Assembly: GCA_016165875.1 (NCBI GenBank)
Contig: JABBOT010000033.1
Coordinates: 186,001-250,000 of the forward strand
DNA: 64,000 nucleotides
Source: Acanthopleura granulata
Taxonomy: Eukaryota > Mollusca > Polyplacophora > Chitonida > Chitonidae
Direction of reading: 5' to 3'
The position numbers were made by a program, and so were the translations under genes. The notes beneath the pieces were generated by a model. It saw only the letters and a program-made list of their open reading frames with translations, did no database searches and was not told where the DNA came from. This document shows, in pieces, positions 1-64,000 of the stretch (position 1 is the stretch's first letter; each line of letters begins with the position of its first letter).

Positions 1-1012
1 ACGAAATTGAGTCATGTTTTCCAAAAAGCTGTTTACAAATTGTGCCAAATACCGCTTCAGACCATGACAAAAGATCGGAGTCTTTTGATATGTCATACCA
101 AGCGGATATCAAGATATCAGCTTTGAAATTGAAGTGGAGAATCCTTAGACAAGAGGCGTGGTTTTTAAACAAATAAGTGTAGTGACAAATCTGTTCTTCT
201 TCTCTTGCATTCAGCAAAGCTCTGACGAATCTGTTTCGACCAACTGTGATAGAAGTTTCACTGGATAGTAGGGTTGGTTTTGAAGCCGAGGTTAATACTG
301 TTGTGAAAAGACTAATGATGATTACACCTGGTATTAGGTATAGCCTAATACCTTCCTCTTCCGTCTTTTGTGTGTGTGTTTTTTTTAACTCTCCGATATC
401 TTACGTTTGATGATCCGGAAAATTCGCAATCGATTTATTATACAACAGATGCCAATGGTAATTTCCTTGATTGAATCTCTAACAAGTTTTAAACGCAGAT
501 TAACTACTGGATGAAACTCAGCCTGGCTCATGTACAGATGAGGTTTCCGTTCTTATTTTTTGTCTAGTGTTTTGTTTCTCAGTTATACATTTTCAAAGAA
601 ATCCCGACTTCTACACCAAATTCTTGTACTGAAATTCGGCTAATTCAACGTGTGGCGATATTATATGTAGGATTGAAAACGTTTGAGCTATGGGAAGCGG
701 CTGGTGGAGTGGGGGTGGGAAAGGGACATAGAGGGGGCACTCCTGTCCAGGTAATGTTTTACAAGCAAAATGATTTTCAAATATATGTACATAAGGAAGC
801 CTTTTAAAGCCATCACATCCCTTGGCGATTATTACGAACGATACTTCGGAGCGTTGAAACCATTAGGTTAACAGAACATTGTTTTGTTTCCTTATTAGAT
901 AAATGACTAATGACAGATAAGGCAGCTTATTTGTCAAATGCGTTTGTATTGTCTCTCTTCGGCCTCATCCTGAAACATTAGACGCACTTAAGTTATTACA
1001 GTTTTCTTTGCA
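1..1012. other. unannotated AT-rich sequence
   Basis: I see no gene, repeat copy or RNA here. The only notable point is a pyrimidine-rich tract ending in an AG just before position 1013, which looks like a splice acceptor for the repeat-borne coding remnant that follows. Confidence 0.4.
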
Positions 1013-1590
1013 GAGATCATCTCACTTAAAATCTCTTAAAACAAACAGAAAAACAGTATTTTCTTACGTCAATACTATTTCATCCGATATGTCGGACGTA
1101 AATAAAATGAAAAGTGCCTTCAGGCAAGACTGGGCCAACATTATACCGAAAGCTGATATCCTTGTAAAACACAGCTTGCAGCAAACAAGCACTTTGGAAA
1201 TAACGCGCGATGTAGTGAGAAGTAAACTCTAGTCGACGGCCAAACCCTTATTCACCTAAAATCTGTCTCTTTGTGGAATGTCCTAAAGATTGATGACCTA
1301 TTCGATAATAGTTGACAATGCTAATGCTCTATGTTACTCCGATCTCTTCCGGTCTACTGAGCACTCGATTGTTTTATCACTCAAACTAGAAACCCCTTCA
1401 CAGAAAAGATTAGTCATATCGCTTATAACGGCTAGGGAATGTCTGGTTAACTAATCGTGTATATAATAAACAAGACTCTTTGGTCTATGGCCGCCCTGTT
1501 GACTGGCGTTCGAAGAGCAGAGCAGAAGTTCCCTTTGAGAAACTTTTTGAGTCATGGTCTAAATGGTCAATATTTCAAGCACAGATGTCC
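1013..1590 (+). repeat. dispersed repeat R1, copy 1, with coding-like remnant
   Basis: This segment is similar over about 530 bases to the reverse complement of 12740-13270. The similarity holds at protein level: this copy has SSDMSDVNKMK and KADILVKH where the other has SNDISDFNVMK and KVDILIKY, and further on YSDLFRSTEH against CSDLFRSSEQ, then VDWRS against VYWRL. Reading these needs frame changes and crosses stops, for example TAAs after AKPLFT and CGMS. The first block follows an acceptor-like tttctttgcag. I read it as a decayed coding part of a mobile element or of a duplicated gene. I do not recognise the protein family. Confidence 0.55.
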
Positions 1591-1675
1591 GAAGCCCATA
1601 AACCTAAGGTACTTTAGATTACCTGGGGCTGTGTGAAGTTTACATGCATGCTTTTGTGTTAAATGGGAAACAGAT

Positions 1676-1966
1676 GTGATGGCTAGTCATTGGATGCTTG
1701 GTTTAATGCAGTTAATATTATGTCTTACTATTGAGCACACGCTTCGATTGTGTGTACCATTTGTAGGCCTACTGTTAGGACTTCCTGTTTCCCCTCTGAA
1801 ACATTGGGCAAAAGATTTGAAAGTTGGGCGTTCTTTCGACATAGGAGGTAAATTTAACCGGTTTTCTCAACGACGCAGGCCACGTTTTTGCGTTGTTGTT
1901 TTTTGTATCTCCAGCGATAACCATAACACAAAAGCAGTTTCTCTCACATACTCCGTTTTAAAATAG
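1676..1966 (+). other. 96-codon open frame, no recognised product
   Basis: An open frame of 96 codons without a recognised domain. Its N-terminal half is hydrophobic and its C-terminal half basic. There is no repeat partner in the window and no convincing splice or polyadenylation context. In AT-rich animal DNA a frame of this length is expected by chance, so this is only a placeholder. Confidence 0.1.
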
Positions 1967-2309
1967 CCTAGACCAGTTTTCTTTCTTTCTCAATACATTT
2001 TTGTCCAGTAAAGTTCCTTTTGAATACATCTGTTTTATTAAAAGCTGCATTCCTAATTCAGATTAGTCGACCGCAAGGAAGTCTGCCTTTAATGTGAGGA
2101 TTGTCCTGGGCTTCACATTTGCTTTTTTCTTTCTTTACATATACACCATAAAATCCGAAGACAGAAGTAATGTTTGATGAAGAAAGTCGCTATGGTACTT
2201 AAAGCTAGGACAACGAAGAATCGAGGAGAAATGGTTGATACTGGTATGTTAAGTATGTTGTATGACTTAAAAATAGGGGAAGTATGCTCAAGTCAGTGCG
2301 ATGTCGATA

Positions 2310-2412
2310 TGACCCTACCCGGTTTCCTTCGGCCATAATGCTGACCGTCGTCGTATAAGAGAATTTTCTTGAGTACAGTGAAAGGCATCAATCGAATAAA
2401 TATTCGTCAATA
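2310..2412 (+). mobile_element. SINE family 1, 3' fragment
   Basis: Matches the 3' end of the tRNA-derived SINE seen complete at 19111-19372: the ggtttcctt, cataatgctgaccgtcgtcg and tataag-then-ttcttgagtacagtg blocks in order, ending in an AATAAAT-like tail. The tRNA-like head is missing. Internal changes suggest an old insertion. Confidence 0.75.
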
Positions 2413-3800
2413 AGACTATCTTCAGTTATCGTCAGTTTCCAGGTGTCACCGCTCATCAGTGGAACAGTTTACACAGTCGGTGTTCAAATGGCTTATCGCG
2501 GGCGAGTGCGGATCCATGTTTGCATCTAGGTTTAAAGGAAGCCTGTGATAGAAAGCTGCTACCTTTGTGTCGCCTATCCTCTACCCGTAAACCTTGACCG
2601 CATCATGCATATACTCAGTAATGCCAACCCAGTGGTCATATAAAAGAGGAGTTTTATTGTAACTGTTCGTAACGGTGGCAAAAGACCACTGATGCATATA
2701 TTTTCTGTACTGGAACTCATATACTGTTGAAGAAAGGTTTCTAATGTCCAAGTACTGGCGTAAACAATAAAGTGGAATACCATCGATGTTATCGGCATCA
2801 AACACTAATCGAATCAACACGTAAATGAATTGAATTTGGGCGTTAGGGTGACATTCCACCGCTTTGAAACCTCTTCTGTCAGGGCCAGGGTCAGTAGAAC
2901 CTGTTGTTTCCAACCTCTGAGGGGACAGAACTGACCTAGTTTAGTTCAAGATCAGGTCAAGCAGAGGATAACATTGGTCGGGTTAGAAGTAATTAAATTC
3001 TTTGCTGCACCAAAACTCAGATTCAATATACACACCAGCGGTCAACTTAATGACTCTGGAATGATCCCCCAAATCATCATGTAAAAGGTGGACGATGCAG
3101 AAGGTCAAACGTCGTGTTGTTCAAATTGATTGTCTAGGGACAGTCCACTAATCACGCATTCAGTTACTAGTATATAACTTAATTCTGACGTCGACAGCGA
3201 AAAAATAATGACTAGCTGAATATGATATGCTTCAATTCGGCAATTTAGATCACGTAAGGAAGATGTATATCATACAGTAAGGATGGTTACTAGGCTGTTA
3301 CCGCCAGAAATCTTGTCATTGACATTTTGTTTAATTTTCTTGGGGTATATGTGGATTTACAAATATTTGAATGAAATGAGTCCGTTTCAGGTTATCATTT
3401 TGATCTAGGTTCAGGTTTTGAGTAGGAACTGAAGGATGGCAAGTCAACCAAGAAAACTACCGATAGATCCAAGAACATTTCAAAAAGTGAAACCATAGAC
3501 GAAAGGACTTGCAAATCATGCTATTTTATTATTTGTTACAAAACAAATCACTACAATTTCCTGAAAAAATCGTTCGACACACCTATGCAGCATTTCGGGG
3601 ATAGATCAGTTCATGAGTTAACCATGTAGCGAATAGGCCAATGAATGTATCACTTGGTAAACGATAGAAGAATCGGTAAGTTAGTTGTTCAGTCTGCCGA
3701 TTTATCATTTATTTATCTTGCAACGCTACTTATACCGTACAATAAAATAAGATATGAATTTGACGTAATGAAAAAACATTATTTACATTTCATTTTGAGT
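2413..3800. other. no recognised feature
   Basis: Contains two overlapping minus-strand open frames (2574-2913) of about 75 and 110 codons with no recognisable motif. A part of their frame reads plausibly as protein (for example DPGPDRRGFKAVE), but there is no second copy or splice context to support a gene. Otherwise AT-rich sequence with nothing I can name. Confidence 0.3.
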
Positions 3801-4252
3801 TTAAAAAAGTATGCTATTATTGCAGTAATTTTGTAACTTTTTAAAGTACAGCACAGCCAGGTCATAGTCGAATATCGTGCTGCCATCGTCGCCAAACCAT
3901 ACCGCAATGGTCCGGCCATAATACGCGGACCCTGATCCACCTCCTCCTGCTATCGTCACGCGATTTTGGCCCACCATGGTCCTGTCATGGGCATACAATC
4001 CCGCCATACTGATCAGAAATTACCAACTTCCTGTGGCTTGTTACGAACCTATTTACGACAAATCCATTCTGCCGTCATGTAATGGGGAGACGTATTTCTT
4101 ATGCTCAGCAATTTCTCGCGGAATTCTAACCTATCCTGTAGCGTCGGTGTTTGTAGCATAGTAGTGGGGACTTCACATGAATCTTGCATACAATCGAGCA
4201 CATATAATACAGTGTGCTGGGGACATACAGGTGACTGAAGCTGTGACAACAA
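3801..4252 (-). other. possible coding remnant on minus strand
   Basis: Two consecutive minus-strand open stretches have a GC content and residue mix unlike their surroundings. The upstream one ends in a charged helix-like segment (LQDRLEFREKLLSIRN). The downstream one is glycine-rich (NRVTIAGGGGSGSAYYGRT) followed by FGDDGSTIFDYDLAVLYFKK. A tttctgatcag acceptor-like site lies between them, but the phase of the obvious donor does not fit it. I do not recognise a family. It may be a decayed exon pair or chance. Confidence 0.25.
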
Positions 4253-4449
4253 CAGTCTGCAGACATCAGATCTAAACAGCTACATTGTTGAAGGCTTTCA
4301 ACGCTGACTTTGTACAGAGTATGTAGGCACAGTCTGAAACTCGACGTCTTTTTAGTGCTGAAAAATACCTACGTAGCTATAGAACTGCACTGTATATGTA
4401 TATGTGACAGGCACAGTTAAGGTACATATTTGTATACGTATTTGTCTTC

Positions 4450-4605
4450 AGTGTCATCATATGGTGATCATCCACCCACGATGGTACCATGATGGTTTCA
4501 CGATACACACATCCTGATGGGATCATACAGCCATGATGTACAGACAATTAATCACCATCCGATCATGGTGGTTCCACCATGCGCGGACCATGCAGTCAGG
4601 ATGGG
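4450..4605. repeat. CATGATGG-like palindromic low-complexity tract
   Basis: Degenerate repeats of ATGATGG/CCATCAT in both orientations, including a near-perfect palindrome at 4565-4580 (7-base arms ATGGTGG and CCACCAT around TT). Function unknown. Confidence 0.5.
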
Positions 4606-5780
4606 CGTAACATTACCAGTTAGGATCCGGCTGTACAGTAGTTGGCAAAATCCCAAATATCCATGTACCTATGGCTTTTAGAAAAAAGTTACACGGTATA
4701 TGTGTCACTAATACTCTGCACAGTCATGTGAATCAAATATCGGATAGAACAAGCCATTGTGGGCTCTATTCCCACCAGTGTGGTATTTTGTTCCTTACAT
4801 TGTATGCCAAAATGATTAAAAAATCCCAAAGTCTATTCCAAATTGAAAAGATTATTAAAGGTTCCACAAGACGTTCTTCAATCCTTATCATTTTGAATCA
4901 AATGATTTATTTAACCAACAAGCCGAACATATTTTCCTTTGTCTATTTCAAAGGCTCTCTCAACCACATGTACGTCCTCTCCTCTTTCATGTGCTGTTTT
5001 CAAATGATATCGTAAACACACCTCACTGCAGGCATCGATTCCATTCGTAGTGTAACCACGGAAACCTAAACTAGATTGAACGTCACGCACGAGAAATGTT
5101 GTTCAGTGCTTCCTCCCAAGAAGCAAGCTTAATTGGATCAATGAATTAATTTTTTTTTGCATGCACTGCTCTGGATTTCTTCTTGCTAACAACACAGTGC
5201 GACCTTAAAATTAAATCTTCAGAAAATTACGCAAATATTGACTTCAGAGAAAACATTCGTTAATTTGGACAGAAGGTTAAAGATTTTACCCATCCAGGAG
5301 ACAACCACAGTAAGGTCAAAATGACAACATTTTTTTCTGAATAAACTGGTTTAATACGAAACAGTTTTTAACATAATTGGCAAAGGGTTGTGTTTTTCAC
5401 AAGTGCGAAACGCCCCTCGGTGCACCGACATCATCGCTGCCAGCCGTGGTATTGAAGTTTTCTCTGCCTGCTATGCTGCCAGTCAGAGCCAAAGCCGGAT
5501 CTCTAGCATACCAGAAACACGCTGTATCGAAAATCACAGGCAAACCTTGCGCACTCAGCTATTTAGGGTCTTTGTGTGAAGGATGACCCCGTGAGACTAT
5601 TCTTATTGCTAAACTGATTTGGGATCGATCAATACTACTTACCTACAGACGACAGCCGCAATCGTTCATCCAACCGTGCCTTCCAAGTTTACTTATCAGC
5701 GCAATAATGCTACACTACGGAACACAGTATGGTTACTGCATGACATAACTTCGAGACTTCTGGTAGTCAAAGCATCCATT
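4606..5780. other. no recognised feature
   Basis: AT-rich with a 114-codon plus-strand frame (4671-5015) and two overlapping ~65-codon frames (5377-5586). None shows a recognisable domain, a repeat partner or splice context. Confidence 0.3.
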
Positions 5781-5865
5781 GTCTTCCCACCATAATGCTG
5801 GCCGCCGTCCTACAAGTGAAAGACACCATTCAAAGAAATAAACAAAGAAATAAATACATAAAAAC
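5781..5865 (+). mobile_element. SINE family 1, 3' fragment
   Basis: Carries cccaccataatgctggccgc and the following tataagtg-like block, then jumps to the terminal caccattcaaa and an AAATA-rich tail. The segment between, ATATTCTTGAGTACGG, is deleted. Confidence 0.75.
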
Positions 5866-6059
5866 ATCAGAAATATTCCAGTGATAAATTTTATGATTGT
5901 TAGATTTGGGGAATTTGACTGGATATTATTTTATTGATTAGCCCCCCAGCCCTGTCATTTGGGATACTACGCTTAATATATAGAATATACAAAGCCCAGT
6001 GCAATAGCTGCTCTACACAATTCGTATTACATGGACCCAATCATATTTCAGGGCGGCGA

Positions 6060-6214
6060 GCCATGATTGGGTGGGTAAAGGTGCTTGCATTTCAATCGAG
6101 ACAAGCGAGGCATGTGTTCAAACCTGATCATGGACGGGGATTAATGGGTGCCTTCGATAGCAAGGCATATGTTCAAACCCGATCATGGACGGGGATTATT
6201 GGGTGCCTTCGATA
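6060..6214 (+). repeat. 55-bp tandem duplication, with a third weaker unit
   Basis: Two units beginning gttcaaac at 6116 and 6171 share GATCATGGACGGGGATTA and GGGTGCCTTCGATA. A more diverged unit with gattgggtgggtaaaggtgc precedes them. GTTCAAACC resembles a pol III B box, so the unit may derive from a tRNA-like repeat, but I cannot show an A box. Confidence 0.65.
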
Positions 6215-6440
6215 CCGGGGTCTTCGTGACAGTCAGACGTCGACGACGCCCGTGTAACCGTTATCGCAATCTGTCGTTCCTTGAAGGGCACTTGTCAACC
6301 ACAAACACGTTGTAAGCCTACTCTGTAGATTTGTGTACGTCACATAAGCAAAAGTACATGTACGTCTGTAACTTACCAATTTTTGGTAGTTTATCGCATG
6401 CAATTCCATTTCCAAAACTCTCAGCTCTCTCTTCTTTTAT

Positions 6441-6535
6441 GCGGGGTCCTCCTTGACTCAGTTGGTTAGCACTCTAGCGCAACGTCATGAACCAGAAGTG
6501 ACCCGTGGTGCATGAACAATGCTGTCATTCTGCAA
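6441..6535 (+). mobile_element. SINE family 1, 5' (tRNA-like) fragment
   Basis: Contains the SINE head: tcct followed by ctcagttggttagcactcta, then gcgcaacgtcatga. This corresponds to the A-box region of the full copy at 19111. The remainder of the element is not recognisable. Confidence 0.65.
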
Positions 6536-7429
6536 GCCCGGGCTTTCGTGCAGTTGTAACTTTCTTTTCCTTATCCATATGTACATGCATTGTCAGACTA
6601 AGAATCGAAATTTTACTTCTCTCACAAATAAGACAATTTACTAACAAACTTCCACATTTGATAAATCCTTCAGTATGGAAATAACTAACAAGAGAAATTA
6701 AAGGAAAAGTTGAACAATGATACGACTCAGTCCCAGTTTTCTGCGACTTGCCCGGGACCGACCACCCTTGTCAAACTTACGAGTGTTTCGAATATGTAAT
6801 ATCATGACGACTTAACCGATTTCCCAATTCCTAGACTTCCTAGAACAAGCACAAGTCCAGACATAAACATCCGCTATCTCTGAATATCTATTCTCTGACA
6901 GTCACAAATGTCGCCGGCTGATTCTATAGAGCACACTGGGGTCGTAAAAGTAACGTAAATGGATTAAATTAAGTCTAATGGCATGGAACGTTGTCGAATT
7001 CAGCTTTCTTTTATTAGACACGTGTTCACAGCTTCATGAATTATAGGTTCCAGACAAGTCGTGTTTTGCTTGCATTTATTATGTGGTAGAAATCTCAAAT
7101 ATCCTTGAAGATGAATTATTATAACTTTAGGTCAAAATGGCGACAATTGGGGGCTTATTGTTTTGTTTTTTGCTTCTTGCACAAGGGTCAGTCTTCCTAC
7201 CTTTGTTTTAGTTGCGGTCTAAACTGCGACGTCTCAGTTTTAATGACCTGATGTAAATTTAAAAAAGACCTACAAGTCATATTCCCCTCATTTATCTTTA
7301 AATCGAGACTGAAAAGTATATTTTGACAACATAAATAATGACTTTGTTCTTGTGAAGGTTATTTGCCCAATTGCTTTACTAAAAATGATGACACGACCTC
7401 ACAGCATTTAATGTAATTCAGTTGGTCAT

Positions 7430-7760
7430 TCTGTTATTGTGGACGTATGTTGAATGTGATGACAACAGAACATTTCGAGTAATTCTAGACCAGTGACATC
7501 TAGTTTATTGCATTTAACATCACTGTATTTTTTACCTAATTCTGCTTAAGCCGTGGTTCTAGGAGAGTGTAAGTTCTTACTTCGGAAATATGCACATGAA
7601 CAGTTAAAATAAAACCCTAACTCGGGTAAATTGACAGGAGGCCAGATTTCACCGGTAAAGTCTGATCATTTTCCAGCTACCATATTGCCATTGCTGCTCT
7701 GTTTTTTCCTCTCTCTATGCTGTAGTCTTATATGTTACTGTATCTGCATACTGTAGGCAT
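7430..7760 (+). repeat. dispersed repeat R2, copy 1
   Basis: Shares a series of blocks in order with 10795-11140: aatgtgatgacaacag, gagtaattctagaccagtga, tttattgcat, gcttaagcc, then aataaaaccctaa, ggtaaattgacag and ttcaccggtaaagt. No coding potential or terminal structure is evident. Confidence 0.65.
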
Positions 7761-8258
7761 ACGGCCGCATTATTTACATACATTTTTGTGAAATATTTTT
7801 ATTTATTTATTTATATGATATATATGGGATAAAACAAGATGCTTGGGGTTTTCATTAAGCCAGTATTACTGAACATATATTATTAATCAGAAAGATGCAA
7901 ATCCTTGCAAGTATTGTTGAATGCAAAGAAAAGTAAGTTTAGTTGAACAGGAATAAATTAACTTGTGGGGAACTTGCCACTAATGTGGCTACGGGATAAT
8001 AATTGAAATTTTCAAATCGAATTGACCACTTCAAGTGCATTACATGTACTAACAGTCCAAAAATCGACAAAGCCTGCAAGATGCTAGTACAAAAATCGTT
8101 TGCTGTCAGAAAACTTCCACTTGACACAGAGGAAGTTAGGTCAAGGGCGTTAATTTTAATGACATTTTCTGATGTGGCAACCATATTTTACACTCTGTTG
8201 TCCAAAAACCAAATTCATGGGATTAAGCCTTCAACTGTATCACGGACCATTTGATCCA

Positions 8259-8282
8259 TAACCCTAACCCTAACCCTAACCC
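8259..8282 (+). repeat. interstitial telomere-type repeat (TAACCC)4
   Basis: Four perfect copies of the complement of TTAGGG, the usual animal telomere repeat, surrounded by non-telomeric sequence on both sides. Confidence 0.85.
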
Positions 8283-9652
8283 ATGCTTACTACATACGAA
8301 CCAGGTCTTATTAATATTCTGATCTGGTAGTCAGGGCATCCATTATTTTCAAACTAAACAAATGCTCACTAAAGTAATAAAAACATTCCTTCGTATTTGT
8401 ATACAGCAATCTCGTTACTGGGGCATATCATTTCATCAAAGTAGACAGACGATGTGTAAATCTACAAGTTCTCTTCCTCATGGATTCGTACTGTGGTGTT
8501 TGCTGACAGAGCACAGGTATATAAACAAACGAATATCGATACAATTAAATCAACATTAAAAAAAAACAGGGTATAAACGTCTACAGGAAAATGAATCACT
8601 GTGACCTGTCATCAATTGCAGTAGTCTTTTTTACAATTAAAATTACTGTCTGTCAACAACCCAGATCCCAGGGGATCTAAACAATGTAGTTGCTCCTGTT
8701 CAGCTGTCACTGGTTTTGGCATTTAGCAGCAAAAGTTTCTTGCTTTCACCAGCTGCCTTTCATACAACACACCTGCATTTCATAGGCAACGGGGGCCAGT
8801 AGATTTTTCAAGATGGTTATTAAAATTGAACCGTCCATTCTTATGATAGTATAAGTTTTTAAAATGTACAATTGTATCTTCCAGGAAGATGTTAACTGTA
8901 CCATATGAGTGCCACTGGACTTGATAACAAATGCCCCAGATAGCGTCTTTTGGGCTAAAGCTTAAATTATTGGAGGCTGTTGGAATTCTTACACATGAAA
9001 CGCACCGCTTGAACGCAGCTAGTCTTGTACTATGCACAAGCATTTCAGTAAGACCATTCGTCTTCTATCTATATGTTGTGCATATTTCAGCGCCAAACGT
9101 GGGAAGTTTACTCATTGACTTTGCCAGAGGTGGTTTTTCTCAACCCACAATATAAGCCGCCAAATACTTGCGTATCACGTTAAACAGTGATGGAATAAAC
9201 AATGGGAGCCTCTCACGGGCTACACAAAAGGGTCCAAATCGCAGAGAAACACAGCGTTTTCTGCTGTTACGCTGCAGTGTTTGTGTACTACCTAAGTGCT
9301 CTCTGAGCACACATGCACCTAGAAGTGTGATGTAATGTATGAAAAATCAAAAGGGCTCACGACTTTGTAACCCTTTATTACAGGTGGGAAGCAGATTTAC
9401 GAGTTTCCCATGGCAGAATTTGCTATCACATTCCAAAGGATAAAGCATTGAGGAAAAGCAATGGTGTCACTGCATGTCCTCTCTTAAACTGTTAAAATTC
9501 CTTCTCGTTAAATTCCTTGTAACCTTCAGTAATTTCGACCAATATCTAAGTTCCTTTATGCAATTTCCTGGAGAAAATCAGAGTTTTATGCATATGTCGT
9601 CATAAAACATTTTGTTGGTATACCAGCATCCTTGGGTGACAGCAGAAAACGA
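8283..9652. other. no recognised feature
   Basis: AT-rich sequence with several open frames under 90 codons on both strands (8780-9155). Around 8600-8720 a few words (cagctgtcactggtttt) recall repeat R2, too weak to annotate as a copy. Confidence 0.3.
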
Positions 9653-9712
9653 CGAGCTTGACCAGGAATGACTAAGCTTGACTAGGATTGACTAAGCTTG
9701 ACTAGGATTTGG
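9653..9712 (+). repeat. 20-bp tandem repeat, about 2.5 units
   Basis: Units of GACTAAGCTTGACTAGGATT. Two are nearly identical and are preceded by a diverged one. Confidence 0.75.
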
Positions 9713-9850
9713 ACATTTTGTGCAGGTCATAAAGCAGATTCTGCAGTTCCCACGTTTAAACGGATTCTACACAATTGCTATTCGATTCACGAATACACCA
9801 TAGAACCGCCCCTTGATGTTTGGTTGACTGCCTGTTGCTAGATAATGATT

Positions 9851-10075
9851 TTATTTATTTATTTCTTTATTTGATTGGTGTCTTACGCCGTAATCAAGAA
9901 TATTTCACTTATACGACGGCGGCCAGCATTATGGTGGGAGGAAACCAGGCATAGCCAGGGGGCATTCGCAAGTTGCTGGCAGACCATCCCACGTAAGGCC
10001 GGAGAGGAAGCCAGCGTGAGGTGAACCTGAACTCACAGTGACCGTACAGGTGGGAGGCTTCTGGGGACAATGATT
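9851..10075 (-). mobile_element. SINE family 1, long copy
   Basis: Read on the minus strand it holds the SINE body: the region after the A box, a B-box-like gtgagttcaggttcacctc, ggccttacgtgggatggtct, ggtttcctcccaccataatg, gccgccgtcgtataagtg, aatattcttga and a tail of AAATAAATAA at 9851. The first ~40 bases of the tRNA head are missing or degraded. Confidence 0.9.
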
Positions 10076-10617
10076 TGAAGATGATTGCCAGAAGTATCGT
10101 CCACAATTGAAATAATGCCTCGGGGATTAGCTTGGGATCCTAAAGGGCGTTTGTGGTGTAATTCACCGAAATCTGAGTTTGCTGCAGAAATCAATTTGAA
10201 CACTACTAAGCCAACCAAAGCAACCTCTTTTTCTCGGTTTGACCTGACCGTGACCTGACCTTGACCAAGCCTATGTCAGTTCACTTCCATTTGTATGTGA
10301 ATAATACTGGGTGTTATTTTTGGCTAATGTCTTCATCGGCTGGAATTAATTGCATTGTGTTGGACGAGATTCCGTACTGATCCTGACACTAATCCATGAG
10401 TTTTCCAGGCGAAAGATTGACATTCTAACACGCAATATTGAATTTATTTTTGTGTTGATTGGATTGGTGTTTGAGGCCTTTAGCTTTGAGGATGTTCGAT
10501 TTTAGGGATTAGTCTCTACTAAGTTACACTTCCTATTTCGTCAGCAAAGAGGGCTCCGTACATCTTCCCACAGCACTAATTCTTATCTTTCACCGAATAA
10601 GGCAATCTACGGATTGT

Positions 10618-10795
10618 GTAGGTTGTTACTGCTTAAACACATACATGAACTGAGGTAAACTGACTCGAGGCCAGGTTTCACTGGTAACGTGTGACCATTT
10701 GGCAGCTGTCACTGGTTTTACTCTATTTGCTGTGGTTTGCATAAACCGGGATTCTGCTTGTGAACTGAGCATTCCCGAGGCCTTGTCCCGTTGCA
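10618..10795 (+). repeat. dispersed repeat R2, partial copy 2
   Basis: Begins in the taaacacatacatgaac block. It continues through ggccaggtttcactggtaac, gtgtgaccatttggcagc and gtgaactgagcattcccgag, and abuts the next R2 copy, so the family is locally tandem. Confidence 0.6.
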
Positions 10796-11150
10796 TTCTT
10801 TTCATCTTATTGTGTATACATGTGTTAAATGTGATGACAACACAGCACTGAGTAATTCTGGACCAGTGACGTGTCATAAATTGCACGTAACATAGCTGTA
10901 GTTTTTTTTGCCTAATTATGCTTAGCCCACGTTTCTAGAGGGATGCAAGTTATTACGTCTTAAACACTAACATGAGCAGTTGGAATAAAACCCTAAGAAA
11001 GGTAAATTGACAACCGAAGTTCACCAGTAACGTGTGACCATTTGGCAACAATCGCACTGTCTTCGCTACTGTGGTTTTACTTTTTTATGTTGTAGTTTTT
11101 TATATCGTAAATGCACAGTAGTGAACTGGTAATGGGAGAGCATTGTCCCG
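10796..11150 (+). repeat. dispersed repeat R2, copy 3
   Basis: The most complete unit of R2: gtgttaaatgtgatgacaac, gagtaattctggaccagtga, then taaacactaacatgagcagt, ggtaaattgacaac, ttcaccagtaacgtgtgacc and finally gtgaactggtaatgggagag. It aligns end to end with 7430-7760. Confidence 0.65.
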
Positions 11151-11315
11151 TCAGAAGTATCACAAGCCATCATATCTATGTAAGAAGTGTGTGATTTCAC
11201 ACCCAAGACATTCGATTCCTTCTGCCTGTATACCTGTATCGCTTTCTTGAAGAAAGACAGTTGTATCTTTTTTTATTTGTTTTAAGGTCAGGTTAAGCCA
11301 AAAAAGAACAAACCG

Positions 11316-11660
11316 CTAAGTCATTTATATTGACTGATGTAAAAGGCTTCATCTATAAATACCTAAAATATTTGGAAATTCGTTACCAGCTAAGAGGAAA
11401 AGGACTTGGTCAGAAATGGCAATAAAGGAGACTTGACCTTAGCTGACAATTGCGTCTACGGTCTGAGGTCAAGGTTTACCGGTGGAGAATAGAAGAAAAC
11501 CAAAGCTTCGATTTCCCTCAACATGGGAGACTGAAGAGAAGCACAGTCCGTCTGGGTTCTATGAGTTGTTGGAGGGTGGAAAGTGTAACGAAGCATCCAC
11601 GACATCTGGGAACTGAATAAAATAATATAAAAGACTACAACACAGAGTGTAAAACTAGAG
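11316..11660 (+). repeat. dispersed repeat R3, unit A
   Basis: Directly repeated by 11765-12010. Shared blocks in order: tcatctataaata, a ggaaattcgttaccagctaa-like stretch, gggagactgaagagaag, gtccgtctgggttcta, and catccacgacatctgggaa. A 76-codon minus-strand frame crosses it but is not preserved in unit B. Confidence 0.6.
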
Positions 11661-11689
11661 AGTGATGACAGTGTGATAGTTGGCAAATG

Positions 11690-11775
11690 GTCACACGTTA
11701 CCGGTGAAATCCTGCCACTTGTCGATTTATCTCGTTAAGTGTTCAAGAAGTAAGGACTTACACTCCCCCTAGCCA
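11690..11775 (-). repeat. dispersed repeat R2, inverted fragment
   Basis: On the minus strand this reads gtggcaggatttcaccggta then acgtgtgaccatttgccaa, the core of R2, in opposite orientation to the three other copies. It separates the two R3 units. Confidence 0.6.
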
Positions 11776-12010
11776 TGAAAGTCATAACATTGATAGATGT
11801 ACAGGCGAATAAGCGTTCATCTATAAATATTAAAGATATCTAAAAATCTATTACGGGTTAAGAGCAGTGGAAACCCTAAGCTCCCATTTTCAACAATGTG
11901 AGCAGGAGACTGGAGAGAAGAACGGACCGCCAGGGTCCTAGAACTAGTTCTAGGGAAACTAAACATCCACGAAATCTGGGAAGTGAAGATAACACAGAGA
12001 GGAATTTAGT
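11776..12010 (+). repeat. dispersed repeat R3, unit B
   Basis: Second, shorter unit of R3: tcatctataaatattaaaga, tctattacgggttaagag, ggagactggagagaaga, gaccgccagggtcctaga and catccacgaaatctgggaag. Diverged from unit A by many substitutions and small gaps. Confidence 0.6.
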
Positions 12011-12224
12011 AATTAGGTTAGCCACTGACAATCAAATTGTTGTGACTTAAAACGGAAGTGTTCCCAATGAACGATATCACTCGGAGACGACCTGAAATGA
12101 AAAAAAAATGGAATTTGCAAAAATGAAGCTAAAAGACCATTAAAAACTGCCTCGGAAAATACAGATTTCTTAAAGATTTTTTGAAACCAAATCAAAAGCA
12201 GTCAAATGTTTGATTGTGCTGTGG

Positions 12225-12690
12225 GCTTTACGGACCATATTGATAAAGAAGGTTCATCAGTAACAACTCGGCAAGTGTGGCTCGCTAGAGTGAACCAAGG
12301 TGTGGGTGCTAAACAGTTGGAGGAAATATCAACAATATGCAGATTTAATTTGAGGGAAAACTCTGCAAATTCGTGTTAGTGTTTAATGAGATTAGTCAGT
12401 AAATATCAGATCACTCACAGCAGAGAATTCCGTCCTTGTCACTCAACGATCTTACAAAGAGAGAGCCTTTTTTTCCTTCTTCATTTTATGGTTTATTTCT
12501 TATAAACGATAAACGACGCTTGGACATCCGCACCAATCTGCGTGTTACTTGGATTAGACTGAGATTAAGGTCAAAGTTAGGGAGATTTTGTGGCCATTTG
12601 AAGAAGGACACAAGATCCTATTAACAGTGCTGTGAGTTGGGAGGGGGGGTTACAATGAAGTCAATTATTCAAGAGACGGAATACTTGACT
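12225..12690 (+). repeat. dispersed repeat R4, copy 1
   Basis: Direct repeat of 18610-19075. Matching blocks in order include atgcagatttaatttgaggg, cagtaaatatcagatcac, gcagagaattccgtcc, gactgagattaaggtcaaag, and caattattcaagagac at the end. Similarity is broken by small indels. Confidence 0.65.
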
Positions 12691-12739
12691 GGAGCAATTT
12701 GCCCCGGATGACAGTTCGTCTGGGGAACCCTTGTTTTAT

Positions 12740-13270
12740 GGATATCTGACAAAAGGCTGTGCAAAAATATTTGTTCTCCAGTGTACAACTCAAAGTTCCT
12801 GAAAGAGAGCTCCGGATTCTGTGTGTTCTCCAATCGCCAGTAAACAGGATAGAAGTAAATCAAGAAGACTTATATATAACATCATTACATAATAAGACGT
12901 TCGCCGGCCATTGTACGGGATATGACGCATCGGTGGGCTGGGTTTTTCAGCCTGAGTGATAAAACAGCAAACTGCTCACTAGACCGAAAGAGATCGGAGC
13001 AACATAGAGTATTAACTTTGTCAACTATTATCGCATATGTCATCAATCTGTAGAGCAGTCCGGAAACAGATAGGTCTTCAGTGAGAAGAGGTTTGGCCAT
13101 AGGCCCAAATTTCTATCTGACTACAGTGTGATTTAGTTCCCAAAATAGCCGTCTGTTTAAAGATGTACTTAATAAGGATATCAACTTTCGTTATACTGCT
13201 GGCCCTGTCGTTCCTAAAGATATATTTCATTACATTAAAATCTGAAATATCGTTTGAAACCATTTTGATT
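12740..13270 (-). repeat. dispersed repeat R1, copy 2, with coding-like remnant
   Basis: Minus-strand copy of R1 (see 1013-1590). A 71-codon frame (12885-13100) reads through AIIVDKVNTLCCSDLFRSSE, and a 61-codon frame just upstream (13078-13263) reads SDFNVMKYIFRNDRASSITK. The plus-strand frames at 12436-12959 are antisense to this. That the two copies match better as peptides than the broken frames would suggest argues for an ancestral coding sequence. Family unknown. Confidence 0.55.
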
Positions 13271-14340
13271 TTTTTTTAAATATATTTTTGGTTTTTGATA
13301 TTGTAAATTCGGTAATCTGCGGAGTGAACCAGATCAAGTGCAAGTGGATCTTTATAATTTCAAAATAGAGGTAACTTGTACATGCATAAAAATTAACATA
13401 CATATCTGTTAGAAAAACACGTGTTCCTATTGCTTTAATGAATGATCATGGCTTAACGCCACTTCAACATTCTGTAGGGACAGTGTTTGCAACCCAAAGC
13501 TGAGTTAAAACCATGATCCAAAACTACAAAGACCAGAAACTAATGTATGCATAAGCCCGATTGTTGCTAGATTTCAAAATCATTAAGGGATCCAATCAGC
13601 AAAATTACTGAACACATTCTCTGTCAATAAAGGGCCGAATTTTGCGAGTTAACAAACACAATGCAACATACCAGAAAGCTTGAAAAACATACAAAAAGGG
13701 AACATATGAGGTCATAACCAATACCAAGTAATCATTCGCCTCTTTCTAAAATAATACAACCACTGGCCTCTAAAATGTCACACCATTTTCCTGTGAAGCT
13801 TTCAACACTGTAAAACAAGATCAATCATTGTGCTCAACAGGCGGATTGTAACAATCTTCCTGTTAGCTCCGCATTAATGATGGGAATATTCAAATGGACT
13901 GAAACCAGTACTCAGCACTAAAAGAATGGAGAAACAAACTTTCTGACGTCACTAAAGTTGTATTGAAAATTGAACTTAATGGCTTCCTTGCCTCCAGAAA
14001 AAACCTTCATTGAAATATATTAGCTTTCACATGATACAGGCATGAAGACGCCTGCATACAGCCTTCATTTCTCTCAGTGTGGTAGCAAAATTTTGTTAGG
14101 TAAAAGTAATGGGAGAGTTCTTGCCTGTAGCTAGGACTGTTTGACACCAAAATGGAGGGGTTTTTTTTTACATTGATTCTTGATCCAAAGCATTGCACAT
14201 TATCGCGATTTTTATTTGTAGAACGTGAGTTTGAAAACAAGATGAAATGTGAGTTACAACTACAAACCACCTCTCTTTATCGAGTAAAACTGAAAAACGT
14301 TTTATATTGCAGAAAGTCATTCACTGATTTTACAACCAAA
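13271..14340. other. no recognised feature
   Basis: AT-rich sequence with two short antisense frames near 14007-14270. Nothing recognised. Confidence 0.3.
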
Positions 14341-14517
14341 CTGATTGATTCATTTGTTTATTTGACTGACGTTTTACTGAAGATTACTATTCTTATAAGA
14401 AAGCGGCCAGCATTATGGTGGGAGGAAACAGGGCAAAGCTTCGGGGCACCCACGATCATTCGCAGGTTGCTTACAGACCTTTCCATGCAAGGCAGGAGAT
14501 GAGCTTGAACTCACAGC
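14341..14517 (-). mobile_element. SINE family 1, long 3' part
   Basis: On the minus strand: gtgagttcaagctcatctc, then acctgcgaatgatcgtgggt, ggtttcctcccaccataatg and a degraded tail. The tRNA head and part of the terminal domain (GTCGTATAAG) are lost. Confidence 0.85.
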
Positions 14518-16567
14518 TTACGCAATTGAAATTAGTGTATATGTAATTTATATAAAATCAAGCAAAATATCCTACGAACGTTCCGGCAACATGACGTCAC
14601 CAAACGACCACAGATACGTCAAATCAGTGGAGACACGGGAATAACCCCGAAGAAGGTTGATGCTATTGTCTCAGGCAATTTGCCAAAGCAATGAAGTTTT
14701 CCCCTGAAAAAAAATTGGGTTTTTAACGACCTGAGTTAGATAAAGTATTCCACTTTTATAGACGTCCCGTGTCACTCCTTATGTGGTGTGCGAGTACTTT
14801 TAGAGATGGCTGAACATACAGAGAGTCAAAAGAAACAGACTGTGGTTCTTGGTCATTCCCCATCTGCACAGACGCCGTTCTCTTCAGATCCATTCCTGGG
14901 AAATCCAATCAGATTGAACTGATTAAGGTCAGTTTAGGATCGCCCAAGACAGATCTGACATCGTGAGGTATTATTCAGCAAACTGGAGACAGTCTTCAGC
15001 TCAGTGAAAATTAACGGATTTGGCGTAAGGAAAGGTTTTCGTGCCGGTGAAGATTATTCTCGCGTAAGATAGAAGGCTAGGCCACCTTAAAAGTTATTCA
15101 GTTAAAAGAACCGAAGCCGTCGGATAAAAATAACAAATTAATTTATACAATCCATAAGGCAACGAAGGAAGATTCGATGTTGTTAAAAGGTGAAATGCCT
15201 GAAGTATACCTATACCTTCCCGATCGAAGGGATATTCTACATACCTGAATATTAACAACGAAAATGAAAGCAACGCCTACTCCTTTAAGATTTTTTTGAT
15301 CGGACTTAACGGTTCAAAGTGTATCTTGGTGGATTACTTGCACGAAGTGCTATTTTCAGTGCAATGGAAAGGACTGCCGCGGACTCAAATCTTCCTCCGA
15401 TGGAATTCCATAACAAAGAAAACAAAAAATATTATTAAGAAAATTGTCCAAAAATAAGGTTAATGATAGTTTTCCTTCAGTGTACAAACCTACTTGATCT
15501 CTTCTCAGTTAAATATTTAATAGGATATAATTTGTTATACAAAATTTCTTATGAAATATTTTATAATTACCTTTTCATGTGGGTTACTTTAATCTTGTAA
15601 ATGAAAACTGAACTGATCCAAGTGAAATAATATACTAGTGAAGGTATATTTAATCTATTTTACCCCATTAGTTATACTTGAAAAGCTATCCACTGTTCTG
15701 TGAAATAAAAAAAATTATTTAATTATAACGGATGATGACTGGGAAAGGTTATGAAGACTTCCCTTTGTTTAGAAGTTGACTAAAGATGTTACTCTGTGTA
15801 AGCAGCGCGAACTAGCCTGATGGAATTAAGACCGAAGAAAACTAAAGACAAAGAGGTCTGAAAGCTTTTGCCTTAATATATTTACTTGATATATAATACA
15901 CCAATAACTTCGAACGTTTGAAGCTCACGTTACTGGTTTTAACAAGGTGAACAATGTTTTACTCTTGTTATAGCTGGGACCAAATTGACAGGTATTATCC
16001 TTGGTTTTCTATCTTTGGAATAAAAAGTGAACAATCATTATGGATTCCATCCCGCAAAAATAATTTCTACCTATAATACATTCGCAAATGTTCCCTTTTC
16101 AGCTCACAGTGAGAAAATTTGACACCGCCTGTAATTGTGTGCCTTGTCTATTAACTTCATGCCGGATGTGCTGAGTCCGCTGATTGTTTGAAAATAGCAG
16201 GATGTGGTCAGCTGAAAATCGTTCCAACAACCTAGGCGAACTCCTCAATGTCAGTTCTTCCGAGAGTAATCCCCTCGTATGTTCTTTGGTAATAACCCTG
16301 TTAAGCGGCAAATTTATCCACTAGGGCATTATTTTTATAAACAGAGTGCTTAAAGGTATTTCCCGTTTAGAAAGAAAAAAATATGCCGGTATGTGGAACA
16401 AAACATTGGGGAAATCAGTTACACTGTCTGAGAAAATATACCAGAGAAAAAACAGCGAGAATTTATGACGGCGAGCATTCCAAATTAGATCTATTTACAT
16501 GTAGACAGGCCGATACACATAAGACTGTAAAGTAGAGAGAGAAAAAAGCTTAGTGTCATTCTTGGTT
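14518..16567. other. no recognised feature
   Basis: About 2 kb without an open frame of note apart from a 70-codon minus-strand one (16099-16311). 15500-15730 is strongly AT-rich. No repeats recognised. Confidence 0.3.
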
Positions 16568-17403
16568 TGTCATTTTGTTGTGTTGGTGAGTCGGCCATTT
16601 TATTGTGTTGGTGGTCTCAGCCATTTTATTGTGTTGATGGTCTCAGCCATTTTGTTGTGTTGATGGTCTCAGCCATTTTGTTGTGTTGATGGTCTCAGCC
16701 GTTTTGTTGTGTTGGTGGTGTCAGCCATTTTGTTGTGTTGGTGGTGTCAGCCATTGTGTTGTGTTGGTGGTCTCAGCCATTTTGTTGTGTTGGTGAGTCA
16801 GCCATTTTGTTGTGTTGATGGTCTTAGCCATTTTGTTGTGTTGGTGGTGTCAGCCATTTTGTTGTGTTGGTGGTGTCAGCCATTGTGTTGTGTTGGTGGT
16901 GTCAGCCATTTTGTTGTGTTGGTGGTGTCAGCCATTGTGTTGTGTTGGTGGTCTCAGCCATTTTGTTGTGTTGGTGAGTCAGCCATTTTGTTGTGTTGAT
17001 GGTCTTAGCCATTTTGTTGTGTTGGTGGTGTCAGCCATTTTGTTGTGTTGGTGGTGTCAGCCATTTTGTTGTGTTGGTGGTGTCAGCCATTGTGTTGTGT
17101 TTGTGGTCTCAGCCATTTTGTTGTGTTGGTGAGTCAGCCATTTTGTTGTGTTGGTGGTCTTAGCCATTTTGTTGTGTTGGTGAGTCAGCCATTTTGTTGT
17201 GTTGATGGTCTTAGCCATTTCGTTGTGTTGGTGGTGTCAGCCATTTTGTTGTGTTGGTGGTGTCAGCCATTTTGTTGTGTTGGTGGTGTCAGCCATTTTG
17301 TTGTGTTGGTGGTCTTAGCCATTTTGTTGTGTTGATGGTCTCAGCCATTGTGTTGTGTTGGTGGTCTCAGCCATTTTGTTGTGTTGGTGATCTCAGCCAT
17401 TTG
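16568..17403 (+). repeat. 25/26-bp minisatellite, about 32 units, with higher-order structure
   Basis: Tandem units of CCATTTTGTTGTGTTGG followed by tggtgtcag, tggtctcag or tgagtcag. The shorter tgagtcag form makes a 25-bp unit and recurs at 16795, 16976, 17131 and 17182. The spacings are 181, 155 and 51 bases, that is 7, 6 and 2 units, showing duplication of multi-unit blocks. The plus strand is rich in G and T and nearly free of A outside CCA. Because 26 bp shifts frame each unit, all three frames stay open for long runs. I treat those frames as by-products. Confidence 0.95.
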
Positions 17404-18048
17404 GCCAGATTTGTTTGGGGCTTTTTATTTAAAACAAAATACATTAAATGTGTTGCAATGATGCTTGTCACTCAGATGAGCGATGATGTACGAAAGCAGG
17501 TTGCACAGGTATGTGAGAATCAAAGCTATGAGGGTATTTAGCGAAGGGCGAGCAAAGGGGTTCACTGTAAAGCAAGCTTAATCTGTCATGTGTTGTGTTT
17601 ATCCACCAATGTGCAAAACTAGGCGCATCAATCTAACATTTAACAAAACGTCCACTTTCAATCTATAGGTTTTTGCACCTCAATACCTTAACGCAGATTC
17701 TTGCTTGAATCGTATTTACCTTAGTCAGCAATCTCATTAGCCCAATAAAACTTGTCTTCGTGTCCAATCATTCCGCTATTACGTAGGCTTGTCACACATC
17801 TGCAACAAAGGAAGAGAGTCTAGACAACATAACCCATTCATCAAGAACATGTTTGATTGTTTTAACCCAGTGAATCTCTTAAGGTTCTGTGTCGCTGGTG
17901 ATAAATAGTTTGCCAGTTCGGAGTCCTTTTGGCAAATGCTTCGTACATCTGGGCTCTGCTTCTGTGACGCAGGTCATGAGTATAAAACTAACCGTTGTTA
18001 TTTTGAGTTACAGCAATAAATACCCTGAATTTTTGCAAATGTAATCTC
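17404..18048. other. spacer between two minisatellites, no gene seen
   Basis: Unique-looking AT-rich sequence. A frame running out of the minisatellite ends at 17541. Confidence 0.35.
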
Positions 18049-18318
18049 GCTTCACCAAATGCACTCGGGCTTTACTAAATGAACCCAGGCTTCACCAAAT
18101 ATACTCAGGCTTCACCAAATACACTCAGTCTTACCCAGACTTTGACAAATGTACCCAGGCTTTAACAAATGCACTCAGGCTTTAACAAATGCACTAGGCT
18201 TCGCTAGATGCACTTAGGCTTCATCAAAGGTCCCAAGGCTCCACCAAATGCACTCAGTCTCCATCAAATGTACTCAAATTTTACCAAATGTACTCGGGCT
18301 TCACCAAATGTACCCAGC
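18049..18318 (+). repeat. 20-bp degenerate minisatellite, about 13 units
   Basis: Units approximate AGGCTTCACCAAATGCACTC, with substitutions in most copies (tactaaatgaac, acaaatgtac, catcaaatgtac). It is much more diverged than the neighbouring 25/26-bp array, so older or less homogenised. Confidence 0.9.
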
Positions 18319-18609
18319 TTTCCAAACATAAACGTGAGTGGTAAAGCAAGTTTAATGGGCTTAACATTCTTGTCTTAAAATGAATCAAAGCACGGCTAGC
18401 GAGGCTGTCAAACTTGTCACTCGTGTAGGCCGAACACCGGCAAATTCCACACGCGATCAGGGGGCCAGTGCTTTGCTAGATAAATGATATATGTTCCGAC
18501 TCTGGCATTATCGTGGCTGAGCCTGTGCGAGTAAGCTGGATCAAGATGCCACCCAAGTCAAAAAATTCAGTTTAAGCCATGGATTTCAGCCGCAGAACTG
18601 AAACTCTCC

Positions 18610-19075
18610 TGCGAAAGAAATCAGCACGCCCAATATGAATCGCTGCAGTGCGGTCCAGATACTGTGTGGGCGGTAAATAGCTGTATCGCAGAAAATGTCA
18701 ACCAGATGCAGATTTAATTTTAGGAAAAACTTGACAAAACCTTGTCAGTGTCTGATAGTCGGTAAATATCCGAGCATTCGGCAGAGGATTCCGCTCATGT
18801 CAGGTGATGGTATCCCAGAGTAATAAATGGATTTCCCTTGTTCAATTTATTGATCTTTCTGTTGAGTTATACCTGCAGGGAAATGGTCGAGTTTACTGTT
18901 AAGTGGAGTGGGCCAACCTGATAATCTCCTTGTCAATTGAATTGCACTGAGATTAAGGTCAAGGTTAAGGCGTTTTACTGGCTGTTGAAAGGGAAACAGG
19001 GTGCTGTCAACAGGGCATAAGGTGTGGGTAGATTTAAATAATCAAGTCAGTTATCCGAGAGACCGGTGGTGTGAC
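18610..19075 (+). repeat. dispersed repeat R4, copy 2
   Basis: Same orientation as 12225-12690: atgcagatttaattttagg, gtcggtaaatatccgagc, gcagaggattccgctcatg, cactgagattaaggtcaagg and aatcaagtcagttatccgag. It ends just before the SINE at 19111. Confidence 0.65.
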
Positions 19076-19110
19076 ACCAGGCCCATTCTCTATTGCATGT
19101 GCGGGCAAAA

Positions 19111-19372
19111 CCGTGGCTCAGTCGGTTAGCGCGCTATCGCAGCACAATGACCCGAAGCCTCCCACCGATGAGGGCGTTGTGAGTTCAAGACCAGCTTATG
19201 CTGACTACCTCTCCGGCCGTAAGTGGGAAGGTGTACTAGCAACCTGCGGATGGTCGTGGGTATCCCCGGGGCTCTGCTCGGTTTCCTCCCACCATAGTGC
19301 TGATCGTTGTCGTATAAGTGAAATATTCTTGAGTACGGCGTAAAACACCAATCAAATACATAAATAAATAAG
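19111..19372 (+). mobile_element. SINE family 1, full-length copy
   Basis: Best complete example in the window. The tRNA-derived head has an A box within gtggctcagtcggttagcgc and a B-box-like gtgagttcaagacc. These are pol III internal promoter elements, so the element would be transcribed by pol III and mobilised by LINE enzymes. The body follows (ctctccggccgtaagtggga, acctgcggatggtcgtgggt, ggtttcctcccaccatagtg), then the conserved 3' domain (gtcgtataagtgaaatattc, gagtacggcgtaaaacacc) and a tail of AATAAATAAATA. A 90-codon frame over it is coincidental. I cannot identify flanking target-site duplications with certainty. Confidence 0.93.
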
Positions 19373-20869
19373 ACTTCATTGTAACTGATGTACTCAATCA
19401 TCGATTGATGGTTGTTTAGCAGGGCATTCCGGACGACATTTATTCAGTTAATACCTGCACTTTTGCCGAAACACGCTACGTTTTCACGGACACTTTGTCA
19501 CTGACTGAGCGACTGAGACCGCCGCCAGCACGAGAAGAGCATGTGCTCGGATTGCGGCACTGATTGCGCAGGCAAACACACACTTGCCTTAAGTCTTTTC
19601 CTACATAGTCTTTTTTGATTTAATTTGATGCTACGATAAACTTTTCTGTTTGTTGTTGTTGTGAACTGCTGATTTCCTAGAACTCTTTGGAAAATAAAAA
19701 TGTGGAAAATAAAGACAATAAAAGTTACTGACTGGTACATTGTTGGCAAACGCTGCTGTCAGCCGGCGCGACAATACTTGACTTCATAGGGATAGAGAAA
19801 CGGTATTAAAGGCGCAAGACTGTATCGTTTGCATGTTTTGCGAATACAGTAGCCTATTCATGGCAGGTAGAGCAATAAAAAGCGTAGAATATTTTCTGTT
19901 GTACACTATATCGGTAAAGACGAATGGTTTGGGGGTAAAGCAGTAGACTGCGCAAACCGCCACACCAGCGTCGTTGATCGTTTATTTTCGATAGTCCCTA
20001 GGGTGTTAACATGGTGCAGTTCTCCAAAGATGTTCCAGGCACCCAGGTTACTTATGTAACATTATTAGCCATTCGGCATATTCCCTCTGGTATTCTGCAT
20101 GTCTGTTGTCTGTCATTCTGTAGCTGAACCATCAAGGGATTGTATCTGTGGATTTCGGTTAGGTCGCTCATGGATCGTTCCAGAGTCAAATGATACCCCA
20201 GCGGGATGAAGAGGAATTTAACCTGAAATACAGGACAGCTGGAGAGAAGAGAAAGCGACATGAAAATAAAATTAGAATGAGGAGTTGCAAATGTTTTGCT
20301 ATAACTTAAACGGAGGCGACATGCATTGTGCTTGGGGGCATCGCCATCCTTTAGCGCCACGATCACCACCATTTGCGACATCCACATGTCAGCCTGCAAT
20401 AGAATAGGTCAGTGATCTACCGGGCGAACATGACAAACGAAAAACACATTACTTCTAAGCACATGATGTTTGGTTTGCTGAGATGCACCACATTGCCATA
20501 GACACTTGTCCTTTGGCATCGTTGCGTTTTGGTCCCCTCGCTTGTGGCTCATTTTATTTAGGAACCAGCTGCTCATCTCACAATGCAGTCCTATGCCATG
20601 TCTATAATTTACTTCTTACAAAATGCAGATTCTTTGCAACGCTAAAAATACAAGAGTAACTCACAAAGACAACCAATACTGTTCTGATGCTTATCTCTAT
20701 ATCTTCGGTACACACGGAATGTGGGTTTAATCCCGTCGTTGAACAGGGAATTTGTGACTCTGCTCCTGCTGTTCGCTCGGCCCTGTGGACAACAGGGAAT
20801 CGACGACGCTCGTAAGGCCGTTTGTGCAGTCGTGTTGGAAATCATCTACGTTCTGCTAAAATGGTGTGA
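19373..20869. other. no recognised feature
   Basis: Minus-strand frames at 19498-19749 (83 codons) and 20052-20399 (115 codons) lack recognisable motifs and repeat partners. Nothing else seen. Confidence 0.3.
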
Positions 20870-21025
20870 TGGTGAATAAGCCACAAAAAGTGCGTCAGAA
20901 ACTTGACGAAGGTCGGTGGTTTACTTCCGGCATTACGGTTTTTACTACTTTTAACTCTGACCGCCATCATGTAACTGAGTAAGTGGGCTGTATGTAGCTA
21001 AGCAGCAATCAAATATATGCATAAG
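20870..21025 (+). mobile_element. SINE family 2, degraded copy
   Basis: Contains gacgaaggtcggtggtttac, then a degraded tccggcattacggttt, gaccgccatcatgtaac and a terminal caatcaaatatatgcataa. The first block recurs at 23144 and, diverged, at 42990, and the 3' part is related to SINE family 1. I take it as an old copy of a second tRNA-derived SINE family. Confidence 0.5.
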
Positions 21026-21170
21026 TTCACGGTAAGTTTTAAAAGGAATAACTGGATAAAGTCCAAAGAGGAAACCACAGTATTTTTTCCTTCGTATAAT
21101 GTAAATTGAACAAAATGCAAATGATGTTTATTCATAAGTTACCTCTCACATGTACAATCTACACAATCGC

Positions 21171-21380
21171 AACCGTGTAATGGGGGCCTCATAAAACCTC
21201 AACCATGTAATGGGGGCCTCATAAAACCTCAACCGTGTAATGGGGGCCTCATAAAACCTCAACCGTGTAATGGGGGCCTCATAAAACCTCAACCGTGTAA
21301 TGGGGGCCTCATAAAACCTCAACCGTGTAATGGGGGCCTCATAAAATCTCTACTGTGTAAATGGGACCTCACAAAACGTC
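21171..21380 (+). repeat. 30-bp minisatellite, 7 units
   Basis: Units AACCGTGTAATGGGGGCCTC plus ATAAAACCTC. Five or six are almost identical and the last (21351-21380) is diverged. High identity points to recent expansion. Confidence 0.95.
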
Positions 21381-21506
21381 CAGCGGCCTTTAACAAAGCA
21401 ATCTACAGCTACCCTGTCTATTCTTTCCTTTATCTTCATGCGCCTCACCATGTTCGGTGTGTCTATGCTCATGAAACAACTTCGTAGTACAGCAGCACTG
21501 CAACGA

Positions 21507-21789
21507 TACAGCAGGATTTATTCGTTTATTTATTTGATTGGTGTTTTACGCCGTATTTCACGTATACGACGACGGCCAGCTTTATGGTAGGAAGAAACGG
21601 GGCAAAGACCGGGGGGAACCCACGACCATTTGCAGGTTGCTAGTGGACCCTCTCACGTTCGGGCGGAGAGGAAGACAGCATGAGCTGGACTTGAACTCAC
21701 AGCGACCGCATTGGTGAGAGGCTCCTGGGTCATTACGCTGCTTTAGTGAGCTTAACAACTGGGCCACGGAGACTCCCGCTACAGCAGGA
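21507..21789 (-). mobile_element. SINE family 1, full-length copy with target-site duplication
   Basis: A minus-strand, essentially complete SINE: A-box region at the 21770 end (ccgtggcccagttgttaagc), B-box-like gtgagttcaagtccagctca, acctgcaaatggtcgtgggt, and a tail of AAATAAATAAACG. It is flanked by the 10-base direct repeat TACAGCAGGA at 21507-21516 and 21780-21789, the target-site duplication expected of LINE-driven retroposition. The intact duplication suggests a comparatively young insertion. Confidence 0.95.
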
Positions 21790-23124
21790 ATCCATCTGTT
21801 TAAATGCGGCTTGGGTCATCTTCAGAAGGCCATGAAAGTATCAGGTTGTAACAAATAACATTTAGATGATAATCAAGGTCGAGTTCCTCATCTGACATGA
21901 CGACAGAAATTAGACATGATAAAGAGAAATTTAAAAACCAGTAATGCCTCAGGCGTGTGCAAATCAATTACTTCACCGTACATTCGATTCTTTTATGGGG
22001 TTTTTTCTTTTAACTAAGATGATCATTTACAGTCATCACAACCAATGAGAAGGAAAAATAATGTCAATAATTTTCATCCAGTTAGGATACCTAACGGCTA
22101 CTGACGAAAATTATGATACATTTTCTAACAATGAAAAAATTAATTCCGTCCTCTATATATGATCACAGTGTATAGTGGGTAACAAAAAAGACATATATAA
22201 ATCTCATATGGTTAGAGCGTGTTATTTTGGGTAATTATGGGTAATCAACTCCTGTGACAAACATTTTCTTCATCTCGCACCAATAGGACTGGTGGGCGAA
22301 AAGTACTTTGGCAGTAGTTTCAGTGACCCAATCGTGCATCGCGCACCGGTTTTACATCCATCTCAAAAGCTTCCGTTGAGCACTTTTTTCTCCTGAATTA
22401 AAAGGACAGACATTAAAACGGGACAGGCCTTTCAAAACGGATAATTATTTCACATAATTCCCTCTTATTGAGAATTTTGTTATAGATGAACTCCTCTGTG
22501 GTTAGGATGTTAAAAGTGCATTGGTATCAGTTTCTCTGACCCCTTATTGTATTACACTACGGTATTGCAGCCGTTTCAAAAAGTTCTCCATAGACAAAAC
22601 GGCCTCACTACATTGCCCCGACCAAAATCGATCAAAAACACATTTGTCATTTGAGCGTCAAATTAGTGATCGTGAAACCCATTCCAAAAGCCACCTATAA
22701 CATCAGTGCCAAAAAGAACAGGTAAGAAGCAATATATATGAAGAGTAAATAAAAGTGATACTGCAACCTGTAAGAGAAAAGCAGTCAGCAGTATTCAGTG
22801 ATGACGGAGAGACAGCCAATTTCACAGGTGTGACATGAAATTCAAAATCATAAACGAAGAAATAAAACTTCCGAAACGTGTTCCGCAGCGATGCTGGATA
22901 TGATTTGGGGCAAACGAAACGAAATTCTGACGGTAGAATCTTCTGGACACATAAGCTGCCACGTTCAGCGACAGGTAATCGACCCTAGCATTCCGTAAAG
23001 AGGCGACGTCACGTCACTGCGCTGTTAAAGCGATGTAACCTGCGTATTGTTCATAACATCATCAACAGAATATTGTATTCCACCAGTACAGTCTGAACAT
23101 TTGTGTATGTCACAGGAAAGGGAG
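21790..23124. other. no recognised feature
   Basis: AT-rich sequence without open frames of note, repeats or RNA genes that I can recognise. Confidence 0.3.
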
Positions 23125-23205
23125 TCCATCAGTAACTAGCCAAAGGTCGGTGGTTTACTCCAGAAACTCTAGGTTCCTCCAGACAAACTACTGACCACTC
23201 CTCTT
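23125..23205 (+). mobile_element. SINE family 2, fragment
   Basis: Holds caaaggtcggtggtttactc, ccagaaactctaggttcctc and ccagacaaactactgaccac, which align with the 20870 and 42955 copies. Head and tail are absent. Confidence 0.5.
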
Positions 23206-25072
23206 TTCATTAAAAATTTTGAATATTGCGTTACACTAATATAAAGTCAAATTACAATTCTCGATCAAATGAAGTCACCATTAGCATTACTCACATTTCC
23301 TCTACCGAATAGCAAGGATCAGGGAACAAATGGTTTACCAATTTTGCCCTTCATGATTGGTTCCCAGACACATTCAGTTAAACAAAGGCATTGTTCAATG
23401 GACAAATGCTGCTTTTAAGTGCATGTGTATGGTATTGACATGTCCATATTCAGCTTAACAATAACAATCGCAGCGCAGACAACTTTCTAATATCCACCTT
23501 GGACAAGTATGTTAAACACTGCGTCAATTTTTTTTCCGCATAAAATACCATTTTGACCTTGATTTTGGTAATATTTATTTTTGCTGAACTCATTTTTACC
23601 ATCTAACCAAGACAAAAACAACGTCTCATTGGTTGTGTATTTAAATATGTCGCGGCGTGAAGGACAAGAGCAAGCTGCAAGTTGTATGGTCTTTATTTGT
23701 GCGCTTAATTAGACATGATAACGAGATACACAAGAATATTCAACACAGGGTTTGTGCGTGGAAGATAGGAACATTGCTTACACGAAATAGCAGCCATTTA
23801 CCAATGATGTGTCAAATTGTGTCATATGTTAAACCAGTTTATCCTTGTAAAATATCGCAGTTTTTATCCTGGTTGTGCCTGATGTAGGCTTACAGGCCAT
23901 CCCTCGAACTTGTAACATGTTTATAAATGACGTACTGCGCCGAAGAACCACAATTTTTCCAAAGATGTCCCAATAATTGCGTAATTTTTCTCCTGGTCAT
24001 ACAGCGTTCTTAGCAAGAAGTCATCACGAGCAACTCTAGCCTATCAAATGATAACAATGATCACGTTAAGCTGGCCTCCGAAGCTGTATAACTCAACAAC
24101 GTGACGCCCCGCCTGATTCTGGCTTTCAAGACAACACTACCAATATGAAGGGCACCTACAGTGAGCTATGTGCAAGAAATAATTTGGAAGGAACGATTGA
24201 AAAGAACTGTAACTGGCAGAGATGGCCATGTAAACAGGTAATGGAAAATAAGTAGGGTGTCCGGTTAAATATATCAACTGTTTCAAAATGACATGGGTTG
24301 AAAAAAACTAATACGCTTATTAAGGTCTTGTGAAATATTCCAGTTGAGGATGGACACCATGATGCACGTTCTAGCTATTTGATTTGTACAATGGAAATAT
24401 GTCTTACAGATATTTAAAAGATAGATAGCATAGACTGATTGAGTACATGATACAGTTGTTGACATATGTGTTTATTGGTTATAAATTGATTATCCTATCA
24501 ATCCACGAAATAGCCTATTCCTTTATCGAAACATTATTTATTTACATTATTTATTGTTCTACATTGTAACAATATAGATAAGTGAATGGTTTACCGAGTA
24601 ACTTTGTTAATGGTTTCAGTGATTCGAATACGCATTTAAGTTATAGGTTAGTTTTTGTCGACTAATTTCTTAATGCATTTGTTTTGCCAAACACTATCCT
24701 AAAAGCGCGAAGTCTCTTCCCTATCGATCAGGTTGCATGGCTTTGATGACAATAGCGTTGTTGTCAGCGAAGATCATATCTTGTTTAACAAGGCCATACC
24801 TGGTGCAAAGGTCTCGGTGCATCGTTTCTGCAGAACCACATATATAATTAAACCTATCTCTCTTTACATGTACATGAAACGATACGGCATATACCAGATA
24901 AGAGTCGGCCGTTGTTTGCGGTTAAATAAAACATGACATTCCACAAAATGATATGTATCTTCAAAACGATATTCGTGCTAAGCCTTGCGTGCAAACACGG
25001 ATTTGATTATCTGAGGATTGCATAACAGAAGATGAATGAGGGCATGGCATGTGATCTGTCCATGTTGGCATT
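23206..25072. other. no recognised feature
   Basis: Short open frames only (for example 23657-23887, 76 codons). Nothing recognised on either strand. Confidence 0.3.
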
Positions 25073-25250
25073 ATTCAAGTGAAGTGTACCATTGTGATTA
25101 TTACTCCTTGAAACAGTCGCAGCCGTCAGGCACCTAGCGATTGATCAAGTCCAGAAAAACCTATTCAAGCGACGAAGTGTACGATTGTGATTATTACTCT
25201 TTAAAATAGTAACAGCCGTTCGGCACCTAGCGATTGAACAAGTCCAAAAC
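25073..25250 (+). repeat. 90-bp tandem duplication
   Basis: Units start at 25073 and 25163 with attcaagtgaagtg and attcaagcgacgaagtg and share attgtgattattactc, aacagtcgcagccgt against aatagtaacagccgt, and ggcacctagcgattga. They differ by about ten changes. A 108-codon minus-strand frame crosses both but is not explained. Confidence 0.85.
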
Positions 25251-26024
25251 AATTTTCGTCGCATTTGTACGCAGTAATCTTGTGACTGGGTGTTGCTATT
25301 TTGACGGTGGAAATGGAAATCTATAGATTGCATTCGACATGGAGTTATACTGCAGTTTATTTTGACACAGTGTGGTATAGACACAAACGAACACTGACAA
25401 TAACTAAATAAGATTCTCAAGAAGATGGCGCATAACCATTGTGAGGAAAATCGATTGTTGCAGCATGTCATCTGTTGCAGCGTTCTTTGTTATTCTTTGT
25501 TATACACTCAAAGTCTACAAGGAATCGAACACCGCGGGAGTCTTTGCCGTCCTGCTGTTACTGGTCTTTTGCCTTCACTTTGTTGGGCTAATAAACTGCC
25601 TTCCATGAGACTTGTTGCATTCTCAGATCACCGGACTCCCGTGGAGGAAAGATGGACCCTTTGGGAATTTGTGAGGATAACTGGGATGTATACATAGTGA
25701 AAACAACGAGATGTTTTAAGAAAAATGATTCAAACCAGTGCTGGATTTGATCCCGTGAACTTACCTCTCACTACCCGCTCGACTTTGGTAGACAAACGCT
25801 TTCGCTTAAAGAATTCATGAAACTAAATGCTTTTTATGTATTCTGTATGTAGTTTTGTTGTGTGTTGTAAAGTGTATGGGCAAAAATATCTTCATCATTA
25901 CTCATCCTAAGAGTTAAATGGATAACATAGTGAGCTCATTTTATCATTGTGAATATCAACCATATTTATATTTACAGGCCTTGGCACATAAATACTTATA
26001 CACACATATATAAGACTGTTAATG
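25251..26024. other. no recognised feature
   Basis: A 90-codon plus-strand frame (25425-25697) without recognisable domains. No repeats seen. Confidence 0.3.
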
Positions 26025-26170
26025 TCATGCCGCCCCAGTGGCAGAATGGTTAGCTTGCCACTGGAGCAAACTGCCCCAGGTGCATCCCACCAACATGTCC
26101 AATGCCGTCGTGGTAAGTCCAAGCCAGCTCTGGTTGGCTTTCTCTCCATGGAGAAAATAGAGCGTAAACA
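26025..26170 (+). mobile_element. tRNA-derived SINE head and partial body
   Basis: Starts with an A-box-like segment (cagtggcagaatggttagct). It is followed by a weak B-box-like ggtaagtccaagcc and by tggctttctctcc, which recalls the body of family 1. The 3' conserved domain is missing. Possibly a third head type fused to the shared body. Confidence 0.5.
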
Positions 26171-29100
26171 CACCGTTGAAATAAACATACAAAAGCAAAT
26201 GTCATTCTGGGTTAAATTTTTGACGATAGCGGCATTGTAAAGACGAAAGATAGGAAATCTCCATGTTACCTTTAATATTCAAAGTTTCCTTTATGTCACC
26301 GTGTAGCCCCGTGCCCTGTGTAGTTCTGCAGTCTGTTCAGATTCGTGTATATGCCAGGTGTAACCTTGATACTTCTGTGACAAACTGTCCCAGGTGTTTG
26401 GAACTTTGGGGGCATAAAAAGTTCTACGTCAGCTCGAACATCGACTTTATGTCCTTGCGCAGTTATCTAAACGTTGCGAAATATCGATCCCTCAATCTTA
26501 GCTTCGTATAACATTTTAGTACATACCGATGAGGGCGTTGTTCATAATTGCACCCATGTCATCTCTGAGGTTAGCGTAAAAACTCAAATCTATCATCGTT
26601 CCGGACAGAGGCAGTCTCTGCCACCAGGCATTTAATACAAGCATCCATCAAAATGTCGACAAAGAAAAACAGATTTTTTACTTGTTCTTTTTCAATAGAG
26701 CACACTTCAGCCGTTCATTCATGAAATTTAGAAAAACAACGATTTTTTGGCAGTTTTACATTGATCATCGAAAAGCATTTAGAAAAAGCATTACTCACTA
26801 GCACTGATGTAGTTTTATCACTCTTAATATTCCTGTCATATTTATTTACCAGGCGGTTATTCATTTCCTCGCTGGCAAATTATCTGTTGTGGTCCAAGAT
26901 TAATGTGCATGCCTGCTATTATTAATGTTCTTTATTCTTTTCGTTTTTATCCAAGTGTTGGCTAACTGTCTTTTCTGAAAGTCGAAACTGTGATTATCCA
27001 TCAATTCCAATATTTCCTAAAACAAGCTCAGTTTTTCAAAATAGCGGGATGTGTTTTTAACTGGGTACCTTACAGGAGTATTTTTTTAACTAACATGTTG
27101 TTTGCAACTTGTGAATGGAAGGAATCTAATATGTGCATAAAACTGAAAAATACTTACTAAACGATCGTACACTAGTCAATGTTATTTTTCCATGATTATA
27201 TGTTCTCAATTTTTTATCTTCCGTACCAGATAATTGTTATTTTTTGTTCTCAGATCAGACCTCATGCCCCGAATAATTTCCCACAAGCGATAATGTTAAA
27301 GTATAGTACTGTTACTCACCCCCAAAGATTCCGTGGCCAATAACCATTGGTGCATACCTTGCCCAGCCTGTAAGTCCCTCCAAAGCTTGACCTTCCAATG
27401 CCAGAAGAAAGGAGAAGTACATAGCAATATCAAGGGGACAAAAATTTCAACTTTCCGTCAATGAAACTCACACATGCCCAAAGTTTGGACAATTTCCATT
27501 ATCTGTATACTAAGCATATACCTGCACACTTCAACGAGATGCCTGGTGGGGAGAAAAAGAAAGACTTTGCACCATAAAATACACAGAGTTTCATATCTGC
27601 CAATAGGTGTGGGCTCACCACGAACAATTTACCACATCTTCAAGAGTTCCAATCCATGGGCGATAACCCACACTAGCAACAGTGACTTGCATAACTTTGG
27701 AAGAACAGAAATGGGATTGCGCATATATCTTGCTGTTGATTTTTTCTATTAAAATTAATACACAAATTTAAGGTTCAGATTAGTTATTTTATAGATTCTG
27801 CTCCATGAAGAAATTCGCTTCAAAAAACACTACGAACGGTGATGAGACTTCACTCGAGGTAAACGGGTCATCTCAACGGGATGCATTCAAGATCACTCGC
27901 CTTTCTACGTGATCCTGCGGCACCAAGACAAGATGCAGTGATTTCCCCCCAAATTTGGAGATAGTTGCCGATAGAGAAGTATCAGATATTTAATAAGTAT
28001 ATTCAGATTACTTAAGTCTGAAAACACCCAACCCGAAAAAACAGTAGAAAAGGGGAGTTCGAAGAAGTAGTCGCGTATGCCATAACAAGCCTTTCAGTTT
28101 CTATAAAGTTGAAGGCTAAGCAGGTCACACGTTTTCATTCCGAGTCGTATAATTCGAGAGTTTTCAAAACTCTCGTATATCAGCTTATCCCTTCGATGAT
28201 CCAGCGAGGAATCCACGATAAAGTTGCATTGTTGTATCCCCTCTGAATCCTGTTAGGCAAGATTAAGTGGTAAATGTGCATCCCTCCCCCCATCACTCCG
28301 TTGACGAAATATGAATATATTTAAATTGTTACATTTGTATCGTAATCTTACCATAATTGAAAGTTAAATAAAAGTTAAATTGGGTTAAATACCAATGAGC
28401 GCCTGTGAATAACACACTGCTCAACACTTCGATTTGTTGGCCATGCAGCCCAGTTGTTTACACAAGGCGAACGTATAGTCCTCTGAAGACGGGTGACGTC
28501 ATGCAAGAGCCTTGATTTCGATGTGGCTGTTGTAAAAAGCATGGTGCCTGAGTATATTACAGATGTAATGTCAACGGGGGCAGTTGGTATATTTCTGTTT
28601 TAGAATGAATTGGCTTAAGTTTTTATGCAGGGTCAGTCCATTATTTTTATCCATTGAGGTAGTCGTCATCTTCATTATGGGCAGCTCCTGGTCGCCCTGA
28701 CCAAGAAAAACCTTGTCAAAATTATGTGGTCAATAGGCTGCGACCATAAAAAACGTTTGTCACCATTGCCGTTGAACTTAATTGTTTGGATCAGTAGTAT
28801 TTGTTGACCCAGAAAATGCTGGTTACTTTTGCGACCAAATTTTTCTGTTTTTACGGGGAATTGTATTTCGTGCATATGGCCAACACTGCTGGCGGGGAGG
28901 GGGCTACCTCCCAGCGACGGCATTGATTTGCTTTAATCCTAGCCATGTTTTGTAATAAGTTGCATTCAGTAATCTATGCACACATCTTTCCTTGTGAAGA
29001 TATCTTAACTATTACATACACTAATTCTCGTAACTTTAGGAGAAGAAAAAAAATTAGTAGGCTACGTATGGTCGAAGGGTCAGCACAGAAATTGTTGAAA

Positions 29101-29560
29101 AAGATGCTCGCACAAATGACTGCGTCGTGCCCTTATTATAATGTAATCATAATGTACCTAGTGTTATTATAATATCATTGCCATTATGATTTGAATTATT
29201 CTACAGTGACTATGTGTACATGTACGTACATTTAGGCGGCAGTACGATTATTTAGATGTTCGATTATTTAGAAGTGGAGATACATACATGTATATGTTTT
29301 AGTCCTGCAGCAACAGCATTTCTCACCCCTCACCTATTACGAACCCCGTCTTTAAAATAGTGTATTATATTTTTTTTATTGTTTTCACGCTAACCAGGTC
29401 TGTGTCTGACCTACATTTTTTTCCCTGTGTACATTATGGCTTGCGTTGGAATTCAGTCGCGTGTTCACGAGACTTCTGTGTTTATGAGTTCGTGCCATCG
29501 TACATAGAGCGTGCATTGAGGAAAGATGTACCCATATTGTAAAGATGGTTACGGACAGTC
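26171..29560. other. about 3.4 kb with no recognised feature
   Basis: Contains only open frames below 95 codons without motifs. At 28155-28175 there is a perfect short palindrome (10-base arms CGAGAGTTTT and AAAACTCTCG). No repeat partner was found for any part. Confidence 0.3.
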
Positions 29561-30335
29561 CATCCAGAATTTTCTTTACCTCAGGCTACAAATATGAACG
29601 ACGAAGTTGTTCAGCTCGCAGTCATTTTACTTAAGTCCACTCGACAGCAGTCCTTTATTTAGGCCCATTTTGAGACCATCGTTTTACTTGTGTCCACTTG
29701 AAACATATTTGTTCTTGTCTACTTAGAAGGAGTTTTGTGGGATTTTGGAGATATTAACTTACGCGCCTTTCGACACTTTTGTAATTTTGTACTCCATTTT
29801 TCGGTCCTTGGCGCTTTTGTGAGCTTGTGAGTCGCCACTTTTTGTGGGAGACGTTCTTTTAGAACTTGTATCGCTCATTGTCTCTTTGTGCGACGACGTA
29901 CATTTCATCGCATTTTACCCTGAAAGCGACTTGGTGTATATTTCCGAGGAGTGAAACATACATCACCAGCTTGGCATTACGGACGTTATTGTCAGCCCGT
30001 CTGCCCAGGAATCTTGCATCTTGCTGGGGAGTTGGTTGTCTACCATCGCCGGCCTACCGGCCCCGTTGCTGTTGCTCACCGCAGGGCTTGTCATCCTTCA
30101 ATTCGAGAATCCCGAAGAACGATGGACTCCATATTTACGTGGACAGACTTGCCGTTGGAAGCCGGAATAGTTCATCCGGATTCGGGACGCTAACATCCGT
30201 AAGAAACTATATATATTTTTGTAATTATCTGTAATGTTTGGTACATAATTGTTAGTTGTACTATTGGTTTATTTTGTTCAAATATATGTATTGAACTTAG
30301 TCTAGCGTCTTCGTGTGTCTTTACTTAACCTTGTG
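29561..30335 (+). other. possible LTR-like or leader block
   Basis: A stretch with a distinctive T/G-rich plus strand: repeated cttttgtg and cttgtg words around 29780-29870, then a GC-richer part, then an AT-rich end near 30200-30300. This composition recalls the leader and LTR of some molluscan Gypsy-like retrotransposons. I see no paired copy, no primer binding site and no gag or pol nearby, so a solo LTR is only a guess. A 122-codon frame (29866-30234) lies in it and has no recognised domain. Confidence 0.2.
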
Positions 30336-31707
30336 TAAGGCCTATCGCTGTCTGAAAGTAGAACAGGCCTTTTGTTTATCATTTTCCTCTCCGATAGTGG
30401 TACCTTTACACACCCCCGATCGTTATCTTGAATGGATGTTGAAGTTCAACCGCATGGATTTCCCCCAGTACATTGTTTGCTGTTTACTACATCAAAATTA
30501 ATGTAATTAACTATATCACAAGGTCGTTCAAGTCTATAAAAGAAAGGCAGGTACACATTAAAGGGGCTTTATATATGTGTACTCTGACGTGGTGTGTTAT
30601 AATTGAGAACATAAATTATAGTCACCGACATTTACTCCGGCAAACTAACGACAGGTGAAACTCCCCGTAGTGTCTGAACGTATCCACGCGTACGTGATTC
30701 TCTCTACACGTCTCTCCACATGAATCATTTAAAATATTTCTTCTCTTATGCGATAGCTTAAATCGTAATTATGTCTCTGATTATGTCAAAAATGATTTAC
30801 AGTGACAAGCTTTCTTCAGTCGGTTTTGACATTATTGTTTTTACAAACAATTCATTTCATGCTTAAGAATGTGAACCTGTTAGGAGTTTGTCATCCAACG
30901 TGTTGTTTATTTTTCCCATTTTTTGAGGTGATGTTTACTATGTTTGAGACTTTGAAGTGCCAAAGGAATTGACAACTTGAGCTTAACGACATCATACATC
31001 GTTTCTTGTACGGAGATCAAATTTCACAACATAATTTACATATATGAGGGTCACGCTCAGACTAAGAGATGCACTCCTGACATACACATTACACTGCAAA
31101 CCTGTATCATATGACTTTCAAAGAATAAAAATTTATTACAGTACCTTTCTTCCAAACCCTTTACAGATGTGATGTATAATTACTAGGTCTATGCATTTAA
31201 TAGTATTTACGTAGATATTTTCATGAATATTCAGTTAATGATTCAAAAACATTTTTCTCCCTGGAAAATTAGACAGGATTCAAAATTTGTGTGTGTGTTT
31301 TTGTTTACATGGTTACATATTTTGTCCATTTTAATTGTAATAAATGTGATTTCAATTGAATATTTTTTTTATTTTTCATATTGGTGGAGAGCATCAGACT
31401 TTGTGATTTGATGAGATGGCTTAGGCTATAACCTAGTGTAGATCATCTTCTTGAATCCAAGGTCTGGAAGAGGAAACAGTTTTGTTGTTGGAAATCTGAT
31501 TATAATGCTAATTAAATCGAATGTCTGGAAAATAAGTGGAAAGGCAGTGCTGAGTGGTGAAATGAAAGGAGGGACATTTTTGTTTTTGAAAATCTGATTG
31601 TAATGATCTACAGGCAACTGTACTGCCTAACTACACCTCTCATCCGTCCACAAGCAGGCGCAGCTTTAGGGCTGTTTATGTCGATAAGAACTCCAGTCAA
31701 GTCATTT
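30336..31707. other. no recognised feature
   Basis: Strongly AT-rich with short frames only. Nothing recognised. Confidence 0.3.
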
Positions 31708-31870
31708 GTGATCAGTCCGACCAAGTTATATTGATCAGTTCGACCAGGTTATTAGTGGATAGTCCGACCAAGTTATATTGATCAGTTCGACCAGACTATT
31801 AGTGGATAGTCCGACCAAGTTATTGCTATCAGTTCGACCAGGTTATTTGTGGATAATCCGATCATAAATA
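31708..31870 (+). repeat. 47-bp minisatellite, about 3.4 units
   Basis: Units start agtccgaccaagttat at 31714, 31761 and 31808. Each unit itself contains two related halves (agtccgaccaagttat and agttcgaccaggttat). Beyond 31880 the theme continues in both orientations (cctggtcgatacgaccaaaa, ttggtcgcttcgaccac), suggesting inverted additions of the same motif. Confidence 0.85.
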
Positions 31871-32099
31871 GGTTGGACGAAATTAAACCTGGTCGATACG
31901 ACCAAAACAGTTTTTGTCGAGGAAGGGACGAAAATATTTATCGTCGGTCAGGTCTGTACCAAGTTTGTTTTGGTCAACAAAGACCAAGTGGTTTTGGTCG
32001 CTTCGACCACATCTTATTAGTGTTGATGGCGAAGTATTCTTGAATATTATTTTCATTTTCTATACTGTCTTTTGTCTGTCTTTAATATAGTGTTATCCC

Positions 32100-32345
32100 A
32101 ACTGGCCTTGGGATTATTGACCCGGAACGATAGTTTGGTCGACGGCCTGTATAAGAATGTCTGTTCTGATGCCTAGGTTAAAAACGTAATGCTAAACGCT
32201 ACCTACCTTTAGGAGACCTAACTTGGAACCCGTCAGTTACGGAGGTACAGTTATTACAACTGGGATGAAACTGTAACCAAAGTCACCGACACTGGGTTCG
32301 AACCCCAGATACTGAGGGTTAGCGGAATAAAATTCGGCTGCTTGA
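32100..32345 (+). repeat. LINE-like 3' tail segment followed by tRNA-type T arm
   Basis: The block ttggtcgacggcctgtataa then gaatgtctgttctgatgcct matches 35189-35232 (ttggttgacggctggtataa then aaatgtcggtttccacacct), so the two share a 3' tail. Further on, 32290-32308 is a perfect tRNA-like T arm (ctgggttcgaaccccag). I could not fold a full tRNA around it on either strand, so I treat it as SINE-derived. Confidence 0.5.
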
Positions 32346-32614
32346 ACTTGGCGATCTTATGATGATGGATGTCCCTGAATAGACCATGGCGTCCCTTGAA
32401 TGACATTTTGCATGTAGATGTTTAATAATCTCGGTATAAAGGTTTTGTAAATGGTTCTTTATGTCAGTATCTCGTTCACCGTTTTTGCATTAACATGTGC
32501 TATGCCTTCTATTGGATGATACCATGTTCTTTACGGATAAGGCCAAATTAAGAGAAATCCGTGGAGCAGAAAAGAGTTATTCGCTTGCAATAAATGAGTA
32601 CTATCGGGGATATA

Positions 32615-32757
32615 GTTGGGAATGTCTGCCAGGAACTTGCGAATGAGAGTGGGTTCCCTGGGGCTCTGTCCACTTTCTCCCCTCCATAATGCTGGCTGCC
32701 GTCGTATAAGTTAAATATTCTTGAGTACGATGTAAAACATCTATCAAAAAAATAAAC
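32615..32757 (+). mobile_element. SINE family 1, 3' half
   Basis: Reads aatgtctgccaggaacttgc, gtgggttccctggggctctg, ccataatgctggctgccgtc, gtataagttaaatattcttg and agtacgatgtaaaacatct, ending in an A-rich tail. The tRNA head is missing. Confidence 0.88.
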
Positions 32758-34070
32758 ATGTACGCTATTGGTTTGCCTGCAAAACGTCACCTTAAATGTA
32801 GCAATGGGTAACTTACTCCATACCGGCAACTTCCCCAATGACATGGCTTGGAAAAAGTTTACAAATCAAGCCAATGAAGTTGATCGTAATCGGGCAAGTA
32901 AATATTTTTGGAAGAAACGAATCTCAAATCTTATTCAGAACACAATTTTACTCTTGGCGTTTTCCCTCTAAAAGCTCCCATATTCAATATTGATCTTCAA
33001 CCAAGCCCAGAAATATTAGGACTAATTTGTCTTGCGACCCACAAATTTTACAAGTTTGTCCTGTTAACGACTCATTCAAGGATGTCCTACAACTTAAAAC
33101 AAAGGATACCGTCACATCATCAAATCCTGGGACGCAAGCTCATTGCTTACACACCTTATAGCACCACGTTTATACCTTTTTCCAATTCATTGTTAAGTTA
33201 CTATATGGTGAATCTACAATTAGAAGAATGGTGCAGCTTGCGTAGCGGGTTTTGTTGTGGATATAGCTTACACAATGTCTTTTTTTCCTGTTTTCTCCCT
33301 TTCGGTAAATCTGCTTTTCCCCGAGTTAAACAAGTTCAGTAAGTTTCGATGTTTTCCCCTTACGGAACAAGAGATTTAAACATAAAGCTTTTGTAAGGCA
33401 GAAGGAGGAGGGGGAATGTCTTTCCCCTCACCTAGGTAATTTACTTACGTCAACATGTGACGTAAAGCAGGTCTGCGTTTGATCAGAAAAGCGCCAACAA
33501 TCCCCTATCGGCCCATTAGGATGGAAAACGCTACAAGAGGATTAACCACTGTATATCATGGCTCACGAAAAAATCAAAGGACAGGTTAAATTCTGATAGA
33601 ATACTTTTTTCCAAGATAAGACATTTTGCACGTGTAATTTCCTACCCCTAAGAAGAAAATAATTTTTTCTACCTCTTGTTTTTCTCCTTGTCCTAGTCGT
33701 GTTTTCTCTGTACATTATTAAGGTTTATTAAGCAGAATTTGATATATATTGATAAAGAAAGAATTGCTCTACAGTAAATCTAGAATATGTTTTAAGGATT
33801 TTACGATAAAACAGGACGAAAACCACGGACCTGTTGGCTATTAAGGTTCCTATATCACGACATAGAAAACCGAGACATTATTCTAAAGCAACAAATCGAA
33901 ATAAAAGGCAGACTTTTAGCAATCTCGGGTAGAAAATTTTAACCTTATGATGTTTCTGTTTTTCCAACTCTAGAGGAAGCCAGCTCCTTCCTATTTCGTG
34001 CCTGTAACTCTAAATAAACCTGTCATCATCTTCGCAATAGTTGTTAATAATGTCATTGTTGATGTTACTA
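32758..34070. other. no recognised feature, includes a 144-codon open frame
   Basis: The frame at 32908-33342 is among the longest in the window. It has no recognisable domain, an irregular residue mix and no repeat partner, and its start overlaps another short frame. I regard it as probably chance. Confidence 0.25.
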
Positions 34071-34116
34071 TCGTCATCATCATTATTATTACTGTTATTA
34101 TTATTACGACTGTCAG
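34071..34116 (+). repeat. imperfect ATT/TCA trinucleotide tract
   Basis: Runs of TCATCATCA and ATTATTATT with interruptions. Confidence 0.8.
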
Positions 34117-34867
34117 TGTTATAGCTTGTGCTGTTGTGGTTTTGTCCATCGACTCCGACACATCGACGGCCGTCTAGTGTCTAACTGCTTTCTCTATGTT
34201 TTGTTTAGTGCGGGAATTGGTTAACACTATATAAATTGCATTCATTGCATTCAACCTGTCTTAAACGGGGCCCCTTTTCCCTCTTAATGGCGATTCTGGT
34301 CTAACACGGATTTCAGACCGTTCCATTGATTAATACTTGATTATTTTCAGTACAAATTCTTACACAAATCTTCATCGCGAAAATAGACTCAGTTTTGACG
34401 CGTATTACTTTAGGCATGGAAGGTTTCCCGCACGAGTATAGACTGAACGATTCTTCGCCTGGGAAGTTCATGGTGGATGAAAAATACCTAAGACATTAAG
34501 TGGCCTAAGAGGAGCTATAGTTACTCGGGTGCTGATAGCCTTTCTTGGGATATCAGTCAATCAAGTACGCTATATTGTGAGCTTTTTCAATAACATCTCG
34601 GTTAGTTCTAATCAAAACGATTCCATCTGTTCACTGTACCGAGGAATTATTTCACCTATTATGATAGTAAACTGCAGAGCTAGTTAAGACAGCCCGCTAC
34701 GCGGCATATATTAATACAAGTTTACATTCTTTTCAGCTAGAAGCGGATTTGACCTCGTTAGCCACTGGCTCGCAGATGTGTTCACAGAAATGTAGGACCC
34801 AATGTGAACAATAGTCTTTGTATATAGCGCATACATATCTCGCCTTGTAGCATTTGTTAGACCCTGT

Positions 34868-35098
34868 GTGCTGTGTAATGATTTCAGTCAAGGTCACAAG
34901 TTATTATTGCAAAAACTAGAGTGTAAAGGATATTCCATCAAACGCCTTCACTCTAAGTTCCTTAAATTTTACAATGCGCACGCATCTCTTCTTGGTAAAT
35001 ACGGACAGGGTGTTATGAATCTCTGGGACTCAATGATGATGTATTTTTGTCATCATAGAAAACTGCTAACTGCTTCTCTTTGCATAAACCCGTCCTAA
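34868..35098 (+). pseudogene. probable C-terminal end of a reverse transcriptase (retroelement remnant)
   Basis: A 76-codon frame contains GYSIKRLHSKFLKFYNAH followed by LLGKYG. The pattern, a Gly-Tyr turn, basic residues, K-F-x-K-F and L-x-x-K-Y, is one I associate with the extreme C-terminus of certain invertebrate reverse transcriptases. No RT catalytic motifs (such as YADD) are upstream, so at most the last exon or a 5'-truncated insertion remains. The repeat tail directly downstream (35100-35365) supports a 5'-truncated retroelement. The family is uncertain, and chance cannot be excluded. Confidence 0.35.
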
Positions 35099-35099
35099 T

Positions 35100-35365
35100 T
35101 TTGTAATTACATTTTATATATTTTCTTGGTTCTTTGGGGGCTTGTTCTATTTGTCATTTTTGGAAACTGTTCTTGATTCGGAACGTCCGCTTTGGTTGAC
35201 GGCTGGTATAAAAATGTCGGTTTCCACACCTAGATATCTTCGGGTTGCTGATCCATTCTTGTCCTCCAGACCGTATACGACGTCCGCATGGTTTTGTGGT
35301 GGAGAACCCGTTGTACTATAATTGAAACATTGTTAAATATGGCGTTAAACAAATGTCAAAGAAAT
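35100..35365 (+). repeat. 3' tail of the retroelement remnant
   Basis: Includes the block shared with 32127-32175 (ttggttgacggctggtataa, aaatgtcggtttccacacct) and ends in atatggcgttaaacaaatg and an A-rich stretch. The last block is related to the end of the SINEs. Shared 3' ends between a LINE and a SINE are typical of partner pairs. Confidence 0.5.
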
Positions 35366-35844
35366 AAATTATGCTTAAAGAAAACATCGCGAACTGGCAA
35401 AGTCTAGGTTTTAGCTTTCATGTACATTCGTTAAAGAGGTACTGAACTTAAACCAGTTTACAACGATAAACCGGCCTTACATGGAACTTTCAGACACCAG
35501 CAAGCAGGATCACAATTCCAAATTCTCCGGGGAATTTCTGTCTAGAATTGTAGCTTACCGGAAATCGATGAGCCATACACTGGCAATTTGACGGCCCACA
35601 AAACGTTACTAACTTCTACCGGGTTTCTATATTCAGCTGTTGTAATTCATTCCGATGAAAATCCCCTCACTAGGGCGCTTTAATACAAGGATTTCGTGAC
35701 TCGACTGTGGGAAATTGCCGAGCAGACTCGCCCGAATACGACAGGATTTTCACAAAAGGGCTTTCTTCGTTCCAAACTAATTTTGAAATCACTTGATCGA
35801 CTGTAGTCATTTGACCTGTACGCGGATATCTGCAGTTAGCTTGG

Positions 35845-35935
35845 TCATACTCTACCGGCAATCTGCTTTCCGCCGTCGTATAAGTCAGATGATCTGAAGC
35901 ACTTCGTAAAACACCTATCTGGTAAATAAATGAAT
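35845..35935 (+). mobile_element. SINE family 1, degraded 3' fragment
   Basis: Shows ttccgccgtcgtataagtca, then a diverged gatgatctgaagcacttcgt, aaaacacctatctg and gtaaataaatgaatg. Confidence 0.65.
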
Positions 35936-37120
35936 GTAGTTGACTCACTACAGTGTTTGGACAAACTTTGATTTGTTTGAGAAGTAAAACTGATGAGAAA
36001 AAGTGACGCCTTCCTTAATCACAATGTTTTCGTTTTTTCTCCTCTATGCGCGATCACAGGCATTCGTATGCCAAATTGTCGCCCGTTCTCGGTCAAGAAT
36101 GGAAGAACCAATTTTGAAAACAAAACTTTGCACATAAACCACAGATGGAGCTAGAACCTTATCGATTTAAAAGGGATCTGGTTATTGCGTGGTGCAATTG
36201 CAGGATCATGAAGTACACGATTGTCTCAAAATGGAAGTTTTCCTTAAAACTCTCTTTCATGTGATCCTGTCTTGGTTTCAGATGCTTGAGTGAAATGTAT
36301 ATATGGGAATGTTTGAGCTGACTTCAATACTGGGTCTTCATAAACTATTGCATCTGAAAACATTCTAGAAGCATTAAATTGTGAAAGCAAGACACGCTTC
36401 TTTGAGCTGACACAATAGCTGAGCCAAATCTATACCAGAGCAAAAAGGACACATTTTTTTTTCTCAAAATTGAGCGAAACACATCAAAACTTGGTTTCAC
36501 CAAGAAAAACTACTGACTATGTATTAAGTTTCAATTTACAGTAAGCTAAACGTGCTTATGCATCTGGAAAGTCAGGTAAACTGCCAAAGTTCAAAACCGG
36601 ACCAAATTGTTGGATAAGGATGAAACAGCTCGAGAATTAAGAAGAATTAGGGTATGACAAAATAATGTGAATTTGTTTTCACAAAGCGCCTCCTAGAATA
36701 ATAAACCGTTACAAAAGTGTGTTGCTTAAAAGAGACAGATTGTTGATTGGCAGCTGTCAGAAATTTTCAGTCTGTTGAGACTGAAGATGATCATTTTGGG
36801 ACAGGTGAGTTAAGCTGTATGAACAAGTATAATATAGGATGCAGCATCTGTGTATTCCCCCCCCCAAAAAAAAACAATAAAAGTAAGACGTAGGGAGATA
36901 GTAATATAAAATTACAGTAGTTTTCAAAAACCAAATCTTAATTTTATAGGAAGACATTATCTCGCATTTACTTTTAAAAGTACCCAATTTTGACATCATG
37001 ATAAATATTCATATTTCACAATGATCCTGGAGCATCTCATCAGTGCGAATGCTGTGAGTTAACGTTCAGGTATGGCATACGTCGGCCTACTTCCTCTCCA
37101 ATCAGAAGCAATAATGTTTA
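35936..37120. other. no recognised feature
   Basis: AT-rich sequence with a C run followed by an A run at 36857-36876 (Cs then As). No genes or repeats recognised. Confidence 0.3.
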
Positions 37121-37123
37121 CCC

Positions 37124-37205
37124 CTAACCTCCGGATGGTTGTGGGTTTCCTCTGTAAGTGAAATATTCCCGGGTACGCTGTGTAATACCTTTTATGTAAT
37201 AAATA
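37124..37205 (+). mobile_element. SINE family 1, short fragment
   Basis: Has aacctccggatggttgtggg joined directly to tgtaagtgaaatattcccgg and gtacgctgtgtaatacct. The segment between, which includes the cataatgctggccgcc block, is deleted. Confidence 0.75.
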
Positions 37206-38749
37206 TTCATTTCTAAAGATATTTTGTTATTAAATTGTAATACCTTTAATTTAATCCAACTGTTTTTATTTTGAATATTCATTTTCCACTTCATGTTACC
37301 TAAGAAAAGAAACACACTTTTCCATTTTGACCTTCAGTTTTATATCAACTTTTTGTTTTATTCTATTACATTTAAAAATATCATCAAAATGGCTATGTTT
37401 ATTCGAAAGGAAAACAAAGCAGTAGAAATGTACTTTAGGCACACTTTGTTTCAACCATTAAACAATCGAAATCCCCTTTATACGCCATTGGAGCAGTAAT
37501 TTTGGACAAATTTCTTGGCTTGCTTTTATCCCAGCCAAATAAACTCTACTTCTAAATTTTCTTCTCACTGAAAATCCTTACCACACTGTGCTTTGTCAAC
37601 CTTATAATATTATAAATACTACACTACTGACCTACCAGGCGGACAACCAGGTGACTACAAGCAGCGCCATCTGTGATGTCAATTACACAAATAATTTAAC
37701 TTTCTTTTAAACATTCTTTTTTTTAACCGAGTCATTTTTACACTTCATGCAACAAAGGCTAATGAATAGAAGGCAAGGCACGACCCCAGTACGATATATA
37801 ATGACTACGTTTGTTGTTAGAGCCAAAGTAACTTGTGTAGTTGGTGTATCTGGGTAACGGAAATTGCACAATGTATAATGCGACAACGACAATGATCAAT
37901 TGGCCGAATAAAGTTAATAATTTGTTTTGAAAAGTTAGTTCCACATATTGAATTTCTCATCTTTTGATTTAAAAAAGGAATGACATGCTCCTCGAAGAAT
38001 TTGAATTTTCAAGAAGTTTTCTGGAGTTTTTTCCAAAAATGTGCTCAGAGTTCGCGAAAGGAAAAGTTTGAGTCGGCCCGAATTTAGCGAGTGGGACGCG
38101 TTGACCGCAATGAGCATTGTTTGTAATGTTTGCCTGACCGAAGCAGTGGAATTTCCGCCGTATTGTATCGTGGAGTGAAAGAGTGCCTGCAAACAACACA
38201 CAAATGTTATTCTCTAAAAATGATCTGAGCCGTGTTTCATGACTTAGTTACGTTGTGCTATACAATGGCAATTCTTGCAATGAGGCTTGCTTGCAGAAGT
38301 AGAAGAAAACTGTCGTGTTATGGCGTGGACGTTAGTCAGGAATAACTACAAGTGAGGGAGTCGAACACGTGAACTGTAGTTTCTGGGTGCAGCCATTACT
38401 GTATTGTTAGGTAATATCAAAAGCCTAACTTAACATGGGTAACTATGAGATGCGGAAGAGGATCTTAACATGAATGTCTTTTAGAATAACACCACAAAAA
38501 CCTTTCACAGATGGTGAAACAAACCGCGGCTGTACACACTAAAACTGGAACTACTTAGGTAAATTGGTGCCGAAGAGTGGAGTGATGTTGGCCATTTTTT
38601 ATACGTTAATGTATCCATGATCAGCATTTGAGATTCATTTGACATATTTATAGGCCCCTCACTGCCCATGCCAGTTTATCCAGACGCACTGCTTATACAT
38701 AAATAAATTTATGTTTTCCTAATAAATTATGAATATATGGTGGAATGAA
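37206..38749. other. no recognised feature
   Basis: AT-rich except a GC-richer patch around 38050-38200 with overlapping minus-strand frames of 76 and 88 codons following an acceptor-like tttgcag. The peptide has a short GPTQTFPFANSE stretch. I could not assign it to a family. Confidence 0.25.
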
Positions 38750-38795
38750 GTAGTGGCCAACTTCACCCACAATGTGGGGTCGGGTTGGCCACCCC
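38750..38795. repeat. inverted repeat with GTGGCCAACTTCACC motif
   Basis: GTGGCCAAC at 38753 pairs with GTTGGCCAC near 38784. The motif recurs at 39909 (ggtggccaacttcaccaaca) and partly at 40306 (caacttcaccccactc), so three sites within 1.6 kb share it. Confidence 0.5.
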
Positions 38796-40723
38796 TCCTT
38801 CAACACACATCATGATTACTAAGTTAATAAATTTAAACGGTAAAAGCTTTAAATAGAAAGAGCACACAAAAACGAATTTTTGGGGAGTGAAAATTTCATC
38901 AAAGCTGTATCTGAAAACACCCTCCTTGATTTTTTTAGCATTATTTTACCAAATGAAATGTAGTCAAATGTTTTTATTGTGTGGTCGCATTTTAAATAGG
39001 CGAATGACCCATACTGAATAGGAGGAAGCATGGTGACGTCACGCACCCTCTGATTGTTATATTTCCACCTTTAACACAGATACGGGTGTAGTACTACATG
39101 TATATTCTTGTAGAACGCAAACACATAACAGGCATAGTCTGTGCAGCAGGAATGTGTGACGTCATTGTACTACAGCCCGTCCAATCGTTCAATATTGCTA
39201 GGGCCATAAAATCCACCCGAAAATAACAACATCTGAAAGCTTTTAATTTGGTGGAAAAAATCAGAAAAAAATTAGTGAGGGTTGATTTTTCAGATAGATT
39301 TTTTATCTCTTTCCTCTCTTCATAACTTTATTTGTGTGTAGTCCTTAATGGAAATTATCTTCCAACAAGATGCATTCATAACTGTGTCATTTATATGTAC
39401 ATTCATGACATAGGCATCATTAAAACTTGTAGTTGAAAGCAGAATCTGACAAGGGCAACACTATTCTCTTTATTAAAATTTGAGTGGTGAAAAAGACAAA
39501 AGTCACTAAAGACTGAATCCATCAAACAAGATAGGGAATAGGTGGTGTTCACCTTTAGAGACAGTTGCGTCAGGCAACACCTGAACAATTTCTTTCATGG
39601 TGACGACTGTAATGTCATTAATGTTAGCTAAAATAAACACTGATGATTTAGTACATTTGCGCAGAAACTTCAGTTTCAGCTGTTTCACTCTCTGCTCCTC
39701 CACAATTAAACGTTCTTGTAGCCATGTATGCGTTAATGTGCGCCTATTTGAGACGTGATCCAAGTAGCCCCAACCTGAGAGCAGAACAGTATCCATATCT
39801 AAAAATATACAAAGGGCAGGAATTATTTACCTTATGTACTCATTTTTTCCGTTTAGAAAGACTGAATTATATCAAATTATGATCAGATATCTTCAAATGT
39901 TGGCCCGGTGGCCAACTTCACCAACAAAGTGTGGCCAGCTTCACCCCACTAAATTCTAGGCTCTCTACAATTTTCCAACTCCATATGTTACTACTAATTG
40001 CTTCCAGTTCCTTCAAATATTGCAGTTCTTTAGATTATAATGCTATGATGCCAAACCTCAACGTATTCAAGCAGTTTACCTGGAATCAATTGTGCGACCA
40101 GATGTTAATTTCGTGTATTTATCATGAACAAACTAATGAGCAAAATTTTTTGCATGTGAATGAAGGAAATAAAAAAGGTGTTAATTCACACTTCCTCAGA
40201 GCCTCCTCTTATCAGCTGAAGTACTCATAACAAGCAACAAGCTGGAGTTGAAGCTGAAATCTTCCATAAATATTAAAAATGAAAACTGGGTTTTCAATTT
40301 TTTCAACTTCACCCCACTCTACGGTGACAATTTTGAGCACCTCTGAAATGCCCTTATAGGACTCTCTCCTCTTCGCTTCCAGACTCCAAAAATACGAGAA
40401 ATGAGAAAGGACTTGTGCGAAGAGAAGCAGTGGAGCTGTTGTCAGTGAGGCCCTCACGACTCAAAGAATATTCTGGGCTCGCAAACTTAATCGATATCCA
40501 AATGGTTTATACCGTGTATGTTAAATTAGAAGTTGCCGTTATTGTGTCTTAGCTGGGCATTGATTTTAATTCTTCCACTGAAACCGAACCTACCAGGTTT
40601 TTGTCTGTCATGTTAGACTGACTGTGCGCTAAGCGAGGCAATACTGTGATTGGCATTGAGGAGCCTTTCACACCTAAAGAATTCCAAGTGATTATTGTAA
40701 TCTTTAAATGTAACCAATCGAGG
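38796..40723. other. weakly coding-like minus-strand frames, unassigned
   Basis: Minus-strand frames at 39506-39796 (96 codons; charged, helix-like, EERVKQLKLKFLRK style) and 40212-40457 (81 codons) lie between the recurring GTGGCCAACTTCACC sites. They might be exons of one decayed element. No domain is recognised. Confidence 0.2.
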
Positions 40724-41049
40724 TAAACTGGTAACGAGGGGATCCTCCGTGGCCCAGATGGGGTGGACGTGTTAGTGCAGCGTGATGACCCAAGTGCCTC
40801 TCACTAATGCGATCCCTGTGAATTCTGTCCAGCTCATGCAGGCGCCCTCTCTGGCCGTACGTAGGAAGGTCTACCAGCAAACTGCGAACAGTCACGGGTT
40901 TCTCCCTGGCTCTGACAGGCTTCTTCCCACCACGGTGCTGGCCGGCATCGCATAACAGAAATAATCTTGAACATGGCGTAAAAAACAAATCAAATAAATA
41001 AATAAATAAATAAAACACCAATCAAATAAAGAAGTAAATAAACTGGTAA
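40724..41049 (+). mobile_element. SINE family 1, full-length copy with target-site duplication
   Basis: Head tccgtggcccagatggggtg, B-box-like gtgaattctgtccagctca, then ggccgtacgtaggaaggtct, ttcttcccaccacggtgctg, a diverged gtataag region and gtaaaaaacaaatc. The tail is extended: after AAATAAATAAATAAATAAA it repeats aacaccaatcaaataaa once more. The element is flanked by the 11-base direct repeat TAAACTGGTAA at 40724-40734 and 41039-41049. Confidence 0.94.
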
Positions 41050-41819
41050 TGTTACCTTGAGAAGATGTGAGAATGCACAGGTATCACAATACTAGGGATT
41101 AACAACGCGACACACCAACCCTTCTACGTTATGATTTATTCACAAATTTTCGGAAGAAACTGGTTCAATAGTTTGGTGTAGCAGCAAACTACCAAAATAT
41201 TGTATCACAAAACAACACATTTACATGTTTAGAGCTAAATTCAGGACAAAGCAAGCAACAAAACTGTTGTTCATCTGTGGTGTTAATACATGCAGTTATT
41301 ACGAAAAAAACCCAGCTTTTTTCTTACTTTGGCCCGAGCAGTCACTGCGCGAGAAAAGGTATATGTAACCATTTAAAAGCTTTGGCTAAAACGCCGCTAG
41401 GGAATGAAACCCTGTCTCCGGCTTGCGATCCGGTCACGGTGATCCGTTGGGCGGCTACATGCAGGGCTAATCAGTCTAGCTTATATAAATCTTCACTGAG
41501 ACACCTGTTAGGGCACCAGCACTCATCCTCTTTGCTTAGAGGTTTAGGATAACACCAATATGTCATCTCTCCGTTGTATTACTTAGACTGGATTTCGCTA
41601 TTATCCTTTGTTCTCGCCATGCGTGGCTTTGCAAATTGCCAACAGAAAGTCTGCTGGCAAAGTATAGCCGCAATGCTACGAGCTTGTTTCCTTGTAATTC
41701 AGTCTCCCTAACACGTCTCAGTTCCCTGTTTCACTTCTTCTCCCTGCTAAGGCCCTCACCTCATACAGAATTCAGTTGCACAAACCTCTAGCAGTTTTAA
41801 ACAGCGAGCAACTCTTGTA
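41050..41819. other. no recognised feature
   Basis: A 91-codon plus-strand frame (41277-41552) without recognised motifs. Nothing else seen. Confidence 0.3.
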
Positions 41820-42560
41820 ATTATCAGTGATCTGTTCATCGAGACGATGTGGCGTTACGAGGAAAAGCAACTGCATCGGCTCCTATACCAGGCATACGTG
41901 TTCTATCGCCTAGATAATTACTTGTACATACTGCTAAAGGCATTTTCTGACAATTGTCTGTGATCTCCTCACAGACACAGATATACCGCACCTCTCGCCA
42001 GTATAATTAAAAGACACATGGATCACTTTGATGTATAGACCCTGGGCGAGTTCTTTTGGTGTGATTTCCCTTCTCCATGTCTATGAAAGCTTGAAGGTAA
42101 ACGTGAGGGAATTACAGGGAATAATTATTTCTACAGATACGCCTTATTTTTTTGTGTTCGAAGTTTACATGTTTTACTCTACCACTCCTGGAAAATCCAT
42201 ATGTGGCGTTATATAACATCAGTATTACAGCCTTACAACCGTTCTCAATCCCAGATGATAAGACGTCAGGGAAAGTTTTTGAAGTACATAATGCCAAAAG
42301 ACATTAATTAATAAGTATAAACGTAACGTTGCTTTTATTTTTTTAAAATCGCTAGTCGTGATTAAAACTACTCCAAATATAGATGTTCACAGAATAAATT
42401 AACACCCTTGGATCGCCGTGAGGTGAAGGACCTGACAGGCAATACCATTTTGTGTGATTGATCTGGTTGACTTAAGAAGTATACTCTATACTCATTGACA
42501 GTGTTTTCTTGTGTGGTCGATCTGCCATAGAGCCGAGTAGTGCTAAAGACTGCACTACAG
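41820..42560 (+). repeat. dispersed repeat R5, copy 1
   Basis: Direct repeat of 46770-47530. Shared blocks include taaaggcatt, ctgtgatctcctc, atcactttgatgtatag, gttcttttggtgtgattt, ctccatgtct, gttttactctaccactcctg, ccagatgataag and atcgctagtcgtgattaaaa. No conserved open frame spans it. Confidence 0.65.
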
Positions 42561-42954
42561 CAACCTATAATTCATCACGTCATGTCACGGTTGTTATTCA
42601 TTCAAGGACATTGCAAAAAGCCCTCTTTCATCAAACTTGCACTTGGGATGCAAAATCTCCTCTAGTGGTGAAAGTTGTTTGCCTTGCAATGTCTACAACG
42701 CACACTGCACGATTTCAAGATGGGCCTTCGAGAGAGAATTTGCAGATTGCACTGCTCTCACTGCTTGTGGTGTATTGGTGATACACTGTAATGAATGATT
42801 TGTGAGGCCCTTTGCCGCCGTTTGCGCTGTCCTATGTTTGTTGAAGGCCACTTGTCTTCCACCTATATAGTTCTCATACGTCACATGTGGGAAAATTCCT
42901 CAGTAATTATACAAAGATGGGGGGAGGGGGAGGGAGGAAGTAGGTGAGGGGTGA

Positions 42955-43085
42955 GGGGGCTGTAGTGATTAGAATGACGTTTCCCCTCGTAATGAATTTG
43001 ACAAAGGTATGTGGTTTAAGTCGGACACTCCAGTTATCCCCACAGATAAAACTCACCGCTCTCATATCATCGGAACAATTTACAT
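42955..43085 (+). mobile_element. SINE family 2, degraded copy
   Basis: Carries tttgacaaaggtatgtggtt, taagtcggacactccagtta and accgctctcatatcatcg, corresponding in order to the 20870 and 23125 copies. Confidence 0.45.
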
Positions 43086-43129
43086 CAAGGTGTCCAATTA
43101 CCATTACATAAAACCAAACATCTGCCGGC

Positions 43130-43740
43130 CACAGTCGTCCAACGAAAGCAGACCATTTTTTTCCAGTGTTGGTGGAGCCTCTGGTATATTCTTGTCTTCT
43201 GTCCTACTAAAGAGCACATACGCAGAAGTGGTATTATCAAAATATCAGCCTCTTCAATAACACACACTCCATTCTTCACGTGGCCGAGGGTGACTACCAA
43301 AGGAGGATAAATTTTCAAAAATGTCTGGGGGAAATCGGATCGCTGTTCCTCTTTGTTCCTTGGGAAATAACTCAATTTAACAAATAGTTCAGAATCCTTA
43401 CGAACATGGTCGCACTTGAGATGAATAATGGCGGCTGCTTGGCCTTTAGACCGCACTAGACATTGGGAGCGCAGCAAAAGGGCCATATTTCTGTCAGACT
43501 TGATGCAAAAAAATGCCTCATAGAGTAAAGAGTTACGACCATAAGGAGCCATATCTAGGCGTTGGTGGAAATTCGAATTAGATCGAGGAGACGAGTTGTC
43601 AAGTATATCTTCGTATATGTTAAAATGGCGTGATCTGTGGTTGGGACGGAAAGGCTCATTTCAAACTGACGGAACGTTTTCTGGCCTATTGGACAAGGTA
43701 TCTTCGCATAAGATAAAGAACAGTACAGCCATGCTATAAT
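43130..43740 (-). repeat. dispersed repeat R6, copy 1 (inverted relative to copy 2)
   Basis: Its reverse complement aligns with 46200-46740: gacaactcgtctcctcgatc, attcgaatttcc, gtcgtaactctttactctat, atatggcccttttgc and gatccgatttcc. A 155-codon minus-strand frame (43085-43552), the longest in the window, lies here. Its GRNSLLYE and NMALLLRSQ stretches correspond to GRNSLLCE and NMALLPRFQ in copy 2, so a coding origin is possible. I do not recognise the protein. Confidence 0.6.
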
Positions 43741-46199
43741 TTTGCATTTCTTGAATATTGAATGCACGGAAAAAACTTTGAATTTGTTACTTTTTAGGTT
43801 GAAGATAATTTGCATGGCTGAAAGGAAACTCCATGATATGTAGCCTTCATGTTATCTATACAGGAGCTCCTAAAATCAATAGAAGAACAGTAAGAAAAGC
43901 TTTTCAGGAATCTTAAATGGAAGAGCGGATTATTACATTGTGGTTAATTCGCCTGTAGTTGAAATGATTTCAAATTTAAAATTTTAAAAATACACAGTGC
44001 CTTAAGCTCTGTTTATTATACGGCTCTCTGGCTCTTGTCGAGGCTACATTTATATTTTTCTGCGTTTTGCAGAAATGTAATCTAATAAATACTGCGCTCA
44101 ACGTAAGCCAAGAATTTATGGCAAAAAAACACAGGGTAATGACATACGTCACCATGCGGCCGTGATAAATATCCCGGCCAGGAATTAACTTTTTGTGCAT
44201 TTTCCCCTTAAAACAAAACATATCCAGTAATTTAAGCTTTTGATATACAGTCTTTCACTTTCCAGAATAGTATGACTAAAAAAAACACGTACAGAATCCA
44301 TAAAATTACCCCCAGGGTCCACAAATTATGGACCAAGTTAATTTTCATCGAAGCGGAAGAAGTCACTGTTTCCCTGTATGAAATCCATCAACTTTGAGAT
44401 GTTGTAATGAGAAAAAAACTTTCCTTGAGATATCTAAAGTCACTCTTAAAACACCCTGTTCCTCGACATTTTATAATTTTCTCCTGACATTTTCTCAAAA
44501 CAAACTTATGCAAAAAAAAATCTGCGATCACAAATGATGACCCAATCGTTTTATGCATAATGCCACATATGCAGGCTGCCCGTAATCAGTCATCATTCGG
44601 CTCTAGACTTTTTCTCATCACATGCGACAGGCATCGCTTGCGTTTCCGCCTGAGACGTTAAATCAATAGACAAGAGACGTGGTGGCACAATGTGCCTCCC
44701 ACTGCTGGCAAACCTCACGGCTGCCATTCATGTATAAGTGGACAATATTGCATATTGGCTGGGCGTGGTGTTTTTCTAAGGTAGTTACTAAAATAGAAGA
44801 AAGTGCTCGGAAAACACACCAATACTTATGTAAAAGGTGAGGGGCAATTTGTGGTCAGTCAACTCGGACCACGTATCCTGTATCCCGGGGTCCAACACAA
44901 ATGACCAGTCGTAGTCGGCCGTAAATGGCTGAGCACCCCTTCAATATGCAAAAAACCGCACCCCCGATTTATTTATGTTTGGCTCCCAAATAAATAAATG
45001 TTCAGATGTAAAATGTGGAATAAATTTATTCAGGGTCCGACACAAATCCACGAAGAGCCATGTTTTCTGAGAGAGCTAAAATTTTGCTACCCAATGTGAC
45101 TGGCATTAAAAGTTGTCAAACACTTGTGTCGTCTTCCACCAAATTTCCTGGCTAATTTAAGGGTCGCAATTTGAAAAGAAGTTTTCAAAGTTTAAATGGT
45201 TAATCTCCTGTGATAACAGCCTTCAATTTCTGGGGGTGGGGGGTGGGGGGGAGTGGTTTCAAGCCGCGCGAATTACAAACCACAAATTGCACCAATGTAC
45301 CTCAATACAATGAATGTGAGGAGGAGGGAAAAGGTTGAAAGCTATGCCAAGGGTTATTGAAAGGGTGTCATTTACCACTATTACCCACATTTGTCCCCGA
45401 CACTTTACCACGGGGAAATCAATCTCCTCAACAAACCTTTTATCGTGCATTCACTACGAAGGCTACACGTCTGTGTGCTTTTAATACCTCGCAAAAAGGA
45501 AATCAATTAGTGTGTGGAACAATTTGGCTGCAAAAGGCGTCGGATGTATAAAGGCTGGCAGTAAGCAACGATCTGAAAACAGGGAGCCTTCTTCTTGAGG
45601 GACTATATTTATAGACATTTGCGCCCGGGAGACGGCTGGCAATTAACGGGGAGGTCTTATTGCGAGAGAGCCCGGTCAAACCAGGATCATGGCTTTTGAT
45701 GTATGGAAGGCCTGTCGTGCTAAAAGATAATAAATTCAAACACTGTCCGGTTGCACGTTGCTGATAATCAGTCGACATTCTCTGTCCTTCCTTCTATAAC
45801 GTGCTTGAATTCTTCACAATTGGATTTGTGGTCAGTTTGGGAGTGAGGTTCTGGCAAACAGACACTGATTTAGGGCACTAACGAGGCACACTGTACGTTA
45901 TACCAACTTTATGACCTTGCGATGCACTTAGGTTTGGGTCTCATAGATCGGTCCTCTCGCGAATAAATCTATGACAAATTACTGTGAAATATCTTAATCA
46001 TTATTATAACCTTATGACGGGGTTCAACTTCAAGTAGTATGGTTTTACTTAAGCACCTTTTGATTCCATTCTCGCACAAGGTTTTATTAATAAATGCTTA
46101 AGCCATCAGCCAAATTTGTCCTGTCCATGTAATTTATAATGCTTCAACTGAGCAGAGTCATTTCCGTTTGGAAAGTCCAACAAATAAAGATCATATCGA
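43741..46199. other. no recognised feature
   Basis: AT-rich with a G-rich stretch at 45230-45255. A possible SINE trace (ccattcatgtataagtgg at 44724) is too short to call. Minus-strand frames at 43976-44221 and 45503-45778 are unassigned. Confidence 0.3.
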
Positions 46200-46740
46200 C
46201 TTTACAGTTTGCGGTTTGGGAGGGGGGGATATCAGCATATCGGAAAATGTGACATTTCGAATCATTTAGTATCAGCTGTGCCTTTCCCAGGCCTTTCTAA
46301 ACTGCAACATAAACGAGGATTTACACCTGACAACTCGCCGCCTCGATATCATTCGAATTTCCAATAACATCCTGATATTACTCGTTGAGGTCGTAACTCT
46401 TTACTCTGTGAGGTGGTTTTTTCATCAGTTCTGACAAATATGGCCCTTTTGCCGCGTTTCCAATACCTAATACAACCAGTGGTGCCTGAATGTAAAAGAC
46501 GGCCATTGTTTATCTCTGCGGTCTAGACTCCTTGTTGAAGGCATGTCTGGAGAAGCAAGGCGGAGGCGAGATCGGAATTCCTTCGGACTGTATAGAAAAT
46601 TTAACCTCTTTCTGAGGTGACATAATGGATCAGCTGAAGTTTTGTTACTGTGAAACACTTCTGCGCATTCGCGATTAGAGATTACAGGACAATATTTCAA
46701 TAAACTTCACTGCCTGTGGAAAACATTAGTCTGTGTGCTT
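46200..46740 (+). repeat. dispersed repeat R6, copy 2
   Basis: Plus-strand copy of R6: tgacaactcgccgcctcgat, cattcgaatttcc, gaggtcgtaactctttactc, atatggcccttttgccgcg and gatcggaattcc, then aacacttctgcgcattcgcg. Here R6 is followed directly by R5 in the same orientation, unlike at 41.8-43.7 kb. Confidence 0.6.
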
Positions 46741-46769
46741 TTGCATATCCACTTAACTACCGGGTGGAT

Positions 46770-47530
46770 TTACCATAGAACCCATGCATGTAATGTGTCT
46801 AGGATGATTACGTCTATATAACGGTAAAGGCATTGTATGGTAACTAACCGCGATCTCCTCTGTTGAAAGGCATCCTTTAGCCCACGCTAATCTAATCAGA
46901 GACGCCTGAATCACTTTGATATATAATACCCTTCACGTGTGTTCTTTTGGAGTGATTTGATTCCTCCATGTCTGCGTAAGGACAGGTGTAAGGATGGGTG
47001 GAATAATCACCTATACATAAAAGAATCATTTTTGCCTGTTAGAAGCGGAAAATTTGGAATGTTTTATTCTGCGACTCCTGTGTAAAATATACCTGGCTTG
47101 TTATGTGTCTCCATTACCAAAGCCTTGTAACTGTCCCCAAACCCAGATGATATTAGAAGCGTGGAAAGCTGTTGATGCACATTAAATTTATTTATCCATT
47201 TATTTAATTGGTGTTTTTCTCCGTACTCAAGAGATGTACTTTCCAGCCACAACTGGTTGGTTAGCAAACATTAGGGGAGCGTCCTTAAATTATTCTTTCA
47301 AAATCATTAGTCGTGATTTAAAAATTCCGTTTATATCACTTTAAAATGAACAAAACGTAATCCACTGGTAGACATGTACAGAAGAGCTTTTGCGGGCTTC
47401 TTGACAGTAACTTTGATTCAGTGATCGATCTGACGGCCTTGTTGTGCCCAGGACTATAGCCTAATAACCTGTGCATTGACAGCTCGCATATGTGTGTATG
47501 GTACCGTTATATCAGATCACAGGATCCCTT
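46770..47530 (+). repeat. dispersed repeat R5, copy 2, interrupted by a SINE
   Basis: Aligns with 41820-42560 (gtaaaggcattg, gcgatctcctctg, atcactttgatatataa, gttcttttggagtgattt, ctccatgtctgc, aacccagatgatattag). The alignment breaks at the SINE fragment at 47184-47265 and resumes with tttcaaaatcattagtcgtg, so the SINE entered after the R5 duplication or only in this copy. Confidence 0.65.
47184..47265 (-). mobile_element. SINE family 1, 3' fragment inside R5
   Basis: Reversed SINE end: aaatttatttatccatttat, ttaattggtgtttttctccg and tactcaaga, then degraded sequence. A short acatta repeat flanks it and may be the target-site duplication. Confidence 0.75.
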
Positions 47531-47831
47531 GCAATCAGATGGGAAAATCCTCCCCTCGTCGCTCAGGCCGATTGTCAACCTGCTCACAGTCACAGGTCTA
47601 CTGCAGAATGTGGCAAGGGCTAGGCAGAAATGCGGTTGAAGTTGTTTTTTAACAGGTATTGTCGTGCGATAGGCCAGCAATAAAAAAATATTCACTACTT
47701 ACCATGAGCGTCCACATTGCTTTTTTACACAATTATTTATCCACTAATATCTCTTCAAGTAAGATCTATAAGAATTTGGATTTTCCTTATGAATTATATC
47801 GTGAATATATGACAGGAACATCAGTGAACTG

Positions 47832-47938
47832 ACAACCACCTTTAAGTGCCTTTCTTTATAATGTAACTACTCGATAAGCTAACACCCACCGTTAAGTGCC
47901 TTTCTTTATAATGTAACTACTCGATAAGCTAACACCCA
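47832..47938 (+). repeat. 50-bp tandem duplication
   Basis: Two nearly identical units start at 47842 and 47892 (ttaagtgcctttctttataa then tgtaactactcgataagct). The near identity indicates a recent event. Confidence 0.92.
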
Positions 47939-48428
47939 ACACTTGGCGCGTTGAAATGGACAGTTCAACGGGACACGGTTTTCTTATTTTTGGCTGCATT
48001 GATCTTTCAGTGGAAATATACTAAAAAAAATATGTAAAAAAAAATGGCCATTGGCTAACTGGTAGAAGAGACCTCTCCGATCACCCTAATCATTTTTGTG
48101 TAATCCGACTGCTATACGGGGTTACTTTTACTCCATGTTTCACATGAATGTTAGTGTATCCTTTCTGTAGCGAGATATTGAACGACAAACCCCAAACCGT
48201 GAGGCTTGTATTACTCTGGTGTAGCGATTAGATGGTAGATTAATTATTGGCATATGCCATTTTCCTATCGTGTTGAACTTCATGAACTGATTGACACAAC
48301 AGAGAAACTCTTAGTGTGACATGGACATCTACCAGGTTACCGTAAACCAGTCGCCAGGTGGTTAATTTTGTGTCGTGACCGGTGAGCTGCACCGACTTTT
48401 GTAAAACCTGGTCAAACCTGCTGCATGC

Positions 48429-49232
48429 GTGGATCGCAAATGTACTCTTATTTGTGGCAGCGCTCCGTGCTTATGGTATTTCTCGGCCTTGTACAGCCAC
48501 TTCAGAATAATGTTAAACTCGAAAAGGCAACAGAAACGAAGGAAGGAAATGTCATCCCAAAGCAGCCTGGACGGGTCTTTGACCCCTCACAACGCTACGC
48601 ATGCCTGCCCACAGTGTGATCTGATGATCAAAGACCACGTAGAACTCATCATGTCAAAGTTAAACGATGTGGTCACAGGTGAGAAACGTTAAAAACAAAT
48701 GGAACAAACTGAATTGAACATTGTAAATAAATTGACAATAATAATTAAATAGGATGAGTCGCGCATATTTAACCTAGGGAAGGAAAACGAGATACTTAAA
48801 GACGATATGCATGCCTTAGATTTAATACATGAAAATGATCAGGAAGAACTTGCTAGAATAAGCTAACAGCTTGATGCACTCGATACCAAATTCAATGATC
48901 TGGAGCAACATTCGTGTAAGGGAAGTGTTCGTATGTATGGCGTCCAAGGTGACTGTTTAACTGAAAGTTCTAAGGAATGCACCAAGCGAGTTGTAATCTT
49001 GCTCTCCGATGAAATGAATATATGCATAGCTGAGAGTGACATAGACCTTGCTCACCGTCTGGGAACAACACAACAAGACCTGGAATCTAAACCCAAAGGA
49101 CTTATTGTTAAATTTATGACCAGGAAGCACAAAAACGAAACCGTTAGAAAAGAAAGGGGGAATCATACGGGGGAAGTTGTGCAAACTTCTGCCATCGGAC
49201 AGGCCTTCTCGCAGATTTTGCTGTCAATTTAA
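48429..49232 (+). pseudogene. decayed LINE ORF1-like protein
   Basis: One continuous reading frame from about 48429 to 49232 is broken by three in-frame stops (TAA 48690, TAG 48750, TAA 48864). In order it shows a CPQC-type Cys pair, a heptad-rich helical stretch (KENEILKDD, QLDALDTKFNDLEQH) and then an RRM-like segment (VRMYGVQGD, TKRVVILLSDE, DIDLAHRLG, KGLIVKFMTRKHKNETVRK). The order coiled coil, 'LEQ-S--- ...RIYG', 'AHR-G', 'VKF' is that of L1-type or CR1-type ORF1 proteins, RNA-binding chaperones of non-LTR retrotransposons. No endonuclease or RT follows. The insertion sits 200 bases outside the left inverted repeat of the helicase element. Confidence 0.75.
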
Positions 49233-49435
49233 GATCAGGGTACATAGGACCTTGAATTTCGTGGTACATATCCAATAGACTTTGTACAATATTTTGCAGT
49301 ACTAACCGACAGTATCGGCATTACACAAACACATTTATCAGTTGTTCAACTTACCTTTCGGTGTTACACAGTTCTTTCAGGGGCCTCATCTCCAGCAACA
49401 ATATAAATGCACTAGAAACATTCCTCGGAATATTG

Positions 49436-49877
49436 TCTATACCCGACCCAGGTGTCTCCTTCTCCAACTGATGTTGTATTGGAGAGAGAAATCACCCCAT
49501 CCAGCCCTGCCAGCGTTCTCACAAAGATGTCAATAAAAAAAATTTACCTTCACCCACACTGCTCAGATTTGTTGTCCTTTGTCTTGAAACTACTATATAT
49601 TGTTTTCTACCACAACCACACCAGTTCTGGTCGTTCACAGCAAGAAATAACACATTTTGTTGCTTCACACACGTACATCTCCCCCCAACTTCAACTGGAC
49701 ACTGAGAAATTGTGCTAGTGCGCAAGCGCAAACATCGGTGTATGGGCGAGAAGGGCCAACATGCGACAGCAATGCCACTGGATCCAAGGTTTTCGCCTAA
49801 CACATCAAAAGAGTACTTGCAACCTTTTTTTCCGTGCAAACTTGTAGTCGCCATGAGAATTTCTGTTAGTAAACATG
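49436..49877 (+). repeat. left terminal inverted repeat
   Basis: Aligns with the reverse complement of 57926-58340 throughout: tctatacccgaccc at the outer end, gatgttgtattggag, ccagcgttctcac, tttaccttcacccacactgc, cacaccagttctggtcgttc, gcaagaaataaca, cttcaactggacactgagaa, attgtgctag, gggccaacatgcgacagcaa, and at the inner end ccgtgcaaacttgtagtcgc and gtaaacatgg. The last ATG is the helicase start, so the repeat would also serve as its promoter and 5' UTR. Confidence 0.85.
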
Positions 49878-52136
49878 GCCCTGAGTAAAACCATAAACGA
49901 AGTTTCGACAGAATTATTGCCATATAAACTGAAAAAAGTGCGGAAGTAGGTGCTCCAAAATATTTGTAATGGCCGACATGTCATTGGGATCCTTCGAACT
50001 GGCTGTGGGAAAAGCCTTTGCTTCGGGTTGCTCCCGGCCATCATAAAAAAAAGGTGTTTTTTTTTCTTTGAAATTGCAGACGGGTCTTCTCTTCGCAAAC
50101 TTGCATGCATAGGTGTAACAACACTTTTTTTAAAATCCAAGTCTCATGACTTACACGATGATTATTATTTGCTAATTAACTGCGCCCTGATGACGTCCAC
50201 ACCGTCCTAGTAATATCTTCTTTACGATCTGTCATGATGGACAATAGTAAGCGTATAATGACAATTACAAGGTCAGTAATCTTCAAAGTAACACGTATTA
50301 AGTAAACTTTTCACTGTGTGCACGAAAGCATTCTGTTACAGTTTGGCCTTTTGAAAAAGGTAATCGGCAGCTTAAACGCAAATGTAATAAATCACCGACG
50401 TCCAATAAAGGTCCGGATGATTGATTCGTCTTGAATTGTGATATAGGTGAGCAACAGCTATTGTTGAGTTTGTGGATGTCGTATACTTCTCTTGTAACTA
50501 TCTGTCATACTGTGACAATTACAACAATTTTCGTTCAATTATTGAGTTGACACTTTGAAACTACCATGGCCTCACAGATAATTTAGTTCCTCTGTTGATA
50601 TTCTTACAATAGGCATTGAGGAAGACAAATATGAACTGTTGTTTTCGTCCCCGGTATCAATATTTAATGAACCATGGTGGGTTTTTCTAAAGAAGAGGCA
50701 TCAACAAGTGCGTTGTTTGGTTATCGATGAGGCTCATTGTGTAACAACATGGTAGCTATTACCTCTTTTTTTGGTAACTTAGGATATTTCTTAAGTCAAC
50801 TTTGGAACATTTCTTTATTGACTGAATGTATTCGTGTGTGTAGCGTTCATGCATGCAGCCAGTGTTATGGGTGTGGGAAAGTGGAGTGAACCATCAACCG
50901 TTGGTATGTCGCTGACGAACTTGCACACTTATATCGCCTATTTACTGTCCACAGCCACATTTTCCTACACTGCTCCACAAAACGTTCTTGCGAAATGTGC
51001 GCACGTGTGCCTTAAAACAAACTCAAACGGAAAGCCAACACCGAAAACGTAAATGTCTGCTTCTGTGTACTAGTTGTAGAGGGAAAGAATTCCGAAACAG
51101 TACGTCCATATTGCCAGTGTGCGAGACGCTCTGACGGTAGAATATCCCGTTTTGGCGTTGACGGCAACAGCAACTGAAGAAATGCTTCCAGAACTGTTGT
51201 TCACCTTATCTCTCTGTCGGGAGGAAACCCAGCTGATTGCCAAGCTGCCAAACAGGTTGGCATGTCTTGTTATGAAACACCCATGATAAGCAATTACTGT
51301 CTTGAAGTCTCATATATACATGTACAATTTAATATATTTCCTTTTTCCAGGCCAAACATATACCTAGAAGTTGACACCTGTAGGGGGACTCTGCCAAGGT
51401 GCTTAAAAGCGTCATTATCAGTGTAATCGGTGAAGGGAATGAAGCCACTGAAGTGCTGATTTATACAAGGTATTCAAAATACACACTTTCAATCAATCGT
51501 CGTTTATCAGTGGCCAGAAATACCGACCCGCGAAAGGACAAATGGAACTGAAACTGGCATTTTCACAATGTTTAATCAATGCAATATGTTGATTCCTTTT
51601 CATTTGAACCATGGATGACAAACTGAGGGTTTACACAGGACTGATAAAAAGTCTGGGCATGAATATGTGGGTAGATGGAAGAAAAACGTCGTTCAAAGAA
51701 CGTGTGGAAATGTATCACGCTAGGACAGATCCGGTCCCCCAAAGAGACATTCTGCAACGTTTCACTACGGAAACATCTCTCAAGATAGTTGTGGCTACCT
51801 GTGCCGTCGGTGTTGGTGTCAAGTTCCAGATGTGCGATATGTTGTGTACTGTGGCCCGGGCCACAGCTTGCTGGACTTATGGCAGCAAATTGGAAGGACA
51901 ACGAGAGGCAGAGAACCTGCCAAAACCAGCATATATTTACCTCCTAGTTGTCTCAATCGGCACACCACCTCTGAAGATTGAGAGGGCCGATGAACACGCT
52001 GACAAGCGAAAGACCCTGCATTCGCCATTCTTTGCTGTCACTCCTGTTCGTCGTTCGGATGCCCAGTGACGAACTGAAATATTGTTCCCAGCAAACAAAG
52101 TGTTGTGCACACTGTCAGGAGTCTGCAACAAGAATT
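49875..52136 (+). pseudogene. RecQ-like SF2 DNA helicase, multi-exon, disabled
   Basis: An ATP-dependent 3'-5' DNA helicase of RecQ type, as far as motifs show. Exon 1 (49875-~50055) starts MALSKTINEV and has Walker A as RTGCGKS. Exon 2 (~50195-50248) carries motif Ia, VLVISSLRSVMMDN. Exon 3 (50613-50751) carries motif II, CLVIDEAHCVTTW. Exon 4 (51082-51255) has motif III, VLALTATAT. Exon 5 (51351-51469) ends EVLIYTR. Exon 6 (from 51628) has RVEMYHARTD, KIVVATCAVGVGVKFQ (motif V) and, one frame over, YCGPGHSLLDLWQQIGR (motif VI). Several exon borders are GT/AG and phase-consistent. Lesions: TAG at 49947, a frameshift near 51390, and another near 51828. A Cys-rich end (CCAHC) may close the protein. 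Confidence 0.85.
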
Positions 52137-54587
52137 AATTAAATCCTTAAAATGTATATATACTGCGTCTCTGTGTTGCTGGCGGAGTATATGCCGGCCA
52201 ATGAAACATCATGACGAATACACCAGACATGACACTCCACCCAGTCACATTATACTGACACTGGGTCAACCAGTCCTGTTTCCTTTGCCTAACGTCTCAG
52301 TGCTGAGTACCAAGCGAAGCAGCAACAGGTTATATTTTTGTAGTTTTTAGTATGACCCTACCAGGATTTATTCTGGGGCTTCCAACTCCACCAGGCCACA
52401 GAGGCGGTTATAGCTCTGCAAAAAAGTGGTCTAAACAAAAATAATAAGGGAGCAGCCATAACAATGACCATGTTACGGGAAGCAACCCTAAACAAAAATA
52501 CCTCCATACCTACCACAAAAGGGTTAAAATGCTGGCATAGTGATGCGCTCACGGTGAAGGCAACAACGGAACTCATGCTAAAACGGCTGCAAATGACTAC
52601 CTATTTTGTGGGTTGACACTTACACCTAAATATATCTAGTGCATTTGAGGTCTTCATGCAGCTATGTGCAGAAGTCTCTCTCAGTATTCAGCTTGGCTCC
52701 CATCCTCTGAGGATTGCTGAGTGAGCACTTCCTGGTGTACAGTTCAAACGCCCTGTGGCAGCGTAGGGGTGAATCGACTAACGCGTCAGCGAAGTATGAA
52801 TCAACGAAAAGTGATACATCCTTCTCAGTATCACCCTTGCGGGTGTAGTCGAGTCCGCAGGCAACCCAACCCAGAGTCTGATAAGATATTATCGAGATGA
52901 CGGCCATAGGCCCCGCTCGTTTGGGTAACCCGTTACACCATGTTGTGATTGTAACGACCATGGGAGGGCTGCAGCATTTCTGTGGTATAAGTAAAATATC
53001 ATATATAAATATGCAAATGAAGGAATAGGGTGAATAGTGGCAAGGAATGATTGTTGAGTAATACATCTGAAGTCTCGGTTCATGAACTTGCTCACCAGGC
53101 CCATTTCGATATTATTCCCGGCTTTGCCTTCTAAACTGGCAACCCTGTTCCACTTCAGGTCATGGCGCATACGTGCGCACAAGCCGCCTATGCCTTTGGG
53201 GATAATAGGAGACAGCAACTGGTCGTGTGAGTGTTTGTAAAATTAGCAACAAACCAACACAACTTTTAACACGAAAGAAGTAAGAAGTAAATAAAGAAAG
53301 AAATTTCGCTAAATTAATGGCCAGAGAAACGGTCAAAACTTTTCACTGATTACAAAATTACATTATTTTTCTTTATTACATTACATGTGTTCAGCGTGGC
53401 GATCAAATTCGACACGAGGAAAATTAACAGGCAAAATTAAAGAGGAAAATTCCCCAGTCCACATGCTGTTGGAACTTGTACACATATACCGCAGGGGAAC
53501 CAATAACCAAGGATTGCATGTTACACTTACTATTACATACTTACCTGCAAGTATATTAAACCTACTGATCAGGTAATGTGGATCAGTAAATGGAGTGCGT
53601 GCTGTTAGCACAGCCATCGCTACAAAACCAGTACTCTTGTGCCATTGGGGGGTGGTCTGTCGACACATTCGGGGTGGAACCACTGGTTCCAGCAAAGTGG
53701 GTTGTAGCATAGGACCATGCAGGCGTCTTCCTTGACGTTGACAACTGTACATAAAAATACCAAACAACTCAGAGAGTTGTCAACTTTTCATTAGTGAGCA
53801 GTGCTAAGGGCTTTTAGTTCTTACTTCCCAAACAGTCCATCAAAGGCAGTATGGCGAAATCAGTGTACTCGGATGTTTCTGGATAAGCCTCAAACCGCTT
53901 GAATACCAGGGCTACTCGCCAGACGTCTTCCAGTGGAATTGAATAGCACACGGAATTCACAATTCCTGCGGTCAAGCGTTGGACCCAGGCAAGCTTTTCC
54001 GCTTTCAACCTAGACGCCAGGAAGTTTGATGAAGTGTCCTTTACCCACTCTACACTCTTCATGCCATCAACATCATGTATCCAATTGTGAGAAACTAAAG
54101 ATGGAACGACATTCCTATTGAGAGAGTGTATACCTTTGTCAGTAATTAATCGCAGCAAGGTCATTACGACTTTGGCGGATGCGGTTTTCTTGGATGTTGA
54201 ATTATTACTACATAGGTAACTAGCAATCTCATTTTAATCGCATGTTTTCCCGATAATGCAATGTGCGGGAAACAAGCCTTGTGGTTCGCTCAGATCCCTA
54301 CTTAGGGGTTCGAACAGTGACCTCGAACATTTTCCAGGGTTGTTTGAAATTAGTCATAAATTTTTTCTACAGGGAATTCCGGTCGAACAGGATTTTCACG
54401 TTCACCTATGTCCCTCTGGGGAGATGGCTTTCCTCAGGGAAAACTTTGATCATCTCATCCTTGAAACGAAGTGGGACAACGTGAAGTGGCAGGAATGTAA
54501 TATACTAATAGCATCCTACTGCTCTTAGTGTGGTGTGTTAAGGGAGTTTCCAGTTAGAAATTTGCATTCTTGCCTGATCGTGAGCAA

Positions 54588-54715
54588 ATTGTGGATGGTC
54601 ATGAACTTTCACGAGGTTGTGCCCGGTTTCTTCCCAACACTATGCTGGCTTCTGTGGAATGAGTGAATTATTCGTGAGCACACCTAAGACATCCATCTAT
54701 TACATAAAGAAACCA
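54588..54715 (+). mobile_element. SINE family 1, degraded 3' fragment inside the element
   Basis: Has tgtggatggtcatgaacttt, ggtttcttcccaacactatg, then a degraded gaatgagtgaattattcgtg and agcacacctaagacatccat. It lies in an intron of the minus-strand gene, so it postdates or is tolerated by that gene. Confidence 0.6.
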
Positions 54716-56589
54716 GATCGTCATTAAGATTGATGGAGAAACATATCTACTTGTGTTGGATGGTCCACCCTTCACAAAACAGCTCCCGCTATGGTTGAGT
54801 GCAATTCTAGACTAATTTTCTCGACTGTAAACTGGCGTAAAAGGTAACGCACAAACCACCATCGTCAATGACATAGCTCTTACCTGAAGTAAAAGAGCTT
54901 CCTTGTCGAACCCTGAGGGTGTTTCCTCCACCCCCGCTGCACACCCGTACGCGAATGTTCCATTTGCGCAGAGGCGTTTAGCTGACCTTGTTAAATGGAT
55001 GGTGGCATTTTCCCCATGGGCAACAATAGGTATGACTTCACCGTCTATGGTCTTAGGGAGAAACTGATGAAGATGATGAATAATTGTTACAGTCCCCTCC
55101 GTTGTACCCGGGTCAGCCGACACCTACATTTCCCTGCGATGAAACAGCAGCAAGATTCTTCTTAACGTTCAATATAACCAAACAGTATAGATGATGAGTG
55201 TAGGCGGGATTTCCCCGCAATACATGCAAAATACTTGTGATCCCAACTCATTCTTTCATAGACTTAAGCAAATCTATATTCATGTCTCTGTGGCGTTCTT
55301 ACAATTGCATCATAAACAAAAAAAAACAATTTGTGTTTCTCCATATTGCTGTCTTGCCACCAGATGCTATGGAGTTGAATAGATTCCAAACACCAGTGGC
55401 GCCTTGTGAAACATTTAACGACAATTGTGAGGATGTTCTCAGATGCCAATACCATTGTTTTTATTTCCCTTCAAGGCCTTTTTAATGAGACAAGGAAATA
55501 CATGTTTTGATTTTCGGATTTACAAGTAAATCATTTCAATACCAGAACGTCATACAGAAGAAATGAACTGTAGAAACTTACGATGTTGCTTGCCAGATTT
55601 ATCTCTTTGGTGAATTCATGGGCTCGGTGCTGCGGAACAGACACACCCACACACACCATGTGATGCGCAATAGTTTTGGTGGTTAGAAATACCATTCTCC
55701 TCCGAGGTTCCATGACCGAAGGGTCGAGATCTTGGGCTGACGAAGTCAGACGGAACTCGGTTCTAAGCGGCGTAAATCGTAGCCCATATCATGAGTTGGT
55801 TTTTCGCAGGGTTTGCGTCACATCCAGCAGGGGTCTGTATTTGGACGTTGTCCTAACCCATGCTGAAACGGCTGTGCTCCCTCACCTCCAAATTCAACCT
55901 ACATCCCTGGAAAAAGTGTGTTGCTGTTCATAATACACCACCGTCTAAACTTAAGAAAGCAATTAAGCATCCACTGTTTATTTCAATCAGCCCAAACAAT
56001 TAAAAGTTGTCCCTCCCTCGCCCCACCCACATCCGCTAGTAGGTAGCAGTTCTCAAACGTGTAATGGCCATTTCGTCTCCAATATCTTACTCGTTACATA
56101 CACTTACTCCTGAACAAGTGTAGTTTCTTAAACTATGGCTGCTTACTGCTTAGCACCAGATAGAATGCAACCTCCGAGCACATAAATAGTTACTGCCAAT
56201 TGGCTCTGCTCATGTAGTAAGCAAAGAGTGAAGTATACCTCTACAGCTTTTTTCCAAGTGTCCATTTCATCAGTGTGGTGTTTAGCAAGTGAGGTGTCTA
56301 CCTAACTTCTTAAAGCTTAGACGCCCCCGGCTTATGCCAAATCGGTTAAGTGTTCTGAAGAACTGTTCGGTGCATCCTTGACGCCACAACTCTGCGTCAA
56401 TACATGCCTGCAATCAAAGATATAACACGCTGATGTCAGTCGTTGACAAGGTTCATAAGTAAATGTGAAAATGTTAAAGGCATAGAAGGATGAACAGATT
56501 TTACCCACAATGAAAATGGATGATAACCTTCACCGTCTTCCAGAGATTCTAGAACGAAAAGGAATATTCTCGAGATAGGTATCAAACAA

Positions 56590-56790
56590 CAAGCCTCTGA
56601 TGTCAAGTGACTTTGAACTGTGAGGTCGCATGCTCGAATCCAGGTGTGGTCTTTCAGGCCGCGGCTATGTCAAAAGGTTTGTAAAGCGATGGCTACGGTT
56701 GGTGATTTCAAACATTTAGGAAAGTGGCCGCCGTCATAAAAGTCCAACATTGTGGCGTAGGACGTTAAACCCAAATCATTCAATGTGATG
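56590..56790 (+). mobile_element. SINE family 2, long copy
   Basis: Carries a B-box-like gcatgctcgaatccaggtg, then tatgtcaaaaggtttgtaaa, gcgatggctacggttggtga, ggccgccgtcataaaagt and gacgttaaacccaaatcatt. This is the most complete member of family 2. The head before 56600 is diverged. Confidence 0.65.
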
Positions 56791-57925
56791 TTTGGAGAGA
56801 GCAATCAATTTTAAAATCATATTCTTTTATATTTTGCGAAGGAATTTATGTATTCATTGAAATGTACTCTCACAGGGGTCGTTTGTCATAGCGATTAAAT
56901 CTAAAAGAATGGACTAATTGTTGTCTGGGGAGACAGTGTGCATTGCCTTCGACAACACTAATCCAACTCTCTTACTCATAACTTCCGCGACTTCAAGGTT
57001 CAAAGAAGTTTTATTTCCATAGAATGTCTTCGTGCAAGAATACGCAATGCGATAAAACGTATGCTTATATATCATGCTATGTTTCATCAATAAATAAATG
57101 TGAATAATTGTTGACGTATTTGTGATAGCATTGTTGATATTGTGTATTCAATGATTCGTGATCCTGATATCGGTATAGCACGAGAATACAGTTTATAGTA
57201 AGTTGATTGTGGTATATTGGAATTTCTTGGGATATTTTCACCTTCTTTGTTTCCTCCCTCTTGTGGAGAAATGCCTGATAATCGGTTGTGAGTGCCCAAA
57301 GATTGCACTCAGTGCTTTTCCCGCACTTTTTTAAGCACCGTTTTCCAGGAAAACCCTCGTATATATGCCTGGTCCACAGTTGCAGCAAACGTTGTCTTTT
57401 AGACATTGTTCCTTATTTGCTCCGTAAAAATAAAGTACAGATTCCAACATATTATGAGCACACACGCCGTCTGCCTAATATAAATAATACATCCGCCTAC
57501 AATCCTCAGAAAGTTGGTCAATATTTAGAACCTGAACATAACACTAATCCATTATTGTTAAACAAACTAAATGTTAAATAATAATTTGGAGAAGGGGAAG
57601 GGACATTAACCCCGTTTCATTTAGTAGGTGACCGAGGGTAAAAATCGGTATTTCTATTTGTTGCTTTCATTTGTACGAGTAAAGTTATCACACATTCATA
57701 ATTACAACAAATGGCATACTTCTTGTTCAAGGGAACAGCATATTTCCTGCAGGATTGCTTCTTTGACAGCCGGGATAGACAGCATGTGACGCACTGCTGT
57801 TCTGTAGTTAGAACAGACGACACCTGTGGTTATTTGGCTCCTGCTAGCCTGTGATCGGAGCACTGGTACAGCTGCATCCTGAAGGCCTTCAACCATGTCT
57901 GTGTGTTTTCTTTTCCGTGAATTTC

Positions 57926-58340
57926 ATGCGATGTTTACTCACACAAGTTCTAGTACCGACTAACAATTTTGCACGGAAAAAAGTTGCAAATCATCTTTTG
58001 ATCATGTGTTTATAAATCATGTCATTTATCCAATCACATTGTTGTCGCGCGTTGGCCTTTCTCGCCTGCGTGCTAGCACAATTTCTCCGTGTCCGGTTGA
58101 AGTTTGGAGGAGACGGACTGTGTGGAGCAACAAAATATGTTATTTCTTGCTGCGAACGGCCATAACTGGTGTGGTCGTGGTCGAAATCAATAAAGAGTGG
58201 TTTCAAAACGAAAGACAACAAGCCTGAGCAGTGTGGGGGGAAGGTAAACTTTATTGATAGAAATTTTTGTGCGGACGCTGGGAAGGCTTGATGGAGGTGA
58301 CTTGTATCTCCAACACAGCATCAGCTGGGTCTAGTCTATA
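57926..58340 (-). repeat. right terminal inverted repeat
   Basis: Reverse complement of the left repeat with scattered substitutions and a gap of about 15 bases near the outer end. Core shared blocks on the minus strand: atgctgtgttggag, cccagcgtccgcac, ccccccacactgctcag, ccacaccagttatggccgtt, gcaagaaataaca, cttcaaccggacacggagaa, attgtgctagcacgcaggcg. Its inner end lies about 30 bases from the start codon of the minus-strand gene. Confidence 0.85.
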
Positions 58341-58931
58341 CAGTGCTGCCAACATATTCTTACAGCAATATTGCTAAATTCCAAGACAAGATAAAAATCC
58401 AAATAGCCGCACTAAACGTCATTCCCAAGCACAGGCCACTTTGGCCACACAATGCATTATATTTACAATCTTTATCGAAGTCTAACTTGTGCATTGAGCG
58501 TATCCTATAGATAATGACCACTGATTAGCTTTTACAGCAATATTTTCATCTCAATAATAGCAATACTGGTGTGTAAACGAGCCATTGTTGATACAGGAGA
58601 GCGAATTAAAAACGGGTTACTTTCCGCCGTGTTTTTATTGTTTTGATGATTCCACGGAATGATGTAGTTGCCAGGAGTGTAGGTGTTTTGTTTTGAGAGG
58701 TTAGATCTTTTGTTGAGTATAAATATTAGTAGCATTGCGGAGAGGAAGTTTTGGGGAATGTTTCATACTTACCGATGTTGGAAGTGAGGATATCAATGGA
58801 GCTGTGTAGCAACAAAAAGTATATTGATAATTTTATAATTCTGTTCTCTTTTGAGCTATATCGCTCATTTTTGTTGCAAAACTTTCCCCATATATTAATC
58901 TTGACCAGCCAGTTGCAAGGGTCTAGGATAT
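58341..58931. other. no recognised feature
   Basis: AT-rich sequence outside the right inverted repeat. Nothing recognised. Confidence 0.3.
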
Positions 58932-59092
58932 GGCAGCAAAATCCGTGAGAACACCTTCATTCTGGCTAACGGTGGCAAAATCCGTGAGAACACCTTCATT
59001 CTGGCTAACGGTGGCAAAATCCGTGAGAACACCTTCATTCTGGCTAACGGTGGCAAAATCCGTGAGAACACCTTCATTCTGGCTAACGGTGG
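58932..59092 (+). repeat. 39-bp minisatellite, 4 near-identical units
   Basis: Units GGCAAAATCCGTGAGAACAC plus CTTCATTCTGGCTAACGGT repeat at 58935, 58974, 59013 and 59052 with essentially no differences. As 39 is divisible by three, the array is open as a 13-residue repeat on both strands (minus: MKVFSRILPPLAR). The frame ends soon after the array, so I do not call a gene. Confidence 0.95.
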
Positions 59093-59421
59093 CTGGAGTT
59101 GTATGACTGGTCCTTAAAGGAACTACAGTAGTGATAAAAGAAGACCTTACTCAATCCAATCCAAATTTACTGAAGGCAGCTACGACTCATCCCCTTAATC
59201 TCTCATCCTGGTCTTGGGATTGGAAATTTTTTGCCAAACTCTCAACGAGCTAATCAAATGGATCAAATCTACAAAGTGCACAGACGATTTGATGAGATTA
59301 GCCAGATCCAACTCTAACCCATTACCATCCCCACATTACAAGAGAATGACGAAAGACGAAGCCCAGTGAAAGTTACAGTCTACTGAAAGTTCATCTACCA
59401 ACCTCTTCACTGCCAACAGCA

Positions 59422-59550
59422 TGCCCTGGAAGCCGGATGAGGACATCCCGTCCCGCATCTTGCGGGTCGAGACCCACCACTCGAGGACGCTGCAAATCTC
59501 GCGCGATTGGTGCCGTCCTCGTGTCGCGGATCTCGACACGCGGGGGCGAG
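59422..59550 (+). repeat. GC-rich inverted repeat, left copy
   Basis: Matches the reverse complement of 62395-62524: agcatgccctggaagccgga, tgaggacatcccgtcccgc, gcgggtcgagaccc, attggtgccgtcctcgtgtc and gcggatctcgac. It has an imperfect internal palindrome (gggtcgagaccc against gcggatctcgacacgcg). GC and CpG content stand out sharply from the AT-rich surroundings. Confidence 0.85.
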
Positions 59551-62394
59551 GGGTGGGGGTGGGGGTGATGGGCCGCGACCTGTAAAAGCCTATTTCATGT
59601 AGGCCTAAGGGCTGATTTCAAGGAAATGTCAGTTTCAAGAAAATGTCGACTTCAAGGAAATGTCGAGGTGCGGTTATGGGCTTTTGTAAGTAGCAGGCGT
59701 TCATAGACTCGCCCCAAGAGTTCATTTTAGATAGATTGTATCTGTTGTTAAGGGTGGGCGCTGCCTTATTCCGTTTAGAACATAATATAATCTTTCAACG
59801 AATCGAAGTGCTCCAATTGTCACATGAATTCACCGATTCAACGGCTTAAAATTTTCTTAATATTGGCTTCCTGCCAGTTCACTGATTCACTGGGTGTAGG
59901 TGGCTGATGTACACCTGTCATCCATCCTGTAGCGTGCCAAGCAGCTTGAGAAACCCAACATAATAAATTGTTTGTCACGTTTTGAACACCATAAGAGAGT
60001 GTAACAGCTCACACCCCGCAGAAGGAACTTTACAAACCAGGTCATCGTATGCTATTACTAGCAAATACAGGCCACAAAATCTTTCACTTTTAAAAGTTTT
60101 ATGTTCTATGAAAACTGAAATGTTAAATTAAGACCAATATGCTAGAGAAAAAAAAAATTTATTTTAAGAAGCTATCCAAGTCCAAATTTTCATCAAAATA
60201 TGTGTTGGATTTTTGTGTTTATTGCCTTTCACACTTATTCCAGGGAACAACAGTCCATAACTGTAGACTTTTCACATATGAATACATATTTTTGGGCGTA
60301 TTTGATAAGGGCAGCTTTGTTCACACATCTTGGAATACAAGTAGATAAAGTCTCTGAATCATGAAAGGTATTTTGCACTGGTACCAGCAGAGGGGCAGAA
60401 AATCGCCATAACTTAACCGAAGATCGAAGTCGCCGTGTGCTTCGTCAATTTTTCTGAAACTTGTAGCATGGTGGAAATGCTGCCTGGACTGAAAGTAATC
60501 GGGTCTGTACTCCATGCTTTGTGAATGGAAATGTGCCCTTTGACAGCCAATGAAAAATTAGATTATGTTCTAAGCCACTTAGCCCCTTAAGAATGGGCTA
60601 GCTCTCTCCGCTCCTTCTTAACGACTAAAAGCAGGGATCATCATAATAAGGCGCTGAAAGTGCCAATGGCTAGCACTGTCCGTTGCAGACAGGAATGAAT
60701 TAGTTTATCTGTGACGAATGTTAATCATCAGTTAACCGCAAACCGGGTTATTGGTATTCGAGTTATCCGAACAGGTTATCCGACGCTACATATAGACTGC
60801 TGTTTGGTTTTCATAATTTAATATTTTTCATTGACATATTTGCCTTTCTTTTAACACCGTGCAATCTGATGCAAGGTCTGTCGTCGTCTAATCAAGCTAA
60901 TAAGTTTCTACTTTACGTTTATTTAAGATATCAATTGTAAACAGAATTACACGATGGATCAGTTTTACAAAATGTTAATATAATACAACACATGTGTATC
61001 ATTACTATAGTTCAATAATAAAAATAATTCTTTGTAGCAGGTCGAGCTCATACCACCAAAGAACTACCCGTGGGATGAAACATGTAGTATACATATGAGT
61101 TCGATAGCCATTTTCATCAACTGTTTAGTCTTTAAAATGTCTAAACAAAAACATTTTCATGTAAAGACAAGACAGACTCGAACCCAGGATTCGCCAACCC
61201 AAACCATCATTTGCTAACTTATAGACTAAACTCAACATATGATTAGGACATTTATTCGGTAAACATCAAGATGAAAGATAGGTGGTGCATGTCAAAAGAA
61301 AAAGTTGTTGCTTTAACCATGAAGGAAGTGGACCCCCAAAAGATACTTAGTATAAAGATCAAACTCAATGAAATACAAGTCCTCGCAAGTTTTGTTAATG
61401 GGTTCAACTTTATTTATGCTTAAATCGGAGTTTGAAATTGACCAACTTGAACAATGTGGCATTTTCAGTTGACTGTAACATTTTCGCTGATTCAAAAATT
61501 TATAGTATTTTGCAAAACCATATGCACTCGTGTATTATATATGTCCACATTAAAAGAAAAAGTTATGTGGGAAAAAAATTCATGGTCCATTTATCGTGAC
61601 CGCAAGGGGCAAATGTCTCGCATTACCATACTTCCTCCCTTTACTTAGAGGGAAAGACAGCGGATGTTCAAAGTTAAGTTTGTCAAAAAGGTTGGACAGT
61701 ATTATGTTTATTTTGGTAAATAATTTTTTCTAACAGCTACTACGACATCAAAAATTGACATTTAACTGTGCTCCGTCGGCTAACCGTGACCTAATTGTCC
61801 CAAGAGCGCAAGGCTCTTGTCACCTGAGACTGTAGTAAACCGCTAGGGTTGTGGTTGAAACTTAAGATCAAGTCTGGAAATACTTTGCAGCGTTGTTCAA
61901 ACATATACTTGTTATAGTTAAAATATATTACATTCATATATTTTATATATATTCAAACATATAAACATTGCCCTTTTCCTATGTTATAACATGTTACATT
62001 TACAAGTTAGATTTACGTCACAGCTTATAAACAGCTGATATCTCCTAGCTCTCTGATTGGTCAGTCTCTCATAAGCTTTAAAGCATTGGCGCCTCCACAT
62101 CCCAGGTCGGCAGCAAAATAATGTACACTTCAAACGAAGATAATTCAGCCACGAATTCATATAAATTCAACCAGGTTTTTGAATTCAGAAGAGAATTTTA
62201 TAATGTTTTTGATGAGCAGTGCCTCAGTCATGAGCCGCGTTTTACTTTAATATGAACTAACTATTACTTCAAAATCCAAAAGCATGGATGACATTTTAGT
62301 AAGCCCCAGGAAAACACATGTCAATTTCTGTAAGCGGGAATGTGCTCTAGATAACTTACTTAATCACCTAACACGCAGGCCTACGTGACATAAG
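59551..62394. other. interior of the GC-rich inverted-repeat unit, no gene recognised
   Basis: About 2.85 kb of AT-rich sequence between the two GC-rich repeats. 59600-59670 has short tandem words (ttcaaggaaatgtc three times). Frames are all under 70 codons and unrecognised. If the repeats are terminal, the unit is non-autonomous. Confidence 0.35.
61150..61245 (-). mobile_element. tRNA-like SINE head fragment
   Basis: On the minus strand, an A-box-like tttagtctataagttagcaa is followed about 40 bases later by a good B box in tcctgggttcgagtctgtct. The acceptor stem does not pair, so this is not a functional tRNA. The SINE body is not recognisable. Confidence 0.5.
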
Positions 62395-62524
62395 CTTTGA
62401 TTGGTCGAGACCCGCGACACGAGGACGGCACCAATAGCGCTCGATTTCCACCGTGCTCGTGTCGCGGGTCTCGACCCGCGAGACGCGGGACGAGATATCC
62501 TCATCCGGCTTCCATAGCATGCCC
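62395..62524 (-). repeat. GC-rich inverted repeat, right copy, with perfect palindrome
   Basis: Contains a perfect inverted repeat with 21-base arms: GGTCGAGACCCGCGACACGA(G) at 62403-62423 and its exact complement at 62456-62476, separated by 32 bases. Outside the palindrome follow gacgcgggacgagatatcct, catccggcttccatagcatg and ccct, mirroring the left copy. The arms could form a stable hairpin. Confidence 0.9.
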
Positions 62525-63199
62525 TAAACAAGAAACCGTAAACTGGATAAAATGTTACTGTATACAATCAGTTTGCGAGATATGCATCCCCATTTAAATC
62601 GTTCAGACGTTGAGTAATCTTTCATGACTTTAACATGATAAATGTGTCATAAATGCATACTAGTTTATTGTATATTTGGTTTGAGAGGGGATATTTCACC
62701 GGAGACCAGTTGCTTAGTGTCAGGCCTATCTTGTACTGTGCACATGTAGAACTCTCCTGTGCTAGAGTTAGTTGTGGTGACCTTACATATCAGAAAATCG
62801 ACTAGGCGTATTCCTCGCAACTGTCATCTAAATGCCCCTGAAACTTGACAAAAACCAGGCAATCACAGTGTAAGTGTAACATATAGTTAGATACATGCAT
62901 GTACATATGAACGGAATCGTATACTGTGTTAAATTTGTTTTGAAAATGAGGAGTTTAAGGAGAACGGTGACAGTTCGGGAGACGACAACAACGCTTGTGT
63001 TAAATTGTGTGCATTTCCATGCGGATGTATCGGGGAGAATTCAGTTAAACATGGTAAATATGCATTACAAAACGTTGTGTATTTGTACCATTAGATTATC
63101 GTTATATCTGAACTTTCTCAATACAGAATGTGTATGTTAAATTGAATTGAGTAGAAACTGATTGTTTCTACTGACACTGTTTTATTGTGTTTCAGCAAT
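62525..63199. other. no recognised feature
   Basis: AT-rich. A plus-strand frame (62895-63140) is unassigned. An acceptor-like tttattgtgtttcag ends at 63195. Confidence 0.3.
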
Positions 63200-63650
63200 T
63201 TACCTCAGTATGGCGACCCGCAATAAAGGCGACTTGTTGCAGAACTGCGCGTGGATATCTAATCTGTTAAACCCCTCCGGGATGAGGCAGCACAGCTAGC
63301 CTCATTTCATTGGTACCGTCGTCTGACACCGGTCCCAGTGTCATCGCTTTAGCGGCTGCATGGCCGGTGACTCTTGCCTCTATCATACCAATGGCATTAC
63401 GATAACAGGTCACCGGTTCCGCAATTTTCAAATTCCTTTTCCTTGACGGGTGGTCGGACACGCCATTTCCGTTTTGACATGCACGGGAGACGATGACCGG
63501 ACCCGCTTGAACTGAGATCACTTTTCGGCAACCGGTAACCGGAGACACAAGTGGCAGGCTGGTTGTTGGGTCGCCGGCGATTCTTTTCAAGTCGGTGCCG
63601 TATTTGAGAATTAAAGCTACCAGAGGCTTTTATTCCAGATAGCCTCAAAA
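63200..63650 (-). other. GC-rich block with 107-codon minus-strand frame, unassigned
   Basis: A sharp compositional island. Its minus-strand frame (63267-63590) encodes KRIAGDPTTSLPLVSPVTG and HAAAKAMTLGPVSDDG and ends with a TAA at 63267. An overlapping 88-codon frame (63397-63663) is in another phase. Repeated accggt and caccggt words occur in both orientations. It could be a real exon or part of a GC-rich mobile element. I recognise no domain. Confidence 0.25.
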
Positions 63651-64000
63651 GGCCAAGCGTCACATAATTAACCTACCCCATTTTATCACTAATATTATTT
63701 AGAAGTGTTAAATTTGCTTTGCGCAATTGACCCTAGGGCTTTGGTTTTTTTCTTTTTTTTTGTAATAATCTTGGTATATGGGACCTTGCACGCTTTTAGC
63801 AAGATAATGAAACCCATTCAGTTTAAATAGCTGTAAAACCACTATTTGCATAATACATATTTGGTACTGCAAGGAACCTTTGCTTCTGCACTGCCAGTCT
63901 TTTTATGATGATATCATTGATTTCAATAACGTGTAATACATGTATGTTGCATGAAGTTGTACAAGAGTTTCCACAACAGATTTCGGTAGAATAGACGAGG

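Follow-up and report, generated by a model that had tools for sequence, protein, structure and literature searches.

The 64,000-nucleotide stretch of the Acanthopleura granulata genome analyzed here (contig JABBOT010000033.1, positions 186,001–250,000; hereafter the window) carries at positions 49443–58333 an 8,891 bp transposon copy with terminal inverted repeats (TIRs) of ~400 bp. With a probability of roughly 85%, this is a dead copy of a helicase-bearing TIR transposon of the Academ kind (AcademH-like), in which the genes for a DUF6589-family protein and a RecQ-type helicase lie tail to tail. Its TIRs are shared with dispersed copies and it is flanked by a target-site duplication (TSD), so that it is a TIR DNA transposon; it forms one mobile unit with duplications of 8–9 bp, a convergent gene pair present at several loci and deletion-derived non-autonomous copies. 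The features of the element, in window coordinates, are as follows.

49435–49442, no strand: left TSD GTCTATAC, 8/8 identical to the right copy
49443–49879, plus strand: left TIR, with the terminus TAGACCCAGGTGTCTCC common to other copies, its first two bases differing in the window
49875–51960, plus strand: RecQ-type helicase gene, broken; five pieces on the TIGR00614 profile
From 49950; 50582–50752; 51080–51283; 51650–51829; 51826–51954, plus strand: helicase pieces with Walker A, DEAH, motif III, motif V and motif VI, respectively
52662–57896, minus strand: DUF6589-like gene (presumed transposase), broken into several pieces, sharing nine collinear blocks with locus L051 on contig C14
53060–53206, minus strand: C-terminal DUF6589-like block (window GLVSKFMNR, C14 DLVNELINR), with homologous blocks in L045 and L051
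53623–53748, minus strand: PHD-finger-like remnant (PHD_NSD, E 0.056; C14 counterpart, Pfam PHD, E 3.8e-4)
54881–55123, minus strand: first DUF6589-like block (window HGENATIHLTRSAK, C14 NGDSHSVERMRSAK; the C14 homologue matches PF20231 positions 75–148, E 2.1e-4)
57928–58333, minus strand: right TIR, from the arm alignment with the left TIR and the shared terminus
58334–58341, no strand: right TSD GTCTATAC, 8/8 identical to the left copy

An initial annotation of this DNA had described long inverted repeats flanking two inward-facing genes. This was confirmed by local alignment of 49464–49879 with the reverse complement of 57928–58328, giving a score of 376 as compared with a mean of 21.6 and a maximum of 86 for 286 arm pairs drawn at random within the window. 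The ends of the element were placed at 49443 and 58333 because the terminus TAGACCCAGGTGTCTCC is common to other copies; with at most one mismatch it occurs at 31 genome sites, as against 2 for a reversed-pattern control, and the exact 8-bp duplication directly adjoins both ends so defined. Across the genome (606.5 Mb, 87 contigs), the left TIR gave at least 47 matches, a lower bound in which the window is included and some copies are counted at both ends. TSDs were compared in the 12 copies with two recognizable ends, five of which matched at k-1 or more of k bases (the window 8/8, L014 7/8, L024 9/9, L002 8/9 and L016 8/9), with weaker matches in L027 (7/9, its left end placed by eye) and L034/L035 (6/8) and no duplication in a further five. 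None of 132 cross-pairings reached k-1 at k = 8 or 9, and the duplications are therefore 8 bp (window and L014) or 9 bp (L002, L024 and L016) long. Outside this count stand the one-ended loci, L008, which repeats L024, as well as L026, with an unrecognized left end, and L025, whose left end is a four-mismatch match; neither L025 nor L026 shows a duplication. Loci L009–L013 and L015 (C3, C35) were rejected as elements, being copies of one duplicated tract: they are six long tracts, about 80–93% alike, with one TIR copy each, and this single TIR is one insertion copied by large duplications. Around the element, two open stretches lie just to its left (48405–49232, plus strand), which by eye resemble a LINE ORF1 (an “AHRLG” block), and an exact 39-bp tandem repeat of four units lies just to its right (58936–59091); elsewhere in the window, positions 16001–18000 show strong strand asymmetry (GC skew 0.20, AT skew -0.26).

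The short copies tie the repeats to the genes. Four of them (L002, L016, L024 and L026) share a common junction, at which window position 50044 or 50050 is joined to 57894, where the start codon of the minus-strand gene ends, and retain up to about 175 bases of the helicase start with Walker A remnants. They arose by internal deletion from an element with the same layout as the window copy and, because all four share one deletion and keep the helicase start, the repeats and the genes belong to one unit. The remaining short copies have different junctions or end inside the TIRs (e.g. L014). TIR copies devoid of the genes, which the initial annotation had counted as speaking against a two-gene element, thus exist, and these four support that reading.

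Both genes start where the annotation had put them, at or near the inner ends of the TIRs: the helicase ATG at 49875 coincides with the inner end of the left TIR, and the ATG of the minus-strand gene (57896–57894) lies about 32 bp inside the right one. Both genes are also broken, a point beyond that annotation, with an in-frame stop at 49947–49949 and motifs V and VI in different frames in the helicase, and scattered pieces in the minus-strand gene. The five helicase pieces matched TIGR00614 at positions 22–51, 94–142, 149–191, 254–290 and 293–330, in that order, with E-values from 7e-4 to 0.12, each under the curated cut-off, and two pieces taken singly scored better with DpdF or RecG than with RecQ. 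The RecQ-type assignment, already proposed from the letters, is upheld because these individually weak pieces are collinear on the profile, and by its sequence the plus-strand gene is a putative RecQ-family helicase with its motifs in order. In searches of solved structures, the helicase pieces gave no match except DDX17 at E 0.054; a plasmid collection gave no match and a protein database no homologue. Clusters of RecQ pieces were found at five other places in the genome (C5, C1, C83, C8 and C18) that look like the host's own genes, as we infer, and the window helicase is therefore an extra copy.

The minus-strand gene shares its nine collinear blocks with L051 at E-values from 4e-14 to 0.024, and a genome-wide search with the first C14 block returned the window at 54881–55108 (C33:240881–241108) with an E-value of 6.4e-11. 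The same search gave another DUF6589-like block at C2:37495732–37495935 (minus strand, E 2.2e-4). Among 24,736 Pfam families, DUF6589 (PF20231) was the best for three L051 blocks, which follow gene order at profile positions 75–148 (E 2.1e-4), 258–320 (E 0.0047 within the long frame and 0.046 for the block by itself) and 336–365 (E 0.033), the last being the C-terminal block, whose counterpart in L045 matched positions 331–366 (E 0.024). All L045 and L051 matches fall below the cut-off of 27 bits, the best C14 block reaching 20.5 bits, and Pfam gave no DUF6589 match for three other L051 pieces and a C19 block. The collinear sub-threshold blocks of the C14 copy nevertheless argue for a distant, putative kinship with the family. 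The DUF6589 identity given in the initial annotation thus stands by way of the C14 homologue and is undetectable in the window copy: Pfam found no DUF6589 match in its minus-strand pieces and read-through frames, and the window was not among the matches of a whole-genome search with the DUF6589 family, which is why the call for the window gene is made through C14. The only DUF6589 fragment above the Pfam cut-off lies on C8 (L030/L031, C8:56277–56867). It was rejected as a relative of the window gene for want of pairwise similarity and may belong to a different transposon lineage; no helicase partner was found near it, the Pfam scan having covered the plus strand of L030. Within the minus-strand gene, positions 54583–54684 resemble an interspersed repeat seen at L046, L048 and L049 (translated match) and at L020 (DNA), possibly an old insertion.

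The DUF6589-like protein is probably the transposase of the element. Candidate catalytic residues in the C14 copy are the aspartate in NGDS and the glutamate in NELIN, both of which differ in the window copy; should these two act in catalysis, neither survives in the window copy. The C14 gene also carries a PHD finger between its first and second DUF6589 blocks (Pfam PHD, E 3.8e-4), whose best matches among solved structures are fingers of the ING type (YNG1 PHD finger in the PDB, E 1.4e-5). ING-type fingers bind H3K4me3.

The co-occurrence of the two genes was examined with a query taken from the transposase part of the C23 locus, containing no helicase sequence, which had four matches beyond that locus, at C23:29163–29479 and on C14, C19 and C1. 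Helicase sequence was present at all three of the places examined (C14, C19 and C1), at a distance of about 1.5 kb or less from the nearest transposase block. The C23 locus itself, found by a RecQ family search, also has transposase sequence, and at C14, C19, C1 and C23 the gene pair has the convergent arrangement of the window copy. Being alike at the DNA level, C1 and C23 are not independent. At C19, the helicase match covers fewer than 20 residues (E 8e-5 and 0.003) and a DUF6589-like block lies upstream on the same strand, at a distance of about 15 kb. Both genes were found at none of 18 control loci, two of which (L049 and L050) had originally been picked as RecQ-like; L050 gave a helicase match and L019 and L030 one weak transposase match each. 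The proposal of a TIR transposon bearing both genes is therefore strengthened by recurrence of the pairing at four further loci (C23 and C1 being close relatives), and the prospect, raised in the initial annotation, that the two genes never co-occur has fallen away. As for the other copies that it had suggested looking for, TIR copies with TSDs of 8–9 bp were found, and the genome yielded no other full-size copy having the two genes together with a window-type TIR. The stretches examined at C14, C23, C19 and C1 gave no TIRs; inverted repeats at C14 were considered as the TIRs of that element and rejected, as they resemble an interspersed repeat of other loci.

The helicase–DUF6589 pairing is real and is not universal. 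A DUF6589-like partner was detectable at one (C23) of six extra RecQ-like loci and was not detected at the other five, on C86 (two), C7 (two) and C83. Outside these six loci, the RecQ family search gave further weak places such as C7:17798151, C10 and C25. The RecQ-like fragments without a DUF6589 partner include L046 and L048 (C86) and L047 and L050 (C7), which may represent further transposons or isolated pseudogenes. These five partnerless loci are what would be expected if the helicase were passenger cargo, outside the transposition machinery; this is nonetheless unlikely, as the layout is common to the window, C14, C23/C1 and C19 copies despite their wide divergence in sequence. The same layout in such divergent copies suggests an old pairing that has been kept.

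On the preferred reading of an AcademH-like element, the DUF6589 protein would be an RNase H-like transposase, predicted to bind the long TIRs and to cut and join the ends, while the helicase may unwind the ends or help to process the gapped target during repair, and the PHD finger between the DUF6589 blocks could tether the complex to methylated histone H3. Taken as a whole, the proposal that DUF6589 provides the catalytic transposase of Academ-type transposons that bear a helicase, with an ING-type PHD finger that lies, in this lineage, between the catalytic blocks and steers insertion to H3K4-methylated chromatin, and with a RecQ helicase of the element that processes the ends, is a tentative one. 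It suggests a concrete role for DUF6589, and a possible chromatin-targeting finger inside a transposase. The maintenance of a second enzyme with the transposase in divergent copies makes the need of a transposon for its own helicase testable. For genome annotation, such RecQ-like and DUF6589-like genes should be checked for transposon ends before being counted as host genes.

AcademH was reportedly described by Kojima in 2020 as the helicase-bearing Academ lineage, comprising DNA transposons of animals and fungi. Target duplications of Kolobok elements are TTAA. RecQ helicases have been reported in Academ transposons (PMC3627910, 2013), and target duplications of 9 or 10 bp in AcademH and of 3 or 4 bp in AcademX (PMC10045372, 2023), according to the parts of these papers available. 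The window element thus resembles AcademH, as described there, in its encoded helicase, found as RecQ pieces, and in duplications near 9 bp. Membership of AcademH is likely, given the helicase, with a TSD length about one base off the reported one and a putative kinship of the transposase. The duplications of 8 and 9 bp, as against the 9–10 bp given in the accessible text for AcademH, could instead point to an undescribed superfamily that combines a DUF6589 transposase with RecQ and is distinct from Academ. The odds are clearly against it, since a RecQ in a TIR transposon with duplications of ~9 bp is the very description of Academ/AcademH in those excerpts, and a one-base TSD difference may come from end assignment or lineage. 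Still less probable is KolobokH, or another RecQ-bearing Kolobok lineage. KolobokH likewise pairs a RecQ helicase with a transposase, of the DDD/E type, and differs, in the portion of the paper available, in having the helicase downstream of the transposase and in being reported from fungi only (PMC9587614); the 8–9 bp duplications found here also depart from the TTAA of Kolobok. That the repeats bracket two unrelated decayed genes by chance is barely credible, despite the lack of a second full-size copy in the genome, given that short copies with the same TIRs retain the helicase start at a common junction, that a TSD lies at the element ends and that the gene pair recurs.

Among these systems, an AcademH-like transposon therefore remains the preferred identification. 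AcademX, as far as the available description goes, shares with it the Academ superfamily and an accessory enzyme, and differs in having a nuclease in place of the helicase and in its 3–4 bp duplications. A PHD finger in a transposon protein is not without precedent: the term occurs in papers on the RAG transposon (RAG1–RAG2) and Mutator-like elements (PMC4411706, PMC6446971). The literature searched, which took in neither subscription papers nor Repbase reports nor the AcademH paper itself, did not name DUF6589, and among the matches listed no paper brought together Academ and a PHD finger; the available descriptions of AcademH mention neither a PHD finger nor DUF6589. PF20231, the best Pfam family for three C14 blocks, all of them below the curated cut-off, is entered in Pfam as a family of unknown function. 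The initial annotation had seen in linkage within TIRs an explanation for both proteins as parts of one element class; the gene pair does lie in one element, and RecQ in TIR transposons was already described (Academ, KolobokH, AcademH). The RecQ–transposase pairing is accordingly not new, being in print for Academ; what may be new is the role of DUF6589 as the transposase, together with the ING-type PHD finger that this protein contains.
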